This document shows positions 1 to 64,000 of a stretch of 64,000 bases of DNA, piece by piece. The stretch's first letter is position 1; every line of letters begins with the position of its first letter. The translations under genes were made by a program, and so were the position numbers. The stretch lies in assembly GCF_947496995.1 (NCBI RefSeq), contig NZ_CANMFD010000002.1:372001-436000 (forward strand), read 5' to 3'. The stretch comes from an uncultured Roseibium sp. Lineage in GTDB: Bacteria > Pseudomonadota > Alphaproteobacteria > Rhizobiales > Stappiaceae. The notes below the pieces were generated by a model. That model was not told where the DNA came from, ran no database searches, and saw only the letters and a list, made by a program, of their open reading frames with translations.

Positions 1-200
1 CTGTTATGGTTAAGAGTAGACGCCAGTAAGGTTTATAAAGGCTAAAGACCGGATCGGAATTCCGGGAAAAACCCGGAAATCCCAGTATTCCAACCGGTGG
101 AAGAACCGTGCTGCGGGCCGTGTATAGTAAATTTGCAGATGGCTGAAAATTCCCGATTCGGACCGTGCAGTGATCCCGGATTGTACGCGTTTCCTGCACC

Positions 201-896
201 TTACAGCTTCTTGGCGAGGCCTGGCTGTAACATCACGGTCCGAACGCTCATCAGATGCTCAGCTGTCATGACATTTTCGCTCTTGTGAAAGCGGATCAGT
301 GACTGAGGCTGTTTTGCCTTGCCGATCGCTGCGATCAGGAGACCACCGGGCTTGAGCAACTGGACCCAGGCGTCAGGCACCGATTCGGCTGCCGCAGTCA
401 CGACAATCCGGTCATAGGGGCCCTTCAGCTTCAGGCCTTCCAGTCCGTCCATGTGCCTGGCCTTGACGTTCTCTAGCCGCAGCGCAGCGAACCGGCTGGT
501 CGCCAGATCGGTCAGGGTTGCAAAACGGTCGAGGGTTTCCACCCTGGCAGCAAGGTGGGCCATGATCGCGGCCTGGTAACCCGATCCGGTTCCTATTTCC
601 AGAACCGAGTGGTCGGGAGAAAGGCCGAGCGCCTGGACGGTAAAGGCGACCAGAGACGGAGCCGACACCGTCTGTCCGCATTCGATGGGCAATGCGGCGT
701 CTTCATAGGCAAGACCATGGTGACGCGCCGACAGGAACAAGCGCCTCGGCACCCGCTCAATCGCCGCAAGGACCTCTCTGGCCCCTACCCCTCGCCGCCT
801 CAATCCAAGGACTAGCGCCGCGCGGGCCTCTGCCTCATCCGGCAGTGGAAACGGGTACGCCGGCTTCTGGTCCGTGCCGGGCTTGTTGCCGGCCAT
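201..896 (-). CDS. pcm: Protein-L-isoaspartate O-methyltransferase
   Basis: The 231-residue protein fits the PIMT family, which uses S-adenosylmethionine to methylate isoaspartyl residues and so starts repair of aged proteins in the cytosol. The SAM-binding motif I reads VLEIGTGSGYQAA (residues 98-110), and the active-site region GQTVSAP (74-80) is intact. The gene lies 20 nt downstream of surE in the same direction, the usual surE-pcm pairing of stress-survival genes, and closes the serS-surE-pcm run. A second, more divergent PIMT-like gene is at 43811-44473; this one is the canonical copy. Confidence 0.93.
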   Translation of the reverse strand: MAGNKPGTDQKPAYPFPLPDEAEARAALVLGLRRRGVGAREVLAAIERVPRRLFLSARHHGLAYEDAALPIECGQTVSAPSLVAFTVQALGLSPDHSVLEIGTGSGYQAAIMAHLAARVETLDRFATLTDLATSRFAALRLENVKARHMDGLEGLKLKGPYDRIVVTAAAESVPDAWVQLLKPGGLLIAAIGKAKQPQSLIRFHKSENVMTAEHLMSVRTVMLQPGLAKKL

Positions 897-916
897 TTAC
901 CGCTCCCCTCTCGGGA

Positions 917-1675
917 TTATTGAAGTGCTCCTGCCAGGTGACTCACCAGATCATGAGCTGTCAAATCTATGCGTAGCGGTGAAACGGAAACATATCCATC
1001 GGCAATTGCATGAAGATCGGAGTTTTCGAGAACCGATTTCCCCCGATCCTGAAAACGCAGCCAGAAATAGGGATAGCCCCGGCCGTCCATGCGTTCGTCG
1101 ATAGACAGCCCGGCCTGTGCATGATGACCCTGAACCGTGACTTTCACGCCTTTCACGGCCTGTGCCGGACAAGGCGGGAAATTCACGTTCAACAGCGAGT
1201 AGCGCGGCAGATCGAAATCGATGAGCTTGCGGAACAGGTCAGGCGCGTGTGCTTCTGCAGTGCTGTAATCCGGTTCGGCGGACACGTCCCAGTCATAAGC
1301 CTGGGAAACGGCAATAGAGCGGATACCGAGGATCGCACCTTCTATCGCTCCGGCAACGGTGCCGGAATAGGTGACGTCTTCGGCCAGGTTCTGTCCCCGG
1401 TTGATGCCGGAGAGCACCAGATCCGGCGGCGCCGGCAGAACCCTGTGCACGCCCATGATGACACAATCCGTCGGCGTGCCCTTGAGAGCGAAGTGCCGCT
1501 CGTCGATCTGCCGAAGCCGCAGGGGATCGCTGAGGGTCAGCGAATGAGCGACCCCGCTCTGGTCCGTCTCGGGAGCAATCACCCAGATATCGTCGGACAG
1601 TGTGCGGGCAATGCGTTCCAGAACAGCAAGTCCCGGGGAGTGAATGCCGTCGTCATTGGTGATCAGAATGCGCAT
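917..1675 (-). CDS. surE: 5'/3'-nucleotidase SurE
   Basis: SurE is a metal-dependent nucleoside monophosphate phosphatase. The 252-residue protein begins [10 protein letters not shown], placing the metal-binding Asp8-Asp9 pair at the family's position; Ser40 and Asn92 (in SGINRGQN, 89-96) complete the metal site. The frame is open for 24 more codons upstream, but this ATG puts the NDDG motif where the family has it, and a purine-rich GGGGGA lies about 9 nt before it. It sits between serS and pcm on the same strand. Confidence 0.93.
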
Positions 1676-1827
1676 ATGGAAGCGTTCCCCCGGGTTTGGC
1701 ACAGCGTCGTGTAATCTGGCGATGGCCTGCACCGGCCCGCGTCGCACGGCAGTGCGTGCATGCGGAACCGGTTGACCGTTTTCATTATGCCGGACCGTGC
1801 CGGCAGCGCTCGTGAGAGCGGAAAGCC

Positions 1828-3108
1828 CTAACCGATGGTTTCCAGACCGCCCATATAGGGCCGCAGCACTTCCGGCACCGTGATCGTGCCGTCACCATTC
1901 TGGTAATTCTCCAGAACCGCAATCAGCGCCCGGCCCACGGCGATGCCGGAGCCGTTCAACGTGTGCACATGCAAGGGCTGTTTCGATCCGGTCGGGCGGA
2001 AGCGCGCATTCATGCGTCTGGCCTGGAAATCCCCACAGACGGAACACGAGGAGATTTCCCTGTAGGTGTCCTGTCCCGGCAACCAGACTTCAATGTCGTA
2101 GGTCTTGCGCGCGCTGAAGCCCATGTCCCCGGTGCAGAGGGTCATGACGCGGTAATGCAGACCGAGTTGCTGCAGCACCTTCTCGGCACAGCCCAGCATG
2201 CGCTCCAGTTCGTCGAGCGAATCCTCCGGCCGCGTCACCGACACCAGCTCGCATTTCTGGAACTGATGCTGGCGCAGCATGCCGCGTGTATCGCGGCCGG
2301 CGGAGCCGGCTTCGGACCGGAAACAATATGTCAGGGCGGCCACGCGTAGCGGCAGCTGCTCTTCGGCAAGGATCTCGCCAGCGACCAGATTGGTAAGAGG
2401 CACCTCGGCGGTCGGGATCAGGTAGTGATCCGTCGCGGTCTTGAAGAGGTCTTCTTCGAATTTCGGCAGCTGACCGGTACCGTATAGCGGGTCGGAATGA
2501 ACCAGCAGCGGCGGAGACACTTCCGTATAACCGTTTTCACCGGTGTGGAGATCAATCATGAACTGGCCGAGCGCCCGTTCAAGCCGTGCAATCTGTCCCT
2601 TCAGAACGACGAAACGGGAGCCGGACAGCTTCGCAGCTGTTGAAAAATCCATGCCGTTCAGGGCTTCGCCTAGGTCGAAATGTTCCTTGGGAGCCTCGTT
2701 GAACCTGAAAACCGGCTTTTCACCGTGTGTTCTCAGCAGGACATTTTCAGCTTCATCCGCACCCATCGGCACGTCGTCATACGGCAGATTCGGAATGACA
2801 GCCATCGCGGCTTCCAGAGCGGAACTGAGCTTGCGCTCTTCTTCTTCGCCCGACTGGATGAAGGCCTTGATCTGCGCGACTTCCTCGATCAGTTCCTGAG
2901 CGCGTGCGTCATCGCCGGAGCCCTTGGCCTTGCCGATTTCCTTGGAGGCGGCATTGCGCCGTTCCTGGGCTTCCTGAAGCTTGCCGATATGGGAGCGGCG
3001 GGATTCGTCCAGCGCGATCAGTCCGGCGGCCGAGGCGTCATGGCCCCGCTTTGCCAGGGCCTGGTCAAAGGCAGCTGCGTTTTCCCGTATCCACTTAATA
3101 TCAAACAT
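1828..3108 (-). CDS. serS: Seryl-tRNA synthetase
   Basis: This cytosolic class II aminoacyl-tRNA synthetase charges tRNA-Ser. It is 426 residues, the normal length. The N-terminal 100 residues are charged and helical (the tRNA-binding coiled-coil arm). Class II motif 2 is at about 257-286 ([16 protein letters not shown]) and motif 3 at 385-401 ([17 protein letters not shown]). It lies downstream of tatC, separated by 176 nt that contain a palindromic element. Confidence 0.97.
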
Positions 3109-3193
3109 CTTCGTTTCCCGAACGGCGGTCTTAGATCAGCGGGCTATAAGCCGGAAACCGCTTGTCGCCCAAAAGCTGATCGATTCCTGAATG

Positions 3194-3236
3194 TTAGGGC
3201 ATCTTTTTGGCGTTTCTTAAACGCCCGATGCTCTAA
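3194..3236. repeat. Imperfect palindromic intergenic element
   Basis: Forty-three bases between tatC and serS fold back on themselves: an outer TTAG...CTAA pair, a GCATC...GATGC pair and an inner GGCGTTT-CTT-AAACGCC stem. There is no uniform T-run on the 3' side in either direction, so it does not look like a standard intrinsic terminator. The minus-strand start, TTAGAGCAT, resembles ends of dispersed intergenic palindromes in other Hyphomicrobiales. That it is a dispersed repeat is inference, since only one copy is in this window. Confidence 0.5.
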
Positions 3237-3284
3237 TCCATGAGTTCCGTCCGGCAAACGCGATACCAGCCTGGGAGGCCGGAG

Positions 3285-4100
3285 TTAAACCGCAGCGTCT
3301 TCCGCTTCGCTTGCAGCTTCCCGCTCGGCCCGTTTCCGCTCTATCAGTCTGACGGACAGAATGGAGACTTCGTAGAGAAGCAGCGTTGGCAGCGCAAGAC
3401 CGATCTGTGAAATCGGATCGGGAGGTGTCAAAATTGCAGCAGCGGCGAAAGCGCCGACAATTGCGTATTTGCGCTTATGCTTGAGTGTTTCGGAACTCAC
3501 CAGACCGGCGCGGCCAAGCAGGGTCAGCACCACGGGCAACTGAAAAACGAGGCCGAATGCGAAGATCAGCACCATGATCAGGCCGAGATATTCGCTAACC
3601 TTGGCCAGATGCTGGATCGCGACTTTGCCCGCGCCTGCCATCTGTTCCTGGGACAGGAAGAAGCCCATCGCCATGGGCATGACGAGGAAATACACCAGAC
3701 ACGCCCCGATCAGGAACAGAATGGGCGTTGCGATCAGGAACGGCAGAAAGGCGCCGCGTTCGTTCTTGTAGAGGCCGGGGGCGACAAACATGTAGATCTG
3801 GCTGGCGACCACCGGAAACGCCAAAAAAAGTGCGCCAAACAAGGCAAGCTTGAGCTGGGTGAAAAACCATTCCTGCGGTGCGGTGTAGATCATCTCCACC
3901 GGGTGGCCATCGCCGGCGGCGCGCAGATACGGAACGGTCAGAATATTGTAGATGTCGATGGCGAAATAAAAGCAGATCAGGAACATCACGAAGATCGCTG
4001 CGAGCGACCACATCAGCCGCTGGCGCAATTCGATGAGATGCTCGATCAGAGGCGCCTTGGAAGCGTCGATTTCGGAAGCGTCGGTTTCGTCCTGGCTCAT
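3285..4100 (-). CDS. tatC: Twin-arginine translocase subunit TatC
   Basis: This inner-membrane TatC subunit is the receptor for folded proteins carrying twin-arginine signals. The 271 residues include about six hydrophobic segments and the conserved N-terminal LIEHLIELRQRLMWSL region. Its ATG overlaps the tatB stop (ATGA), indicating translational coupling. A likely Tat client is in this window: the serine hydrolase at 58085 has a TRRRFLATA signal. Confidence 0.96.
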   Translation of the reverse strand: MSQDETDASEIDASKAPLIEHLIELRQRLMWSLAAIFVMFLICFYFAIDIYNILTVPYLRAAGDGHPVEMIYTAPQEWFFTQLKLALFGALFLAFPVVASQIYMFVAPGLYKNERGAFLPFLIATPILFLIGACLVYFLVMPMAMGFFLSQEQMAGAGKVAIQHLAKVSEYLGLIMVLIFAFGLVFQLPVVLTLLGRAGLVSSETLKHKRKYAIVGAFAAAAILTPPDPISQIGLALPTLLLYEVSILSVRLIERKRAEREAASEAEDAAV

Positions 4101-4633
4101 GCCTTCACATCTTCCGTCACCGGTTTTTTAACCGGTTTTGCCTTTTTGGCCTTGGTTGCGGCCGCTGATTTCGATGTTTTCTTTTCGACAGCCGGTTTGC
4201 CGGATGCCGCGGGGGACTTACCTTCGGATACAGGTTTTGCCGCTGCCGACTTGGATGCAGCCGATTTTGATGCTGTTGCCTTGGGTGCTGTTGCCTTGGG
4301 TGCAGCAGGCTTGGGTGCTGTCGGCTCGATTTCAGCTGGCTTGGGGTCCGGCGACCGCTTTGCCCCGTCCTCTTCGATGGATTTCTTGAGATCGCCGAGA
4401 GGATTGAAGTTGGCGGCTTTCTCCACCTGCTTCTTCATGTCGGCGATATCGGCCTGGCTTTCCGCTTCGCGCAGTGCGTCGTTGAACGTCGACTGGAATT
4501 CCCGCGACATGCGCCGCATCTTTCCCATCGTTTGCCCAAGCGTGCGCAGCATGCGCGGCAGATCCTTCGGCCCCACGACAATGATCGCCACGCAGGCGAT
4601 CACCAAGAGTTCGGTCCACCCGATATCGAACAT
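4097..4633 (-). CDS. tatB: Sec-independent translocase protein TatB
   Basis: TatB forms the substrate-binding complex with TatC. The 178-residue protein starts MFDIGWTELLVIACVAIIVV, a single N-terminal membrane helix ending in the GPKDLP hinge, followed by an amphipathic helix (about 30-70). The last 80 residues are a low-complexity Ala/Lys/Pro tail built partly on short repeats; such tails are variable in alphaproteobacterial TatB. It lies between tatA (41 nt upstream) and tatC (overlapping). Confidence 0.95.
   Translation of the reverse strand: MFDIGWTELLVIACVAIIVVGPKDLPRMLRTLGQTMGKMRRMSREFQSTFNDALREAESQADIADMKKQVEKAANFNPLGDLKKSIEEDGAKRSPDPKPAEIEPTAPKPAAPKATAPKATASKSAASKSAAAKPVSEGKSPAASGKPAVEKKTSKSAAATKAKKAKPVKKPVTEDVKA
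4276..4320 (-). repeat. Three 15-bp tandem repeats in tatB
   Basis: Three adjacent 15-base units (plus-strand form TTGCCTTGGGTGCTG with small changes) encode the repeated A-P-K-A-T segment of the TatB tail. The units keep the frame, so copy-number change would lengthen or shorten the tail by five residues. Confidence 0.8.
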
Positions 4634-4674
4634 GTGAAGTTCCGCCCCTTAAGGAGACGCGATGCAGATTGAGA

Positions 4675-4899
4675 TCAGCTCGCTTTGGTCTGATCTTCGG
4701 CTTTTGCGGTCGGTGCCGCTTCGCCGTCCTGATGATCGATTGTCTTCGGGGTATCGGCAGTGTCGTCTTCGGCCATGCCTTTCTTGAAGCTTTTGATTCC
4801 CTTGGCGACATCGCCCATAAGATCGGAAATCTTGCCTCGTCCGAAGAGCAGAACCACCACCACTGCGATGATCAAGATCTGCCAAATACTAATGCCCAT
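4675..4899 (-). CDS. tatA: Sec-independent translocase protein TatA
   Basis: TatA oligomers form the conduit of the Tat system. The 74-residue protein has one N-terminal membrane helix ([19 protein letters not shown]), the conserved Phe-Gly hinge (LFGRGKI), and an amphipathic helix followed by a short acidic tail. An AGGAG ribosome site lies about 10 nt before the ATG. It heads the tatABC operon, 145 nt downstream of the ABC ATPase gene. Confidence 0.95.
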
Positions 4900-5044
4900 A
4901 CGCCAAACTCCTGATAAACGGCTTTAAAGCCCTAGGGCTCTTGTACAAAAAGGATTCCGCCCCTGCAACAGCGGTGCGGGAACAATCGCCGTTCTTAGAC
5001 AGAATGATTAGCCGGGCGTGAAACTTCCCGGTACCGGTCTTCCA

Positions 5045-6184
5045 CTAGATCTGGGATGCGCTCCTGGGAAAAACAAGCACGTCTTTCGGATCTGTGCTCA
5101 CCGCCACATCCATTCCTCTCTCCCAAGGGCTGCCGGCGCGCACACGTGCCTGCAGAGGGTGTTCCAGACCTTCGACGACGATTGTCAGCAGATCGACCTC
5201 GCCGACAAATCTCTTGGAACTGATACGTCCGGAGACGCCGCACAGGCCGTCGTTGTTCAGAAGGATTCCCTGAGGACGCACACAAACGTCGACCTTTTCG
5301 CCACGCTCAAGTCCCGGACCGGCCAGAACTCCAAGAGGTGTCTCTATGCCCGACGATGTCACGATGCCTTCGAGCTGGTTGAGTTCCGAAAAGAACCGGG
5401 CCGAGAACAGGTCGACCGGATCCTTGTAGAGATCGGCGGCCGTTCCGTGCTGCACCAGGCGCCCGCGCCGCATCAAGGCGATCCTGTCGCCCATGCGCAT
5501 CGCCTCTTCGGGATCGTGGGTCACGATTATGCAGGTCGCACGTGTTTCGCGGATGACCGCCAGGGTTTCGTCGCGAACACTGTCCCGAAGCCTCTTGTCG
5601 AGACCTGAAAACGGTTCGTCCATCAGCAGGATGCCGGGTCTGGGCACGAGAGCTCTTGCGAGCGCGACCCGCTGCTGCTCGCCGCCGGACAGCGAATGCG
5701 GATAGTCGCCAGAATAATCGGAAAGACCGACGCGCCCGAGCGCCCCGAGAGCAGCGCTCCGCGCTTCCTTTTTCGGCATGTTGGTAAGGCCGAACATGAC
5801 ATTTGCGAGAATGGTCATATGCGGAAACAGCGCATAATCCTGGAACATCAGGCCGACACCACGCTTTTCCGGTGGCAGAAAAAGACTGTCTCCGGAGATC
5901 TCGCGCCCGTTGATAAGCACCCTGCCGTGGCTCTGACGTTCGACGCCAGCGGCAATGCGCATCAAGGTGGTCTTGCCGCAACCGGAATGGCCGAGCAGGC
6001 ACAGGATTTCCCCGGGGGCGATGGACAGGCTCATATCGCGAACCGAAGCCACGCCGTCGTAATCGTGCGATATGCCTTCAAAAACCAGGCCGGCGGCTAT
6101 TGTCGCCCCGGCCGTTCCCGGCGCGCCCCAGTTCGTTATACGACCGCTGCCGCCGGTGCCGGTGATCTTGTGGTGTCTGGACAT
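5045..6184 (-). CDS. Orphan FbpC-like ABC transporter ATPase
   Basis: The 379-residue protein resembles the ATP-binding subunits of Fe(III)/spermidine-type importers. Walker A is GHSGCGKTT, the signature is LSGGEQQR, Walker B is ILLMDEPFSGLD, the switch His lies in VTHDPEEA, and a TOBE-like C-terminal domain follows (about 290-375). No permease or binding-protein gene is adjacent. Its ATG overlaps the scpB stop by one base (TGATG), so the two are probably co-translated. An N-terminal extension of about 35 Gly/Ala-rich residues is unusual. The substrate cannot be read from sequence. Confidence 0.85.
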   Translation of the reverse strand: MSRHHKITGTGGSGRITNWGAPGTAGATIAAGLVFEGISHDYDGVASVRDMSLSIAPGEILCLLGHSGCGKTTLMRIAAGVERQSHGRVLINGREISGDSLFLPPEKRGVGLMFQDYALFPHMTILANVMFGLTNMPKKEARSAALGALGRVGLSDYSGDYPHSLSGGEQQRVALARALVPRPGILLMDEPFSGLDKRLRDSVRDETLAVIRETRATCIIVTHDPEEAMRMGDRIALMRRGRLVQHGTAADLYKDPVDLFSARFFSELNQLEGIVTSSGIETPLGVLAGPGLERGEKVDVCVRPQGILLNNDGLCGVSGRISSKRFVGEVDLLTIVVEGLEHPLQARVRAGSPWERGMDVAVSTDPKDVLVFPRSASQI

Positions 6185-6894
6185 CAGTCTTCGGCGATCT
6201 CGTCCGCGTCGTCTTCAAACAGGGAACCGTCTTCCAAGGGATCTTCATCCTCGGTCAGCAGAATGTCGTCATTGGGCGTCGGAACAAGGAAGGACGCCGG
6301 AACGGCACTGTCCAGCAGCCCTGCCCCCTTCAGCTCCTCCAGCCCGGGGAGATCCTTAACACTCTCCATTCCGAAATGGATCAGAAACTGTTCCGTCGTG
6401 CCATATGTCACAGGCCGCCCGGGTGTGCGCCGCCGGCCGCGCATGCGGATCCATGTGGTTTCCAACAGAACGTCCAGCGTTCCCTTGGAGGTGGAGACAC
6501 CGCGTATCTCCTCGATTTCCGCACGCGTGACCGGCTGGTGATAGGCAATGATCGCCAGCGTTTCGAGTGCAGCGCGGGAGAGCTTGCGCTGCTCCTCGAC
6601 GTTTCGGTGCATCAGAAAAGCCAGGTCCTCAGCAGTCCTGAAGCACCATTTGCCGGCCACCTTGACCAGATTGACCCCGCGCGCGGCGTAGATCTTCTGC
6701 AATTCCTCCAGCAACCCGAGCACATCCGTGCCTTCCGGCACCCGCAAGGTCAGTTCTTCCAGAGACAGAGGCTCCGAAGACGCAAAGAGCAGCGCTTCGA
6801 TCATGCGTTGTCCGGCAAGATCGACCGCAGGCTCCACATCCTCTGCGTCACGCATCTGGTCCGGCAGGTCCAGCAGATCGGTTTCAGACGTCAT
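6184..6894 (-). CDS. scpB: Segregation and condensation protein B
   Basis: ScpB is a winged-helix partner of ScpA in the SMC complex that compacts and segregates the chromosome. The 236-residue protein shows the typical core (LLFASSEPLSLEELTLRVP; ALETLAIIAYHQPVTRAEIE; VTYGTTEQFLIHFG). I chose the ATG at 6894, which has AAGGA about 8 nt upstream; a start three codons earlier is possible. It overlaps the scpA 3' end by 11 nt, as expected for partners made in fixed ratio. The C terminus is acidic. Confidence 0.92.
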   Translation of the reverse strand: MTSETDLLDLPDQMRDAEDVEPAVDLAGQRMIEALLFASSEPLSLEELTLRVPEGTDVLGLLEELQKIYAARGVNLVKVAGKWCFRTAEDLAFLMHRNVEEQRKLSRAALETLAIIAYHQPVTRAEIEEIRGVSTSKGTLDVLLETTWIRMRGRRRTPGRPVTYGTTEQFLIHFGMESVKDLPGLEELKGAGLLDSAVPASFLVPTPNDDILLTEDEDPLEDGSLFEDDADEIAED

Positions 6895-7723
6895 GATCCG
6901 CATCCTTTACAATCGAGCGGATATAGACCGGGGAAAAGGGTTCACCCTGGCGGATCTCCACCTGCCCCTCGCGGACCATCTCGAGACTTGCAGTAAACGT
7001 GCTGGCTACGATCGTCGCCCATTCCTTTTCGTCGTAAAGATAGTCGCGCAGATAAGAATTCAGGGGCGCCCATTCGCTGACCCGGCCGACAAGCCTGGTC
7101 AGGATCTCACGGGCTTCCTGCAGGGACCAGACAGTCCGGCGCAGAACGCGAACGGAGGTGACCGACTGACGCTGGCGCTGCGTCGCATAGGCCGAGAGAA
7201 GATCATAAACCGAAGCGTCCCAGATGCTCTTGTGCCGAACCGACATTGTCTCGGGGGCGCCGCGGTGAAACACATCCCTGCCCGCGCGGCTCCTGCTCAT
7301 CAGTTTTTCCGAAACGTCTCGCATCGCTTCCAGACGGCGGAGACGGAACGCCAGGGCAGCGGCCAGCTCTTCACCCGTCGGCTCGTCCTCGTCCTTTTGT
7401 TCGGGCAACAGCAGTTTGGACTTCAGGAAAGCCAGCCAGGCTGCCATGACCAGGTAGTCGGCAGCGAGTTCAAGACGCATCAGGCGGGCGGCAGCAACAA
7501 ACTCTAGATATTGTTCGACCAGTTCCAGTATGGAAATACGAGCCAGATCCACCTTTTGCGTCCGCGCCAGGCCGAGCAGCAGATCCAGCGGGCCTTCGAA
7601 GCCTTCAACGTCCACGACAAGCAGCGGGTCGGAAACCGCCCGCTCCTCATCTCTCCCGGCTGAACTGAGAAGATCGAAAGATCCATCGTTCGAAGCCTGA
7701 GTGTGTTCGTTCAACTCCGCCAT
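6884..7723 (-). CDS. scpA: Segregation and condensation protein A
   Basis: ScpA is the kleisin that bridges the SMC heads. It is 279 residues from the chosen ATG, which has GGAG six bases upstream; the frame is open a further 42 codons, but those residues do not look like the family. The kleisin N-terminal signature FEGPLDLLLGLARTQKVDL is present, and the C-terminal part carries the helix-rich region ending in FSPVYIRSIVK. It overlaps scpB and follows nagZ by about 110 nt. Confidence 0.92.
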   Translation of the reverse strand: MAELNEHTQASNDGSFDLLSSAGRDEERAVSDPLLVVDVEGFEGPLDLLLGLARTQKVDLARISILELVEQYLEFVAAARLMRLELAADYLVMAAWLAFLKSKLLLPEQKDEDEPTGEELAAALAFRLRRLEAMRDVSEKLMSRSRAGRDVFHRGAPETMSVRHKSIWDASVYDLLSAYATQRQRQSVTSVRVLRRTVWSLQEAREILTRLVGRVSEWAPLNSYLRDYLYDEKEWATIVASTFTASLEMVREGQVEIRQGEPFSPVYIRSIVKDADHDV

Positions 7724-7833
7724 TTCCACTCCGCCTGGACCATCCCGCGTTCCGAAGAACAAGGACTGCCCTAACATTTCAAGTTCGATCAACCTTGCCG
7801 TACTCAACGCGATCCATCTGACGGCACGTTGGT

Positions 7834-8853
7834 CTACATTCCCTGCCAACCGGTCAGGGATTGAAGCTCGTTCCAGGCTTCCTGTTTCCGGAACCCGGGT
7901 CGTGGCGGCTTCAATTCGTTCAGGGCACGGTCGCAGCGTTGCTTTGCTTCGCCCTCAAGCACCGGAACCGCTCGTGCGACATCGCGCATCTCGTTCATAT
8001 CGCCATTACAGTGCAAAGCGATGTCACATCCTGCCTGAAGAATTTTTCGCGCCCGCTCGTCGAAATCACCGCCAAGCGCCTTCATCGACATGTCGTCACT
8101 CATCAGGCAGCCGTCGAAACCAATCTCCGTCCTGATGATCTCCTGAACAACCCTCCTGCTCTGTGTACCAGGATTGGCATCATCAATCGCCTCATAGACA
8201 ATATGGGCTGTCATGCCCAATGACACGTGGGAAAGCGCCTTGAAAGGCAGGAAATCCACGCTTTCCAAAGATGATTTGTCAGCATCGACCCTGGGAAGCT
8301 CCAAATGGCTGTCGACACGCGCCCGGCCGTGACCCGGGATGTGCTTTATCACCGGCAGCACGCCGCCTGCCATCGCGCCATCCACCATTGCCTGGCCAAG
8401 CCTGGCGACAACATCGGGGTCGGTTGAAAACGCGCGGTCACCGATTGCATCCACTGTTTCCGGGAAGCCCACGTCGAGACAAGGCAGGCAATCGACGGTG
8501 ATGCCGAGGTCATGAAGATCGGCGGCAATCAGGCGGGCGCCGAGCCAGGCGGCCCGCAAGGCTTGTTCCGGCTGGCTTTCGTAAAGGTCGCCATAGAGTT
8601 TCGGGGCCGGATATTTCGGCCACTGCGGCGGCTTGAGGCGTTGCACGCGTCCGCCTTCCTGATCGATCAGAACCGGCGCATCCTTGCGCCCGACGGCAGC
8701 CCGGAAAGCTTGTGTGAGCTTCCTGACCTGGTCGGGTGTCTCAATGTTGCGGGCGAACAGGATCAGCCCCCAGGGGTCTTCCTCCCGGAAAAAGCTGATT
8801 TCATCGGCGGTAAGCACCGGTCCGGCGCATCCGGAAACGAAGGCCTTGGTCAT
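7834..8853 (-). CDS. nagZ: Beta-N-acetylhexosaminidase NagZ
   Basis: This GH3-family enzyme removes N-acetylglucosamine from anhydromuropeptides in cytosolic peptidoglycan recycling. The 339-residue protein has the NagZ signature KHIPGHGRARVDSH (170-183), with the His176 dyad residue, and the nucleophile Asp in MSDDMSM (about D253). In many relatives nagZ directly follows the SPOR-protein gene; here a four-gene islet separates them. It is divergent from the esterase gene, sharing a 118-nt spacer. Confidence 0.95.
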   Translation of the reverse strand: MTKAFVSGCAGPVLTADEISFFREEDPWGLILFARNIETPDQVRKLTQAFRAAVGRKDAPVLIDQEGGRVQRLKPPQWPKYPAPKLYGDLYESQPEQALRAAWLGARLIAADLHDLGITVDCLPCLDVGFPETVDAIGDRAFSTDPDVVARLGQAMVDGAMAGGVLPVIKHIPGHGRARVDSHLELPRVDADKSSLESVDFLPFKALSHVSLGMTAHIVYEAIDDANPGTQSRRVVQEIIRTEIGFDGCLMSDDMSMKALGGDFDERARKILQAGCDIALHCNGDMNEMRDVARAVPVLEGEAKQRCDRALNELKPPRPGFRKQEAWNELQSLTGWQGM

Positions 8854-8971
8854 GGTTCCGGCTTAGCCGCAGCGGCAGGGTCCGTCAAGAAACCCGTTGC
8901 CTCCCCTTGCGCCATCCCCGCGAACTTGCTTTCTAGGCGCCTTGTCTTACTGCCTTGATCGGAGCCACCCC

Positions 8972-9985
8972 ATGCGCGCGCGTCTCGATATCCCGGCCGG
9001 AACACTGCACCGGTTTTCCCACAGATCCGAAATTCTGGGGCACAACCGGCTTGGCGACACGGCAACACGCGAGATCGTCGTCTATACGCCCCATGGCCAC
9101 GACGGCAACGGGCTGCCGCTTCTGGTGGATATCGTCGGCTACACCGCCGGAGGCCCCGCTCATGTCAACTGGAAGAACTTCGGCGAGAACGTTCCCGAAC
9201 GCCTGGACCGTCTCATTCACGAGGGCACGCTTCCACCGGTCGCAGTGGCTTTTCCGGACTGCTTCACGCGCCTTGGCGGCAATCAGTATATCGACAGCCA
9301 CGCCATGGGGCCGTGGGCCACATGGCTGAGCACTGAAATGCTTGAAGAGATTGAAGGCAGGTTCGGGTTCGGCGGTTTCGGCAAGAGGGGAATTTTCGGC
9401 AAGTCCTCAGGCGGTTACGGGTCGATCGTTCACGCCATGAAGTATTCTCACGTCTGGTCCGCCGCAGCCTGCCATTCCGGAGATATGGCGTTCGAGCTCT
9501 GTTATCTGCCGGAAATGCCGAATGCGCTCCGGGCAATCGCAAAAGCCGGGTCCATCGAGGCGTTCGTCACGGATTTCGAAAAAGGTCCGAAATATCCCGG
9601 AAATGCCCTTCATGACCTGATGACCTTCGCCATGGCGGCCACCTATGATCCGGATCCCGACCCGGAGGTCTTTTGCGGCATCCGACTGCCCGTGGACCCG
9701 GAGACCTGCGAAATCATCGAGGAGCGCTGGAACGCCTGGCTTGAATGGGACCCGGTCGTGATCGCCGACAGGCATACCGAGGCGCTGAAATCCCTGAAGG
9801 GGCTGTGGATCGATTGCGGCGATGTGGACCAGTACAATCTGGTGTACGGCGCGCGCCGCCTGCACGGGAAGCTGAAGGCAGCCGGGGTCGAGCACGTCTA
9901 TCAGGAGTTCAGCGACAACCATTCGTCGATTGACTACCGCCTGGACGAGAGCCTGCCGTTTCTGGCAAAGAGCCTGCTGAGCTGA
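8972..9985 (+). CDS. Putative esterase (alpha/beta hydrolase, esterase D-like)
   Basis: The 337-residue protein has the esterase-family lipase box GKSSGG (nucleophile Ser145) and a candidate catalytic His in FSDNHSS near the C terminus. No signal peptide is seen, so it is probably cytosolic. The start has GGAG 8 nt upstream; the frame continues 25 codons further up without family-like sequence. The last 52 bases overlap the convergent EamA gene. The substrate is not predictable. Confidence 0.8.
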   Translation: MRARLDIPAGTLHRFSHRSEILGHNRLGDTATREIVVYTPHGHDGNGLPLLVDIVGYTAGGPAHVNWKNFGENVPERLDRLIHEGTLPPVAVAFPDCFTRLGGNQYIDSHAMGPWATWLSTEMLEEIEGRFGFGGFGKRGIFGKSSGGYGSIVHAMKYSHVWSAAACHSGDMAFELCYLPEMPNALRAIAKAGSIEAFVTDFEKGPKYPGNALHDLMTFAMAATYDPDPDPEVFCGIRLPVDPETCEIIEERWNAWLEWDPVVIADRHTEALKSLKGLWIDCGDVDQYNLVYGARRLHGKLKAAGVEHVYQEFSDNHSSIDYRLDESLPFLAKSLLS

Positions 9986-10899
9986 CGGCGGCTTCCCGGC
10001 AATGGGCGTGGGAGTGTCAGAACCAGCCCGCCCGCGACAATCAGACCGGCCCCGGCCACGGCCACCGACGTCGGAACCTCACCCCAGACCAGAAAGCCGA
10101 AGGCTGCGGACAGCACGAGGGAACAGTAATACACTGGTGCCAGCGTCGCGGCGCCCGCACGCCGATAGGCGGAAATGTTGAGCGACTGACCGACGATCGC
10201 CAGTGGCCCTAGCCAGGCAAAGGCCAGCAAATCGGTCCAATCCAGACCTTGCGACCGGATCAACCAGATCACGGGTCCGGAGAGCAGAATGGCAGCAAAC
10301 ACATTCACATAGGCAAGGATCGTGACCGTGTCCTCCCGCTGGGCGATGTAGCGTATGATGAGGGCTTCGCAGGCCATGAATACCGCCCCCGCCAGCGCCG
10401 CCGCCACGCCCGCAAGGGCAAGCTCGCCGTCATGGCTTCCCGTATCAGCCGCCCTGACGATAAGAAGGGCGCCAAGAACGCACAATCCGGCGGACAGCCA
10501 ATGGCGACCGGAGATAACCTCCTTCAGGATCAGACCTGCCAGCACGATTGCGATGATGCCCTTGGTCAGTCCGATGGCAGTTGCATCCGCCAGGGGAAGC
10601 ACGCTGGCGGCATAGATCACACAGCCGAGACCGCCGACGCCGCAAAAGGCCCGCAAAACATGCAGCTTCCACAGAGCACTGGCGCGAAAGAATACGGGAA
10701 CGCGCCTAACGGCCGCCACCGACAGGATCGTGACAGCGCCGCCCATGAACCTCAGCCAGACCAGAACCACGACCGGCAACGCACCGTCGGCGAGCTTCCC
10801 GGCTGCAAATATGGGCGTGAAGGCGGACATCCCGGCAACCGCCAGCAGCAACGCCAATGCGATGTTTTCAGATCTGTGGTGGGTGGTTCGCAGAGACAA
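9934..10899 (-). CDS. DMT-superfamily (EamA) transporter
   Basis: The 321-residue hydrophobic protein has about ten membrane segments arranged as two EamA repeats (roughly 12-150 and 160-300), the layout of drug/metabolite exporters. The second repeat contains GPLAIVGQSLNISAYRRAGAATLAPVYY-type helices seen in RhaT/YdcZ-like carriers. The substrate is unknown. It belongs to the islet between nagZ and the SPOR gene and converges on the esterase gene with a 52-nt overlap. Confidence 0.85.
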   Translation of the reverse strand: MSLRTTHHRSENIALALLLAVAGMSAFTPIFAAGKLADGALPVVVLVWLRFMGGAVTILSVAAVRRVPVFFRASALWKLHVLRAFCGVGGLGCVIYAASVLPLADATAIGLTKGIIAIVLAGLILKEVISGRHWLSAGLCVLGALLIVRAADTGSHDGELALAGVAAALAGAVFMACEALIIRYIAQREDTVTILAYVNVFAAILLSGPVIWLIRSQGLDWTDLLAFAWLGPLAIVGQSLNISAYRRAGAATLAPVYYCSLVLSAAFGFLVWGEVPTSVAVAGAGLIVAGGLVLTLPRPLPGSRRQLSRLFARNGRLSSRR

Positions 10900-10993
10900 T
10901 CGGCCGGTTACCTATAGCGTTTCAGTCACTTAAACTATTTCGTCTTCAACACTGTAGCGACCACGGTATGGTGTCGGGTTCGCCGCATTGTCG

Positions 10994-11566
10994 TCAGCCT
11001 TGCTCGGAAACCTCTGGCTCTTCATCGAAATGCAATGCTGCCTCAACCAAATGGCGCAGTTGGCGTGCATAGACATCCGGTTCGACGGCTGCCATTCCAG
11101 GCAATTGCAGAGACTGTCGAACCATCGATGCACCAACCAAAACAGCGACGAACATGGCCAGCCGGGTGGAGGCTTGCGGGCCGCCTATCCGCACCTCCAA
11201 AGGATCAAGCAATGTATTGCGCAGGGTCTGGCGAACCAATTCGCCGACCTGCGGATCATTGGCGTTCATGACAATCATCCGGATGACCGAGGTCTGGTGT
11301 GCATCAGATTCCGGATTGGCATATTTTCCAATAACGACCTCCACGGGATCCTTGTCCGGCGAGATCAACTCGGGCCAATCAAAGGCTGTCGTCAACGTTG
11401 CCTTAAACAGCCCGAGCTTTCCGCCAAAATACCGTGAGATCAGCGCGACATCCACGGATGCCACCTGTGCGATCTTTCTCAGTGACGTATTGGAATAGCC
11501 CTGTTCCCAGAACGCTTGAGTGGCTGCCGCAATCAATTTGTCGCGGGTGATATCCGAATTTCCCAT
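10994..11566 (-). CDS. TetR-family transcriptional regulator
   Basis: The 190-residue protein has an N-terminal TetR helix-turn-helix (about 8-56: AFWEQGYSNTSLRKIAQVAS...ISRYFGGK) and a variable helical C-terminal ligand/dimer domain. It is divergent from a short-chain dehydrogenase gene, and the shared 104-nt spacer has a 7+7-bp inverted repeat beside the dehydrogenase promoter. The inference is that it represses the dehydrogenase, and probably itself, and releases on binding an unknown ligand. Confidence 0.9.
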   Translation of the reverse strand: MGNSDITRDKLIAAATQAFWEQGYSNTSLRKIAQVASVDVALISRYFGGKLGLFKATLTTAFDWPELISPDKDPVEVVIGKYANPESDAHQTSVIRMIVMNANDPQVGELVRQTLRNTLLDPLEVRIGGPQASTRLAMFVAVLVGASMVRQSLQLPGMAAVEPDVYARQLRHLVEAALHFDEEPEVSEQG

Positions 11567-11604
11567 ATCTTCGAGCTATAAACGCACGACGAATTATCAA
11601 CAAG

Positions 11605-11655
11605 CATTGACATTTTCATTCGGCGCTCAATATGGAAGTCAACATTCATTGACTT
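11605..11655 (+). promoter_or_regulatory. SDR promoter with TetR-type operator
   Basis: A -35-like TTGACA (11607-11612) and -10-like TATGGA (11631-11636) are 18 bp apart. Immediately downstream is a perfect inverted repeat, AAGTCAA-N6-TTGACTT (11636-11655), where the transcription start would fall. The heptamer CATTGAC occurs at 11605 and again at 11647, 42 bp (about four helical turns) apart. A repressor bound here would block initiation. Confidence 0.65.
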
Positions 11656-11670
11656 TTTTGGAGAGACCCC

Positions 11671-12438
11671 ATGCCAAATACAGCCCTGATCACCGGAGCC
11701 TCCTCTGGAATTGGCCGGGAAATGGCCCGCTATCATGCCAGAAAGGGCGGCGACCTGATCATCACGGCACGGCGGGCTCCAGAATTGGCCCGGTTGAAAG
11801 CGGAACTGGAAGCCGATCACAAGGTCAAGGTTACAACAATCGCTTTGGACCTTGCTGCGGAGGGCGGTGCTCTCGCTCTCTATGAGGCTACCAAGGATCA
11901 GAGGATTGAAATTCTGATCAACAATGCGGGGTTCGGCGGACACGGCAAATTTCTTGACCGTGGTTTGGCGGCTGATTTAATCATGATTGATCTCAACATC
12001 CGCGCCGTGATTGCACTGTGTCATCTGGTCGGCAAAGACATGGTTGCCAGAGGCAGCGGAAAGGTTCTGAATGTCAGTTCAACCGCTGCCTATCAACCCG
12101 GACCGCTTCAGGCGACATACTTCGCGACAAAAGCCTTTGTCAGCACCTTGTCACCAGCACTCGATTTTGAATGGCGCCCTCACGGCGTCACTGTAACGGC
12201 ACTTGAGCCGGGTTTTGTGGATACGGAATTTGCAGAAGTGGCGGCAATGACCGAACTGGAGATGACGAAGTCAGGTGCGCACCCTGAAAGCGTCGCCAAA
12301 TTTGGCTACGAAGCCATGCTCAAGGGCAAATTGCGAGTGATCAACGATCCTAAAATGCGGTTCATGCTAAACTGGCTGGTGCCATTGCTGCCCAGGCGGA
12401 TGGTTCTCAAAATGGTCAATGACATGCAGACCCGATGA
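11671..12438 (+). CDS. Short-chain dehydrogenase/reductase
   Basis: The 255-residue protein is a classical SDR. It has the cofactor motif TGASSGIG (8-15), NNAG (84-87), a catalytic Ser in VSS (about 136-137) and the YxxxK pair Tyr150/Lys154. The Arg-containing segment after the second strand (TARR) favours NADP(H), by inference. It resembles DltE/YohJ-type SDRs with a hydrophobic C-terminal stretch (MLNWLVPLLPRRMV). GGAGAG precedes the ATG. It is divergent from the TetR gene, its likely regulator. Confidence 0.9.
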   Translation: MPNTALITGASSGIGREMARYHARKGGDLIITARRAPELARLKAELEADHKVKVTTIALDLAAEGGALALYEATKDQRIEILINNAGFGGHGKFLDRGLAADLIMIDLNIRAVIALCHLVGKDMVARGSGKVLNVSSTAAYQPGPLQATYFATKAFVSTLSPALDFEWRPHGVTVTALEPGFVDTEFAEVAAMTELEMTKSGAHPESVAKFGYEAMLKGKLRVINDPKMRFMLNWLVPLLPRRMVLKMVNDMQTR

Positions 12439-12641
12439 TCAACTTCCGAAAAATGCTGCGTTAAACTGATTTCAGGAAATCGCCCGAAGCAGCGTTTGAA
12501 ATGCAAGGGCGCCCGGGCAATTGCCTTCAAGTCCTCCCAACACACTCCAAGGAAAACTGAGCCGATCGGAGCGAATGCCATGACGGTCCGGCCACGCCTC
12601 CACCATGCAGAAGAGACGTGGCCGGTTCCGATTTCATGCTG

Positions 12642-15056
12642 TTACGGCTGCCTGCGGACGAAACAGTCGCCTCCGGCCGCCTGCAGGCTTTCGCAAAGCG
12701 AATTTGCGTCATCACGTGAGCCGGTCGGGATCCTTGCGCGGTAGAACACGCCCCTGTCGCCGAGGTCTGCGGATACGACGACCGCCTGACGATTTGCCAG
12801 AATTGCCGGGAACCGGCGCTGAAGACTGGAATAGGCATCGCTGGCGGCTGTGGCAGTGCGCTGAGACGTCACCTGAACGATATAGGTTCCCGGAGGAATG
12901 CTGCCCGAGGTGCTCGGCGTGCTGGCCGGAGCCGGTGTAGCTTGTGCTGCCGGAGCAGGTGCACTCGCCTGCTGGCTGAGATTGAGCGGGCCGTCCTGCG
13001 GAGCGGAAGGTGCCGGCGCAACAGCAGCCTGCGGTGCACTCGCCACCTGAACCGGCGCATCGGGCTTCTTCCTCGGCAATACGGTCGGAACCTCTGCCAC
13101 AGGCGCGCTTGTCTCGGTGTCCACCACGGTTTCGCTGACGGCAACAATCGCTGGCGTGGCCGGCGATGCCGGCAGCGGCGCGGCAGCGGCATTATCCAAG
13201 GACACGATCGGTTCGGACGTGGCGTCCGGTTGATCTGTCCCGGAGATAACGGGAGTGGTCGCAACGACCCTGGACGTTTCTGTTGCTCCGGAAGAAGACG
13301 GTACGGACGGCGCCGGAACTGCCTGTGTCTGAGCGGACACCGCCGGGTCGCCATCGGAAATTATCGTCCCATCCGGGCGCACGACAAGGGTTCTCACCCG
13401 TTTCGGAGAGCCAGGTACGAGATCCGCATCGCCGTTCACACCAGCCGGGGCCGGCGGCAGTTCCGCAGGTTCCGGGGTCTCAGGCAGAACCAGGCGGTCC
13501 GGACCGGAGGTGCCCGGTCCGTCGACCCGGTCGTAGATCAACTTTCCGGACTGACTGCTGTCCGCTGCAGCCACTTCCGGGTAAATCTTCAAGGGTTCCT
13601 GCAGTCCGCTTATCACCGGCGGCGGCCCGCTCGGAATTTGAACCGCGTCCCCGTCGGTCATGAAAAAACCGACCGCCCCCATGACGCCAATGCCGAGTAT
13701 CCCGGCCGCGACAAACATGCCACGCCGCGATTTTTCACGGGCATGTGGCATGGCCGCCTTTTCGGCGCTCGTGTGCGGAGGCAGAACGCCTGCCCCGCTC
13801 AGGCTCGGATCACTTTCCTGCATCGCACGTGCGACTGCGTCGAGATCGTAACCTTCTGGCGGAGGCGGCGTTTCGTCCTCATCGACCTGCGGCACGGAAT
13901 CCGCTGCCGCCGGCCAGGTCATGTCATCGATTTCCGCGGCGGATACACGCGTTTCCGCTGCCTGCTCGGCCAGTGCCGGCTGGGCGCGTTTCCGGCTCTC
14001 CGGGTCAGGAAAGTCGAGATCGGCAAAAAGAGCGTCTATTCCGGCGGGATTTTCATCGTCCCGCTCAGCCGGTGCAGTTTCCCGCACTCCGGTTTCGGCC
14101 TGCGTGGCGGTCAACGCGGCGAACAGGTCGTTTTCGTCGATGGTCGGACGCTGAGCATGCGGTCCACTGCCCGTTTCGACAGCATGTGCGGTCACATCGG
14201 CTCCGACGACGGGCGCAACGCCCCACTGTTCGCTCTGGCCGGTTTCAACATTTTGTCCGATCTCAACGCCTTCGTTGAAATCCGGCTGCCTGTAACCGGT
14301 TTCGGAATGAACTGCATAAGCCGCAGATTCCTCGGCATGGTAGTCAACGTCCCGAGGCAGATAGGCCGCAGCGGAAACACGTGTATCCGCCGTCTCATCG
14401 ACTGACTGGCGCAGGGCGCCGATCAGTTCATCTTCAAGTTCCGCCGTCAGGTTCTGTTCAAGATCCAGCGAAACCGAAGGCGCCAGCACGCTTCTTTCCT
14501 CGGCACCCGGAATTTCCACGGACTCGGAAGTTTGCCGATAGTCCTGATAGGGGTCGGCAGGGCGTGGAGAATGCGGTTCCGCAAGCTCTTCGGCGACCGG
14601 CGCAACTGGACTGCCCGCAACCTTGATATCCGGCTGCTGCGGCCAGAGCGCCGAAACATTGGCTTGGCTGTCCGTCGAAATTTCTGCGGCTGCCGGAATG
14701 TTCAATCCGTGAATTTTCGCCGGTTCCGAGGCAATAGCCTCCGAACTTTCATCGAAAATAACTTCTTCAGCGCCTAAATCGGTCTGCTCGGGCGTCGTCG
14801 CAGTTCCGGCGAAAGTCGGCTCGATGCGTCCACGCTCGGTGTCTGTCGGTGCAGGATGTCCTCCCGCGACCTCGTCCAGACCGGCAAAATAATCGGTATT
14901 CTCAACCCGGCCGCTCACATTCGCCCCCGATTGCTTGTTCCTGTGGACAATCCGCGCCAGTTCTACCAGCGGGTCTTCCACAGCCGGGCGCTCATCGCCG
15001 CGAGTATCACCGGGCACATGCGAATCCGTTCGTTTTGTTTCGTAATCTTCTGACAT
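12642..15056 (-). CDS. SPOR-domain septal-ring protein
   Basis: The 804-residue protein has a long acidic, low-complexity N-terminal cytoplasmic part (1-440), one membrane helix (about 446-466, GILGIGVMGAVGFF), a Pro/Ala-rich periplasmic linker, and a C-terminal SPOR domain (about 725-804) that in this family binds denuded septal peptidoglycan. Only the SPOR domain and membrane helix are conserved. Many Hyphomicrobiales have a SPOR gene between argS and nagZ, which matches its place after argS. A role in cell division is inferred. Confidence 0.85.
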   Translation of the reverse strand: MSEDYETKRTDSHVPGDTRGDERPAVEDPLVELARIVHRNKQSGANVSGRVENTDYFAGLDEVAGGHPAPTDTERGRIEPTFAGTATTPEQTDLGAEEVIFDESSEAIASEPAKIHGLNIPAAAEISTDSQANVSALWPQQPDIKVAGSPVAPVAEELAEPHSPRPADPYQDYRQTSESVEIPGAEERSVLAPSVSLDLEQNLTAELEDELIGALRQSVDETADTRVSAAAYLPRDVDYHAEESAAYAVHSETGYRQPDFNEGVEIGQNVETGQSEQWGVAPVVGADVTAHAVETGSGPHAQRPTIDENDLFAALTATQAETGVRETAPAERDDENPAGIDALFADLDFPDPESRKRAQPALAEQAAETRVSAAEIDDMTWPAAADSVPQVDEDETPPPPEGYDLDAVARAMQESDPSLSGAGVLPPHTSAEKAAMPHAREKSRRGMFVAAGILGIGVMGAVGFFMTDGDAVQIPSGPPPVISGLQEPLKIYPEVAAADSSQSGKLIYDRVDGPGTSGPDRLVLPETPEPAELPPAPAGVNGDADLVPGSPKRVRTLVVRPDGTIISDGDPAVSAQTQAVPAPSVPSSSGATETSRVVATTPVISGTDQPDATSEPIVSLDNAAAAPLPASPATPAIVAVSETVVDTETSAPVAEVPTVLPRKKPDAPVQVASAPQAAVAPAPSAPQDGPLNLSQQASAPAPAAQATPAPASTPSTSGSIPPGTYIVQVTSQRTATAASDAYSSLQRRFPAILANRQAVVVSADLGDRGVFYRARIPTGSRDDANSLCESLQAAGGDCFVRRQP

Positions 15057-15127
15057 GAGCCTTACGAAAACCGGTCCTTTTCATCGCCTTGACCTGACGT
15101 TTCGTCAGCTCCGGCAACCTGTTTAAA

Positions 15128-16897
15128 CTAGCGCATTTCCTCAGGAGCATTGACGCCAAGAATCGCCAGACCCGAAGCGAGCACCAAAGATATTGCACGA
15201 ACCAAAGCAAGACGTGCCAGGGTTAATTTGGCGTTACTGCCGTCAATAAAGCGTAAATGCGGCAATTCCTTGCCTCTATTCCAGTGGCCGTGCAGAGAAC
15301 TTGCCAGCTCATGCAGATAAAAAGCGATTCTATGCGGCTCATGTGTTTCGGCCGCCGCTTCCACCACTTTCGGCCATTCCGCCATCCTGGCGATCAGCTC
15401 CAGCTCACCGCTGTCATCCAGCAAGGTGAAATCGGCATTCGCGAATTCGCCGTCATCCAAGGGCAGATCGGCGAACTCCTCGGCCGCCTGCCGCAGGACA
15501 GAGCAGCAGCGGGCGTGGCCGTACTGAACATAAAAGACCGGATTGTCCTTCGATTGCTCAGTGACCCTCCTGAAGTCGAAATCCAGCGGCGCATCGTTCT
15601 TGCGGAAGAGCATCATGAAGCGGACGGGGTCGGAGCCGACCTCGTCGACAACCTCGCGCAGGGTGATGAAATCGCCCGAACGCTTGGACATCTTCACGGG
15701 TTCGCCGTCCCGCATCAGTTTCACCAGCTGGCAGAACCTCACGATGACTTCGGTTTTTCCGTCCGATATGGCTTTTCCCACGGCCTGCAGCCGTTTGGCA
15801 TAGCCGCTGTGATCTGCGCCCAGCACATAGATCACTTCCTGGAAACCGCGTTCGAACTTGTCCTGAAAGTAGGCGACATCCGCGGCAAAATAGGTGTAGG
15901 AGCCGTCAGACTTTTTAAGAGCCCTGTCGGTATCATCGCCAAAATTGCTGGCGCGGAACAGGGTCTGTTCCCGGTCTTCCCAGTCTTCCGGCAACTGCCC
16001 CTTCGGTGGCGGCAATGTCCCCTGATAGACAAGGCCCTTGTCTCGCAGACCGTCCAGCATGTGATCGATCTTGGACCCGTTGCTGTTCTCGCGCTCGTGA
16101 AGCGACCTTTCCGAAAAGAAAACTTCATGCTCAACGCCGAGCGCTGCCAGGTCCTCACGGATCAGGTCGAGCATGGCGGAGATGGCTCTCTCCTTTACCA
16201 GCGGAAGCCACTCACTCTCGTCCCTGCCCTTCAGGGATTCGCCAAATTCGGTTTTCAGACGCTCTCCGACCGGCTTGAGATAATCGCCCGGGTAAAGCCC
16301 GGCGGGAATCGCACCGATATCTTCACCGAGCGCCTCGCGATAGCGCAGGAACGCACTGCGGGCGAGTGTCTCGATCTGCGATCCGGCATCGTTGATGTAA
16401 TATTCCTTGACCACCTCGTTGCCGGCGAATTCCAGCAAGTTGGCAAGGGCGTCGCCGACGACAGCGCCGCGGATGTGCCCGACATGCATCGGCCCCGTCG
16501 GGTTGGCGGACACATATTCGACGTTCACTCTGGGCGCCGGAGACTGCCCGATCGATCCGAAGGCCATACCGTCTTGCAGGACATTCCCGAGGATGCGCTG
16601 CCAGACAAGCGGCGCGACCCGCATGTTGATGAAACCGGGACCGGCGATGGCTAGCTCGGTAATTTCCGGGTCCTGATCCAATTGCGCGACGAGCTTTTCA
16701 GCCAGATCGCGCGGCTTCATGCCCAGGGGTTTGGCGAGTACCATCGCCGCATTGGTGGCGAGGTCGCCATGCGCACGATCGCGCGGTGCTTCAACAACAA
16801 CGCGTGACAGATCCGGCGCTGAACCATTTGCATCTTTTAGATCAATTGCCTGGAGCGCTTCTTTGACACGCTGCGTGAAGTCCGCGAAGATATTCAT
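15128..16897 (-). CDS. argS: Arginyl-tRNA synthetase
   Basis: This class I synthetase charges tRNA-Arg. The 589-residue protein starts [15 protein letters not shown]; a TTG 43 codons upstream keeps the frame open but adds non-family sequence. The HIGH-type motif is in [14 protein letters not shown] (131-144), and KMSKRSGDF matches KMSKS. The N-terminal additional domain and C-terminal anticodon-binding domain are both present. It lies 103 nt downstream of dgt. Confidence 0.96.
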
Positions 16898-17000
16898 TGA
16901 ACACCGATCGGTTTTTTTATCTTTGAAACACAAAGTCCCCGCGCGCTGCGAAGACGAAAGCTTCGGCGTCACGGGGCTGGCCGTAAATTCGCTCCAGCGC

Positions 17001-18239
17001 CTACCCCAAATCGGGTGTGTCGTCAAACAATCTGCGATGTTCCTCTATCGCGTAGCGGTCCGTCATTCCGGCAATATAATCGCAGACCCGCCTGGCAATG
17101 TCGGTTTCGTTCAGCGATTGCAGCCCTTCATTCCAGGGGGACGGCATCAGGGCCGGATCCGCCAGGAAGCCGCTGAACAGGTCCTTGACCACACGGGCGA
17201 CAAGCCTGCGGACTGCCAGGACATCGTGGTGACGGTACACCCGGGCGAAAAGAAATCGTTTCACCTCCTTTTCGGCAGCTGTCATCTGTTCGGAAAAGCC
17301 AACCAGACAGCGGCCCGCCATGCGAATGTCCTCGGGGCTTCTGGGATCGACCTGCGAAATATTGCGGACAGACTCATGAATCACGTCCTCCACCATGCGG
17401 GTGATGGAGCGGCGCACGATTTCATGAATGCGCCGGCTTTCCTCCAGACCGGGGTATTTTCCATCCACTTCGGCAAGGATATCCGCCAGAAACGGAACAG
17501 CGCGCATGTCATCGATGGCGAACAGCCCGGCGCGCAGGCCGTCATCCAGATCGTGTGCGTCATAGGCGATGTCGTCGGCGATCGCCGCGGCCTGTGCTTC
17601 TCCGCCGGGCCACGTGTTCAGCAACAGATCCTGCTGTTCGGCGTATTCCCTGATGGCAAACGGCAATTCGCCACCCTTGAATTTTCCGAGCGGGTTTCCG
17701 CCGGGCCCGACAAGCGGCCCATTGTGCTTCACGAGCCCTTCCAGTGTTTCCCAGGCAAGGTTCAGCCCGTCAAATTCCGCATAGCGCTGTTCCAGATGGG
17801 TCACGACACGCAGAGACTGGGCGTTGTGATCGAAACCACCGAAGGGCGCCATGGCCTCATGCAGAACATCCTCTCCTTCGTGACCAAAGGGCGTGTGACC
17901 CAGATCATGTGCCAGGGCCAGGCTCTCGGCCAGATCCTCATCCAGGCGCAAGGCCCGCGCCAGGGACCGGGCGATCTGCGAGACTTCGATCGTGTGGGTC
18001 AGCCGGGTGCGGAAATGATCGCCCTCGTGATAGACGAACACCTGGGTCTTGTGCTTCAGCCGCCGGAAGGCGGAAGAATGAATGATACGGTCGCGGTCAC
18101 GCTGAAAAGGTGTCCGGGTCGGGCTTTCGTCTTCCGGAAACAGTCGGCCCCTGCTGTTTACCGGATTTTCCGCGTATACAGCGCGGGACTGCGCCCCAAA
18201 GCCTATTTCCGCCGTCATCTGCTTCCAGCCTTTGCTCAC
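17001..18239 (-). CDS. dgt: dGTP triphosphohydrolase-like HD protein
   Basis: The 412-residue HD-domain protein belongs to the dGTPase family, which cleaves deoxynucleoside triphosphates to nucleoside plus triphosphate. Metal-binding His/Asp residues are in [13 protein letters not shown] and [15 protein letters not shown] start at the eighth codon (MTAEIGFG) is equally possible. The dgt-argS order is typical of the group. Substrate range (dGTP only or several dNTPs) cannot be read from sequence. Confidence 0.9.
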
Positions 18240-18371
18240 GGTGTGTGCCGTGTCTAACTTTGGTCCATCCCATGCCGCTCATTGACGGGAGCTGCATCAA
18301 ACCATACTTAAACCTTAGAAATCAGGTTAAAAGCTCAGCCAATGGGCAAGAGCAAAGCGAGTCGGCGGACC

Positions 18372-18713
18372 ATGACCGAAACACTTGAAAATCGAGTAAC
18401 AGTCAGCGAGCGCGCTGCCAAGCGGATCGCAGCTATATTGTCGAAAGAACCGGCAGGCAGCATGCTGCGCGTCAGCGTGGAAGGCGGCGGCTGTTCCGGA
18501 CTGCAATACAAATATGACGTGGTGGACGGCCGCGAGGAAGACGACCTTGTCTTGGAAAAACAAGGCGCAACCGTGCTGATCGATTCCATTTCGCTGCAGT
18601 ATATGGCCGGGTCGGAGATCGATTTTGTCGATGATCTGATCGGCCAGTCCTTCCAGATCAACAATCCGAACGCGACCGCCGGCTGCGGCTGCGGGACCAG
18701 TTTCACGATCTGA
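18372..18713 (+). CDS. erpA: A-type Fe-S cluster carrier ErpA
   Basis: A-type carriers accept Fe-S clusters from Suf or Isc scaffolds and hand them to target proteins. The 113-residue protein has the three ligand cysteines at Cys41 (GGGCSGLQY), Cys105 and Cys107 (GCGCGTSF). I chose this ATG because GGCGGA lies at 18364-18369; an in-frame ATG ten codons earlier lacks a site. It is divergent from dgt and 63 nt before xth. A second A-type protein, SufA, is at 28299. Confidence 0.92.
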   Translation: MTETLENRVTVSERAAKRIAAILSKEPAGSMLRVSVEGGGCSGLQYKYDVVDGREEDDLVLEKQGATVLIDSISLQYMAGSEIDFVDDLIGQSFQINNPNATAGCGCGTSFTI

Positions 18714-18776
18714 CCGGATACACGCAAATTCCCACGGGCCGACTGTCCCGGCTTTTAAAATCGAGGCGACCGGCCC

Positions 18777-19559
18777 ATGAAAATCGCGACCTGGAACATC
18801 AACGGCGTAAAGGCCCGGATCGATACGGTCCTCGAGTGGCTCAAGGAGACGTCACCGGATGTTGCCTGCCTGCAGGAAATCAAGTCGGTCGACGAGAATT
18901 TCCCGCGTCAGCCATTCGAGGATCTCGGGTACAATCTGGAAACACATGGCCAGAAGGGCTTCAACGGTGTCGCGTTGCTGTCGAAGTCGCCGCTCGAAGA
19001 CGTGCAGCGCGGACTTCCCGGCGATGAAAGCGACGAACAGGCCCGCTATATCGAAGGTGGCATTTCCACGTCCAACGGAGCCATTCGTTTCGGCTGCCTC
19101 TATCTTCCCAACGGCAATCCGGTCGACACAGAAAAGTTTCCTTACAAACTGGCCTGGATGGATCGACTGATCGCCCATGCGGAAAAGCGGCTGGCGGAAG
19201 AGACGCCTTTCCTGCTGCTTGGTGATTACAACGTCATTCCCGATCCCATCGACGCGAAAAACCCGGAAAACTGGGTCGGTGACGCGCTCTTTCAACCCGA
19301 GAGCCGCCGCAGGTTCCGGGCTCTCACGCATCTTGGTCTGACCGAAGCTGTCCGCTCCTGCAGCGAAGCGCCCGATATCTATACTTTCTGGGATTATCAA
19401 GCCGGCGCTTGGCAGAAAAACAACGGCATTCGCATTGACCATATCCTGATGTCGGCTCAGGCCACGGACCGGATGACGGGATGCGGTATCGACAAACATG
19501 TGCGGGGCTGGGAGAAACCCTCCGACCACGTTCCGGTCTGGGTGCAACTCGCGGCCTGA
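18777..19559 (+). CDS. xth: Exodeoxyribonuclease III (AP endonuclease)
   Basis: This EEP-family enzyme cleaves at abasic sites in base excision repair. The 260-residue protein has the expected catalytic set: Asn7 (WNINGVKAR), Glu34 (CLQEIKS), the GDYN Asp/Asn pair, and the C-terminal IDHIL and SDHVPV motifs. The length is normal. It follows erpA by 63 nt on the same strand and may be co-transcribed. Confidence 0.95.
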   Translation: MKIATWNINGVKARIDTVLEWLKETSPDVACLQEIKSVDENFPRQPFEDLGYNLETHGQKGFNGVALLSKSPLEDVQRGLPGDESDEQARYIEGGISTSNGAIRFGCLYLPNGNPVDTEKFPYKLAWMDRLIAHAEKRLAEETPFLLLGDYNVIPDPIDAKNPENWVGDALFQPESRRRFRALTHLGLTEAVRSCSEAPDIYTFWDYQAGAWQKNNGIRIDHILMSAQATDRMTGCGIDKHVRGWEKPSDHVPVWVQLAA

Positions 19560-19666
19560 CGGCTTTCCGGATGAGTTTTCGCCGGCTTTCTCGCTTCGGG
19601 CACCATGCTCTCCACGCCGCCGCAAAGCAGCATGCGCCTTTCTTGGGCTTGCAGTCCCCGGCTTCC

Positions 19667-20074
19667 ATGGTAATCTTTTCAGATTATGGGATAACGCAAA
19701 GCCTCGATCCGTCCACTCTGGCTGCCCGTGGACACATCTTACTTGCCCCACGCAAACGGGCCAGGCAGGTTTTCTTTGGTCCCCGACCGGCAGCTTTTTC
19801 GTTTTTTCTGATTGTCTTCAGTGCATTCGGCAGCACCTTCGCCAATGCACAGAACGTCTCTTGCACATGCAGATATCAGGGCAATGACTACAGCCTGGGA
19901 GAATCGATCTGCCTCAATGGGTCGAACGGGTCACGCATGGCAACATGCGCCATGGTTCTGAACAATACGTCCTGGCAATTCAGCAATGCACCCTGCCCCT
20001 TGACCCGACTAAAGCCGGACAGCAAACCGGGAACCGAAAAGCCGTTTCCAGCCAATCCGGGCCGGGCATCCTGA
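19667..20074 (+). CDS. Small putative secreted cysteine-containing protein
   Basis: I do not recognise a named family. The 135-residue frame contains a hydrophobic stretch (AAFSFFLIVFSAFGSTFA, about 42-59) followed by an ANA-type cleavage site at about 61, leaving a mature part of about 74 residues with five cysteines (VSCTC, SICLNG, MATCAM, APC). The signal-like region has an unusually long N-terminal extension, so the true start may lie downstream at a non-ATG codon. Periplasmic or secreted location is inferred. It follows xth by 107 nt. Confidence 0.55.
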   Translation: MVIFSDYGITQSLDPSTLAARGHILLAPRKRARQVFFGPRPAAFSFFLIVFSAFGSTFANAQNVSCTCRYQGNDYSLGESICLNGSNGSRMATCAMVLNNTSWQFSNAPCPLTRLKPDSKPGTEKPFPANPGRAS

Positions 20075-20140
20075 AGAAAAGCAATTTCCTGATGGTGGGG
20101 AGCCGTCTGTCCACCTTCGTTTAAAGCGAATACCCGCGCC

Positions 20141-21001
20141 TTATTGCGGCAGCGGAACCTGTTGCGCCGTCAGAATGTCCGGCCGGTTCTGCTGAAGCCA
20201 GCCATCGGCGAGCGAACGCGCCATCTGCCTAACCGGCTCCGGTGACACGGCGAAATACTGTTCGTGCAGCGAGTTGACCCAGCTCGTATCGGAACCGGAC
20301 GCCTGCTCCCGCGCCACTGTCATCCACATGAGGCCGCGAGCCTTCTTCTTCTCGGAAGAGCCGATCGAATACAGCGTTTCACCGAGCCTTGCCTGCGCAC
20401 CGACATGTCCCTTCAGGGCCGCCAGATTGTACCAGCGGACAGCCATGCGGCTGTTGGAACTCTGGTACATCCGGCCAAGTTCGTACTGCGCATCCGCGTC
20501 ACCGAAATAGGAAGCTGCGTGGGTAAAAATCTGCCTGGCGCGGGGCTCGTTTTTCGGCACGGCGCCTTCTATGCCATTCAGATAGTAGGATCCGAGCGCC
20601 ACGAACGCGCTGGATACAAAGGGGGCGTCCGGCGCATCGGGCCGATCTTCACCGTGCTCGCGCACGATCTGGCTGTAATACTGAAACGCCTTCAGGTCGT
20701 CTTCCTGAACGCCGTCGCCCTTGGCATACATCTCGCCGAGCTTCCAGGCCGCCATGGGCTGACCATTTTCCGCGGCGTATCTCAGCGATCCGAGCGCAGC
20801 TGCCTTGTCGCCTGAATAATACTGGCGGGCGCCCGCCCGGAGCGCTTCCATCGGCGAGAGATCATCCGGCCCTATTGCCCTTGTGGACGCCGGCTGGCCG
20901 TCGAATGCCAGAGCCGGTCCGCTCGCAGTCATCATCGCCACCAGGCCGAGGGCAAGTCCGGCTTTGCCAAGACGTTGACGCATTGATCTGTTGTTTCGCA
21001 T
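20141..21001 (-). CDS. exoR: ExoR-like Sel1-repeat periplasmic regulator
   Basis: The protein of about 286 residues has a cleavable signal (LGLVAMMTASGPALA) and Sel1/TPR-like repeats (ALGSLRYAAENGQPMAAWKLG; KAFQYYSQIVREHG; DAQYELGRMYQS; GAQARLGETLYS). It matches the layout of Sinorhizobium ExoR, which holds the ExoS sensor kinase in check from the periplasm and controls succinoglycan and flagella. The partner genes exoS-chvI are not in this window. The start could be six codons downstream or 29 upstream. Assignment to ExoR rather than another Sel1 protein is probable, not certain. Confidence 0.65.
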   Translation of the reverse strand: MRNNRSMRQRLGKAGLALGLVAMMTASGPALAFDGQPASTRAIGPDDLSPMEALRAGARQYYSGDKAAALGSLRYAAENGQPMAAWKLGEMYAKGDGVQEDDLKAFQYYSQIVREHGEDRPDAPDAPFVSSAFVALGSYYLNGIEGAVPKNEPRARQIFTHAASYFGDADAQYELGRMYQSSNSRMAVRWYNLAALKGHVGAQARLGETLYSIGSSEKKKARGLMWMTVAREQASGSDTSWVNSLHEQYFAVSPEPVRQMARSLADGWLQQNRPDILTAQQVPLPQ

Positions 21002-21693
21002 CCCGGTCACACTATTACCCGCCGGCCAAATGACATTAATCCGGCGGACGATCTTTCCGATCTCGTTTTTAGTCCGCGCCAAGCGCATCTCAAGTCTCTA
21101 ACACCCCGCCGACCCCTGCTCCTGCGGGTTTCCTGTTCCTGCGTGCCTTGCAGCACCCTGGTCAGCCGAGCGCTGGATGCTCCGGCACTTCCGGCCGATC
21201 AACTGTTGCTTTCCTGTCAGCAAACACGAAAGCCGGTTGACCAACTGTGGCCAATCATTTCGACCTTAGTTGGGCCGCAACGCGCCCAAATAAGACCATT
21301 TGTTGATACCTCGCCTCCCATTTCAGGGATTGAACCTGAAGGGTGCAATCGGCGACGGATCAGACAATATCCCAACGGGTGACGGTCAAACATGGCCGAA
21401 CGTTGGCAGGTCGATCTTTCCAGGTCCTCCCGAATGACTCTGTCGGCAAGTGTTGCGGAATAGGCACATTTTTCCGCCCTTGCATCCCCTTCAAGGCCCC
21501 GGGTATTAGATCACCATCGGGTTGACGATAGGTTTCCGGAGCCAATTTTACCGGTCCCGCTGTTGAAAACGGGGGCTTCGGGCCAAAACCCTTTGCCGTT
21601 CTATCTTTGTCCTTCAAACTGGAGACCGATTCGGTGTAGGTAACGGCGCTGAAGTTGGAAATTCATGGTCAAAGGACCCATCAGGGAAACGGA
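21002..21693 (+). other. Long non-coding region upstream of parE
   Basis: About 690 bases between the divergent exoR-like and parE genes contain no open frame that looks coding. A plausible parE promoter is TTGACG (21522-21527) and ATTTTA (21545-21550), 17 bp apart, which would leave an untranslated leader of roughly 140 nt. I see no riboswitch motif or terminator. Confidence 0.4.
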
Positions 21694-23739
21694 ATGAGCG
21701 CGAAAGACGATCTATTTGCAGGCAACGCAGCGGTTTCGGCCCCCATGACGGCAGACGATCCCGCCCCTGCGCCGCAAAAACCGCGTCCGGTCGCAGCCGT
21801 TCCCGTGCCTGATGACTATTCCGCAGCCGATATCGAGGTTCTCGAAGGGCTGGAGCCCGTACGCCGCCGCCCTGGCATGTACATCGGCGGCACGGACGAA
21901 AAATCGCTGCACCACCTGTTTGCCGAAGTCATCGACAACTCCATGGACGAGGCTGTTGCCGGCCATGCAACCTGGATCGACGTCACATTGTCCGCCGACG
22001 GATATCTGACCGTCACCGATAACGGTCGCGGAATTCCGGTCGATCCGCACCCTAAGTTCAAGGACAAGTCGGCTCTCGAAGTCATCATGACCACGCTGCA
22101 CGCGGGCGGTAAGTTCGACAGCAAGGTCTATGAAACATCCGGTGGCCTGCACGGGGTTGGTATTTCCGTTGTGAACGCCCTGTCGGAGGAACTCGTCGTC
22201 GAGGTCGCACGCAGCCGCAAGCTATACCGCCAGACGTTCCGCCGCGGTCACGCGCAGGGTCCGCTGGAGTTTGCCGGCGAAACTCAGAACCGCCGCGGCA
22301 CGCTGGTGCGGTTCAGGCCGGATGAACAGATCTTCGGCAAGGGTGCAAGGTTCCAGCCGGCCCGGCTTTTGAAGATGGCCCGTTCCAAGGCCTATCTGTT
22401 CGGCGGCGTAGAAATCCGCTGGCATTGCGCGCCCGAACTCCTGTCTGAAAAAGACGAAACACCTGCGGAGGCCGTATTCCATTTTCCCGGTGGTTTGAAA
22501 GACTTTCTGGCGGAAAGGCTGACCAAGGAACGGCGTGTCGTCGAGGAGATATTTGCCGGGCGCACCGACAAGACAGGCAAGCACGGGTCGGTAGAATGGG
22601 CGGTCAGCTGGTTCGCCGGCGATGGCTTCGTCAATTCCTACTGCAACACGGTACCGACACCGGAAGGCGGAACCCATGAAGCCGGTTTCCGCTATGCGTT
22701 GCTGCGTGGCCTCAAGGCCTATGGTGAGCTGACCAACAACAAGAAGGCCGCCATCATCACCGGTGACGATGTCATGACCTCGGCCGGCGGCATGCTGTCC
22801 GTCTTCATCCGGGAACCGGAATTCGTCGGCCAGACCAAAGACAGGCTTGCAACGAACGAAGCGACAAAGATCGCGGAAGCCGCCGTCCGCGACGCTTTCG
22901 ACCACTGGCTTACGGCATCTCCAAACCAGGCCAACAAGATCCTGGAGTGGGTGATCGACCGTGCCGAGGACCGGCTCCGGCGCCGGCAGGAAAAGGACGT
23001 GGCGCGCAAGACCGCCGTCCGCAAGCTGCGCCTGCCCGGGAAACTTGCCGATTGCTCCGCCAATCAGGCCGAAGGTACGGAACTCTTCATCGTCGAAGGA
23101 GATTCGGCGGGCGGTTCAGCCAAGCAGGCGCGCAATCGATCCAATCAGGCGATCCTTCCCCTGCGCGGCAAGATCCTCAACGTCGCCAATGCAGGCCGCG
23201 ACAAGCTTGTCGCCAACCAGCAGCTGTCCGACCTCATTCAGGCCCTGGGATGCGGCACGCGCAGCCAATACAGGGAAACGGACCTGCGCTATGAAAAGAT
23301 CGTCATCATGACCGATGCCGATGTCGATGGCGCACACATCGCATCGCTTCTGATTACGTTTTTCTATCGCGAGATGCCTGAACTCATCCACGGCGGACAT
23401 CTTTATCTCGCGGTTCCGCCCCTTTACCGGCTCAGCCAGGGCGGCAAGACGCTTTATGCACGCGACGACGCCCATAAAGACGAGTTGCTGGCAACGGTTT
23501 TCAAGGGCAAGTCGAAGGTCGAAATCGGCCGCTTCAAGGGCCTCGGCGAAATGCTCCCTTCTCAGTTGAAGGAAACGACCATGGATCCGTCCAAAAGATC
23601 GATGCTGAAGGTTGCCGTCGAAGAACTGTCGGCGCAGGCAACCGAAGACACGGTCGAACGGCTCATGGGCAACAAACCGGAAGCCCGATTCCAGTTCATC
23701 CAGGAAAATGCGGAATTTGCGGACGACCTTGATATCTAG
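21694..23739 (+). CDS. parE: DNA topoisomerase IV subunit B
   Basis: ParE is the ATPase subunit of topoisomerase IV, which decatenates daughter chromosomes. The 681-residue protein has the GHKL ATP site (EVIDNSMDEA, DNGRGIP, GGLHGVG), the transducer domain, and the TOPRIM motifs EGDSAGGSAKQ and MTDADVDGAHI. An AGGGAAACGGA ribosome site decides this ATG over one 13 codons upstream. It is shorter than GyrB and lacks the extra C-terminal insert, which favours ParE. parC is not adjacent. Confidence 0.94.
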   Translation: MSAKDDLFAGNAAVSAPMTADDPAPAPQKPRPVAAVPVPDDYSAADIEVLEGLEPVRRRPGMYIGGTDEKSLHHLFAEVIDNSMDEAVAGHATWIDVTLSADGYLTVTDNGRGIPVDPHPKFKDKSALEVIMTTLHAGGKFDSKVYETSGGLHGVGISVVNALSEELVVEVARSRKLYRQTFRRGHAQGPLEFAGETQNRRGTLVRFRPDEQIFGKGARFQPARLLKMARSKAYLFGGVEIRWHCAPELLSEKDETPAEAVFHFPGGLKDFLAERLTKERRVVEEIFAGRTDKTGKHGSVEWAVSWFAGDGFVNSYCNTVPTPEGGTHEAGFRYALLRGLKAYGELTNNKKAAIITGDDVMTSAGGMLSVFIREPEFVGQTKDRLATNEATKIAEAAVRDAFDHWLTASPNQANKILEWVIDRAEDRLRRRQEKDVARKTAVRKLRLPGKLADCSANQAEGTELFIVEGDSAGGSAKQARNRSNQAILPLRGKILNVANAGRDKLVANQQLSDLIQALGCGTRSQYRETDLRYEKIVIMTDADVDGAHIASLLITFFYREMPELIHGGHLYLAVPPLYRLSQGGKTLYARDDAHKDELLATVFKGKSKVEIGRFKGLGEMLPSQLKETTMDPSKRSMLKVAVEELSAQATEDTVERLMGNKPEARFQFIQENAEFADDLDI

Positions 23740-23843
23740 CCGCAAGACCGGGTAACCTGTTTCTTACGTTTTAGTCTCTGGAGCGCTATTTGGAGCGTTT
23801 GATCCTCGGCTCCGCTCCCAGGAATGTTTACCGGACCAGTATT

Positions 23844-24575
23844 ATGTTAGACCGGGTGTATACAATTTTCGACAAGCGCCGCCGTCCGCTGCGTAATCAC
23901 GTGTATCTCGCATTCCCCGATCATGACATTGCGTTTGCCCGGATCGCAGAACCGGCATTTCATGCTCTTGCCCCGGTTCTCCACCACTTGGCGGGCAACG
24001 ACGCCTGCGGAGCGTTCACGAACCAGACCGCCAAAGCCATGGAGATTTCGGACCGGTCCTTGTTCCATGGAAATGTCGAACTGCTCACGGCGCGTGAATT
24101 GAAACGGCGCCATCCGGACATGAAGATCGTAGCCTGGGTGCAGGATCCGCTGCATCGGCTTGCCTATTGCTACGAAAAGATCATCGTGAACGATCTGCCG
24201 CTGCCTTCGTATTATCAGGAAAGCTATTTCGACAAATCCATGTCGCCACTGGATTTCGTCTCTCATGTGGCTTCCATTTCGGATCTTGAAGCGGACAATC
24301 TCTTTCGCAGCCAGACCGCCGCCCTGACATACAAAGGCGCGCTCACGGCAGATCTCATTCTGCTTCTGGAGCAATTCGAGCATTCTCTGGACAGGTTTCT
24401 CGCAGCCGGGTCCGTGAATTTCCGGCCCTCCCCGTCGTTCACCTATCGGGCGCTGGATTATGTCTCCCGGGATACTCTGCAATCCTTCGAGGACGAAGAC
24501 CTGTGCCAGAAACTCAGGCGGCGATACAAAGCCGACTATGAATTATTCTACGCGCAGGCTGCCGTACCGGCGTAA
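23844..24575 (+). CDS. Sulfotransferase-like protein
   Basis: The 243-residue protein resembles the sulfotransferase-2 group. AWVQDPLHRLAYCYEKI matches the 3'-PAPS-binding VRDPxxRxxSxY pattern, and the C-terminal RRRYKADYELFYAQ matches the closing DYELF segment of that family. The 5'-phosphosulfate loop near the N terminus (YLAFPDHDIAFARI) is degenerate, so activity is uncertain. The start is the ATG with GGA about 10 nt upstream; an in-frame TTG lies 18 codons before it. It is a single gene between parE and a helicase gene. Confidence 0.55.
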   Translation: MLDRVYTIFDKRRRPLRNHVYLAFPDHDIAFARIAEPAFHALAPVLHHLAGNDACGAFTNQTAKAMEISDRSLFHGNVELLTARELKRRHPDMKIVAWVQDPLHRLAYCYEKIIVNDLPLPSYYQESYFDKSMSPLDFVSHVASISDLEADNLFRSQTAALTYKGALTADLILLLEQFEHSLDRFLAAGSVNFRPSPSFTYRALDYVSRDTLQSFEDEDLCQKLRRRYKADYELFYAQAAVPA

Positions 24576-24919
24576 ATCGGCCCAGCCAAAATTCCCGTAT
24601 AATCTTCAGATTTCAATTATTTCGTCCATTTCAACTGCCGTTACATGCGCCTTGCCTCAAAATTCGAACCGGTTATTCCCGGATGGAGTTTATGTAACGC
24701 CTATGGAACTTCGCTGCCCATTTCATGAGCTTCACGTCCGTGTATTAACTGAGATGGCAAAAGTTGCCCGGAAATACTCGCTTTTCTTTGCATTTTACCT
24801 CTTCGACGCATTGACACCCGTGCACATGGATGTAGGGTGCGCACGTTGGCCGCTGTGTTAGACACGGCGCCGCCAAATTGAACCACGTCATCCGAAATAA
24901 CATCCGGGCAAAGCGCTCC
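24576..24919 (+). other. Leader region of the DEAD-box helicase gene
   Basis: These 344 bases hold no convincing gene. A TTGACA (24811-24816) followed after 16 bp by TAGGGT (24833-24838) could be the helicase promoter and would leave a leader of about 75 nt. The upstream half is relatively AT-rich. Confidence 0.4.
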
Positions 24920-26371
24920 ATGGCATTTGATACTCTCGGTCTTAGCGAGAAGGTCCTCGCTGCAGTTGAAGCAGCAGGTTATAAAGAACCCACGGCAATC
25001 CAGGCGGGCGCAATCCCGCTGGTGCTGGAACGGCGCGATGTGCTCGGCATCGCACAGACAGGCACCGGGAAAACCGCGAGCTTCACGCTGCCGATGCTGA
25101 CCCTTCTCGAAAAAGGAAGGGCACGTGCGCGTATGCCGCGTACACTGATCCTCGAACCGACGCGCGAACTCGCTGCGCAGGTTGAGGAGAACTTCGAGAA
25201 ATACGGCACCAATCACAAGCTCAATGTTGCCCTGCTCATCGGCGGCGTCTCGTTTTCCGAGCAGGACAAAAAGCTGGATCGCGGCACGGATGTGCTCATT
25301 GCCACGCCGGGACGCCTGCTCGATCACGTCGAGCGCGGAAAACTGCTGCTGCAGGGTGTTGAAATCCTGGTCATCGATGAAGCCGACCGTATGCTCGACA
25401 TGGGGTTCATTCCCGACATCGAACGCATCTGCAAGCTGATCCCCTTCACGCGCCAGACATTGTTCTTCTCGGCAACCATGCCACCCGAGATCCAACGGCT
25501 CACGGAAGCTTTCTTGCAAAATCCGGCCCGCATTGAAGTCGCGCGGACATCTTCGACGTCCGAAAATGTGACCCAGTTGCTCAAGGCGACCGGTTCCAAG
25601 GATTTCGACAAGCGCGCTGCGCTGCGCGAACTGCTCGAAGGTGCGGAAGATCTGCAGAACGCAATCATCTTCTGTAACCGCAAACGGGATGTAACGACCC
25701 TGTTCCGCTCTCTGGAGCGTCATGAGTACAATGTCGGCACCCTTCACGGCGACATGGACCAACGTACCCGGATGACGATGCTGGACAACTTCCGAAAGGG
25801 AAATATCAAGATCCTCGTAGCTAGCGATGTTGCTGCTCGCGGTCTGGACATTCCCGAGGTCAGCCACGTCTTCAACTACGATGTCCCGATCAATGCCGAA
25901 GACTACGTTCACAGGATCGGCCGGACTGCCCGGGCAGGCCGCAAAGGCACAGCCTTCACGCTGGTGACCGAAGAAGACCACAAATATCTGGCCGCTATCG
26001 AAACGTTGATCGAAAAAGCCCCCGAGTGGGTGGGTGAGCCTATCGACTTTGAAACCGCGGCCAAGGAACGCAAGGCCCGGCGCAGAGGCGGAAAAGCCGC
26101 CAAGGACGTCAAGTCGAGCAATGACAACGAGGCTGAAAAGGCTCCTGCGACAGGCCGTCGGCGTTCGCCGTCAAAGCCCCGGCAGCCACAGCCTGTTGAA
26201 AGCACCATCGAGGAGCCTCAGGAAGCTCTGGCCCCGATTCCGGTGCCCAGTATTTCGGAGACATCCGGAAACAGGAAATCCAGAAACGAGAAGCAGGAGC
26301 CGGCCTTCAGCCCCGGCGTTCATATTCCTGCATTCCTGCTGCGTGAACCTCGACCGAAAAAAGCCTCGTAA
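24920..26371 (+). CDS. DEAD-box RNA helicase, RhlE type
   Basis: The 483-residue ATP-dependent RNA helicase has a Q motif (GYKEPTAIQ), motif I AQTGTGKT, PTREL, motif II DEAD in VIDEADRMLD, SAT (FFSATMP), and motif VI HRIGRTARAG, followed by a Lys/Arg-rich low-complexity tail (about 380-483). Such proteins remodel rRNA and mRNA, often at low temperature. I chose MAFDTLGL as the start; the upstream in-frame start is a TTG with no family-like sequence. Confidence 0.9.
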   Translation: MAFDTLGLSEKVLAAVEAAGYKEPTAIQAGAIPLVLERRDVLGIAQTGTGKTASFTLPMLTLLEKGRARARMPRTLILEPTRELAAQVEENFEKYGTNHKLNVALLIGGVSFSEQDKKLDRGTDVLIATPGRLLDHVERGKLLLQGVEILVIDEADRMLDMGFIPDIERICKLIPFTRQTLFFSATMPPEIQRLTEAFLQNPARIEVARTSSTSENVTQLLKATGSKDFDKRAALRELLEGAEDLQNAIIFCNRKRDVTTLFRSLERHEYNVGTLHGDMDQRTRMTMLDNFRKGNIKILVASDVAARGLDIPEVSHVFNYDVPINAEDYVHRIGRTARAGRKGTAFTLVTEEDHKYLAAIETLIEKAPEWVGEPIDFETAAKERKARRRGGKAAKDVKSSNDNEAEKAPATGRRRSPSKPRQPQPVESTIEEPQEALAPIPVPSISETSGNRKSRNEKQEPAFSPGVHIPAFLLREPRPKKAS

Positions 26372-26494
26372 CGGAGAATTCCGTAAAGGTTTCTCTCCGG
26401 ATTTAACGGCTCCTTAAACCTTCCGGCAGAGTCTGAAGTCTGGTTCTTGCGGCCGTGTGGGGCGGTTTGCGGGACTTCAGGTGAGAGTAGCTTG

Positions 26495-27556
26495 ATGTCG
26501 GATTCAGACGACCACCAGCGTACCATCGGATACGGTGCGTCCGCGCTCAATTACATCAAGAAGAACATGCTGCCGGCTTATCCGCGTTGCTATGAGCTGT
26601 GGTACACCTATTCTGCCGGCTACAATCAGGGTCTGAACCGCGCCATCAATGAAGCCATCAAGTCCGAAGGACGGGTCAGCACAGACGAGATGCTGACCCT
26701 CTACGGACGGTTTCTCTCACCCATTCGTCTGGGCGACCGGCTCGACGAGGTTGGTACCAAGGTTTCCAAGGAAGTCGAAGAACTGGTGGATTCGCTCAAG
26801 CTGAGCGCGGATGCGACCTCCGACTACGGAGCCGCACTGGAACAGGCCAGCGAAAAAATCAAATCGGTCGCCGATCCCAAAAAGCTGCAGACTTATGTCA
26901 CTCATCTGGTGAAATCCACTCAGAGCGCCGTGGTGTCCAACCGCAAGCTCGAGAGCCAGCTGCTGGAATCCAAGAAGCATATCGAGAATCTCCAGTCGTC
27001 CCTTGAAGCCATTCGTTATGAATCGCTGACCGACGAACTGACGACGCTGAGCAATCGCAAACATTTCGAGAACTCGATCGAGCGGTCAATCGAGCAGGCC
27101 AAGACCGGCGGCAACGGTTTTGCGTTGCTGATGACGGATATCGATCACTTCAAGAAATTCAACGACACCTACGGCCACCAGACCGGTGACCAGGTTCTGC
27201 GTCTCGTTGCTCTGGCCGTGAAACAGAATATCAAGGCCAAGGATATCGCCTGCCGCTATGGCGGCGAAGAATTCGCGATCATTCTTCCGCAAGAGAATCT
27301 GGATGCCGCCGCTGAAATCAGCGAGCGCATTCGCGTGGCGGTGATGTCCAAGGAATTGGTGAAGCGTTCTACCGGTGAGAACCTCGGACGAGTCTCCATC
27401 TCCGTCGGCATAGCCATCTACCGGAATACGGACAATGTCCATTCTATCGTTTCACGGGCGGACGAAGCGCTTTACGCAGCAAAAAATGCCGGCCGCAATC
27501 TCGTTAAGAGCGAAAAAGACCTTGCGGATGCGGAAGATCAGGTCGATGTGGCCTGA
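26495..27556 (+). CDS. Diguanylate cyclase (GGDEF)
   Basis: The 353-residue protein has an N-terminal helical domain (about 1-170) of unknown ligand, a coiled-coil linker (LESQLLESKKHIENLQSSLEAIRYE), and a GGDEF domain with an intact GGEEF active site in CRYGGEEFAIILP. It should make c-di-GMP from two GTP. The product-inhibition RxxD site reads KAKD at the right place, so feedback inhibition may be weakened. No membrane segment is seen, so it is probably cytosolic. AGGTGAGAG precedes the chosen ATG. Confidence 0.9.
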   Translation: MSDSDDHQRTIGYGASALNYIKKNMLPAYPRCYELWYTYSAGYNQGLNRAINEAIKSEGRVSTDEMLTLYGRFLSPIRLGDRLDEVGTKVSKEVEELVDSLKLSADATSDYGAALEQASEKIKSVADPKKLQTYVTHLVKSTQSAVVSNRKLESQLLESKKHIENLQSSLEAIRYESLTDELTTLSNRKHFENSIERSIEQAKTGGNGFALLMTDIDHFKKFNDTYGHQTGDQVLRLVALAVKQNIKAKDIACRYGGEEFAIILPQENLDAAAEISERIRVAVMSKELVKRSTGENLGRVSISVGIAIYRNTDNVHSIVSRADEALYAAKNAGRNLVKSEKDLADAEDQVDVA

Positions 27557-27593
27557 AGCTCTTTCGCCGATCAGGCAAATTATCGAATAGCGT

Positions 27594-28256
27594 TCAGTTT
27601 CCGGCGTCGAGACCCATCTGCCAGAAATCGCTTTCCAGCCTGCAGGCTTTTTCAAATATCGACAGAACGCGCGGGTAGCGGTTTTCGGTCAATACCTGAT
27701 CCGCTGTCCGGTCCAGCCAGCTGGTGAACTCCCTGGCGACTGTCTGGTAGGCGTCCCCGGCATATTCCCCGATCCACAGGCGATAAGGATTTTCGGCGTG
27801 ATCCGCTCCGTCCGCGTGAAGGCGCGCGCCGATCTCCGCATAACCGATGACGCAGGGCGCAAGTGCCACCTGAAGATCTAGAAGATCACCGGACATGCCG
27901 GCATCCAGAACGAACCTGGTGTAGGCCATCGTCGGCGTGTCTTCTGGCGCCGTCTCGATATCGACCCTGGACATTCCCCAACTGCCGCACAGACCGACAT
28001 GCAGATCCAGCTCCACGTCCAGAATCGCCTTAACGCCTTCCAGCGACTGGCGCATGTCATCAAGCGTCGGGCTCTTGTAAACGCCGAGCGCATATGCCCG
28101 GGCAAACTGGATGAGGAACAGGTAATCCTGCACCAGGTAATGCCGAAAGCATTCCTGCGGCAAGGAGGCGTCACCAAGCTGCCTTACGAAGTCGTGGTTC
28201 GTATAGGCTGCCCATTGTGGCGCCGCGTCGGCCTTGAGCCGTTCAAGCAGTGTCAT
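27594..28256 (-). CDS. tenA: TenA-family thiaminase II / thiamine salvage enzyme
   Basis: TenA enzymes hydrolyse aminopyrimidine breakdown products of thiamine so that the pyrimidine can be reused. The 220-residue protein has the family fold pattern (FRHYLVQDYLFLIQFARAYALG) and the active-site Cys in LAPCVIGYAEIG. I chose the ATG giving MTLLERLK; an in-frame GTG eleven codons upstream is possible. It lies about 40 nt after sufA on the same strand, so it may be the last gene of the suf transcript, an unusual place for it. Confidence 0.85.
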   Translation of the reverse strand: MTLLERLKADAAPQWAAYTNHDFVRQLGDASLPQECFRHYLVQDYLFLIQFARAYALGVYKSPTLDDMRQSLEGVKAILDVELDLHVGLCGSWGMSRVDIETAPEDTPTMAYTRFVLDAGMSGDLLDLQVALAPCVIGYAEIGARLHADGADHAENPYRLWIGEYAGDAYQTVAREFTSWLDRTADQVLTENRYPRVLSIFEKACRLESDFWQMGLDAGN

Positions 28257-28298
28257 GAAGGTCCATAAAGGTAATGGTGGATCATTCACCGGCCACGG

Positions 28299-28676
28299 TC
28301 AGCGGGCAGCGGCACTCTGGTCAGCGGCCTGAAGCGACACGGATTCGCCGCAGCCGCATGCGGAAACCTCATTCGGGTTCCTGAATACAAATCCGGACCG
28401 GAACTTGGTGACTTCGAAGTCCATCTCGGTTCCGAGCAGGAAAAGCACCGCAGACGGATCGACAAACAGCTTTGCGCCCTTGTCCTCAATCACGTCGTCC
28501 CCGGCTTTTGCCTCTTCCACGAGGTCCATCGTGTATTCCATGCCGGCACAGCCACCGGTCTTGATCCCGACACGCAAGCCAATCGCCTTTCCATCGGAAT
28601 TCTCGACGAGTTCCGACACGCGCCCGGCGGCGGCAGCGGTCAGTGTCATAACCTGGAATTTTCCGGCGGAAGCCAT
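28299..28676 (-). CDS. sufA: A-type Fe-S cluster carrier SufA
   Basis: The 125-residue A-type carrier has ligand cysteines in KTGGCAGMEY and SACGCGES. It ends the suf operon, where it would take clusters built on SufBCD and pass them to apoproteins. The spacing from sufT is 73 nt. The C-terminal tail after the CGC motif is about 15 residues longer than in ErpA. Confidence 0.92.
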   Translation of the reverse strand: MASAGKFQVMTLTAAAAGRVSELVENSDGKAIGLRVGIKTGGCAGMEYTMDLVEEAKAGDDVIEDKGAKLFVDPSAVLFLLGTEMDFEVTKFRSGFVFRNPNEVSACGCGESVSLQAADQSAAAR

Positions 28677-28749
28677 TTCGTCCTCATTCAGTTCCGGGGT
28701 ACCAAAACCTGATATAGGGTGTCAGCTTATCGGATAAAAGGTTGCCAAC

Positions 28750-29145
28750 TCAATACCAGTTGAGAGCAACCTTGGCTTCGTCGGACATCCTGTCCGGTGT
28801 CCATGGCGGATCGAAGACCATATCGACGTTGACGGGACCGACACCGGCCACGGCCGAGACGGCATTTTCCACCCACCCCGGCATTTCTCCGGCGACCGGG
28901 CATCCCGGTGCGGTCAGCGTCATGTCGATATTGATCGACCGATCATCCTCGATATCGACCTTGTAGATCAGGCCGAGTTCGTAGATATCGCACGGAATTT
29001 CCGGATCGTAGACCGACTTCAGAGCGCCGACGATATCGCTCGTCAGCCTGTCGAGTTCATCGGCGGGAATGGCGCTTTTGGCCGAGACTTCAGTCTGCAG
29101 CTCTTCGCCATTCGCGGCGGTATCAATCGTGGTAGCGTTTTCCAT
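28750..29145 (-). CDS. sufT: SufT-like DUF59/MIP18 Fe-S maturation factor
   Basis: The 131-residue protein has a DUF59 domain (about 32-130) with the characteristic SVYDPEIPCDIYELGLIY and TLTAPGCPVAGEMP segments. Proteins of this family help mature Fe-S proteins; SufT lacks the ATPase part of Mrp/ApbC. It is the equivalent of sufX in the Agrobacterium suf operon. It begins 13 nt after sufS, consistent with co-translation. Confidence 0.92.
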   Translation of the reverse strand: MENATTIDTAANGEELQTEVSAKSAIPADELDRLTSDIVGALKSVYDPEIPCDIYELGLIYKVDIEDDRSINIDMTLTAPGCPVAGEMPGWVENAVSAVAGVGPVNVDMVFDPPWTPDRMSDEAKVALNWY

Positions 29146-29158
29146 TCTGGGTCCGTCC

Positions 29159-30415
29159 TTACCCGAAAAAACTCTGGGCCTTGATCAGCGCCTCGTAAAG
29201 CGCATCAACTTCGTCGCGGGTGTTATAAAGCCCGAAGCTTGCCCGACATGTAGAGGTCACACCGTATCTTGCCAAGAGCGGCTGAGCGCAATGGGTGCCG
29301 GCGCGAACCGCAACCCCTGCCCTGTCGATGATCGTCGCCACATCATGGGCATGAGCCCCCTTGATCTCAAAGGAAACAATAGCTCCTTTTCCAGGCGCAT
29401 CGCCGAAGATTCTGAGGGAATTGATTTCCTTCAGTTTCTGATGTGCATAGTCCTTCAGATCCGCCTCGTGACGGGCGATATTCTCCCGGCCGAGCGCATC
29501 CATGTAATCGAGGGCCGCTCCCAGTCCGATCGCCTGGACGATCGGCGGGGTCCCCGCTTCAAAGCGATGCGGAGGATCATTATAGGTGATCACGTCTTCG
29601 GTGACATCCAGGATCATTTCGCCGCCGCCGTTGAACGGCCGCAGTGCCTTCAGCCTGTCGGGTTTGCCCCACAGGACGCCAATTCCGGATGGCCCGTAGA
29701 CCTTGTGGCCCGTGAAGACGTAATAGTCGCAATCGATTTCCTGAACGTCGACCGGCAAATGCACGGCCGCCTGACTGCCGTCGACCAGCACCGGAATGCC
29801 GCGCTCATGGGCGATGCGGCAGACTTCCTTGACCGGAACCACGGTGCCAAGAACGTTGGACATATGCGTGATCGCCACCAGCCTGGTCTTGTCGCTGAGC
29901 GCATCCGCGAAGGCATCGAGGTCAAACGACCCGTCTTCGCGGACATAGACCCATTTCAGCTTTGCGCCATGGCGCTCGCGATGGAAATGCCAGGGTACGA
30001 TGTTCGAGTGGTGCTCCATGATGGAAAGCACGATCTCTCCACCATCGGCGAAATAGTCCGGTCCAAGGCCATAGGAGACAAGGTTGATCGCTTCCGTCGT
30101 CGACTTGGTGAAGACGACCTCGTCAACGGATCCTGCATTGAGGAACCGGCGGACCTTCTCGCGGGCAGCCTCGTAATTGTCCGTCGCGGTGTTGGACAGG
30201 TAGTGCAGGCCACGGTGCACATTGGCATATTCATGCGAATACGCATTGGTGACCGCATCGATAACGGCCTGCGGCTTTTGCGCCGACGCCCCGTTGTCGA
30301 GATAGACCAGCGGCTTTCCATAGACTTCGCGCGCCAGGATCGGGAAATCCTTGCGGACCGTTTCGACATCGTAACCCGATGTCCGGGAGGTCTCGTGAGC
30401 GGTTGCAACCGACAT
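29159..30415 (-). CDS. sufS: Cysteine desulfurase SufS
   Basis: This PLP enzyme removes sulfur from cysteine as a persulfide for Fe-S assembly. The 418-residue protein has the Schiff-base Lys in FTGHKVYGPSG and the reactive Cys in TSTCRASFG, the short-loop arrangement of group II (SufS) desulfurases, which normally work with SufE or SufU. No sufE is adjacent. It lies between sufD and sufT. A group I-type desulfurase heads the same operon. Confidence 0.95.
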   Translation of the reverse strand: MSVATAHETSRTSGYDVETVRKDFPILAREVYGKPLVYLDNGASAQKPQAVIDAVTNAYSHEYANVHRGLHYLSNTATDNYEAAREKVRRFLNAGSVDEVVFTKSTTEAINLVSYGLGPDYFADGGEIVLSIMEHHSNIVPWHFHRERHGAKLKWVYVREDGSFDLDAFADALSDKTRLVAITHMSNVLGTVVPVKEVCRIAHERGIPVLVDGSQAAVHLPVDVQEIDCDYYVFTGHKVYGPSGIGVLWGKPDRLKALRPFNGGGEMILDVTEDVITYNDPPHRFEAGTPPIVQAIGLGAALDYMDALGRENIARHEADLKDYAHQKLKEINSLRIFGDAPGKGAIVSFEIKGAHAHDVATIIDRAGVAVRAGTHCAQPLLARYGVTSTCRASFGLYNTRDEVDALYEALIKAQSFFG

Positions 30416-30563
30416 GAGCCGCTGCTCCTTGTTTCCAGATCACCCTGTTCGCAACACCGTGGCCAGCCGCGGTGTCCGTTCCGTTCGTTTTCGGTCCCGG
30501 GCCTCGGGAAGCACATCCGGGTGAAACTCCGGACGCTCCTCCCCCAACCCGGGAACTATATGT

Positions 30564-31883
30564 CTAGTGGCCGGCGAGCCAGTCGCGCACCCGCGCTTCC
30601 AGGCCCTCGGTCACGTCGTCTTCGCCATATTCCTCGATTGCCTCGGCAAGGAAAGCGAGCACGAGAAGTGTTCTGGCCTCGTCTTCCGGAATACCGCGGG
30701 CGCGGAGGTAGAACAGCAGATCCTCGTCAATCTGTCCGCTGGTTGCGCCATGCGCGCAAATAACGTCGTCCGCGAAGATCTCCAGCTCCGGCTTGTTGGC
30801 CATTTCTGCATCCTCGGAGAGAAGCAGCGCCTGGGTCATCATTTCGCCGTCGGTTTTCTGGGCATGCTGGGCAACATTGATGCGCCCCTGGTAGACACCC
30901 TTCGCCCGGCCGTCGAGAACCGTCTTGAAGAATTCGCGGCTGTTGCAGTGAGGAACCGCATGATCGACGATCAGTGTCTGATCCGCCAGATCCTCATCGC
31001 GCGCCATGGTGACACCGTAAATCCCGGCATTGGAATTCTCGCCCGCAAAATTGATGAACTGCTGGTTGCGGATAAAACGCGGGCCGGCAATAAATCCGAG
31101 AGATTTGAATTCCGCTTGCGCGCCGATGGTGGCAATCGAGGTGAACAGCCTGGCGGCATCCGACTGTCCGACGATCAGCCGTGTCGCCACAAGCGACGCC
31201 GTATCGGCAACGTCGTAGTCGAAGACAATGTTGATTTCGCCGTTACCGGTTTCGCCGGCGAAGGTCTCCAGGAGGCGCAGTTTCGCACCCTTTGCGACGC
31301 TGATCCTGCTGCGGCTGATCTGCCCGCCGGCCGAAGCCGCCACGTGTACCAATTCGACAGGCCTTGAGATTTCAGCGCCTTCTTTCACCTTCACGACCAC
31401 GCCCCCCTGAACGAAAGCCGTGTTCAGGGCCAGGACGCCGTCATTGGCCGCAGACTTCGGCGAGGCGAGCAGCTGTGCGCCGTGCTCGCCGGCAAGTTCG
31501 TCGGTCAGGCTGGTAACGCTCACGCCTTCGCCTGCGAGCGCCTCGAGATCGGAAAGCCCGGGAAGAAAGGCGCCATTGGCAACGACGATCCGGTAGCGTT
31601 CAAGCTCACCAAAGGCATCCTGGCCACCCAGAATGGCTTTGACAGCGCTTTCATCGGCGGCGGCGGCCAATGGAGCGGCCGACTTCATGAAGGCGCGCAG
31701 ATCGGTGTATTTGTATTCCTCGACACGCCGGTGCGGCAAACCCTTGTCGCGGATCTGGCTGACAGCGGCTTCCCTGAGGGCCGTGACAGCCACGGAACCG
31801 CTCAAGGCGCCCTTGGCGGCCTCGAAGCGGTCGATCAGATCGCTTTCAGCCTGCGTGTGTTTGATGGGGACGCTTGCATTCAT
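30564..31883 (-). CDS. sufD: Fe-S assembly protein SufD
   Basis: SufD pairs with SufB in the SufBC2D scaffold. The 439-residue protein has the right-handed beta-helix core and the conserved C-terminal region CAHGATSGQIDEDLLFYLRAR. The start ATG has GAGGGAG about 8 nt upstream; an in-frame TTG six codons earlier overlaps that site and is unlikely. It begins 14 nt after sufC. Confidence 0.94.
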   Translation of the reverse strand: MNASVPIKHTQAESDLIDRFEAAKGALSGSVAVTALREAAVSQIRDKGLPHRRVEEYKYTDLRAFMKSAAPLAAAADESAVKAILGGQDAFGELERYRIVVANGAFLPGLSDLEALAGEGVSVTSLTDELAGEHGAQLLASPKSAANDGVLALNTAFVQGGVVVKVKEGAEISRPVELVHVAASAGGQISRSRISVAKGAKLRLLETFAGETGNGEINIVFDYDVADTASLVATRLIVGQSDAARLFTSIATIGAQAEFKSLGFIAGPRFIRNQQFINFAGENSNAGIYGVTMARDEDLADQTLIVDHAVPHCNSREFFKTVLDGRAKGVYQGRINVAQHAQKTDGEMMTQALLLSEDAEMANKPELEIFADDVICAHGATSGQIDEDLLFYLRARGIPEDEARTLLVLAFLAEAIEEYGEDDVTEGLEARVRDWLAGH

Positions 31884-31897
31884 TTCGCGTTGCTCCC

Positions 31898-32653
31898 TCA
31901 AGCTGCGGCGTCGACGTAGTCGGCGTAACCGTTCTTTTCCAGCTCAAGCGCCAGATCCTTGTCGCCGGTCTTGACGATCCTGCCCTTCGACAGGACATGC
32001 ACGACATCGGGCACGATGTGATCCAGCAGACGCTGGTAGTGGGTGATGACCACCATGGCCCGGTCCGGACCGCGCAGCTTGTTGACACCGTCAGAGACGA
32101 TACGCAGCGCATCGATGTCGAGACCGGAGTCTGTTTCGTCCAGCACGCAGAGTCTCGGCTCCAGCAGAGACATCTGCAGGATTTCGGCGCGCTTCTTCTC
32201 GCCGCCGGAAAAACCGACATTGAGCGGGCGCTTCAGCATGTCCATGGACACGTTGAGATGACCCGCAGCTTCCTTGACCCGCTTCATGAAGTCGGGAATG
32301 GAAAGCTGGGCTTCACCGCGCGCCTTGCGCTGTGCGTTCATCGCCGTTTTCAGGAATTCCATGGTGGCGACACCCGGGATCTCGATCGGGTACTGAAACG
32401 CCAGGAACATGCCCGCGGCTGCGCGCTCGTCCGGAGACATGTCCAGCATGTTCTGGCCGTCGAAAAGCACTTCGCCCTCGGTGACCTCGTAATCGTCCTT
32501 GCCGGCGAGAACATAGGACAGGGTCGACTTGCCGGAACCGTTCGGTCCCATGATGGCATGCACTTCGCCCGCCTTGACGGTCAGATTGACGCCGCGCAGG
32601 ATTTCCGTTTCGTCTTCCGCGATGCGGGCGTGCAGATTTTTGATCTCAAGCAT
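31898..32653 (-). CDS. sufC: Suf complex ATPase SufC
   Basis: SufC is the ABC-type ATPase that drives shape changes of the SufB-SufD scaffold. The 251-residue protein has Walker A GPNGSGKSTL, signature FSGGEKKR, Walker B CVLDETDSGLD and the switch His in VITHYQRLL. It lacks any membrane partner, as expected. A spacer of 211 nt separates it from sufB, longer than the other gaps in the operon. Confidence 0.96.
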   Translation of the reverse strand: MLEIKNLHARIAEDETEILRGVNLTVKAGEVHAIMGPNGSGKSTLSYVLAGKDDYEVTEGEVLFDGQNMLDMSPDERAAAGMFLAFQYPIEIPGVATMEFLKTAMNAQRKARGEAQLSIPDFMKRVKEAAGHLNVSMDMLKRPLNVGFSGGEKKRAEILQMSLLEPRLCVLDETDSGLDIDALRIVSDGVNKLRGPDRAMVVITHYQRLLDHIVPDVVHVLSKGRIVKTGDKDLALELEKNGYADYVDAAA

Positions 32654-32864
32654 TGAGATGTTTCCTCACTTTTTCGCTCTGCTTCATCGAGCCCAGAACA
32701 CGAACAGTTCCAACACCTCAACGAAACGAGCAAACCAACTGTTTTCGACGCGTTCCTTCAGATAGCGATGCTTCTTTTTCGCTTCGTAAGGGTCGCTGTC
32801 ATTTGAATTCCGATCTGGCATTCAGGTGTCCCAATCGGAAGGTTTTCTAGTTCCAAAATTCTCG

Positions 32865-34337
32865 TTACCCAACGGATCCTTCCAGGCTGATCGAGATCAG
32901 CTTCTGCGCCTCGACAGCGAATTCCATCGGCAGCTGCTGGATGACGTCCTTGACGAAACCGTTGACGATCAGCGCCACGGCTTCTTCCTCGGTCAGTCCA
33001 CGCTGCAGGCAATAGAACATCTGGTCGTCCGAGATCTTCGAGGTGGTCGCCTCGTGCTCGAACTGGGCCGATGCGTTCTTGCTCTCGATGTAGGGCACCG
33101 TGTGGGCGCCGCAGTCCTGCCCGATAAGCAGCGAATCGCACTGAGTGAAGTTGCGAGCGTTCGACGCCTTGCGATGTGCCGAAACCAGACCGCGATAGGT
33201 GTTCTGCGACTTGCCGGCGGAAATGCCCTTGGAAATGATCCGGCTGGAGGAGTTCTTGCCCAGGTGGATCATCTTCGTGCCACTGTCGATCTGCTGATAG
33301 CCGTTGGCCACCGCGATCGAATAGAATTCGCCGCGGGAATTCTCGCCGCGCAGGATGCAGGACGGGTATTTCCAGGTGATCGCCGAACCGGTTTCCACCT
33401 GGGTCCAGGAGATCTTGGAATTCTTGCCGCGGCAATCGCCCCGCTTGGTGACGAAGTTGTAGATGCCGCCCTTGCCTTCCTTGTCGCCCGGGAACCAGTT
33501 CTGGACGGTGGAATACTTGATTTCGGCATCGTCAAGGGCGACCAGCTCGACAACGGCCGCGTGCAACTGGTTTTCATCGCGCTGCGGAGCCGTGCAGCCT
33601 TCCAGATAGGACACATATGCGCCCTTTTCCGCGATGATCAGCGTGCGTTCGAACTGACCGGTATTCTGTTCATTGATGCGGAAGTAGGTCGACAATTCCA
33701 TCGGGCAGCGTACGCCCTCGGGAACATAGACGAACGAACCGTCGGAAAAGACGGCCGAGTTCAGGGTCGCATAATAGTTGTCCGTGACCGGAACAACCGA
33801 GCCCAGATATTTCTTCACCAGGTCCGGATACTCGCGCAAGGCTTCGGAGATGGAACAAAAAATGACGCCGGCCTTCTTGAGTTCTTCCTTGAAGGTGGTC
33901 ACCACGGACACGGAATCGAACACCGCATCGACCGCGACGCGGTTCTTCGGTTCCACACCCGCGAGGACTTCCTGCTCGCGAAGCGGGATACCGAGTTTCT
34001 CGTAGGTGGCCAGAAGCTCCGGATCGACTTCATCGAGGCTTTTCGGGCCTTCGACGGACTTCGGCGACGCCCAGTAATAAAGCTCGTCAAAATCGATTTT
34101 CGGATAGGAAACGCGTGCCCAGTCCGGCTCTTCCATCTGCATGAAACGGCGCAGCGCATCCAGACGCCACTCGGTCATCCATTCCGGTTCGTTCTTCTTG
34201 GCTGACAGAAAACGGACGGTCTCTTCGGAGAGCCCTTTGGCGCCTCTTTCGGAATCGATGTCCGTCACGAAGCCGTATTTATACTGGTCGACATCGATGG
34301 CTTTCACCCTGTCGATGGTTTCCTGTACAGCTGGCAT
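32865..34337 (-). CDS. sufB: Fe-S scaffold protein SufB
   Basis: SufB is the scaffold on which the nascent Fe-S cluster forms. The 490-residue protein has the conserved family regions ([44 protein letters not shown]) and the C-terminal [10 protein letters not shown] segment containing a conserved Cys. The length matches the family. It follows the operon's first gene by 111 nt. Confidence 0.96.
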
Positions 34338-34448
34338 ACCTTGCCTCCATTCAGCGGGCGTCTTGCCCGCAACTCAAACATTCATGCAGATGGACTGTGA
34401 CATTCATCTGCTGTTTTCCACCGGCGGGGAAACCGCCGAATTCCAGTT

Positions 34449-35618
34449 TCAGGCCGCCCTGTGGCGTGCCTGCGGGTTGAGCCGTTCGACAATGCGCGGC
34501 CAGAGCTCCAGAACCCTGTCGATCTCGGCCTGAGAAGTGTTCCAGCCCATGCTGATGCGAAGCGCACAGCGGGCGAGGTCTTCCCCGACACCCATTGCCG
34601 TCAGAACATGCGACACCGACACTTTTCCCGAAGAACATGCGGATCCGGACGAAAGGGATACGTTCTCCAGATCGAACGAGATCAACGCAGTTTCCGCCGG
34701 AACACCCGTGACGGCGAAACAGCTCGTATTTTCCAGGCGATCCGCAGCTTCTCCGAAGATGACCGTTGCCGGACAAACGTTTCGCAACCCGGTCTCGAGC
34801 CTGGCTTTCATCTCTGCGAGATGGCGTGTCCGTGACAAATCGTCAAGAGCAGCTTCTGCCGCAGCACCAAATCCGGCAATCGCCGCGACATTTTCCGTAC
34901 CGCCCCGCCGCCAGTTTTCCTGTCCGCCGCCGACCATCAGGGGCGATGGCCCCCGCGCGGTGGACCGGATAACAACAGCACCGATGCCCTGCGGCCCGCC
35001 GAATTTATGGGCCGACAAGGAAACCGCATCCGCCTGCCAGGCGTCCATGTCGATCTTCATCCGGCCGGCGGCCTGAACCGCGTCCACATGAAAGAAATGG
35101 CCGTATTTCGCGGCAAGCGCACCAATTTCCGCAAGCGGCTGGAGCACGCCGGTCTCGTTGTTGGCGGCCATGACCGAGATCAGCCCCGGATTGGCATCCT
35201 TCACGGCATCTTCCAGTGCTTCGAGCCTGAGGCGGCCGTCCGGATCGACGGCAACCACGATCTGGTCCGCAGTCGCAAACCGTCCGCCGGTCGTAACCGA
35301 AGGATGCTCGACAGCACTCAGGAAGAGCTTGTCGAGATACACAGGCGCGCCCCTGTCCTGCCAGACAGGCGACAATGCGGTCATGTTCGCTTCGGTGCCG
35401 CCTGAAACGAAGGTAACAGCCCTGCTGCCGGAGCCGCAAAGACGGGCGACCTTCTCTCTGGCGGCTTCTATCCTGCCGCGCGCCGTGCGACCGTGGCCAT
35501 GGACGGAAGAAGCATTTCCGGCGTCTTCAAGCGCCTCGATCATCACCTCGCGCGCAGCGGTTCGCAGGGGTGCGCCCGCGTTGTAGTCGAGGTAGATCGG
35601 ATCGAATTGGCGCTGCAT
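34449..35618 (-). CDS. Cysteine desulfurase, IscS/NifS type (sufS2 position)
   Basis: The 389-residue PLP enzyme has the Schiff-base Lys in SLSAHKFGGPQG and the mobile-loop Cys in SSGSACSSGKVSVS, the group I (IscS/NifS) arrangement. It heads the suf operon, in the place of sufS2 in the Agrobacterium-type sufS2BCDS1XA order. No iscU or iscR is present, so its sulfur probably goes to SufB; this is inference. Its start is 160 nt from an Irr-like palindrome. Confidence 0.92.
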   Translation of the reverse strand: MQRQFDPIYLDYNAGAPLRTAAREVMIEALEDAGNASSVHGHGRTARGRIEAAREKVARLCGSGSRAVTFVSGGTEANMTALSPVWQDRGAPVYLDKLFLSAVEHPSVTTGGRFATADQIVVAVDPDGRLRLEALEDAVKDANPGLISVMAANNETGVLQPLAEIGALAAKYGHFFHVDAVQAAGRMKIDMDAWQADAVSLSAHKFGGPQGIGAVVIRSTARGPSPLMVGGGQENWRRGGTENVAAIAGFGAAAEAALDDLSRTRHLAEMKARLETGLRNVCPATVIFGEAADRLENTSCFAVTGVPAETALISFDLENVSLSSGSACSSGKVSVSHVLTAMGVGEDLARCALRISMGWNTSQAEIDRVLELWPRIVERLNPQARHRAA

Positions 35619-35777
35619 GACACCTTTTAAGCCTGAAACGGTGCTAGGTTAGGGTCGAAAAATCGCTTATACATCAGACACATGTTCGAAAAACTTGAAA
35701 TTTTCCGCTGTGATGACGATAACAGCCCCCAACCGGTCGAACCGAGTGTCGTCTGCAACTGAGTTGGCGGTGCGAAC

Positions 35778-35794
35778 TTTCGAATAATTCTAAA
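35778..35794 (-). promoter_or_regulatory. Irr-box-like palindrome upstream of the suf operon
   Basis: Read on the minus strand, the 17 bases are TTTAGAA-N3-TTCGAAA, one mismatch from the perfect palindrome TTTAGAA-N3-TTCTAAA of Irr-regulated promoters in Rhizobiales. A further TTCTAGAA palindrome is at 35800-35807. The site is 160 bp before the first suf gene and about 120 bp before the divergent hydrolase gene. Irr control of suf is known in relatives; binding here is inferred. Confidence 0.6.
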
Positions 35795-35916
35795 CAAGGT
35801 TCTAGAAACTCGGAACCAAAGAGTCAAGTTTAGTCTTACGGGAAATCACGTAACAAGACTCTGAAAATCCAGCGCCGGAAACCCGGCGCGACAATTTGAC
35901 AAGGACATAACGCTTC

Positions 35917-36585
35917 ATGCCCGAAGTGATCTTCAACGGTCCCGCAGGCCGGCTCGAGGGCCGGTTCCATCCAGCCAAAAAGCGGAACGCCCCCATCGCT
36001 CTGGTTCTGCACCTGCATCCCCAGTTCGGCGGCACGATGAACAACCAGATTGTTTATCAGATGTACTACATGTTCGCCCGGCGCGGATTTGCCGTTTTGC
36101 GCTTCAATTTCCGCGGCGTCGGCCGTTCCCAGGGGACTTTCGATCACGGTCAGGGCGAGTTGTCAGATGCCGCTGCCGCTCTCGACTGGGTACAGACCGT
36201 CCATACGGACGCGCGCGCCTGCTGGATCGCCGGCTTTTCCTTCGGTGCCTGGATCGGCATGCAGTTGCTCATGCGCCGCCCGGAAGTGGAAGGCTTCATC
36301 TCCGTTGCCCCGCCCGCGAATCTGCATGACTTCTCCTTCCTTGCCCCCTGCCCGTCCTCCGGCCTGATCATCCACGGCGACAACGACAAGGTCGTGCCGC
36401 AGAAGGATGTCCAGACACTGGTCGACAAGCTGAAGACGCAAAAGGGAATCGTCATCGATCATGAGACCATTCCGGGTGCCAACCATTTCTTTGAAAACGA
36501 TCTGGATGAGCTGATGGAGCGCTGCGGCACCTATGTCGATGGCCGCCTCGGGTTGACCCCGGAGGATTACCTCAACGTCGACTGA
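35917..36585 (+). CDS. Alpha/beta hydrolase
   Basis: The 222-residue hydrolase has the nucleophile elbow GFSFGA, the acid in HGDNDKVVP and the His in GANHFF, with no signal peptide. This short type often appears as a conserved alphaproteobacterial hydrolase beside the suf operon. The substrate is unknown. It is divergent from the suf operon, with a 298-nt shared spacer holding the Irr-like palindrome, and is followed by a strong terminator. Confidence 0.88.
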   Translation: MPEVIFNGPAGRLEGRFHPAKKRNAPIALVLHLHPQFGGTMNNQIVYQMYYMFARRGFAVLRFNFRGVGRSQGTFDHGQGELSDAAAALDWVQTVHTDARACWIAGFSFGAWIGMQLLMRRPEVEGFISVAPPANLHDFSFLAPCPSSGLIIHGDNDKVVPQKDVQTLVDKLKTQKGIVIDHETIPGANHFFENDLDELMERCGTYVDGRLGLTPEDYLNVD

Positions 36586-36600
36586 TTTCCCAAAACTGCT

Positions 36601-36628
36601 AAGCCCGCTGTTTCAGCGGGCTTTTTTT
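36601..36628 (+). terminator. Intrinsic terminator after the hydrolase gene
   Basis: A perfect 10-bp stem, AAGCCCGCTG-TTT-CAGCGGGCTT, is followed directly by a T-run, 15 nt after the hydrolase stop codon. Confidence 0.93.
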
Positions 36629-36706
36629 GTTTGGTCGGAGGAATGATGGCAGGGCTGGAATTTTCCATCCTTGCCACGGATACAAAAAACGTCCGGGTCT
36701 GTCGAT

Positions 36707-37234
36707 CTAACCCTGGAAGGGTTTCGGTTTGGGTATCCCCGGTCCGCTGTCGACCCCGTCATCGGGACCGGCCAGGGGATCTTCCCCTTCCGCGACGACG
36801 CCCTTGATCGGCGGACCGCTGTAGTCTTCCGGCGGCGGTACGGTCGACGCGAGTTTGCAGTCGGTCAGCCAGATGTCGTAGACGGGATGCTCCACAGCAT
36901 GGAGCCCGGGGCTCGCCGCATACATCCAGCCGGAAAAGATCCGCCGCACTTCATTGTTGAGCGTGATTTCGTCCACCTGAACGAAGCCTGTCGTCAATGG
37001 AGATTCGGTTTGGGGACGCGTGTGGCAGACCCGCGGGGTCACCTGCAGGGCACCGAATTGCACCGTTTCACCGATATAGACATCGAAGGAAATGATACGG
37101 CCGGTGATCTTGTCGAGGCCGGAAAAGACGGCAACGGGATTCTCGATTTTTTCCGCATATGCGGTCGCTGTCACCGCCATCACGGCAGCCACCGCAACAC
37201 CCAGCCTCTTCACAGTGCGAATTGCCGCTCTCAT
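36707..37234 (-). CDS. DUF2155 secreted protein
   Basis: The 175-residue protein has a signal peptide (VKRLGVAVAAVMAVTATAYA) and a DUF2155 domain: KITGRIISFDVYIGETVQFGALQVTPRVC...FSGWMYAASPGLHAVEHPVYDIWLTDC, including two conserved cysteines. Function is unknown; it is conserved in alphaproteobacteria and expected in the periplasm or outer membrane. The C terminus is a Gly/Pro/Asp-rich tail. I chose the third in-frame ATG because it best fits a signal peptide. It follows valS by 129 nt. Confidence 0.82.
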   Translation of the reverse strand: MRAAIRTVKRLGVAVAAVMAVTATAYAEKIENPVAVFSGLDKITGRIISFDVYIGETVQFGALQVTPRVCHTRPQTESPLTTGFVQVDEITLNNEVRRIFSGWMYAASPGLHAVEHPVYDIWLTDCKLASTVPPPEDYSGPPIKGVVAEGEDPLAGPDDGVDSGPGIPKPKPFQG

Positions 37235-37363
37235 AGTCTCACACAAGTCAGCCATCAACCTCATACAGATTCCATGCCGCCAGAGCACATCGAAGTTCCC
37301 GCTAACACCGAATTGCGGCCCGGAAAAGACAAGCTCTCATTTCCCGGACCGCCTGTTTCTCGT

Positions 37364-40294
37364 TCAGCCGATTTCGGCGAGCCGCTTCTGGGCGATCCGG
37401 ACGTTGCCCAGTTTCTCGCCCGCCTCGGCCGCCTTTTCGCGCTCGCCCTCGACAACCTCGTCCGGAGCCTTTTCGACGAACTTGGGGTTGGAGAGCTTTT
37501 TCTCGATCCTGGAGATCTCTGACTCCAGCTTGCCGGCTTCCTTGTCGAGACGCGCCTTTTCCGCTCCGAGGTCGATCACGCCGGCCAGGGGCAGGCATAC
37601 CGTCGCCTCGCCGACGATCAGCTGTGCCGAACCGGCCGGGGCGGCGTCCGCAAGGTCAACGGTTTCGGCGCGCGCAAGGCGCAGGATGGCCGACTTGTGC
37701 GTATCCAGGCGAGCCCGGGTCTGGTCGTTCGCTCCGACGACGACGACGGACACCTTGGCGCCGGCCGGAACGTTCATCTCGGCGCGGACAGACCTGATCT
37801 CGGAAATCAGGGAGACCAGCCAGTTGATCTCGGCGGCGGCCGCTTCGTCGGAAATCCGCGCTTCCGGCCAGGAACTCAGCATCAGCAATTTGCCGGCACC
37901 GGAACCGCCCTCGCCGAGCCGTTCCCAGAGTTCTTCCGTCAGGAACGGCATGAACGGATGCAGGACCTTGAGGATTTCGTCCATGGCCCAGGCAGCCGTC
38001 GCCCTGGTTTCCGCCTTCGCGGCCTCGTCCTCTCCGTTGAAGACCGGCTTGGCGAGTTCCAGGAACCAGTCGCAGAATGTGTTCCAGGTGAACCGGTAGA
38101 CGGCGCCGGCCGCGTCGTTGAAGCGGTAGTCCGAAAGCGCCGCGGTCACCTCGGAGATGCATCTCCCGGTTTCCGTGGCGATCCAGCGGTTCAGCGTATG
38201 CGCCGTCGTGGCGGGATCGAAGCCTTCCACACGGGCGCAGCCGTTCATTTCGGCGAAGCGGGCCGCATTCCAGAGCTTGGTTGCGAAGCGCTGGCCGCCT
38301 TCGGCCGCTTGGTCGGACATCCGCAACGTCCGGCGCGACTGGACCTCCTGGCTGGCAAGCGCAAACCGGGTTGCATCCGCACCGTAGCTGTCGATCAGGT
38401 CGAGTGGGTCGAGAACGTTGCCGAGAGATTTCGACATCTTCTTCCCGTTCTTGTCGACCACGATCGAGTTGATGTAGACGGTGTGGAACGGCACCTCGTG
38501 CATGAAGTGGATGCCCTGCATCATCATGCGGGCAACCCAGAAGAAGATGATGTCGAATCCCGTGATCAGGACATCGGTCTTGTAATAGCGCTCCAGCTCC
38601 GGCGTCTTGTTCGGCCAGCCGAGGGTGGAAAACGGCCAGAGCGCGGACGAAAACCAGGTGTCCAGGACATCCTCGTCCCTGGTCAGGGCCTTGCCTCCGG
38701 CCTTCGCAATCGCCTCTTCCTCGGTCTGCGCGCAATATTCGTTGCCGTCTTCATCATACCAGACCGGGATCTGGTGCCCCCACCAGAGCTGGCGGGAAAT
38801 GCACCAGGGCTGGATGTCGTTCAGCCAGTTGTAATAGGTCTTGTCCCAGTTGCCCGGTACGAATTTGGTGTCGCCGTCCTTAACCGCCTTCAGGGCCGGT
38901 GCAGCGAGCGTCTTGGCATCGACGAACCATTGGTCGGTCAGCATGGGCTCGATGACAACCTTCGAACGGTCGCCATAGGGCTGCATGATCTTCTTGGATT
39001 CGACCAGCGGCAGCTCGGACGGCGCCTCGGCATCGTCCTCGAGCGGACGGACGATCGCCCGGCCCAGCGGATGCCATTCCGGCGCCTGTCCCTTCATCCA
39101 GGCCACTTCCGGATGGTCCGCCGGGACCATGACCGCAAGACCTTCGGCGGTGATCTGCTCGATGACGCGCTTGCGCGCCTCATAGCGGTCCAGGCCGCGC
39201 AGGTCGTCCGGCACGATGTTGATGAGGTCGATCTCGTTGATCGTCATCTCGGCGCCGTCAAGGATCGCCTGCGCCTTGGCGGCTTCCTCCTCATAGGGCG
39301 CACCGTCCGCGCGCAACGCTCCCGTCGTATCCATCAGACGATACATCGGAATCTTGTTGCGCTGCGCGACGCCATAATCGTTGAAGTCATGCGCACCGGT
39401 GATCTTGACCGCGCCGGAACCGAATTCCGGATCGGGATATTCATCGGTGATGATCGGGATCAGGCGCCGCTGGGCCTTCGGGCCGACCGGGATCTCGCAC
39501 AGCTTGCCGATGATCGACCGGTAGCGCTCGTCACCCGGATGAACGGCGACCGCGCCATCGCCGAGCATGGTCTCCGGGCGCGTCGTGGCGATGGAGATGT
39601 AGTCGCGGGTCTCGCGCAGGATGACGTTTCCGTCCTCGTCCTTCTCGACATATTCGTAGGTTTCGCCGCCGGCCAGCGGATACTTGAAGTGCCACATGTG
39701 ACCGTCGGTCTCGATGTTCTCGACTTCCAGATCCGAAATCGCGGTCTCGAACTTCGGGTCCCAGTTCACGAGGCGCTTGGACTTGTAGATCAGGCCTTCA
39801 TTGTAGAGATCGACGAAAACCTTCAGGACCGCAGCCGAAAGGTTTGGCGACATGGTGAACTCGGTCCGGCTCCAGTCGCAGGAGGCCCCGAGACGCTTCA
39901 GCTGGCCGAGGATCGTCCCCTCGGATTTGCGCTTCTGCTCCCAGACCCGCTCGACGAAAGCCTCGCGTCCCATCTCTCGGCGACCGGGCTGCTGGTTCTC
40001 TATCAGTTCGCGCTCGACGACCATCTGCGTCGCGATGCCCGCGTGATCGGTCCCCGGCTGCCACAGAACGTCAAAGCCCTGCATGCGCTTCCAGCGGATC
40101 AGGATGTCCTGAAGCGTGTTGTTGAGAGCGTGCCCCATGTGAAGCGAACCGGTCACGTTCGGCGGCGGAATTACGATAGTGAAGGCAGGTGCCCCCTCCT
40201 TTGAACCGGCCCCGGCCTTGAAGGCTTCGGCCTTTTCCCAGGTTTCGTAAATCCGCGGCTCAACGCTGGCCGCGTCGTAGGTCTTATCCAGCAT
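37364..40294 (-). CDS. valS: Valyl-tRNA synthetase
   Basis: This class I synthetase charges tRNA-Val and edits misactivated Thr. The 976-residue protein has the HIGH motif in PPPNVTGSLHMGHAL, the KMSKS motif in KMSKSLGNVL, the CP1 editing domain (ATTRPETMLGD), and a C-terminal coiled-coil arm (EKARLDKEAGKLESEISRIEKKLSN). The start is an ATG; an in-frame GTG lies three codons upstream. A very long antisense frame across this gene is a composition effect. Confidence 0.97.
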   Translation of the reverse strand: MLDKTYDAASVEPRIYETWEKAEAFKAGAGSKEGAPAFTIVIPPPNVTGSLHMGHALNNTLQDILIRWKRMQGFDVLWQPGTDHAGIATQMVVERELIENQQPGRREMGREAFVERVWEQKRKSEGTILGQLKRLGASCDWSRTEFTMSPNLSAAVLKVFVDLYNEGLIYKSKRLVNWDPKFETAISDLEVENIETDGHMWHFKYPLAGGETYEYVEKDEDGNVILRETRDYISIATTRPETMLGDGAVAVHPGDERYRSIIGKLCEIPVGPKAQRRLIPIITDEYPDPEFGSGAVKITGAHDFNDYGVAQRNKIPMYRLMDTTGALRADGAPYEEEAAKAQAILDGAEMTINEIDLINIVPDDLRGLDRYEARKRVIEQITAEGLAVMVPADHPEVAWMKGQAPEWHPLGRAIVRPLEDDAEAPSELPLVESKKIMQPYGDRSKVVIEPMLTDQWFVDAKTLAAPALKAVKDGDTKFVPGNWDKTYYNWLNDIQPWCISRQLWWGHQIPVWYDEDGNEYCAQTEEEAIAKAGGKALTRDEDVLDTWFSSALWPFSTLGWPNKTPELERYYKTDVLITGFDIIFFWVARMMMQGIHFMHEVPFHTVYINSIVVDKNGKKMSKSLGNVLDPLDLIDSYGADATRFALASQEVQSRRTLRMSDQAAEGGQRFATKLWNAARFAEMNGCARVEGFDPATTAHTLNRWIATETGRCISEVTAALSDYRFNDAAGAVYRFTWNTFCDWFLELAKPVFNGEDEAAKAETRATAAWAMDEILKVLHPFMPFLTEELWERLGEGGSGAGKLLMLSSWPEARISDEAAAAEINWLVSLISEIRSVRAEMNVPAGAKVSVVVVGANDQTRARLDTHKSAILRLARAETVDLADAAPAGSAQLIVGEATVCLPLAGVIDLGAEKARLDKEAGKLESEISRIEKKLSNPKFVEKAPDEVVEGEREKAAEAGEKLGNVRIAQKRLAEIG

Positions 40295-40554
40295 CAGGGT
40301 CACTCAATGGGAGGATGAATCTCGGTATTCGTGAGCCATCGTGTAAATCGGATGCGTCGGCGCAAGTCAACCGGGTAAACCCGTGAAACCATCGGTGAAC
40401 CCTCACAGCAAGCCACGAAATCACTTCTTTGCATGTCGGTTTGCATGTCCGGGCAGGTTTCGGCCATGGTCCCGGGAAGGTTCGGAGCATGCGAATTCCT
40501 GCCACCCGCAAATCCCGGCTTGGGTAGCCTCCGGTTTCCTGTAATAAGGTCTCC

Positions 40555-40980
40555 ATGACTGTCTCGCTGCGCCCGCATCACCTTCTCTGCCTGCTGACTT
40601 ATCTCGGCAAAGGTTACACGGTGGATTTCGTGCGCAACTACGACCGGATCGTCGAGAGGCTGAACACCGGCGAACCGCTGCGGCTCGTCAGCGGTCCGGA
40701 TGACATCTGCCGGCCGATGCTCAAGGAAGAGACCTGTCACTGCCACAACAGCAGCGTCGTCGAGAGAGACCGGCTTGCGGCCGCCGAGATCGGCGAGGTT
40801 CTGGGTTGCGAAGTCGAAACCGGAGGGAGCTTGCCGCTGAGCAGACGCCGGGTCGATGATCTCAGGAAAGCCTTTCAGGCCGGATCGATCCGCTCCGCCT
40901 GCGCAGGCTGCGAATGGCGCCGGCTCTGCAGCGCCATTGCGCGAGACGGCTTCGAGGAGTGCCGACTGACGGCTTCCTGA
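40555..40980 (+). CDS. DUF1284 cysteine-rich protein, possible Fe-S protein
   Basis: The 141-residue protein matches the DUF1284 pattern: LRPHHLLCLLTY at the N terminus and nine cysteines, including Cys52, Cys61-x-Cys63, Cys85, Cys116-x2-Cys119, Cys125 and Cys136. The spacing (ACAGCEWRRLC) resembles a 4Fe-4S site. Function is unknown. It is divergent from valS across a 260-nt spacer and convergent with popZ. Confidence 0.82.
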   Translation: MTVSLRPHHLLCLLTYLGKGYTVDFVRNYDRIVERLNTGEPLRLVSGPDDICRPMLKEETCHCHNSSVVERDRLAAAEIGEVLGCEVETGGSLPLSRRRVDDLRKAFQAGSIRSACAGCEWRRLCSAIARDGFEECRLTAS

Positions 40981-41065
40981 TCGGAGCGTCCCGATTGGGG
41001 CACAGCCGCCAAGTGCGACGTGTGCTTTCTGGAAGGTGCAGGAGACCCTGGTTGCCTGCCGGAAC

Positions 41066-41821
41066 TCAGCGGCGGCGCGTAAGGCGCTGGATTTCCTTTT
41101 GAACCATCTGCTCCACCATCGGAGGCAGGTTCTGGTCCAGCCAGGCTTTCAGCATCGGACGCAGCATGTCCTTGACGAGTTCCTCGACGGTCAGCGCCTG
41201 GGAGCCCACAAACATGTTGGTCAGATTGTCGAGAGCCGCGTGAACCGCTTCCCCGGTGTTGTCCGACGTCAGCGGAGCCTCGCTGGCAACGGGAGGCAGG
41301 TCGTCGGGGATCGGCGTTGTGGCGATTGCCGGAGCAGGTTCTGGCGCGGGTTCCAGCTCCTCGGGTTCGGCAAACGACACATCGCTTTCCGGGCTGTCGA
41401 AATCCTCTGCAAGACCATCCACCATTTCCAACGGTTCTTCGTCGGGAACAGCGAGCTCTTCCGTCAATTCAAGGACATCTTCTTCAATTTCGTCGGGGAC
41501 GGGCTCGGCTTCAACTTCAACCTCAGCCTCAGCTTCGGCATCGGCCTCCATGGCTGCAGCCATGTCGTCCAGATCTTCGTCTTCAGCAATATCTTCAACG
41601 TCGCTGTCCATGTCGAACAGCTTGTCGAGATCATCCTGGGACATCTCGGAGGCATCGCCCATATCGTTAGCCGCCTCTTCTGCAACCGGTGTTTCAATTT
41701 CTTCGCTGACATCGGCCTCGCCTGTGTCAGCACCCTGGGAGTCCTCGTCGGATATGATCCGGCGGATCGATGCGAGGATCTCCTCCATCGACGGCTCTTC
41801 AGCCTTTTTCGCCTGTGCCAT
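41066..41821 (-). CDS. popZ: Polar organizing protein PopZ
   Basis: PopZ forms a polymeric hub at the cell pole that anchors chromosome origins and recruits cell-cycle proteins. The 251-residue protein (DUF2497) has the conserved N-terminal helix PSMEEILASIRRIISDE (11-27), a very acidic Pro/Glu/Asp linker (about 30-190), and the C-terminal oligomerisation region LVKDMLRPMLKAWLDQNLPPMVEQMV. The linker is longer than that of Caulobacter PopZ. It lies downstream of tolC, beyond a terminator. Confidence 0.9.
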   Translation of the reverse strand: MAQAKKAEEPSMEEILASIRRIISDEDSQGADTGEADVSEEIETPVAEEAANDMGDASEMSQDDLDKLFDMDSDVEDIAEDEDLDDMAAAMEADAEAEAEVEVEAEPVPDEIEEDVLELTEELAVPDEEPLEMVDGLAEDFDSPESDVSFAEPEELEPAPEPAPAIATTPIPDDLPPVASEAPLTSDNTGEAVHAALDNLTNMFVGSQALTVEELVKDMLRPMLKAWLDQNLPPMVEQMVQKEIQRLTRRR

Positions 41822-42042
41822 GACTTCCCCCGTACTTTTCGGCTACGCGACGGAACACCCAGTTATATCTGAATGATTCGTTAACCGGAATTATGCGGGT
41901 CAACCAGAAACGCGCAAAGCGAGCGCACTGCCAACAAACGTCTTTTCCCCTTTTTAGTAGGAAAATACTGGTACGCAGTGGAACCATGTTGGTCATTTCA
42001 GGTCAACATGGGTCAATTTACCGATATTTTCACCGGCAAAGC

Positions 42043-42077
42043 AAAAAAGCAGCCGCAGATTATCGATCTGCAGCTGC
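42043..42077 (-). terminator. Intrinsic terminator after tolC
   Basis: On the minus strand a 12-bp stem (GCAGCTGCAGAT / ATCTGCGGCTGC, one G-T wobble) with a 5-nt loop is followed by six T residues, about 30 nt past the tolC stop codon. It separates tolC from popZ. Confidence 0.9.
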
Positions 42078-42106
42078 CATCGTGAAGTACAGAAGTTACT
42101 TTGATC

Positions 42107-43519
42107 TTACCGTCCGTCAGGTGTACGCCAGCCATACCACTGGTCGCGCACCGCCTTGTAGTGCTTTGACGGATCGTAACGCGCCACGCTGAGGCTGAGG
42201 GAGTCGGCATCAAGACGGCCAACGGCGGCAACCAGCTGGTAGCCGCCGATGATGCGGTTCCTTTGCGCGGTTACCAGATTGGACTGCTGGCTTACCAGCT
42301 CCCGCTGTGCATCGAGAACGTCCAGGGTCGTTCTCTGGCCGACACGCTGCTCCTCGATCACACCTTCCAGGGCAAGTTGCTGAGCTTCAACGGCGGCCTG
42401 TGCCGCGACAATCGATGCTTCGGCCGCCTGATAGTTCCCCCAGGCGGAAATAACGTTGGCACGGACCTGGTCGCGGGTGACATCCAGCAGCAGCCGGGTC
42501 TGGCCCAGATCTTCCTTCGCCTGCCGTATCTGCGAGGACACGCTGCCCCCCTGATAAAGAGGAATGCTGACGTTTCCGAAAATCTGTGCGTTGTCGCTGA
42601 GATCCGTGCTGGAGGAAGGGTTCCATGTGCGGGTGAAGCTGCCGTCCAGGGTCACCTGGGGCATCAATTCGCCTTCGAGAGACTTGATGTTGAAAACCGC
42701 CGCATCGACCTGGTGCTGCGCCTGGCGGATCAGCGGCTGCATGGTTTCACTGGCCTGAAGCGCTTCGTCCAGAGACTTTGGCACATAACGGCTGATCGTC
42801 GTGTCGGCAGACAGCTTGTTGGCCTCGACACCGATAACCTGCCGGTAAACGGCACGGCTTGTGTTCAGGTTCGCAAGCGCCGTGTTCAGGCTTGCACGGG
42901 CTTCGGCTGCACGGGCTTCCGCCTGGCTGACATCCGTGCGGGTGCCTTCACCCACGTCAAACCGATCCCTGGCGGCGCGGACCTGCTCCTGAAGGAACTT
43001 CAGGTCACTGCGCTGCAGCGATACAAGCGCGGTGTCGCGGATCACATCGACATAGGCACTGGCCGCATCAAGGAGCGTGTCCTGCTCGGTCGCCATCAGG
43101 CTTTCGCGTTGGGCGCGAACAAGCGATTCTGCCTGACGGGTTGAATTGACCGTCTTGAATCCGTTGAAAACAATCTGGCTGATCGAAAGCGAAATCGACG
43201 AGTTGTTGTAGTAGGACTTGGAGCCGTCAACGTCCGAACCTATCCGTCCGGCTGAACCGGAAGCCGTGATCGTCGGGCGCCAGCCGGACAACGCCTGCGG
43301 AACGCCTTCGTCAACGCTGCGCAACTGCGCGCGGGCGGCGTTCAGGGAAGGGTTGTTGGTGTAAGCCAGAGCCAGTGCATCTGCTATGGATTCAGCATGT
43401 GCAGTCGAATAGGCCGCCCCGGTCAATGCGCTGGCGGAGACGCCCCCCAACAGACCCAACGCGATGGCCACTACTTTCAAAGTTGAACGACCAAACACTC
43501 CACACTCCTTCCGGACCAA
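42107..43519 (-). CDS. tolC: TolC-family outer-membrane efflux protein
   Basis: TolC trimers form the outer-membrane duct for tripartite efflux and type I secretion. The 470-residue protein has a signal peptide (cleavage near AHA-ES, about residue 43) and two repeats of the OEP fold, each with long Ala/Gln-rich helices (VEAQQLALEGVIEEQRVGQRTTLDVLDAQREL). The 291-nt upstream spacer to the pcm-like gene is AT-rich near the start codon and likely holds its own promoter. Confidence 0.93.
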   Translation of the reverse strand: MVRKECGVFGRSTLKVVAIALGLLGGVSASALTGAAYSTAHAESIADALALAYTNNPSLNAARAQLRSVDEGVPQALSGWRPTITASGSAGRIGSDVDGSKSYYNNSSISLSISQIVFNGFKTVNSTRQAESLVRAQRESLMATEQDTLLDAASAYVDVIRDTALVSLQRSDLKFLQEQVRAARDRFDVGEGTRTDVSQAEARAAEARASLNTALANLNTSRAVYRQVIGVEANKLSADTTISRYVPKSLDEALQASETMQPLIRQAQHQVDAAVFNIKSLEGELMPQVTLDGSFTRTWNPSSSTDLSDNAQIFGNVSIPLYQGGSVSSQIRQAKEDLGQTRLLLDVTRDQVRANVISAWGNYQAAEASIVAAQAAVEAQQLALEGVIEEQRVGQRTTLDVLDAQRELVSQQSNLVTAQRNRIIGGYQLVAAVGRLDADSLSLSVARYDPSKHYKAVRDQWYGWRTPDGR

Positions 43520-43810
43520 CCATCTCGATTAAGTTGAGTAAACTGATGAGTGTTTTTCTTCAACCGTTCGAACCGGATAAATTTGGAAAATATACGAGTG
43601 CGGCTTCTGGGCAACAAGTTTCTGCCTGGTGCGGGCAGACTGGTATTTTGCAATCAAATGGCCCCGCCGCAAGCAGCCGGGACCAATCGTATTTTTACAG
43701 AACTCGCTGAAAGCCGGGAAAGCCCCTTTTTTCGAAGCGATCGGGCATATTGCCCGCACTCATCGAAGCACATCATATGTCCGGCTGCCATCGCCGGGCG
43801 CAGTGTCTCC

Positions 43811-44473
43811 TCAGAATACAAAATCTTTGGTTTTTTCGAATCCCGGCAAGGGACTGACGGCAGCATTGAAACCGAAACGGCTGCTGACCGCATTTCCGGA
43901 TCTCTGGTAAAGCTTTGCAGCCCCGGCACCGCCTCGGCCTTCGATAACCGCAAGGCGGCCATCGGGTTTCAACTGGTCCGTCAGGGCCACAGGCAGAACG
44001 TCGACAGCACCGTCCACAAGGATCACGTCGTACGGACCTTCGCTGGCGTAGCCTTTCACCAGCGGTCCTTCCACGACAACCGCGTTTTCGATTCCCAGAT
44101 CGACAAGAACTTCGGTCGCGGTCCTGGCAAGATCGGCGTTTTCTTCCAGCGCGACAACGGACGCTGCGAGGTTCGACACAACCGCGGCGCTGTAACCGGT
44201 TCCAGCACCGACCACCAGCACGACATCGTTTTCCCGAATTTCGGCGAGCTGCACGAGCTTGCCGAAGATATGCGGTTTCATGAGCACCCTGCCCGTTTCG
44301 CCGCTGCCGATCGGAAGATCCTCATCGATATAGGCCACGACCTTTTTCGAGGCCGGCACGAAGCGCTCCCGAGGGATAAGTTCCATCGCATCAAGGATCC
44401 GGTGATCGGTCACATCGTTGGTGCGCAGCTGGTTGTCCACCATCTTGCGGCGGGACTGGCTAAAGTCCGTCAT
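43811..44473 (-). CDS. Divergent PIMT-like methyltransferase
   Basis: The 220-residue protein aligns with protein-L-isoaspartate methyltransferases (RRKMVDNQLR...RERFVP; SAM motif VLVVGAGTGYSAAV) but lacks the GQTxS active-site segment seen in the copy at 201-896; the equivalent region reads SGETGRVLMKPHIF. It may therefore methylate something other than isoaspartate, or be non-catalytic. The start is the ATG giving MTDFSQSRRKM; 18 upstream codons are open. Placement before tolC is shared with many alphaproteobacteria. Confidence 0.85.
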   Translation of the reverse strand: MTDFSQSRRKMVDNQLRTNDVTDHRILDAMELIPRERFVPASKKVVAYIDEDLPIGSGETGRVLMKPHIFGKLVQLAEIRENDVVLVVGAGTGYSAAVVSNLAASVVALEENADLARTATEVLVDLGIENAVVVEGPLVKGYASEGPYDVILVDGAVDVLPVALTDQLKPDGRLAVIEGRGGAGAAKLYQRSGNAVSSRFGFNAAVSPLPGFEKTKDFVF

Positions 44474-44674
44474 ATCGGCCCTCACTTTGACTTGCCGGGC
44501 ATCCGGCGCCTCTTGAGAAACGTTCATTAACGAGGCGGAGGCTGCCTGACAAGCATCTCCTGCATCGCTTCGGCGGAAGTCCCCGGTTTCTGCCGGGTTT
44601 TCGTTACCGGTAGACTGAAAATCGGCAATCCCTCCTTGCAGTGGTGGAAATCCGTAATGCCCCTAATTCAGGAC

Positions 44675-44703
44675 TTGACCAAATCGTGCAACTGTTTGAT
44701 AAG
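44675..44703 (+). promoter_or_regulatory. Promoter of tRNA-Cys
   Basis: TTGACC (44675-44680) and GATAAG (44698-44703) are 17 bp apart, placing transcription start about 10-15 nt before the tRNA. Confidence 0.65.
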
Positions 44704-44722
44704 GCGCGACACACCACCCTGG

Positions 44723-44796
44723 GGCCCTGTGGCGGAGTGGTTACGCAGTGGATTGCAAATCCATGCACACCGGTTCGATTCCGGTCGGGGCCTCCA
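44723..44796 (+). tRNA. tRNA-Cys (GCA)
   Basis: The 74-nt cloverleaf has acceptor arms GGCCCTG and CGGGGCC, discriminator T73 (as required for Cys), encoded CCA, the T-loop GGTTCGATTCC, and anticodon GCA at 44755-44757 in the loop TTGCAAA. Confidence 0.97.
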
Positions 44797-45006
44797 TTTT
44801 CCCGCTTTCCTGATCTCCTGTCTGCGTGCGTTCCCGACAACGGGATCACTCACCGCTCTGTGAGGGATTGTGGTCGTTTCCTCATCCTCACGATAGCGTC
44901 TCCGCGCAGGAAACCTTAAGTGGACGGTAGCGGGTGATGTCCTTCCGATCCCATCCGCATTTCTCCTGCCTTGACGCGGCGCGCGCGAAACCGGGATGCT
45001 CATCCA

Positions 45007-46137
45007 ATGAACGAGCCCAGTTTCAGCATCGGCGTCGAAGAGGAATATCTTCTTGTCGACACGGCAACACGGGACCTGGCGAGATCCCCGCCGGCGGAGC
45101 TGTTCACGGCCTGTGAAACGGCGCTGAAGGACCAGGTCAGCCCGGAATTCCTGAAGTGTCAGATCGAGGTCGGCACACCGGTCTGCGAGACCCTGGCGGA
45201 GGTGCGCAGCGAACTTGCCGGTTTCCGCCGGACCGTCGCGCGCGAAGCGGCCGTCTTTGGCCTGGCTCCCATCGCCGCATCCACGCATCCCTTTGCCGAA
45301 TGGACCGACCAGGCGCATACCGACAAGAAGCGCTATAATGAAATTGCCAAAAGCCTGCAGGTCGTCGCCAAGCGCATGGTGATCTGCGGCATGCATGTGC
45401 ATGTGGGGATAGAAGACGAGGAATTGCGGATCGAGCTGTTCAACCAGCTTGCCTATTTCCTGCCCCATCTGCTGGCACTGAGCACCTCATCCCCCTTCTG
45501 GCGCGGCCGCCAGACAGGGCTGAAGTCGTATCGGCTATCGGTTTTCAATGAGATGCCCAGAACTGGCCTGCCACCGGCATTCGAAAGCAATTCCGACTAC
45601 CGGCATACGGTCGATATACTCATCCGTGCCGGTGTCCTTGAGGATGCGACCAAGATCTGGTGGGACATGCGGCCGTCGGATCGCTTTCCCACACTGGAAA
45701 TGCGGATCACGGACGTCTGCCCGCTGCTGGACGATGCCGTTGCCATCGCCGCCCTCTACCGGTGCCTGTGCCGCATGCTCTACAGGCTGCGCCGGGCCAA
45801 TCTGGGCTGGCGGCGCTATTCCCGGTTCCTGCTGGCTGAAAACCGCTGGCAGGCGCAAAGATACGGCACAGCGGCCAGGCTGATCGATTTCGGCCGCAAC
45901 GAAACCTCCCCCTTCGAGGCGATGGTCGGCGAGCTTGTCGACCTGGTGATGCCGGATGCGGTCCACTTCGGATGCGAGCAGGAGCTGGAGCATATCCGCA
46001 CCATTGCCTCCAGAGGCACATCCGCGGACAGACAGCTGGCCCTGGCGGAAGGCGTTGCAGAAGATGCCACCGTTCCTCAGGACATGCTCGACAGGATCGT
46101 CGATCATCTGGTGCGTGAAACGCAGTCAGGCCTGTAA
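45007..46137 (+). CDS. ybdK: YbdK-family carboxylate-amine ligase
   Basis: The 376-residue protein belongs to glutamate-cysteine ligase family 2. The N terminus FSIGVEEEYLLVD carries the metal/ATP-binding acidic residues, and GMHVHVGIEDEE is the second signature. The E. coli homologue has weak gamma-glutamylcysteine ligase activity; the real substrate is uncertain. The chosen start gives the family N terminus; an upstream ATG adds twelve non-family residues. Confidence 0.88.
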   Translation: MNEPSFSIGVEEEYLLVDTATRDLARSPPAELFTACETALKDQVSPEFLKCQIEVGTPVCETLAEVRSELAGFRRTVAREAAVFGLAPIAASTHPFAEWTDQAHTDKKRYNEIAKSLQVVAKRMVICGMHVHVGIEDEELRIELFNQLAYFLPHLLALSTSSPFWRGRQTGLKSYRLSVFNEMPRTGLPPAFESNSDYRHTVDILIRAGVLEDATKIWWDMRPSDRFPTLEMRITDVCPLLDDAVAIAALYRCLCRMLYRLRRANLGWRRYSRFLLAENRWQAQRYGTAARLIDFGRNETSPFEAMVGELVDLVMPDAVHFGCEQELEHIRTIASRGTSADRQLALAEGVAEDATVPQDMLDRIVDHLVRETQSGL

Positions 46138-46167
46138 CAATCTGCGCTCATGGGCCGCCCTGCTACC

Positions 46168-46404
46168 TCACGACCGACGGGTGGGTGTTCCATGCGCCTT
46201 CAGATGGAAATAATCCTCCGCCCCCGTCAGAACGAGCGCAAATTCATCGATTTCGCAAATCAGCGCATCGGCGGATCGCGACAGTCCGGATCTGGGCCGC
46301 AGGCACCGCTTCGCCTCGACAAGCGTGCCCCTCGCCTCGCCCAGGACCTCCAGGACCGTGGCCCTGTCGAAATCGTTCGGCGGTCGGCTGCGGCCAGTGG
46401 TCAT
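46168..46404 (-). CDS. Small hypothetical protein
   Basis: I do not recognise this 78-residue frame. It is read opposite to ybdK and cobC, ends 30 nt past the ybdK stop, and shows a helix-like middle (FDRATVLEVLGEARGTLVEAKRCL) and a sensible C-terminal core (ALICEIDEFALVLTGAEDYFHLK) with no signal peptide or membrane segment. The balanced residue use suggests a real gene. Confidence 0.5.
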   Translation of the reverse strand: MTTGRSRPPNDFDRATVLEVLGEARGTLVEAKRCLRPRSGLSRSADALICEIDEFALVLTGAEDYFHLKAHGTPTRRS

Positions 46405-46591
46405 ATTAAACTCCGAGCATGGTTCGAGGCACTTGTTCCTGTTTTGTTCTTTTCTGATTTCGGGCCGGTTCTGTCAATCGGCAGATCTGACAAGACCGTG
46501 TCGTTTCCGCCGGTGACCTTGTCTGCCAAATCGGATAAGCCTCTCAAAAAGATCACTCCGTTGGCCTGCACGGCCATGAAAGGACAATTCC

Positions 46592-47593
46592 ATGGAGCAT
46601 GGCGGGGATCTGACCCTGGCGATGGAACGCTTTGGCGGCATGCGGGAGGACTGGCTGGACCTGTCGACCGGCATCAATCCGTACAGCTATCCGCTGCAGC
46701 GGACCATGTCCGCCGGCGCCTGGACGGCTCTGCCGGAGAAGGCCGCGGAGGAACGATTGATTGCCGCTGCCCGGCACGCCTACAAGGTGCCGGAGCATCT
46801 GGGTCTTGTCGCCGCGCCGGGCACACAGATCCTGCTTTCGCTGCTGCCCCTGGCATTGCCGGACGGTCCCGTCGCCCTCGTCTCCCCCACCTATTCCAGC
46901 CACAAGGCAGTATGGACGCGCGAAAACCGGCCGCCGGTCGAAATCTCCAGCATCCACGCCGTCCCGGCGGACGCGAAGATCGCCGTGCTGGTCAACCCGA
47001 ACAACCCGGATGGACGCCTGGTGGATGTCAGGAGCCTGCTGGACATTGCCCGCGCCCTGACGGCACGCGGCGGATACCTGGTCATCGACGAGGCGTTCGC
47101 CGACGTCGTTCCGGGCGGCAGCATCCTGCTGCATCTTGGCGACGAGAACGTTCTGGTCCTCAGGTCCTTCGGCAAGTTCTTCGGTCTCGCGGGCCTGCGG
47201 CTCGGCTTTCTTGCCGGCAACACAGCAATTACCGCCAAGGTGTCCGGCCTGCTGGAAAGCTGGAGCCTCAGCGGCCCGGCGCTGGAAATCGGCGCTGCCG
47301 CGCTACGGGACGACGCCTTTCGGCAGAGCATGACCCATCGGCTTGCCGAGGACATGGCCGACCTCACCCTGACGCTCTCGGAAGCCGGCTTGAGCGTTTT
47401 CGGGGGGACGACGCTCTTCGCGCTTGCCGGCCTTCGGGATGCCAAAGCGCTTCACGAGGCCCTTGCACGCCGCCACATCTGGACACGGGTGTTCGACTAT
47501 GCGCCCACATGGATCCGCTTCGGCCTGCCCGGCGGCCCCGCGAATCTTGAGCGCCTCTCGCAAGCCCTTGCCGATGCGCAAAAAGACATTTAA
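46592..47593 (+). CDS. cobC: Threonine-phosphate decarboxylase CobC (CobD of Salmonella)
   Basis: This PLP aminotransferase-fold enzyme makes (R)-1-amino-2-propanol phosphate for the cobalamin lower-ligand linker. The 333-residue protein has LDLSTGINPYSYP at the N terminus, the NPNNPDGR motif, and the PLP Lys in SFGKFFGLAGLRLGF. AAGGA precedes the ATG. It is 9 nt before cobD, whose product uses its product. No cobalamin riboswitch is visible upstream. Confidence 0.93.
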   Translation: MEHGGDLTLAMERFGGMREDWLDLSTGINPYSYPLQRTMSAGAWTALPEKAAEERLIAAARHAYKVPEHLGLVAAPGTQILLSLLPLALPDGPVALVSPTYSSHKAVWTRENRPPVEISSIHAVPADAKIAVLVNPNNPDGRLVDVRSLLDIARALTARGGYLVIDEAFADVVPGGSILLHLGDENVLVLRSFGKFFGLAGLRLGFLAGNTAITAKVSGLLESWSLSGPALEIGAAALRDDAFRQSMTHRLAEDMADLTLTLSEAGLSVFGGTTLFALAGLRDAKALHEALARRHIWTRVFDYAPTWIRFGLPGGPANLERLSQALADAQKDI

Positions 47594-47602
47594 CCAGCAA
47601 TC

Positions 47603-48580
47603 ATGCTGATTTATGAAAACACGCTCTGGGTGTTGCTGGCGGCGTTGTTGCTCGATGCGGTGATCGGCGATCCAGCCTGGCTGTGGAAGCGGCTCCCCCA
47701 TCCTGTGGTGTGGATCGGCAAGCTGATTGCCGTCTTCGACAAGCACTTCAACAAGACGGCCCATGAGCCCTTCGTCCGCAAACTCGGCGGTGTCCTGACC
47801 CTGTTTTTCCTGGTGGCGGGCAGTCTCCTGATCGGCGCCGGTATCCATGCACTGGCCGCGAGCCTACCGCTCGGAGAAATCTTTACCGTGGTGATCGCCG
47901 CTGTTTTCATCGCGCTCAACAGCCTCTACCGGCATGTTGCAGCCGTGCGCGACGGCCTTCAGACCGGCGGCCTTGAAGGCGGCAGGAAGGCCGTTTCGAT
48001 GATCGTCGGACGGGACCCGAAACAGCTCGACGAAGCTGGTGTCTCGCGGGCGGCGATCGAATCCTGTGCGGAGAATTTCTCCGACGGGGTGGTCGCGCCG
48101 GTGGTCTGGTTCGCCGTGCTCGGCCTGCCGGGCCTGATCGCCTACAAGGCGGTCAACACTGCGGACAGCATGATCGGCCACAAGAACGAGGTTTACGCGG
48201 ATTTCGGCTGGGCCTCCGCAAGGTTCGACGACCTCATCAATCTGCCTGCCTCGCGGCTTTCCGCCCTTTTTATCGCGCTGGCGGCACCGCTTGCACGTGG
48301 TTCGATCCGCACGAGTGTCCGGTGTGCGCTGGACGATGCCGGAAAACACCGCTCTCCCAATGCCGGCTGGCCGGAAGCGGCGATGGCCGGGGCACTGAAC
48401 CTCTCCCTCGCAGGTCCGAGGATCTATCCCGGCTACACGGTCAACGACCGCTTCCTGAATGCAGCCGGGCGCAGAGATGCATCGGCGGCCGATATTTCCA
48501 GAGCGCTTGCGATCATGCTGGGGGCATTCGCATTGCAGACGGTTTTCGTTGCTGTCCTTGCGGTCCTGTTCGCGCTGTAG
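47603..48580 (+). CDS. cobD: Adenosylcobinamide-phosphate synthase CobD (CbiB)
   Basis: This inner-membrane enzyme attaches aminopropanol phosphate to adenosylcobyric acid. The 325-residue protein has several membrane helices and family motifs (DAVIGDP; HPVVWIGKLI; IESCAENFSDGVVAPV; NTADSMIGHKN). It follows cobC by 9 nt. The stop lies 11 nt from the end of the convergent cobQ gene. Confidence 0.95.
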   Translation: MLIYENTLWVLLAALLLDAVIGDPAWLWKRLPHPVVWIGKLIAVFDKHFNKTAHEPFVRKLGGVLTLFFLVAGSLLIGAGIHALAASLPLGEIFTVVIAAVFIALNSLYRHVAAVRDGLQTGGLEGGRKAVSMIVGRDPKQLDEAGVSRAAIESCAENFSDGVVAPVVWFAVLGLPGLIAYKAVNTADSMIGHKNEVYADFGWASARFDDLINLPASRLSALFIALAAPLARGSIRTSVRCALDDAGKHRSPNAGWPEAAMAGALNLSLAGPRIYPGYTVNDRFLNAAGRRDASAADISRALAIMLGAFALQTVFVAVLAVLFAL

Positions 48581-48591
48581 AGAGCATCCGG

Positions 48592-50049
48592 CTATTCGTC
48601 CCGCGCAATCTGCAGCACTTTTTCCACGTCCAGTGCCTTTTCCAGATGGGCCGCAAGATCGCCGAGGATCCGGTCTATACTGCGGTCATAGGCAACACCC
48701 GAGCTTGCTCCGAAGTCCGACAGATAGGTGGTGCGGAAGGCATCGTTCGTGAAGAGGCCGTGGACATAGGTTCCGGACACGAGACCATCGGCGGAGACAG
48801 CACCGTCCGGAACGTTTTCCGCGAGCTTCATCATCGGCCTGCCGCAGTCCGGTCCGTTTGTTCGCCCGACATGGATCTCGTAGCCAGAGACCGGCGCGCC
48901 GCTGGCAACATGCGTGCCGGTTGCCGGGACTGTCGATTTCTCCGGCGTCAACACGGTTTCCACGTTCAAGAACCCGAGCCCCTCGACCGCGCCGGGCGCG
49001 CCTTCGATGCCGTCCGGATCGGAAATCGTCCTGCCGAGCATCTGGAAACCGCCGCAAATGCCGAGAATGTGGCCGCCTCGCCGGTGATGGGCCTTCAGAT
49101 CGATATCCCAGCCCTGGGCACGGAAAAACGCCAGGTCGCCGATGGTCGACTTCGAGCCGGGCAGCAACACGACATCCGCATCCCCCGGCAAAGGGTTGCC
49201 GGGCTGGATCAACTCGAGCACGACACCCGGTTCCAGGCGCAAGGGATCGAGGTCATCGAAATTGGCGATCCGGGAGGTCACCGGCACAACAATCTTCATG
49301 CCGTCGCGGCCAAACCCGTCAGCCAGACCGAGCGCATCTTCCGCCGGAAGTCTGGCTGCATCGGCGAACCAGGGAATGACGCCCAGCCCCGGCCAACCGG
49401 TCCGCGCCTCGATCTCCCGCATGCCCTCTTCGAACAGGTTGGGGTCCCCCCGAAAGCGGTTGATGAAAAACCCCCGGATGCGCTGCTGCTCCTGCTGTTT
49501 CAGAACCGCGTGGGTTCCGACAACGGAGGCAATCACGCCACCACGGTCGATGTCGGCACACAGCAGAACCGGCAGACCGGCGGCTTCGGCAAAGCCCATG
49601 TTGGCAATGTCACCGGCTCTCAGATTGATTTCCGCAGGACTTCCAGCGCCCTCCACGATCACCAGATCCGCTTCTGAGGATGTGATTGAGAAACTCTCCA
49701 TAACCTTTGGAAGAAGTTCTGCTTTCTGCTTTCCGTACTCCCGTGCCCGCAAGGTGCCGAAACGCTTTCCCTGTACGATCACCTGGGCGCCCGTGTCCGT
49801 TTCCGGTTTCAGCAGGACGGGATTCATGTGGACAGACGTTTCCACGCGGCACCCCAGCGCCTGCAACGCCTGAGCACGGCCTATCTCACCGCCGTCCGCA
49901 GTCACCGCCGCGTTGTTGGACATGTTCTGCGGCTTGAACGGACGCACGGCAAGGCCGCGGTCGGCAAACAGGCGGCACAGGCCGGCCACGATCAGGCTCT
50001 TGCCCACATTGGAGCCCGTGCCCTGGATCATGATGGCCGGTGTTTTCAC
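48592..50049 (-). CDS. cobQ: Cobyric acid synthase CobQ
   Basis: CobQ amidates four carboxyl groups of adenosylcobyrinate a,c-diamide using glutamine. The 485-residue protein starts at GTG, four bases after the yrhK stop (TAA-GCAG-GTG), giving [17 protein letters not shown] as in the family; the longer open frame upstream is the yrhK region in another frame. The dethiobiotin-synthase-like ATP domain is N-terminal, and the glutaminase Cys is in [10 protein letters not shown]. It ends the riboswitch-led operon. Confidence 0.93.
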
Positions 50050-50053
50050 CTGC

Positions 50054-50371
50054 TTACCCGTCACCACGGGAACTTTCGTCCCGGGCGGCTCCGTAAGGGC
50101 GGAATTCATCCGGCACCGGCAGATTGGCCAGACGCAGTTCGAGCAACAGGCGGATGGAAGGCCGGACGGCGAAAAGAACCGAACCGACAAGAAACAGCCA
50201 GGTTCCCGCGTAGACCAGGCTTTCGTAAAAAAAGAAGATACTTCCGACGACAAACGCCAGCGCCGCCAGAAACTCGACGAGCGTTCGATAAAGCTCATAC
50301 CGGCGGACGATTTCCGCGTGATCTTTCGATGCCGTTCGGCTTCGGATGTCAAAAAGTCTGCCCATGTTCAT
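50054..50371 (-). CDS. YrhK-like small membrane protein
   Basis: The 105-residue protein resembles the YrhK domain: a basic N-terminal segment, [18 protein letters not shown], two membrane helices (about 31-50 and 54-72), and [12 protein letters not shown] after them. Function is unknown. Its ATG overlaps the stop of the GNAT gene (ATGA), and cobQ starts 4 nt after its stop, so it is translated as part of the cob operon. Confidence 0.7.
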
Positions 50372-50838
50372 TCCAACACCTTTTCGAATCTCCGGAAGGT
50401 CATCCCCCTTCGAGTCTCGATCTCACTTGTCTCGGCGTATCCGAGCGACTGGTAGAACCTCCTGGCCGTTTCCGTGCTTTTCAGGCGGATCCTGTCCAGG
50501 CCCCGGTCGCGGAAATAGTCCTCGAGGGTCCGCATGAGCATCTTGCTGATCCCCGTGCAGCGGACATCGGGCAGGACATAATTCAAAAGCACTTCCCCAT
50601 CCGGTGATCCCATTGCCACGCCAAGAACCTTGCGGTCCGGATCGACGGCGGTGAAAACACCGCCCTGTCCGTGTATCCAGCTTTCGATATTCGCCGCCGT
50701 CTTGTTCTTAAGCCAGGGCTCGTATTTTGCCGGGTCATTGTCGTGATCGGCCGTGCAGAGTTCCAGGATCGAGCGGCGGAGCAGCGTTGCTATTTCATGA
50801 GAGTCGGCGCTGCTGGCAGCGATAATCGTAAAAGGCAT
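50368..50838 (-). CDS. GNAT-family N-acetyltransferase
   Basis: The 156-residue protein has the GNAT fold, with the acetyl-CoA region VLPDVRCTGISKMLMRTLEDYFRDRG and the C-terminal TETARRFYQSLGYAE. The acyl acceptor is unknown. It starts 18 nt after cobO and overlaps yrhK by four bases (ATGA), so it is inside the riboswitch-led operon. Confidence 0.85.
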   Translation of the reverse strand: MPFTIIAASSADSHEIATLLRRSILELCTADHDNDPAKYEPWLKNKTAANIESWIHGQGGVFTAVDPDRKVLGVAMGSPDGEVLLNYVLPDVRCTGISKMLMRTLEDYFRDRGLDRIRLKSTETARRFYQSLGYAETSEIETRRGMTFRRFEKVLE

Positions 50839-50856
50839 ATGTCCTCGGTTCGGTGA

Positions 50857-51495
50857 CTAGAATTCAATGCCTTCTTGCGGCTTCACTCCGGAACGGAAGG
50901 GGTGCTTGATCTGCGTCATGTCGGTGACCAGATCGGCAATTTCAATCAGTTCGTCCTTGGCGTTCCGGCCGGTAATGACGACATGCACATCCTCCGGCTT
51001 TTCATTTTCCAGAAACGCGACGACTTCGGCGATATCGAGGTAATCGTAGCGCAGGACGATATTAAGTTCGTCGCACAAAACCAGCCGGTAGTCGCCGGAT
51101 GTGATCATCTCCTTGGCAGCGTCCCAGGCCTGTTGGGCTGCGTCGATATCGCGCTGTCTGTCCTGGGTTTCCCAGGTGAACCCCTCCCCCATGCGCTTGA
51201 CGGTCACCAGATCGGAGAACCGCTCCAGCGCCATGCGTTCCCCCGTCTCGATACGTCCCTTGACGAACTGGACCACACCCACCTTGTGGCCGTGCCCGAG
51301 CGAGCGGAACACCATGCCGAAGCCTGCTGTCGATTTGCCCTTGCCCTTGCCGGTATGGACGATCAGCAGGCCTTTCTCGATGGTCTTGGTGGCCATGATC
51401 TTGTCGCGCGCGGCTTTCTTCTTGCGCATCTTTTCCGCATGGCGGGCGTTCAGTTCCTCGTCGGACAGTTCCGGTTTGTCGTTATCGGCGGTCAC
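50857..51495 (-). CDS. cobO: Cob(I)yrinic acid a,c-diamide adenosyltransferase CobO
   Basis: CobO transfers the adenosyl group of ATP to the cobalt. The 212-residue BtuR-type protein has the P-loop VHTGKGKGKST, the FVKG segment and LCDELNIVLRYDYLD. The GTG start overlaps the cobN stop (GTGA), so it is coupled to the cobalt chelatase that acts just before it. Confidence 0.96.
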   Translation of the reverse strand: MTADNDKPELSDEELNARHAEKMRKKKAARDKIMATKTIEKGLLIVHTGKGKGKSTAGFGMVFRSLGHGHKVGVVQFVKGRIETGERMALERFSDLVTVKRMGEGFTWETQDRQRDIDAAQQAWDAAKEMITSGDYRLVLCDELNIVLRYDYLDIAEVVAFLENEKPEDVHVVITGRNAKDELIEIADLVTDMTQIKHPFRSGVKPQEGIEF

Positions 51496-54400
51496 GGCGT
51501 TTCGGTCCCTTCCAGTGTGGTTTTCAGATCGTTGAGTGCAGCATGGGTGGAATTGCGCCTCGGCGTCCAGAGGCCGCGCTCGATGGCTTCGTGAAATCTC
51601 GCCAGCATCTCCTTCAAGCCGGCCGGATTGGCCTCCTTGAGGAAATCGCGGACGGTTTCATCGTCCAGATAGGCCTCATAGAGCTGGTCGAAATGATGGT
51701 CTCCGACAGCGCGGGTGGTGGCGGCAAAGGCGAAGAGATAGTCCAGGGTCGCCACCATCTCGAAGGCACCCTTGTAGCCGTGGCGCATGACGCCGGCGAT
51801 CCATTTCGGATTGGCCGCCCTTCCGCGAACGACACGGCCGATTTCTTCCGACAAGGAGCGCACCACCGGGCGTTCCGGGCGCGAATGATCGTTGTGATAG
51901 ACCTTCGGTGCCGCGCCCTTCAGCGTTTCCACCGTTGCCGCCAGTCCGCCTTCGAACTGGTAATAATCATCGCTGTCGAGCAGATCATGCTCGCGGTTGT
52001 CCTGGTTGTGCAGCACCGCATCGACCGATGTCAGGCGCGTTTCCAGCGCGGCTCTTGCCGGTGCGCCGTCCCCGCCACCGCCATAGGCATAGCCGCCCCA
52101 GGTGAGGAAGGCTTCGGCGAAGTCGCCCCGTTCCGCCCAGATGCCCTCGTCGATCAGCGCTTGCAGCCCGGCACCATAGGCGCCCGGCCTGGAGCTGAAA
52201 ACCCGGTATCCTGCCCTCTGCATCGCTTCCTGCGCGTTCGCACCGCTTTTTTCCAGTTCACTCGCGTCCGTTTTCATACGCGCGGCAATCGGATTGGCCG
52301 TTGCGGGTTCCTCCAGCGCGCCAACAGCGCGCGCGGCGCTGTCGAAGAGATCCATCTGGTGCGGAAAGGCGTCGCGGAAGAAACCGGAAACGCGCAGGGT
52401 AACGTCGACGCGTGGCCGTCCGAGGTCTGAGAGCTTCAGAATCTCGAACCCGGTAACCCGGCCCGATCCCTGTTCCCAGACAGGACGCGCGCCGATGAGC
52501 GCCAGCGCCTGGGCGATATCGTCGCCGCCGGTGCGCATGTTCGCCGTACCCCAACAGGTCAGCACCAACGACGCCGGCCATTCGCCTTCGTCCTGGAAAT
52601 AGCGCTCGGCCACGAGGTTCGCCGATTGCTGTCCCAGCCGCCAGGCGGTCTCGGTGGGAACTGCGCGAACATCTACGGAATAAAAGTTTCTTCCGGTCGG
52701 AAGAACGTCGGGCCGGCCGCGCGAGGGAGCCCCAGACGGACCCGGTTCGACAAAGCCGCCATCGAGCGCCGTCAGAACAGCGGCAGTCTCCGCATGTCCC
52801 GATCCTGTCACCGCCGGACGCAAGTGTTCGGCGATTTCCGTCAGGACGGGATGAACTCTCTGCCACTCTGCAGGTACCGCCCTGTCGCCAGCAATCAGAT
52901 CCCGCGCCAGCCATTCAAGACGTTCCACCGTATCGCCGTTAGAGCGCCAGGGGGCGTCCGTCATCGCCTGCAATATCTCCGGCTTCGGTCCGTTCCAGCC
53001 TTCGGAAAAATCACAATCGAGAGGATCGAAAGCTCCAAAGCCGAGATCATTTGCAAGCGCCCGCTGGAGACTTTCCTGCGCAAGTTCCTTGCCTCTTGGA
53101 ACGCGCACCAGCGCAGCCAGAAGATCCGTCAGCAGGTCACCTTCCGGGCTTGTGCCGAGAATGTGCAGCCCGTCGCGGATCTGCAGTTCCTTCAGGTCGC
53201 AAAGATGAGCGTCCAACCGCGCCAGACGGGTGTCCTCGTCCATCGCCTCATCGAGGCCGATATCCTTGTCGAGCCCATGCCGGACGGCGGCATCGAGAAT
53301 TTCCCGCGTCAAGGCCTTCAGGCGGCGCGGGTCGACGCCGCTCGCCAGGTAATATTCGTCCAGCAGGGTCTCCAGCTCTTCCGCCGCACCATGGCTTTCG
53401 GCGCGGGTGAGCGGCGGCGTGAGGTGGTCGACGATGACAGCGGAGGTGCGGCGTTTGGCCTGTGCGCCCTCGCCTGGATCGTTGACGATGAACGGATAGA
53501 TGTTGGGGACGGGCCCGAGAACCGCTTCGGGAAAACAGGCTTCGGACAGCGCCAGAGCCTTGCCCGGCAGCCATTCCAGATTGCCATGCTTGCCGAGATG
53601 AACAACAGCATGGACGCCGAACCCGTACCGCAGCCAGATGTAGAAGGCGAAATAGTGATGCGGCGGCACCAGAGCCGGGTCGTGATAGGTTTCCTTCGGG
53701 TCGATATTGTAGCCTCGGGCCGGCTGAATGCCGACCATCTGCCCGCCAAAGCGGTGCAGCGCCAGGCGGAATTCTCCGCCGGTCACGTGAGGATCGTCCT
53801 CAGGCCTGCCCCAGCGCTCCTGAACCGCGGATTTCACTTTCTCCGGCAGTCTCGAGAACGCTTGCCGGTAATCTTCCAGCGAAAGAGCCTGAAAGCCATC
53901 TCTCGTCTCACGCCCCTGAATCGCGTTGGTCACACCGGACGTCAGGATGTCCATGAGAGCAGCGGATGTTTCCGGCGCGTTGCCGACGTCGTAGCCGGCG
54001 GCCCCCATGGCCGCCAGAAGCGATACGCAGGATGCGGGTGTATCCAGTCCGACACCGTTGGCAAGACGCCCGTCCCGGTTGGGGTAGTTGGCCAGGATCA
54101 ACGCCGTTTTCTTGTCCCCGGCACCCAGATGTCCCAGCTTCGCCCAGCCTGCGGCGAGGTCCGCGACGAAACGAATACGATCCGGAACCGGCGTGAACTT
54201 TACCGGTGTGGACTGGGTTTCGGCGTCGAAAACGCCTTCTTCCTTGAAGGAAACAGCCCGCGTCAGGATACGGCCGTCGATTTCCGGCAGGACCACATGC
54301 ATGGCAAGATCGCGGATCGAGAGACCCTGGTCGCTGTCCTCCCAGCCCTCCCGGGAGGATGAGGAAAACACTACCTGCAGCACAGGTTTGCCGGGCCGGT

Positions 54401-55250
54401 CCAGCGGTGTCGGCTGGTGGGCGATCCCCGCTTTGGAAACCGCGAAAGCTGTACCGTTCATAATCACATCCGGTCGAGCGCCTTCAAACAGGCTCTCCAG
54501 CACGGCGATGGATTCGGCTTCCTTGAGGCTGGAGACGAAGACCGGAAGCGCGTTGACGCCAGCCCGGTCCAGTTCCTCGACGAGCGCGTCGATGGGCGCC
54601 GTTTGCGCACCCTGCACGAGGGCGCGGTAAAAGGTGATCGCCGCCACGGGCCGCGCCGGATCGCGCCAGGTGGCCTTCAGCGCCGCCAGATCCGGAGCCG
54701 CATGACCGGGCAGATGGATACCTGCACGCGGCAAAGGCACGGGATGGGCGGGTTCGTCGGTCTTTTCCAGAAGGAAAGCCGCGAACCGCAGCGCATTGGC
54801 GTAGTTTTCCGCACCACCCTCGACGCAATAGCGCCAGAACCGGTGCACTTCCTCAGCCGGACGCGTCGAGCGGCCGGTCAGGTCCTCGTCCCATTTGTCG
54901 TCACCGGGGATGACGATCAGGTCGATGCCGCTGGCGCGGACCTCCTCCTCGAAGCGCTCCAGACCGTAGCGCCAGTATTCCACGCCGCCCAGAATGCGCA
55001 GGATCACCAGTTTCGATCCGCGCACCGTCTGTTCGGCGTAAAGATCGACCGAATAGGGATGCGACAGGGCCATCAGGTTGGCAAGGCGCAGTGCGGCCCG
55101 GTCCTCATTCAGACCGGCATGGGCTGCGGCAAAGCTGCCGAGTTCCGTGTCGGCCGCGGACAAGAACAGGACATCGGCCGGTGACTGGCCGAGATCGACC
55201 GCGTCGCCACCGTCATCGATACGGCGCGTCTGGCTGGCGAGAATATGCAT
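51492..55250 (-). CDS. cobN: Aerobic cobaltochelatase subunit CobN
   Basis: CobN is the large catalytic subunit of the ATP-dependent CobNST chelatase that inserts cobalt into hydrogenobyrinate a,c-diamide in the aerobic pathway. The 1252-residue protein is normal length and contains the family segments KHGNLEWLPGKALALS, HYFAFYIWLRYGFG and NGTAFAVSKAG-like motifs. cobS and cobT are not in the window; they are usually elsewhere in alphaproteobacteria. It follows cobW by 42 nt. Confidence 0.96.
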   Translation of the reverse strand: MHILASQTRRIDDGGDAVDLGQSPADVLFLSAADTELGSFAAAHAGLNEDRAALRLANLMALSHPYSVDLYAEQTVRGSKLVILRILGGVEYWRYGLERFEEEVRASGIDLIVIPGDDKWDEDLTGRSTRPAEEVHRFWRYCVEGGAENYANALRFAAFLLEKTDEPAHPVPLPRAGIHLPGHAAPDLAALKATWRDPARPVAAITFYRALVQGAQTAPIDALVEELDRAGVNALPVFVSSLKEAESIAVLESLFEGARPDVIMNGTAFAVSKAGIAHQPTPLDRPGKPVLQVVFSSSSREGWEDSDQGLSIRDLAMHVVLPEIDGRILTRAVSFKEEGVFDAETQSTPVKFTPVPDRIRFVADLAAGWAKLGHLGAGDKKTALILANYPNRDGRLANGVGLDTPASCVSLLAAMGAAGYDVGNAPETSAALMDILTSGVTNAIQGRETRDGFQALSLEDYRQAFSRLPEKVKSAVQERWGRPEDDPHVTGGEFRLALHRFGGQMVGIQPARGYNIDPKETYHDPALVPPHHYFAFYIWLRYGFGVHAVVHLGKHGNLEWLPGKALALSEACFPEAVLGPVPNIYPFIVNDPGEGAQAKRRTSAVIVDHLTPPLTRAESHGAAEELETLLDEYYLASGVDPRRLKALTREILDAAVRHGLDKDIGLDEAMDEDTRLARLDAHLCDLKELQIRDGLHILGTSPEGDLLTDLLAALVRVPRGKELAQESLQRALANDLGFGAFDPLDCDFSEGWNGPKPEILQAMTDAPWRSNGDTVERLEWLARDLIAGDRAVPAEWQRVHPVLTEIAEHLRPAVTGSGHAETAAVLTALDGGFVEPGPSGAPSRGRPDVLPTGRNFYSVDVRAVPTETAWRLGQQSANLVAERYFQDEGEWPASLVLTCWGTANMRTGGDDIAQALALIGARPVWEQGSGRVTGFEILKLSDLGRPRVDVTLRVSGFFRDAFPHQMDLFDSAARAVGALEEPATANPIAARMKTDASELEKSGANAQEAMQRAGYRVFSSRPGAYGAGLQALIDEGIWAERGDFAEAFLTWGGYAYGGGGDGAPARAALETRLTSVDAVLHNQDNREHDLLDSDDYYQFEGGLAATVETLKGAAPKVYHNDHSRPERPVVRSLSEEIGRVVRGRAANPKWIAGVMRHGYKGAFEMVATLDYLFAFAATTRAVGDHHFDQLYEAYLDDETVRDFLKEANPAGLKEMLARFHEAIERGLWTPRRNSTHAALNDLKTTLEGTETP

Positions 55251-55292
55251 CTAGGGCGTCACGCGATCCATGAGTGCGGCAGAAATCATCGC

Positions 55293-56411
55293 TCAGGCCG
55301 CCGCTTTCAGACCGCCCAGCAGGCCGCGCACGGCTTCCAGGTCCAGGCCCTTGAGGCCGATCACCACAAGCTTGCCGGAACTTTCCGCACCTGCGGCGAA
55401 CCAGGTTTCCACACGCGGGCCGACCGCCTGCACCATGGCCGGAGCCGCCTTGCCGTCAATCAGCACAGCTCCCTTGATCCGCAGCACGCCCTTCAGCGCC
55501 ATTGCCTCCAGCACCCTGGCTTCCGCAGTCTTCAGGCTGTCGAAAGCGGCGACTTCCAGAACATGGCTTTCGAAATCGTCGTGGTGGTGATGGTCGTGAT
55601 GATCGTGGTGATGGTCATCATGGTCATGGTCGTCGTCGTGAGCGTGATCATGGTCGTCATCGTGATGGTGATGATGCTCGTGGCGCGAGGCCATGTCATC
55701 CTCGGCGGCGGAGCCGCGGCCGAGCAGCACTTCAATCGGCAAGGTGCCCTTTTCCGAAGCCACGATATGCACCGCCGGGCGTACGTCGACGGCGATCTTT
55801 TCCTGTACGGCTTTCAGCGCCTCGGCCGACACCAGGTCGGCCTTGTTGAGAACGACCAGATCCGCGCAGCGCAACTGGTCCTGGAAAAGCTCCTCCACCG
55901 GGCTTTCGTGATCCAGCGCATCGTCGGCGGCGCGCTGGGCATCCAGGGCCGCCTGGTCGAGCACGATCCGGCCTTCGGCAAGAGCAGCCGCATCCAGGAC
56001 GGTCACCACACCATCGACGGTCACCTTCGATTTGACGCTCGGCCAGGAAAAAGCCCTGACCAGCGGCTGCGGAAGGGCAAGGCCGGAGGTTTCGATGACG
56101 ATATGTTCGGGCGGCGTGTCGCGGGACAGCAGCATTTCCATTGTCGGCAGAAAATCGTCGGCAACCGTGCAGCAGATACAGCCGTTGGTGAGTTCCACCA
56201 CTTCCTCCGCCGCGCAATCCGGATCGGCGCAGCCGTTCATCAGCGAACCGTCGAAGCCCATGTCGCCGAATTCATTGACGATCAGCGCTATCCGTCGGCC
56301 GTCGGCGTTCTGCAGCAGGTTGCGGATCAGCGTTGTCTTGCCCGCTCCCAGGAACCCGGTGACGATGGTTGCCGGGATCTTGCGGCCCGGCTGCATGGAC
56401 GAAGTGGTCAT
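55293..56411 (-). CDS. cobW: CobW, G3E GTPase metallochaperone
   Basis: The 372-residue GTPase is needed for cobalamin synthesis and is thought to deliver cobalt to CobNST. The P-loop is GFLGAGKTT (19-27), the metal-binding CxCC is in NGCICC (76-81), and a long His/Asp run follows (about 243-280), probably a metal reservoir. The ATG overlaps the cobP stop (ATGA). The open frame extends 90 codons further upstream but there it is the cobP region in another frame. Confidence 0.95.
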   Translation of the reverse strand: MTTSSMQPGRKIPATIVTGFLGAGKTTLIRNLLQNADGRRIALIVNEFGDMGFDGSLMNGCADPDCAAEEVVELTNGCICCTVADDFLPTMEMLLSRDTPPEHIVIETSGLALPQPLVRAFSWPSVKSKVTVDGVVTVLDAAALAEGRIVLDQAALDAQRAADDALDHESPVEELFQDQLRCADLVVLNKADLVSAEALKAVQEKIAVDVRPAVHIVASEKGTLPIEVLLGRGSAAEDDMASRHEHHHHHDDDHDHAHDDDHDHDDHHHDHHDHHHHDDFESHVLEVAAFDSLKTAEARVLEAMALKGVLRIKGAVLIDGKAAPAMVQAVGPRVETWFAAGAESSGKLVVIGLKGLDLEAVRGLLGGLKAAA

Positions 56412-56959
56412 AATCGAATTTCCGGTTGAAGGTTGGGTTTCAAAAGGGTCGGCAGGCCGGCGGCGACAAACACCACCTGCCGGCAAACCTGCGCCATATT
56501 CTGGTTGAGCCGTCCCTGCGCATCTCGGAACGACCTTGAAAGACGGTTCTCCGGCACGATGCCCATGCCGACCTCGTTCGACACGAAAACGCACGGCCCT
56601 TGAAGGTCTGCGACGGTCTGGCAGAGTTCGGTGGTTTCGGCGGCGATGTCTTTTTCGGCGAAGGTCAGATTGGACAGCCACAGGGTCAGACAGTCCACAA
56701 GGACGACCCTGCCCGGTTGGCTTTGCCGCCGGAGGACATTTTTCAGATCAAGTTGTTCTTCAAAAGTGGTCCAGGCAGGCCCGCGCCGGGTGCGGTGATC
56801 GCCGATCCGCTCCGCCATCTCAGAATCGAAGGCGGCAGCCGTTGCGACATAGATTTTCTCAAGGCCGGATTTTTCCGCCAGGTCTTCCGCGAACCGGCTT
56901 TTTCCGGAGCGGGCGCCGCCAAGAACGAGCGTGGCACCCGGGCCGTCTGCTTGCGTCAT
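56408..56959 (-). CDS. cobP: Adenosylcobinamide kinase/guanylyltransferase CobP (CobU)
   Basis: This bifunctional enzyme phosphorylates adenosylcobinamide and transfers GMP to it. The 183-residue protein has the P-loop GGARSGKS, the guanylylation His in GDHRTRRGP, and VDCLTLWLSN. I chose MTQADGPGATLV as the start; an upstream start adds eleven residues. It is the first gene after the cobalamin riboswitch. Confidence 0.94.
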   Translation of the reverse strand: MTQADGPGATLVLGGARSGKSRFAEDLAEKSGLEKIYVATAAAFDSEMAERIGDHRTRRGPAWTTFEEQLDLKNVLRRQSQPGRVVLVDCLTLWLSNLTFAEKDIAAETTELCQTVADLQGPCVFVSNEVGMGIVPENRLSRSFRDAQGRLNQNMAQVCRQVVFVAAGLPTLLKPNLQPEIRL

Positions 56960-57006
56960 ACAGTCTCCCCGCCGTCCGCCCGACAGCGCCACTGGGTTGC
57001 TTTTCC

Positions 57007-57189
57007 GACGGCCGGTCTCCTGGCTTGCGGCTCACTGCGTCCCACACCCCTTCCCGGCCATTCCGGCCAGTGGTCATCGTGCAGACGCTCACCGCTCACA
57101 GTTGCGGGGGCAGCTCCGGTTTAAGGCCGCATGGACCGCACCGGATTCCCGTTTCATCCGGATCGGGCAAAACCCTTTCCGGAACCGTC
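57007..57189 (-). ncRNA. Cobalamin (B12) riboswitch
   Basis: The minus-strand leader of cobP contains the class I cobalamin riboswitch core in order: GGAATCCGGTGCGG, GCTGCCCCCGCAACTGT, CCACTGG, GGGAAGG, and the B12 box GCCGCAAGCCAGGAGACC. Closing-stem ends GACGG (57185-57189) and CCGTC (57007-57011) can pair. It ends 48 nt before the cobP ATG, so coenzyme binding probably hides the ribosome site or terminates transcription of cobP-cobW-cobN-cobO-GNAT-yrhK-cobQ. Confidence 0.95.
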
Positions 57190-57395
57190 ATTGCCTTCCT
57201 ATCCACATATTGCAGCGGAAACAAGCAGGGTCCCGCCCGACAGACGCTTTTCCTGCGCTCGCGAAAGGCCTTCCGGCATTAGCGGACCGACGGTTTTCCA
57301 ACCCGCTCGCGCCGGTTAGCTTTCTGAAAAATATGGCTGTTTCCACATGCCGGATAAAAAAGTGAGGGCTTGATGAAAAAAACAGCGCCGGGGGC

Positions 57396-57425
57396 TTGGC
57401 AAACGGATCACGCCTTTGATATACG
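57396..57425 (+). promoter_or_regulatory. Promoter of tRNA-Asn
   Basis: TTGGCA (57396-57401) and TATACG (57420-57425) are 18 bp apart, about 45 bp before the tRNA gene. Confidence 0.55.
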
Positions 57426-57470
57426 CATCCCCATCGACGGGACGGCCTCGGCCACTCCCGTGCGTGGTGA

Positions 57471-57546
57471 TCCCCAGTAGCTCAGTTGGTAGAGCAAGCG
57501 ACTGTTAATCGCTGGGTCGCTGGTTCGAGTCCGGCCTGGGGAGCCA
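57471..57546 (+). tRNA. tRNA-Asn (GTT)
   Basis: The 76-nt cloverleaf has acceptor arms TCCCCAG and CTGGGGA, discriminator G73, encoded CCA, the T-loop GGTTCGAGTCC, and anticodon GTT at 57504-57506. It is followed by a terminator and then by a decayed gene fragment. Confidence 0.97.
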
Positions 57547-57554
57547 TACAAAAC

Positions 57555-57588
57555 AAAGCCTTAGCGAGAAATCGCCGAGGCTTTTTTT
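57555..57588 (+). terminator. Intrinsic terminator after tRNA-Asn
   Basis: AAAGCCT (57555-57561) pairs with AGGCTTT (57578-57584) around an inner GCGA-GAAA-TCGC hairpin, followed by a T-run, eight bases past the tRNA. The next 220 bases (57589-57812) are AT-richer than the surroundings and hold no recognisable gene. Confidence 0.9.
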
Positions 57589-57812
57589 GTTTGCGATGTT
57601 CAGCGATCTGGCTGGATACTTCTATTTCTTCTCCTATCATCGCAGAGACGCAGGTTTCGTTCTTCCAGTAAAGCGAAGGGCATTCGCCCTGTTTCAAATC
57701 TCGCTGACAGACAAATTACTTATTTCATTTTGGCACCGCATTCGGCTTTGTTTGCTCTCCCGATTTAACCGGGTAAAATTATCAAGAGATTCGCCTGGGC
57801 AGTTTGCCTTGA

Positions 57813-57989
57813 CCAGATGACGCCGCCGACTATTCCCGCGACGCGCTCGGATCGGCCGGGATCGGCATCAGCGGCATGGTCGCGGAACGCGTCAATTTTC
57901 AGGTGCTCACCGCCACCCCGTGGCAACGGCCGGACAATGCGGAAGATCCCGGAACACGTGTGTTCTTCAGATTGGGGCTGACTCTCTAG
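57813..57989 (+). pseudogene. C-terminal remnant of an outer-membrane barrel protein (ShlB/FhaC-like)
   Basis: A 58-codon frame, bounded upstream by a TGA and with no usable start near its beginning, encodes ...DALGSAGIGISGMVAERVNF followed by QVLTATPWQRPDNAEDPGTR and VFFRLGLTL before its stop. This looks like the last strands of a TpsB (ShlB/FhaC/HecB) or related Omp85-type barrel, where a plus-strand ...DPRVFF... pattern ends the protein. The rest of the gene is absent. It lies between tRNA-Asn and the serine hydrolase, consistent with deletion after insertion at the tRNA. Confidence 0.5.
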
Positions 57990-58084
57990 TCATCTGGAAA
58001 AACAACGATCCGGCCGAGTTACTGGTGTTCCATTTTGCGGTTCGCCGCGCTTCAGAAGCACGATTGCTGATTGAGAGGTATCGC

Positions 58085-59641
58085 ATGTCGTTTCACACGC
58101 TTACACGCCGCCGTTTCCTGGCGACCGCTTCCCTGGCCGCATTGCCGGGGTCGGTCCTGGCCCAGGAGCTACCGCCATCGAGAACTCCCGGAAACGAAGT
58201 CCAGGCCGGACAAGTCGAGAAAGCCATCGGCGCGCTGGACAAGATCGTGGAAGACATAAAGGCCCGCAGCGGTGTGCCCGGTATCGCCGTTGCCGTCGTT
58301 CATCAGGGTGAGACGGTCTATACCAAGGGCTTTGGCGACCGGGGTGGTGAAGGCAACCAGACGATTAACGCCGACACCGTTTTCCAGGTGGCCTCTTTGT
58401 CCAAGTCGGTGGGGGCCACCGTGGTTGCAAGACAGGTCTCGCGCGGCGTGGTGTCTTGGGACAGCCGGATGCGTGATCTGTTACCCTGGTTCAACCTCTC
58501 GGATCCGACGATCACCGATCTGCTGACAATCGGTGATCTCTACAGCCACCGTTCCGGTCTGCCCAGCCATGCCGGGGACGATCTTGACGATCTCGGCTTT
58601 GACCGTCAGACAATCCTCGAACGGCTGCGTCTGCAACCGTTGTCTCCCTTCCGCACCAGTTATGCCTATACGAATTTCGGTCTCACCGCAGCGGCGGAAG
58701 CGGTGGCCACTGCTTCGGGTTCCGATTGGGCCGCGCTATCCGAAGAGGCCATATTCCAGCCTCTCGGCATGACCAGGACGAGTGCCCGCTTCGATGACTT
58801 CATCGCACGCGACAACCGTGCCATTCCACATATAAAACGCGGCGACGGCTTCAAGGAAATGTACCAGCGTCAGCCCGATGCGCAGTCACCGGCAGGTGGC
58901 GTCAGCTCGACGGTGAACGACCTGGCCGAATGGATGAAGATGGTGCTGGCCGACGGAGCGGATCTCATCTCTCCGCAGGCGTTGCAGCCGGCAATCAGTC
59001 CGCAGAGCTTTTCCAGCCGCCCGCATACCCCGGACGAGCGAGGCGGTTTCTACGGCTACGGCTTCAATGTGGGGACGTCTCCGACAGGACGCGTTGTCAT
59101 CAGTCATTCCGGTGCATTTGCCCTGGGGGCAGCGACCTACTTCGCGCTCGTGCCCTCGCTCGAAGTCGGGATCGTGGTCCTGACCAACGCCACACCTGTC
59201 GGCGCGGCCGAATCCATCGGCGCTTCCTTCACTGACATGGTGCAGGTCGGCCGGGTTACCCGTGACTGGTTCTCCGGTTACGAAAGATTGTTTCAGGGTT
59301 TCCATGTGCCGATCGGCGTCACCGCCGGTGAAGCTTTCCCGACCGCCGCCGCACCTGCGCCCGAGCCGAGTTATTGCGTCGGCCGTTATGGACATCCCTA
59401 CTTCGGAACAGTCGAGGTTCGAGAGGAAAATGATGGCCTTATCCTTCTCGCAGGTCCCGCTCCCATGAAGTTGCCGCTGCTTCCCTGGGACGGTGCGACA
59501 ATGGTGTTCGATTTCGTCAGTGAAAATGCCGGAGAAGGCTCGCGCTCAATGGCGACGTTCTCAGGTGCGTCCGAGCAGGCAGACAGCTTGGAAATCGAGA
59601 TTTTCGTGCTGGACGGACCGGCCAGATTCGAGCGGTATTAA
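58085..59641 (+). CDS. Tat-exported serine hydrolase, beta-lactamase/PBP4* family
   Basis: The 518-residue protein has a twin-arginine signal (LTRRRFLATASLAALPGSVLA, cleaved near 27) and a PF00144-type catalytic domain: SxxK at Ser104-Lys107 (SLSK), Tyr195-Thr-Asn197 (YTN), and HSG in VISHSGAFALG. A C-terminal beta-rich domain follows (from about 425). It may be an esterase, peptidase or beta-lactamase-like enzyme in the periplasm. GAGAGG precedes the ATG; 55 codons open upstream are not family-like. Confidence 0.88.
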   Translation: MSFHTLTRRRFLATASLAALPGSVLAQELPPSRTPGNEVQAGQVEKAIGALDKIVEDIKARSGVPGIAVAVVHQGETVYTKGFGDRGGEGNQTINADTVFQVASLSKSVGATVVARQVSRGVVSWDSRMRDLLPWFNLSDPTITDLLTIGDLYSHRSGLPSHAGDDLDDLGFDRQTILERLRLQPLSPFRTSYAYTNFGLTAAAEAVATASGSDWAALSEEAIFQPLGMTRTSARFDDFIARDNRAIPHIKRGDGFKEMYQRQPDAQSPAGGVSSTVNDLAEWMKMVLADGADLISPQALQPAISPQSFSSRPHTPDERGGFYGYGFNVGTSPTGRVVISHSGAFALGAATYFALVPSLEVGIVVLTNATPVGAAESIGASFTDMVQVGRVTRDWFSGYERLFQGFHVPIGVTAGEAFPTAAAPAPEPSYCVGRYGHPYFGTVEVREENDGLILLAGPAPMKLPLLPWDGATMVFDFVSENAGEGSRSMATFSGASEQADSLEIEIFVLDGPARFERY

Positions 59642-59680
59642 GGGCATCCCAGGGGTTGGTCTCAAATTGCCCTGACCTTC

Positions 59681-59714
59681 GGCACTCACGGGGGCGCGAA
59701 CTCCCGTGAGTGCC
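59681..59714. repeat. Perfect 12-bp inverted repeat between convergent genes
   Basis: GGCACTCACGGG (59681-59692) and CCCGTGAGTGCC (59703-59714) form a perfect stem with a 10-nt loop, 40 nt after the serine hydrolase stop and 120 nt from the convergent GNAT gene. There is no T-run on either side, so it may stabilise 3' ends or be a dispersed palindrome; function is unproven. Confidence 0.75.
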
Positions 59715-59834
59715 ATATGTCGAAAGCTGACCGTTGCCCCGAGAATAATTTCCGGAGCAATCTGAAAAGCCTCCCGTGCCATCTGCTTCCGTAAAATTTA
59801 GCTGCTGTGAGGAGCTATCGGCGCGTGGAGACCG

Positions 59835-60281
59835 TTAAATTTTCTTGCTCATCTGGATGCAATTGCTGGCAAGGCCGACGAGTTCATTCGCATCCCAGAT
59901 TGCGCGTTCCCATCCCACCTTTTCGTAGTAGCCAACGGCTCCCGGTGCGGCATTCACACGTAGCGTCTCTACTCCATGCTTCTTTGCCTCAGCTTCAATC
60001 ATGGCATTCAGTTGTCTGCCGTGCCCGTTTCCTTGCTCGGTCGCTGCAATGGCAACCAGTCTGACGACTGCAACACTGCCCTTATAGTCGATACGGACCA
60101 CACCCACTGCCTGATCGTCCAAGTCCAGCAAATACGGTATGTTTCCTTCTTTCCGATCTTCAGGATGGTTCTCGTTATACTCAACGGAGTGGCGACCGGA
60201 CGCAAAGAGCACCGTGCGCCTGATGTCATGTAAACGAGACCAGTCTTTCTCTGATTCGACTGCGTGGAATTTGTAATTCAA
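59835..60281 (-). CDS. GNAT-family N-acetyltransferase
   Basis: The 148-residue protein has the GNAT core (VGVVRIDYKGSVAVVRLVAIAATEQGNGHGRQLNAMIE, with the acetyl-CoA loop QGNGHG) and the usual C-terminal NAAPGAVGYYEKVGWE. The substrate is unknown. It is a lone gene between the serine hydrolase and the siderophore transport operon. Confidence 0.85.
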   Translation of the reverse strand: MNYKFHAVESEKDWSRLHDIRRTVLFASGRHSVEYNENHPEDRKEGNIPYLLDLDDQAVGVVRIDYKGSVAVVRLVAIAATEQGNGHGRQLNAMIEAEAKKHGVETLRVNAAPGAVGYYEKVGWERAIWDANELVGLASNCIQMSKKI

Positions 60282-60463
60282 TTGGATGACCTTCTCTCAA
60301 CAGACAGAATTTTTTCGCGATCATGCCCCGATTTGTGCCTCGTCATGATGTTGCCGCCGGTGCTGGACCTTGTGACTGCCAGTTCCAGGGCAACAGTCTT
60401 CGAAACCGGTCAGGGGTGTTTCTGAGATGCAGGTTGGCAATTGTGTCTGGCGCTTGAGCATGT

Positions 60464-61258
60464 TCAGCCCCTGTTCTTGCCCCAGGACACGATCACCGGA
60501 CGTTCAAGGCCCTCCAGTGTCAGGATCCGGCAGGAAATACCGAAGACGCTGGAGACGGCGTCTTCGGTCAGCACGTCCTGCGTCGGGCCGCTGGCAGTTA
60601 CCGCGCCCTGCTTGAAAAGCACGACATGGTCGGCATAGCGCATGGCCATGTTGAGGTCGTGCAGCACGATGACGAAGCTGCGGTTTTCCGCCCGGCTCAA
60701 GTGTCTGATCAGATCCAGCAGTTCGAAAGCATGAGCGACATCGAGGTGATTGGTCGGCTCATCGAGGAAAATGCGCGGCGCGTTCTGCGCAAGCGTCATC
60801 GCGACCCAGGCCCGCTGCAACTGACCGCCGGAGAGTTGCGCGATGGAACGGTGCTTCAGTTCGGTCATTTCGGTGATCTGCAGCGCCTTGCCGCAGGCCG
60901 CGACATCTTCCGCCGACGGGCCGGAAAAGCGGCCGCGATGGGCGAAGCGCCCCATCATGACGAGGTCCTCCACCGTCAGATCGGATGGCGCCTGGGGCGA
61001 CTGGGAGAGCATTGCCACCTGCCGCGCAAGTTCCTTCGGCGACCAGTCCCCCAGGGCCCTGCCGGCGACGGTGATCTCGCCGCTTTCAACCTTGTGCAGG
61101 CCGCGCATGACCCGTAGCGCCGTCGACTTGCCGCTGCCGTTAGGTCCGCAGAAAGCGACGATCCTGTTGTCGGGCAGGTCGAGGGAAATACCGCCGAGCG
61201 CCGGCGTGCCGTCATAGGCCGCCGTCACGCCGCTCAGGCGCGCCATGAAATCAGGCAT
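60464..61258 (-). CDS. Siderophore ABC transporter ATPase (FecE/FhuC type)
   Basis: The 264-residue ATPase has Walker A GPNGSGKST, signature LSGGQLQR, Walker B IFLDEPTNHLD and switch His in VLHDLNMAMRYAD, the pattern of iron-chelate importers. It overlaps the preceding permease gene by 8 nt and ends the three-gene operon. Together the products would power import of ferric siderophore, heme or a corrinoid; iron is favoured by the operator-like site at 63323. Confidence 0.92.
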   Translation of the reverse strand: MPDFMARLSGVTAAYDGTPALGGISLDLPDNRIVAFCGPNGSGKSTALRVMRGLHKVESGEITVAGRALGDWSPKELARQVAMLSQSPQAPSDLTVEDLVMMGRFAHRGRFSGPSAEDVAACGKALQITEMTELKHRSIAQLSGGQLQRAWVAMTLAQNAPRIFLDEPTNHLDVAHAFELLDLIRHLSRAENRSFVIVLHDLNMAMRYADHVVLFKQGAVTASGPTQDVLTEDAVSSVFGISCRILTLEGLERPVIVSWGKNRG

Positions 61259-62273
61259 GATATCGCCGTCCTTTGATCAGCAGGTAAAGAAAGAGCGGAG
61301 CGCCGACCAGGGCCGTCAATGCGCCGGTGGGCAGTTCCAGCGGCGGCGCGATGGTGCGAGCCAGCAGATCGGCGCTCAACACGATGAGGCTGCCTGTGAG
61401 GGCGGTGGACAAGAGATAGAAGCTGCGGAACTGGCCGTGCATGACACGGGCGATATGGGGTGCGACCAGTCCGACAAAACCGATCGCCCCGACATGCGCC
61501 GTAGCAAGTGCGGTGAGCGCAACCGCCGTCGCAAGCAGGATGAATTGCGCGCGTTCAAGCGGAACGCCGGTGGTCGCAGCACTTTCAGGATCCAGCACCA
61601 GTTGCCGCAGCACCAGTCTTTGCGACGCCAGGAAGGGCGCAGCAAGGGCAAGGCCCAGAGCCATCGTGAGGACATCGTCCCAATGGGCGGCGCCGACGGA
61701 CCCTGTCAGCCATGTCAGGGCCTGGCTGGCCCTGTAGACCGGGCCGAGAATGATCAGCAGCGTCACGACCGCTTTTGCGAGTGCGGCGAGCGCTATGCCG
61801 TAAAGGATGATCTTCAACGACCTGTTGCCGCCCCTGTCCGCCAGGGCAAGAAGCATGACCAGCCCACCAAATATGCTGGCTCCCAGGATGGCTGCAAGCG
61901 GTTGCCAGTGGACGGAGACGATCAGGTTGTTTCCCTCGTCGGAAAACATCCACAGAAACACCAGGATGCCGACCGCGGCGCCATCGGATATTCCCAGAAC
62001 GGAGGGCGAAGCCATCGGGTTGCGGACAACGCGCTGCAGCAGCGCTCCGGCCAATGCCAAAGCCGCGCCGGCCAGAACCGCCAGAAGGACGCGCGGCAGC
62101 CTAAGCTTCCAGACGATGACCTCGTCCATCCGTGTACCCTGCCCCATGAGAGCACTCACCACCCGCTCCGGCGGCATGAAACTGGAGCCGATGCCTATCG
62201 CGGCGATGGTCGCCAGAACGAGCAGTCCCAGGACGGGAGCCAGTCTGACAGCTGACGGCATGACCGGAGTCAT
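61251..62273 (-). CDS. Siderophore ABC transporter permease (FecD type)
   Basis: The 340-residue FecCD-family permease has about nine to ten membrane helices and the family segment GAIGFVGLVAPHIAR (the ATPase-contact loop), plus GALLQRVVRNPMASPSVLGISDGA. It overlaps the upstream permease by four bases (ATGA) and the ATPase gene by eight. Confidence 0.93.
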   Translation of the reverse strand: MTPVMPSAVRLAPVLGLLVLATIAAIGIGSSFMPPERVVSALMGQGTRMDEVIVWKLRLPRVLLAVLAGAALALAGALLQRVVRNPMASPSVLGISDGAAVGILVFLWMFSDEGNNLIVSVHWQPLAAILGASIFGGLVMLLALADRGGNRSLKIILYGIALAALAKAVVTLLIILGPVYRASQALTWLTGSVGAAHWDDVLTMALGLALAAPFLASQRLVLRQLVLDPESAATTGVPLERAQFILLATAVALTALATAHVGAIGFVGLVAPHIARVMHGQFRSFYLLSTALTGSLIVLSADLLARTIAPPLELPTGALTALVGAPLFLYLLIKGRRYHA

Positions 62274-63310
62274 ACGGAGACCGCCTTCCTGCGCCGTAGC
62301 AGATGCACCAGCAGCGGCACGCCGACCAGGGCCAGAACCGCACTTATCGGCGCTTCACCCGGAGCGACGATGATCCGGGCGAGGATGTCGGCGACAACCG
62401 CGATCAGCGCTCCTGTCAGCATCGACAGGACAATCAGCGCCCGTGTGGAGGGAAGCGTGTCGCCCATCAGGCGGCGCGCCAGATGCGGCGCGGCCAGCCC
62501 CAGAAACAGCACCGGCCCCGACATCGCCACGGCCCCGGCAGCCAGCAAGGCCGCGAAGGCAAGCGCGGCGATGCGCACGAGAAACACATTCACACCGACC
62601 GTGCGGGCACTCGCATCGTCGAGCCGCAAGGCATCGAGAGACGAAGCGAAAAAGAAGCTCCCCGCGCATCCGGCAACGAGCAGAGGCACGCCGAGAACAA
62701 GCAGCTTCAGCGGCCGGTCGGCAAAACTACCCGACAACCAGAAGAGCAGTGTCTCAAGCGCCGTTTCGTCAATCAGCAGAAGCGTCTGGGTGAAGGAGGC
62801 GAACAGCGCCGCCACGGTTACCCCGGCAAGCAGCGTCGTTGCCGGATTGTCCGAGCCTCCCGCGGAGACAGACAGAAGGAAGACCAGCCCAGTCGTGAAC
62901 AAGGCTCCCAGCATGGCCGCTGTCCCAATACCGGCAAGCCCTGAAAATCCCAGAACCGTCGCGCCGAGCGTCACGAAAAGCGCCGCTCCCGCGTTCACGC
63001 CCAGAAGACCGGGTTCCGCGAGCGGATTGCGGGTGACCGACTGCATCAGAAGGCCGGAGAGACCCAGCGCCGCGCCTGTGCAAAGCCCGATCAGGGTTCT
63101 CGGCAGGCGCAAGGTGGTGATGATCAGGGCATCCGTCCCCTCACCTCCGGCAAGCGCGGAGATCACCGTTGCCGGGCCAAAGACTGTCAGCCCGGCATGC
63201 AGGCTCAAGACGCAGGCCAGAAACAGCATGAGGCACAATCCGCTCATAAGCCGGGTCACACGCGCTGCTCTCCTCTCCAATTGACAAACCAATGGCTTCG
63301 TCACATACAC
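62270..63310 (-). CDS. Siderophore ABC transporter permease (FecC type)
   Basis: The 346-residue FecCD-family permease has GLLMQSVTRNPLAEPGLLGVNAGA and GPVLFLGLAAPHLAR, with a hydrophobic N-terminal helix. It heads the operon and starts 46 nt from the divergent binding-protein gene. The two non-identical permeases would form a heterodimer, as in FecCD. Confidence 0.93.
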   Translation of the reverse strand: MYVTKPLVCQLERRAARVTRLMSGLCLMLFLACVLSLHAGLTVFGPATVISALAGGEGTDALIITTLRLPRTLIGLCTGAALGLSGLLMQSVTRNPLAEPGLLGVNAGAALFVTLGATVLGFSGLAGIGTAAMLGALFTTGLVFLLSVSAGGSDNPATTLLAGVTVAALFASFTQTLLLIDETALETLLFWLSGSFADRPLKLLVLGVPLLVAGCAGSFFFASSLDALRLDDASARTVGVNVFLVRIAALAFAALLAAGAVAMSGPVLFLGLAAPHLARRLMGDTLPSTRALIVLSMLTGALIAVVADILARIIVAPGEAPISAVLALVGVPLLVHLLRRRKAVSV

Positions 63311-63322
63311 ATTTCTGATAGT

Positions 63323-63337
63323 TGAGGCAAATACTCA
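63323..63337. promoter_or_regulatory. RirA (IRO)-like box between divergent iron-uptake genes
   Basis: TGA-GGCAAATAC-TCA fits the IRO-box pattern TGA-N9-TCA bound by RirA in rhizobia, with arms extended to TGAG/CTCA. It is 13 nt from the permease start and 20 nt from the binding-protein start, so one bound regulator could shut both transcripts when iron is plentiful. RirA itself is not in the window. Confidence 0.55.
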
Positions 63338-63356
63338 TATTTTTGGAGACAATCTG

Positions 63357-64000
63357 GTGAATATCCTCCGCATTTTTCTGCACATCTTTCCGCTCTGCGC
63401 GGCGCTGGTGACCGGTCCGGCCCTCGCCCGCGATATCACCGATGCCATGGGTACGGTCACGGTGCCCGATGCGCCGAAGCGCGTTGTCGTTCTGACAAAC
63501 GAAGGCACGGAAGCCCTGTTGGCCCTCGGGGTCACACCGGTCGGTGCCGCAAATTCCTGGAACGGCGACCCGTGGTGGGATCACATTTCAGAAGCAATGG
63601 AAGGCGCTGAGCCTGTCGGCAAGGAAAGCGCCGTCAATCTGGAGATGATCGCAGCTCTCGAACCGGATCTGATCCTTGCCAACAAACAGCGTCACGAAGA
63701 GATCTATCCGCAGCTGACCGCGATTGCGCCGACGGTGGTGTCCGAGCGGCTGCGCGGCAACTGGAAGGTCAATTTCCGCCTCTATGCCGAAGCTCTCGGC
63801 AAGTCCGCCGAAGGGGAAGCCGCCATCGCCGACTATGACGCTTCGGTCGTCTCGCTGCGGGAAAAACTCGGCGATGCCCTGAAGGAGAAGGTCTCCGTCA
63901 TCCGGTTTCTGGCCGGTCAGATCCGCATCTACCAGCTCGACAGTTTTTCAGGCGTGCTGTTGAAGGACATCGGTTTCGACCGGCCCGACAACCAGAATGT
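63357..64000 (+). CDS. Iron-siderophore substrate-binding protein (5' part)
   Basis: A GTG start with GGAG eight bases upstream opens a frame that runs off the window end (about 214 codons seen). The product has a signal peptide (LHIFPLCAALVTGPALA), then RDITDAMGTVTVPDAPKRVVVL, typical of FecB/FhuD-like binding proteins, followed by NLEMIAALEPDLILANK. It would capture the ferric chelate in the periplasm for the divergent FecCDE-type transporter. Confidence 0.9.
   Translation, partial: MNILRIFLHIFPLCAALVTGPALARDITDAMGTVTVPDAPKRVVVLTNEGTEALLALGVTPVGAANSWNGDPWWDHISEAMEGAEPVGKESAVNLEMIAALEPDLILANKQRHEEIYPQLTAIAPTVVSERLRGNWKVNFRLYAEALGKSAEGEAAIADYDASVVSLREKLGDALKEKVSVIRFLAGQIRIYQLDSFSGVLLKDIGFDRPDNQN

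Follow-up and report, generated by a model that had tools for sequence, protein, structure and literature searches.

What controls the suf operon at this locus, and through which site does it act? A reading made from the sequence alone had proposed that a palindrome upstream of the first suf gene is an Irr-type site and that the heme-responsive regulator Irr may be the main control of the operon. In the window, by which we mean the whole 64-kb stretch of DNA that was analysed, the operon runs on the minus strand in the order sufS2-sufB-sufC-sufD-sufS and then two small genes, and an alpha/beta-hydrolase gene diverges from it. The genes are as follows.

35917..36585, plus strand: divergent alpha/beta-hydrolase gene (Pfam alpha/beta-hydrolase families above cut-off)
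34449..35618, minus strand: sufS2, an IscS/NifS-type cysteine desulfurase and the first gene of the operon (Pfam Aminotran_5 above cut-off; NifS/IscS models below their curated cut-offs)
32865..34337, minus strand: sufB (TIGR01980, 633.8 bits, above cut-off)
31898..32653, minus strand: sufC (TIGR01978, 358 bits, above cut-off)
30564..31901, minus strand: sufD (TIGR01981, 223.3 bits against a cut-off of 222)
29159..30415, minus strand: sufS (TIGR01979, 581.1 bits, above cut-off)
28299..29145, minus strand: the operon's last two genes, both small, open frames (28750-29145 and 28299-28676) that look SUF/PaaD-like and SufA-like by eye

The palindrome proved to be correctly placed and spelled: positions 35778-35794 read TTTCGAATAATTCTAAA on the plus strand and TTTAGAATTATTCGAAA on its complement, which is the suf strand. 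We take the consensus of the Irr box (ICE) to be TTTAGAA-N3-TTCTAAA, and these letters were used for all matching. The suf strand, TTTAGAA-TTA-TTCGAAA, agrees with them at 13 of the 14 specified bases, which bears out the single mismatch that had been claimed. The box was also said to lie upstream of both flanking genes, and it is indeed found about 160 bp 5' of the sufS2 start (35618, minus strand) and 122 bp 5' of the hydrolase start (35917). Irr boxes, or ICE motifs, have been described as such (PMC3413700, PMC7762939). The elements around the box to which the argument refers are these.

35823..35828, minus strand: CTTGAC, -35 element of the predicted suf promoter, invariant in 21/21 Roseibium loci
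35812..35826, minus strand: TGA-N9-TCC, a half-changed RirA/Rrf2-type dyad that overlaps the -35 element, present in 21/21 Roseibium loci and a putative binding site of a RirA-like protein
35800..35805, minus strand: CTAGAA, -10 element of the predicted suf promoter, separated from CTTGAC by 17 nt and from the box by 5 nt
35778..35794, minus strand: TTTAGAATTATTCGAAA, candidate Irr box (ICE), proposed from its one mismatch to the consensus and its conservation

A match of this quality is rare. The box is the sole match in the 64-kb window both at ≤1 and at ≤3 mismatches, and dinucleotide shuffles give chance expectations for the window of 0.00 and 0.67, respectively. Across the whole genome (5.46 Mb in 15 contigs), four places match the Irr box with ≤1 mismatch, versus one for a reversed control pattern. 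At ≤2 mismatches there is no excess over the control, with 8 places for the Irr box versus 16 for the control; because the control outnumbers the matches at this level, only the strict set is considered informative. The four strict places precede a bacterioferritin gene (bfr), a gene for an FbpA-like ABC substrate-binding protein, suf, and an imelysin gene, and all four of these, by reading, are iron-linked. The bfr box is perfect and the bfr assignment is above cut-off (TIGR00754). The FbpA-like periplasmic protein was named by reading, its NCBIfam matches being below their cut-offs, as was the imelysin gene, which falls below the curated cut-off. Two of the four extra places at 2 mismatches, beside hmuS (L127) and sdhC (L125), appear iron-linked by reading of the frames.

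Conservation was assessed in 110 loci, which came from 30 of the 31 genomes searched and from the best 80 of 529 relatives; three of them (L049, L058, L064), whose sequence pieces showed no sufS2, were left out, giving 107 suf-linked loci. The hydrolase was matched in 31/31 of the genomes searched. Among named relatives, its locus is nearest to those of Roseibium sp. MMSF_3544 (95%) and R. aggregatum (92%), which is why the window is assigned to Roseibium. A box was counted if it had ≤2 mismatches and lay in the 600 bp that precede the hydrolase start. It is present in 80 of the 107 suf-linked loci, including every one from Roseibium (21/21, the window included), other Stappiaceae (3/3), Rhizobiaceae (20/20), Phyllobacteriaceae/Aurantimonadaceae (16/16) and Devosia (4/4). 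Among the loci grouped as "other," 16 of 27 have it and 11 do not at ≤2 mismatches. Within the same limits (≤2 mismatches, 600 bp from the hydrolase start) the Bradyrhizobiaceae-like loci gave 0/16, and a perfect Irr box at the hydrolase-suf locus was found in 0/110. Most of the Bradyrhizobiaceae-like loci without the box (e.g., L060, L062, L063, L065, L067-L072) keep the hydrolase-sufS2 neighbourhood.

The promoter ahead of the box is conserved together with it. Its -35 and -10 elements were called using what we take to be the alphaproteobacterial promoter consensus; a promoter scan of the intergenic region with an E. coli-type consensus returned 0 promoters. No invariant stretch in the intergenic alignment is longer than the one that contains CTTGAC (35822-35831). 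All 21 Roseibium loci have CTTGAC, a 17-nt spacer and a CTAGAA-type -10 element ahead of the box, which begins 5-6 nt after the -10; the same arrangement of CTTGAC, 17-nt spacer and -10 precedes the box in 20/20 Rhizobiaceae loci, with a gap of 3-5 nt. In Phyllobacteriaceae/Aurantimonadaceae the -35 is CTTGAC in 16/16 loci and the spacer is 17 nt in 15/16. The more distant groups are less clear, CTTGAC being found in 0/4 Devosia loci and in 8/16 of the box-bearing "other" loci. From this layout, the suf transcription start would fall on the Irr box; since the box covers this predicted start, the arrangement would represent repressor geometry, as reported for Rhodobacter mbfA, where the mapped start lies inside the Irr box and was interpreted in the same way (PMC3413700). 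The likeness extends to Bradyrhizobium bfr, for which an Irr box on the start is likewise read as repressor geometry in that paper. The target gene differs from both of these, and the suf start is predicted, whereas that of mbfA was mapped.

A second palindrome, TTCTAGAA, had been noted next to the first. It is present at 35800-35807, beside the box; a role as a further operator did not hold up, and it is better read as the suf -10 region. The palindrome is intact in 15/21 Roseibium and 9/20 Rhizobiaceae loci. As a second Irr operator it was rejected because the hexamer varies within Roseibium (CTAGAA, TTAGAA, CTAAAA), whereas all 21 loci keep CTTGAC and the 17-nt spacer.

Other features of the intergenic region were also observed. 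No known RNA element was detected in it with Rfam at E values up to 1. A hairpin, GCGCCGG-AAAC-CCGGCGC, lies at 35872-35889 (plus strand), just 5' of the hydrolase start; a terminator scan lists it as well, for the minus strand, where 0.7 are expected. Many Roseibium loci have a stem of differing letters at a similar distance from the hydrolase start codon (≥6 pairs in 9/21 by a per-sequence stem search); a consensus fold of the relatives gave no pairs for this hairpin. Between the Irr box and sufS2, a second block (35694-35722, plus strand) is conserved in many Roseibium loci. By eye it is CTTGAA-N17-CGATAA, oriented toward the hydrolase, and if it were the hydrolase promoter, the hydrolase transcript would cross the Irr box.

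The reading that we favour, with a probability of about three in four, is that 35778-35794 is an Irr operator lying over the start of the CTTGAC-N17-CTAGAA suf promoter and that it would lower suf expression at low heme. In such a scheme, heme-free Irr would bind the suf box when the supply of heme is low, as in iron-poor cells, and the bound protein would block promoter opening or escape, so that suf transcription would fall. Plentiful heme would release Irr, and suf would be expressed. A RirA-like protein may still act through the degenerate Rrf2-type dyad overlapping the -35 element. That Irr would control suf in Roseibium through an ordinary operator, of a type already known in rhizobia, appears well supported. 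No title on Irr in Roseibium stood among the literature matches listed.

Published data from other systems point in both directions. In a Rhodobacter irr mutant, some suf genes were higher, and more so at low iron, according to PMC3413700. PMC6956336 reports that Rhodobacter Irr bound one isc-suf promoter region in vitro and not two others and that the isc-suf promoters P1 and P2 were lower in an irr mutant, and PMC6386902 reports that S. fredii sufS rises rather than falls in the iron-poor wild type. These Rhodobacter isc-suf data and the rise of S. fredii sufS count against simple repression by Irr.

The absence of an Irr gene from the genome had been named in advance as evidence that would go against Irr control. 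Such a gene is present (L002; IrrA model, 222 bits versus a cut-off of 150). It is one of three Fur-family genes, the others being Fur/Mur-like (L001) and Zur-like (L003), both below their curated cut-offs. The genome also has six Rrf2 matches, three of them above the Pfam cut-off; all three are far below the IscR cut-offs, and one, a RirA-like gene (L004) away from the operon, narrowly misses the RirA cut-off (190.6 versus 193 bits). No Rrf2/IscR gene was seen among the frames of the operon, in keeping with the sequence-only reading, the two small last genes having been judged by eye only. However, the step from this absence to Irr as the main control fails: a RirA-like gene exists elsewhere in the genome, and RirA has been reported to regulate the suf operon of Rhizobium.

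Side observations on these regulators come from several loci. Within 500 bp upstream of irr or the RirA-like gene in the window's genome, the best ICE matches carry 5 mismatches, so no ICE is claimed at either gene. In one other Roseibium genome (L191), a 1-mismatch box (1454-1470) lies 99 bp upstream of a RirA-like gene, and in another relative (L155) a box is found about 300 bp past the end of one. The genome of the window also has a symmetric variant box, TTTGGAATTATTCCAAA (L127, 1501-1517), 63 bp upstream of the gene read as hmuS, and about 50 bp from it is TGACTCCTATAATCA, by eye a perfect TGA-N9-TCA; joint control of heme use by Irr and RirA is possible there. The 2-mismatch box of L125 (1501-1517) stands before the gene read as sdhC.

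The strongest competing explanation is that RirA, an Rrf2-family sensor of Fe-S clusters, is the main suf regulator, acting through the -35 dyad in iron-replete cells, and that Irr only trims expression. PMC5863699, citing Todd and others (2005, 2006), reports regulation of R. leguminosarum suf by both RirA and Irr, and regulation of A. tumefaciens sufS2 by RirA. As in these organisms, an Irr box (ICE) and a TGA-type dyad are found at an operon that begins with sufS2, in a genome with irr and a RirA-like gene, and TGA-N9-TCC is invariant in 21/21 Roseibium loci despite its position in the promoter spacer. The RirA motif (IRO) is given as TGA-N9-TCA in PMC6386902, however, and the right half in Roseibium is TCC rather than TCA in all 21 loci, so that a perfect RirA box occurs in 0/21. 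By contrast, 18/20 Rhizobiaceae loci have a perfect TGA-N9-TCA that begins inside CTTGAC. Furthermore, L004 stays just under the RirA cut-off, and in PMC6386902 a rirA mutant of S. fredii has sufB slightly down, not up. The TGA-N9-TCC dyad suggests that RirA input in Roseibium may be weakened or altered, and the half-changed box may possibly reflect a shift toward Irr control. We consider RirA as the main regulator improbable, although it is the alternative that fares best.

A distant suf-linked locus of the order (L038) has TTGACT-N5-AGTCAGGAAT over the suf-side -35, adjoining the Irr box. This resembles what we take to be an IscR site and also fits TGA-N9-TCA, hinting at an older Rrf2 site later taken over by RirA. 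Its TGA-N9-TCA dyad over the -35 beside an Irr box is a likeness to IscR-led systems, and the operon itself is related to the IscR-led isc-suf operons of Caulobacter and Rhodobacter (PMC11475020, PMC6956336). Unlike those, the operon in the window has no iscR at its head, and none of the three Rrf2 genes above the Pfam cut-off reaches an IscR cut-off.

The two arms of the suf box are not equivalent. Of the 80 suf boxes, 78 have an exact arm on the promoter side and none has an exact far arm; on the hydrolase strand, the far-arm variants are TTTCGAA, TTTTGAA, TTTGGAA, ATTAGAA and TTTTGAG. Patterns of this kind were searched for in a sample of 397 genomes from the order, which overlap with those of the 110-locus set. 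CTTGAC with a perfect box at the suf spacing occurs in 1/397 genomes, and that single locus (L157) has no sufS2, sufB or hydrolase match in the 2,181 bases examined. A box whose far arm has G or C follows CTTGAC in 48/397; of the 29 such loci examined, 28 show sufS2 and the hydrolase and one (L158) shows neither. The mirror-image box occurs in 0/397. Irr boxes at other Roseibium genes show polarity as well, in a comparison of at least 48 sites, all with ≤1 mismatch except one that was added (L127). Among the sites listed, 11 boxes belong to bfr (2 perfect, 9 inexact in the gene-distal arm), 13 to the FbpA-like gene (1 perfect, 12 inexact in the gene-distal arm) and 9 to imelysin genes, all inexact in the gene-distal arm. 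Three belong to hmuS; in two of these the other arm is the inexact one, and in the third both arms are inexact. The rest comprise 1 rirA-like, 4 suf and 7 without a gene assignment. Because the sequences are related, these figures are counts and not independent events, and transition bias could explain part of the polarity.

These counts have led to a tentative hypothesis, which we regard as rather less likely than its converse: the Irr boxes of this group would be polarised operators, each with one exact and one off-consensus half and with a gene-specific polarity, and Roseibium suf would be more dependent on Irr than is suf in Rhizobium.

It is also conceivable that the box mainly serves the divergent hydrolase, its position at suf being incidental. 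In the loci examined the box does precede the hydrolase too, but this co-occurrence proves nothing because the hydrolase served as the means of gathering those loci. In addition, read toward the hydrolase, the box has its first arm inexact and its second exact, which is the polarity found at the FbpA-like and imelysin genes. Nevertheless, the distance from the box start to the hydrolase start ranges from 93 to 245 bp across loci, while in Roseibium and Rhizobiaceae the suf -10 and the box are always 3 to 6 nt apart; the fixed spacing on one side and the variable distance on the other point to suf as the target and make a primary role at the hydrolase very unlikely. Finally, that the likeness to an Irr box is due to chance, and its conservation to the promoter alone, is hardly credible: the genome does hold fewer matches than the reversed control at ≤2 mismatches and the adjoining promoter parts are conserved too, but window shuffles predict 0.00 matches at 1 mismatch, 16/17 box positions are invariant in the 21 aligned Roseibium sequences versus 67/290 across the region, and the box persists in other families despite divergence of the rest of the intergenic region.

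Control by an Irr operator over the suf start, the reading favoured here, would mean that Irr governs Fe-S cluster assembly not only in rhizobia, where this is known, but also in Roseibium, with a defined promoter layout. It also yields a testable difference between families: of the two sites, the RirA box over the -35 and the Irr box over the start, Rhizobiaceae have both, and Roseibium has just the Irr box in intact form. If the boxes are indeed polarised, the loss of the perfect RirA half-site would leave Roseibium suf more Irr-dependent than in Rhizobium, and the polarity could hold the affinity of Irr at suf below its maximum, such that Fe-S assembly would be damped, not shut off, in iron starvation. 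Alternatively, the promoter-side half could double as the initial transcribed sequence. A polarised box would thus provide a testable idea of how a regulator may damp an important operon without silencing it.
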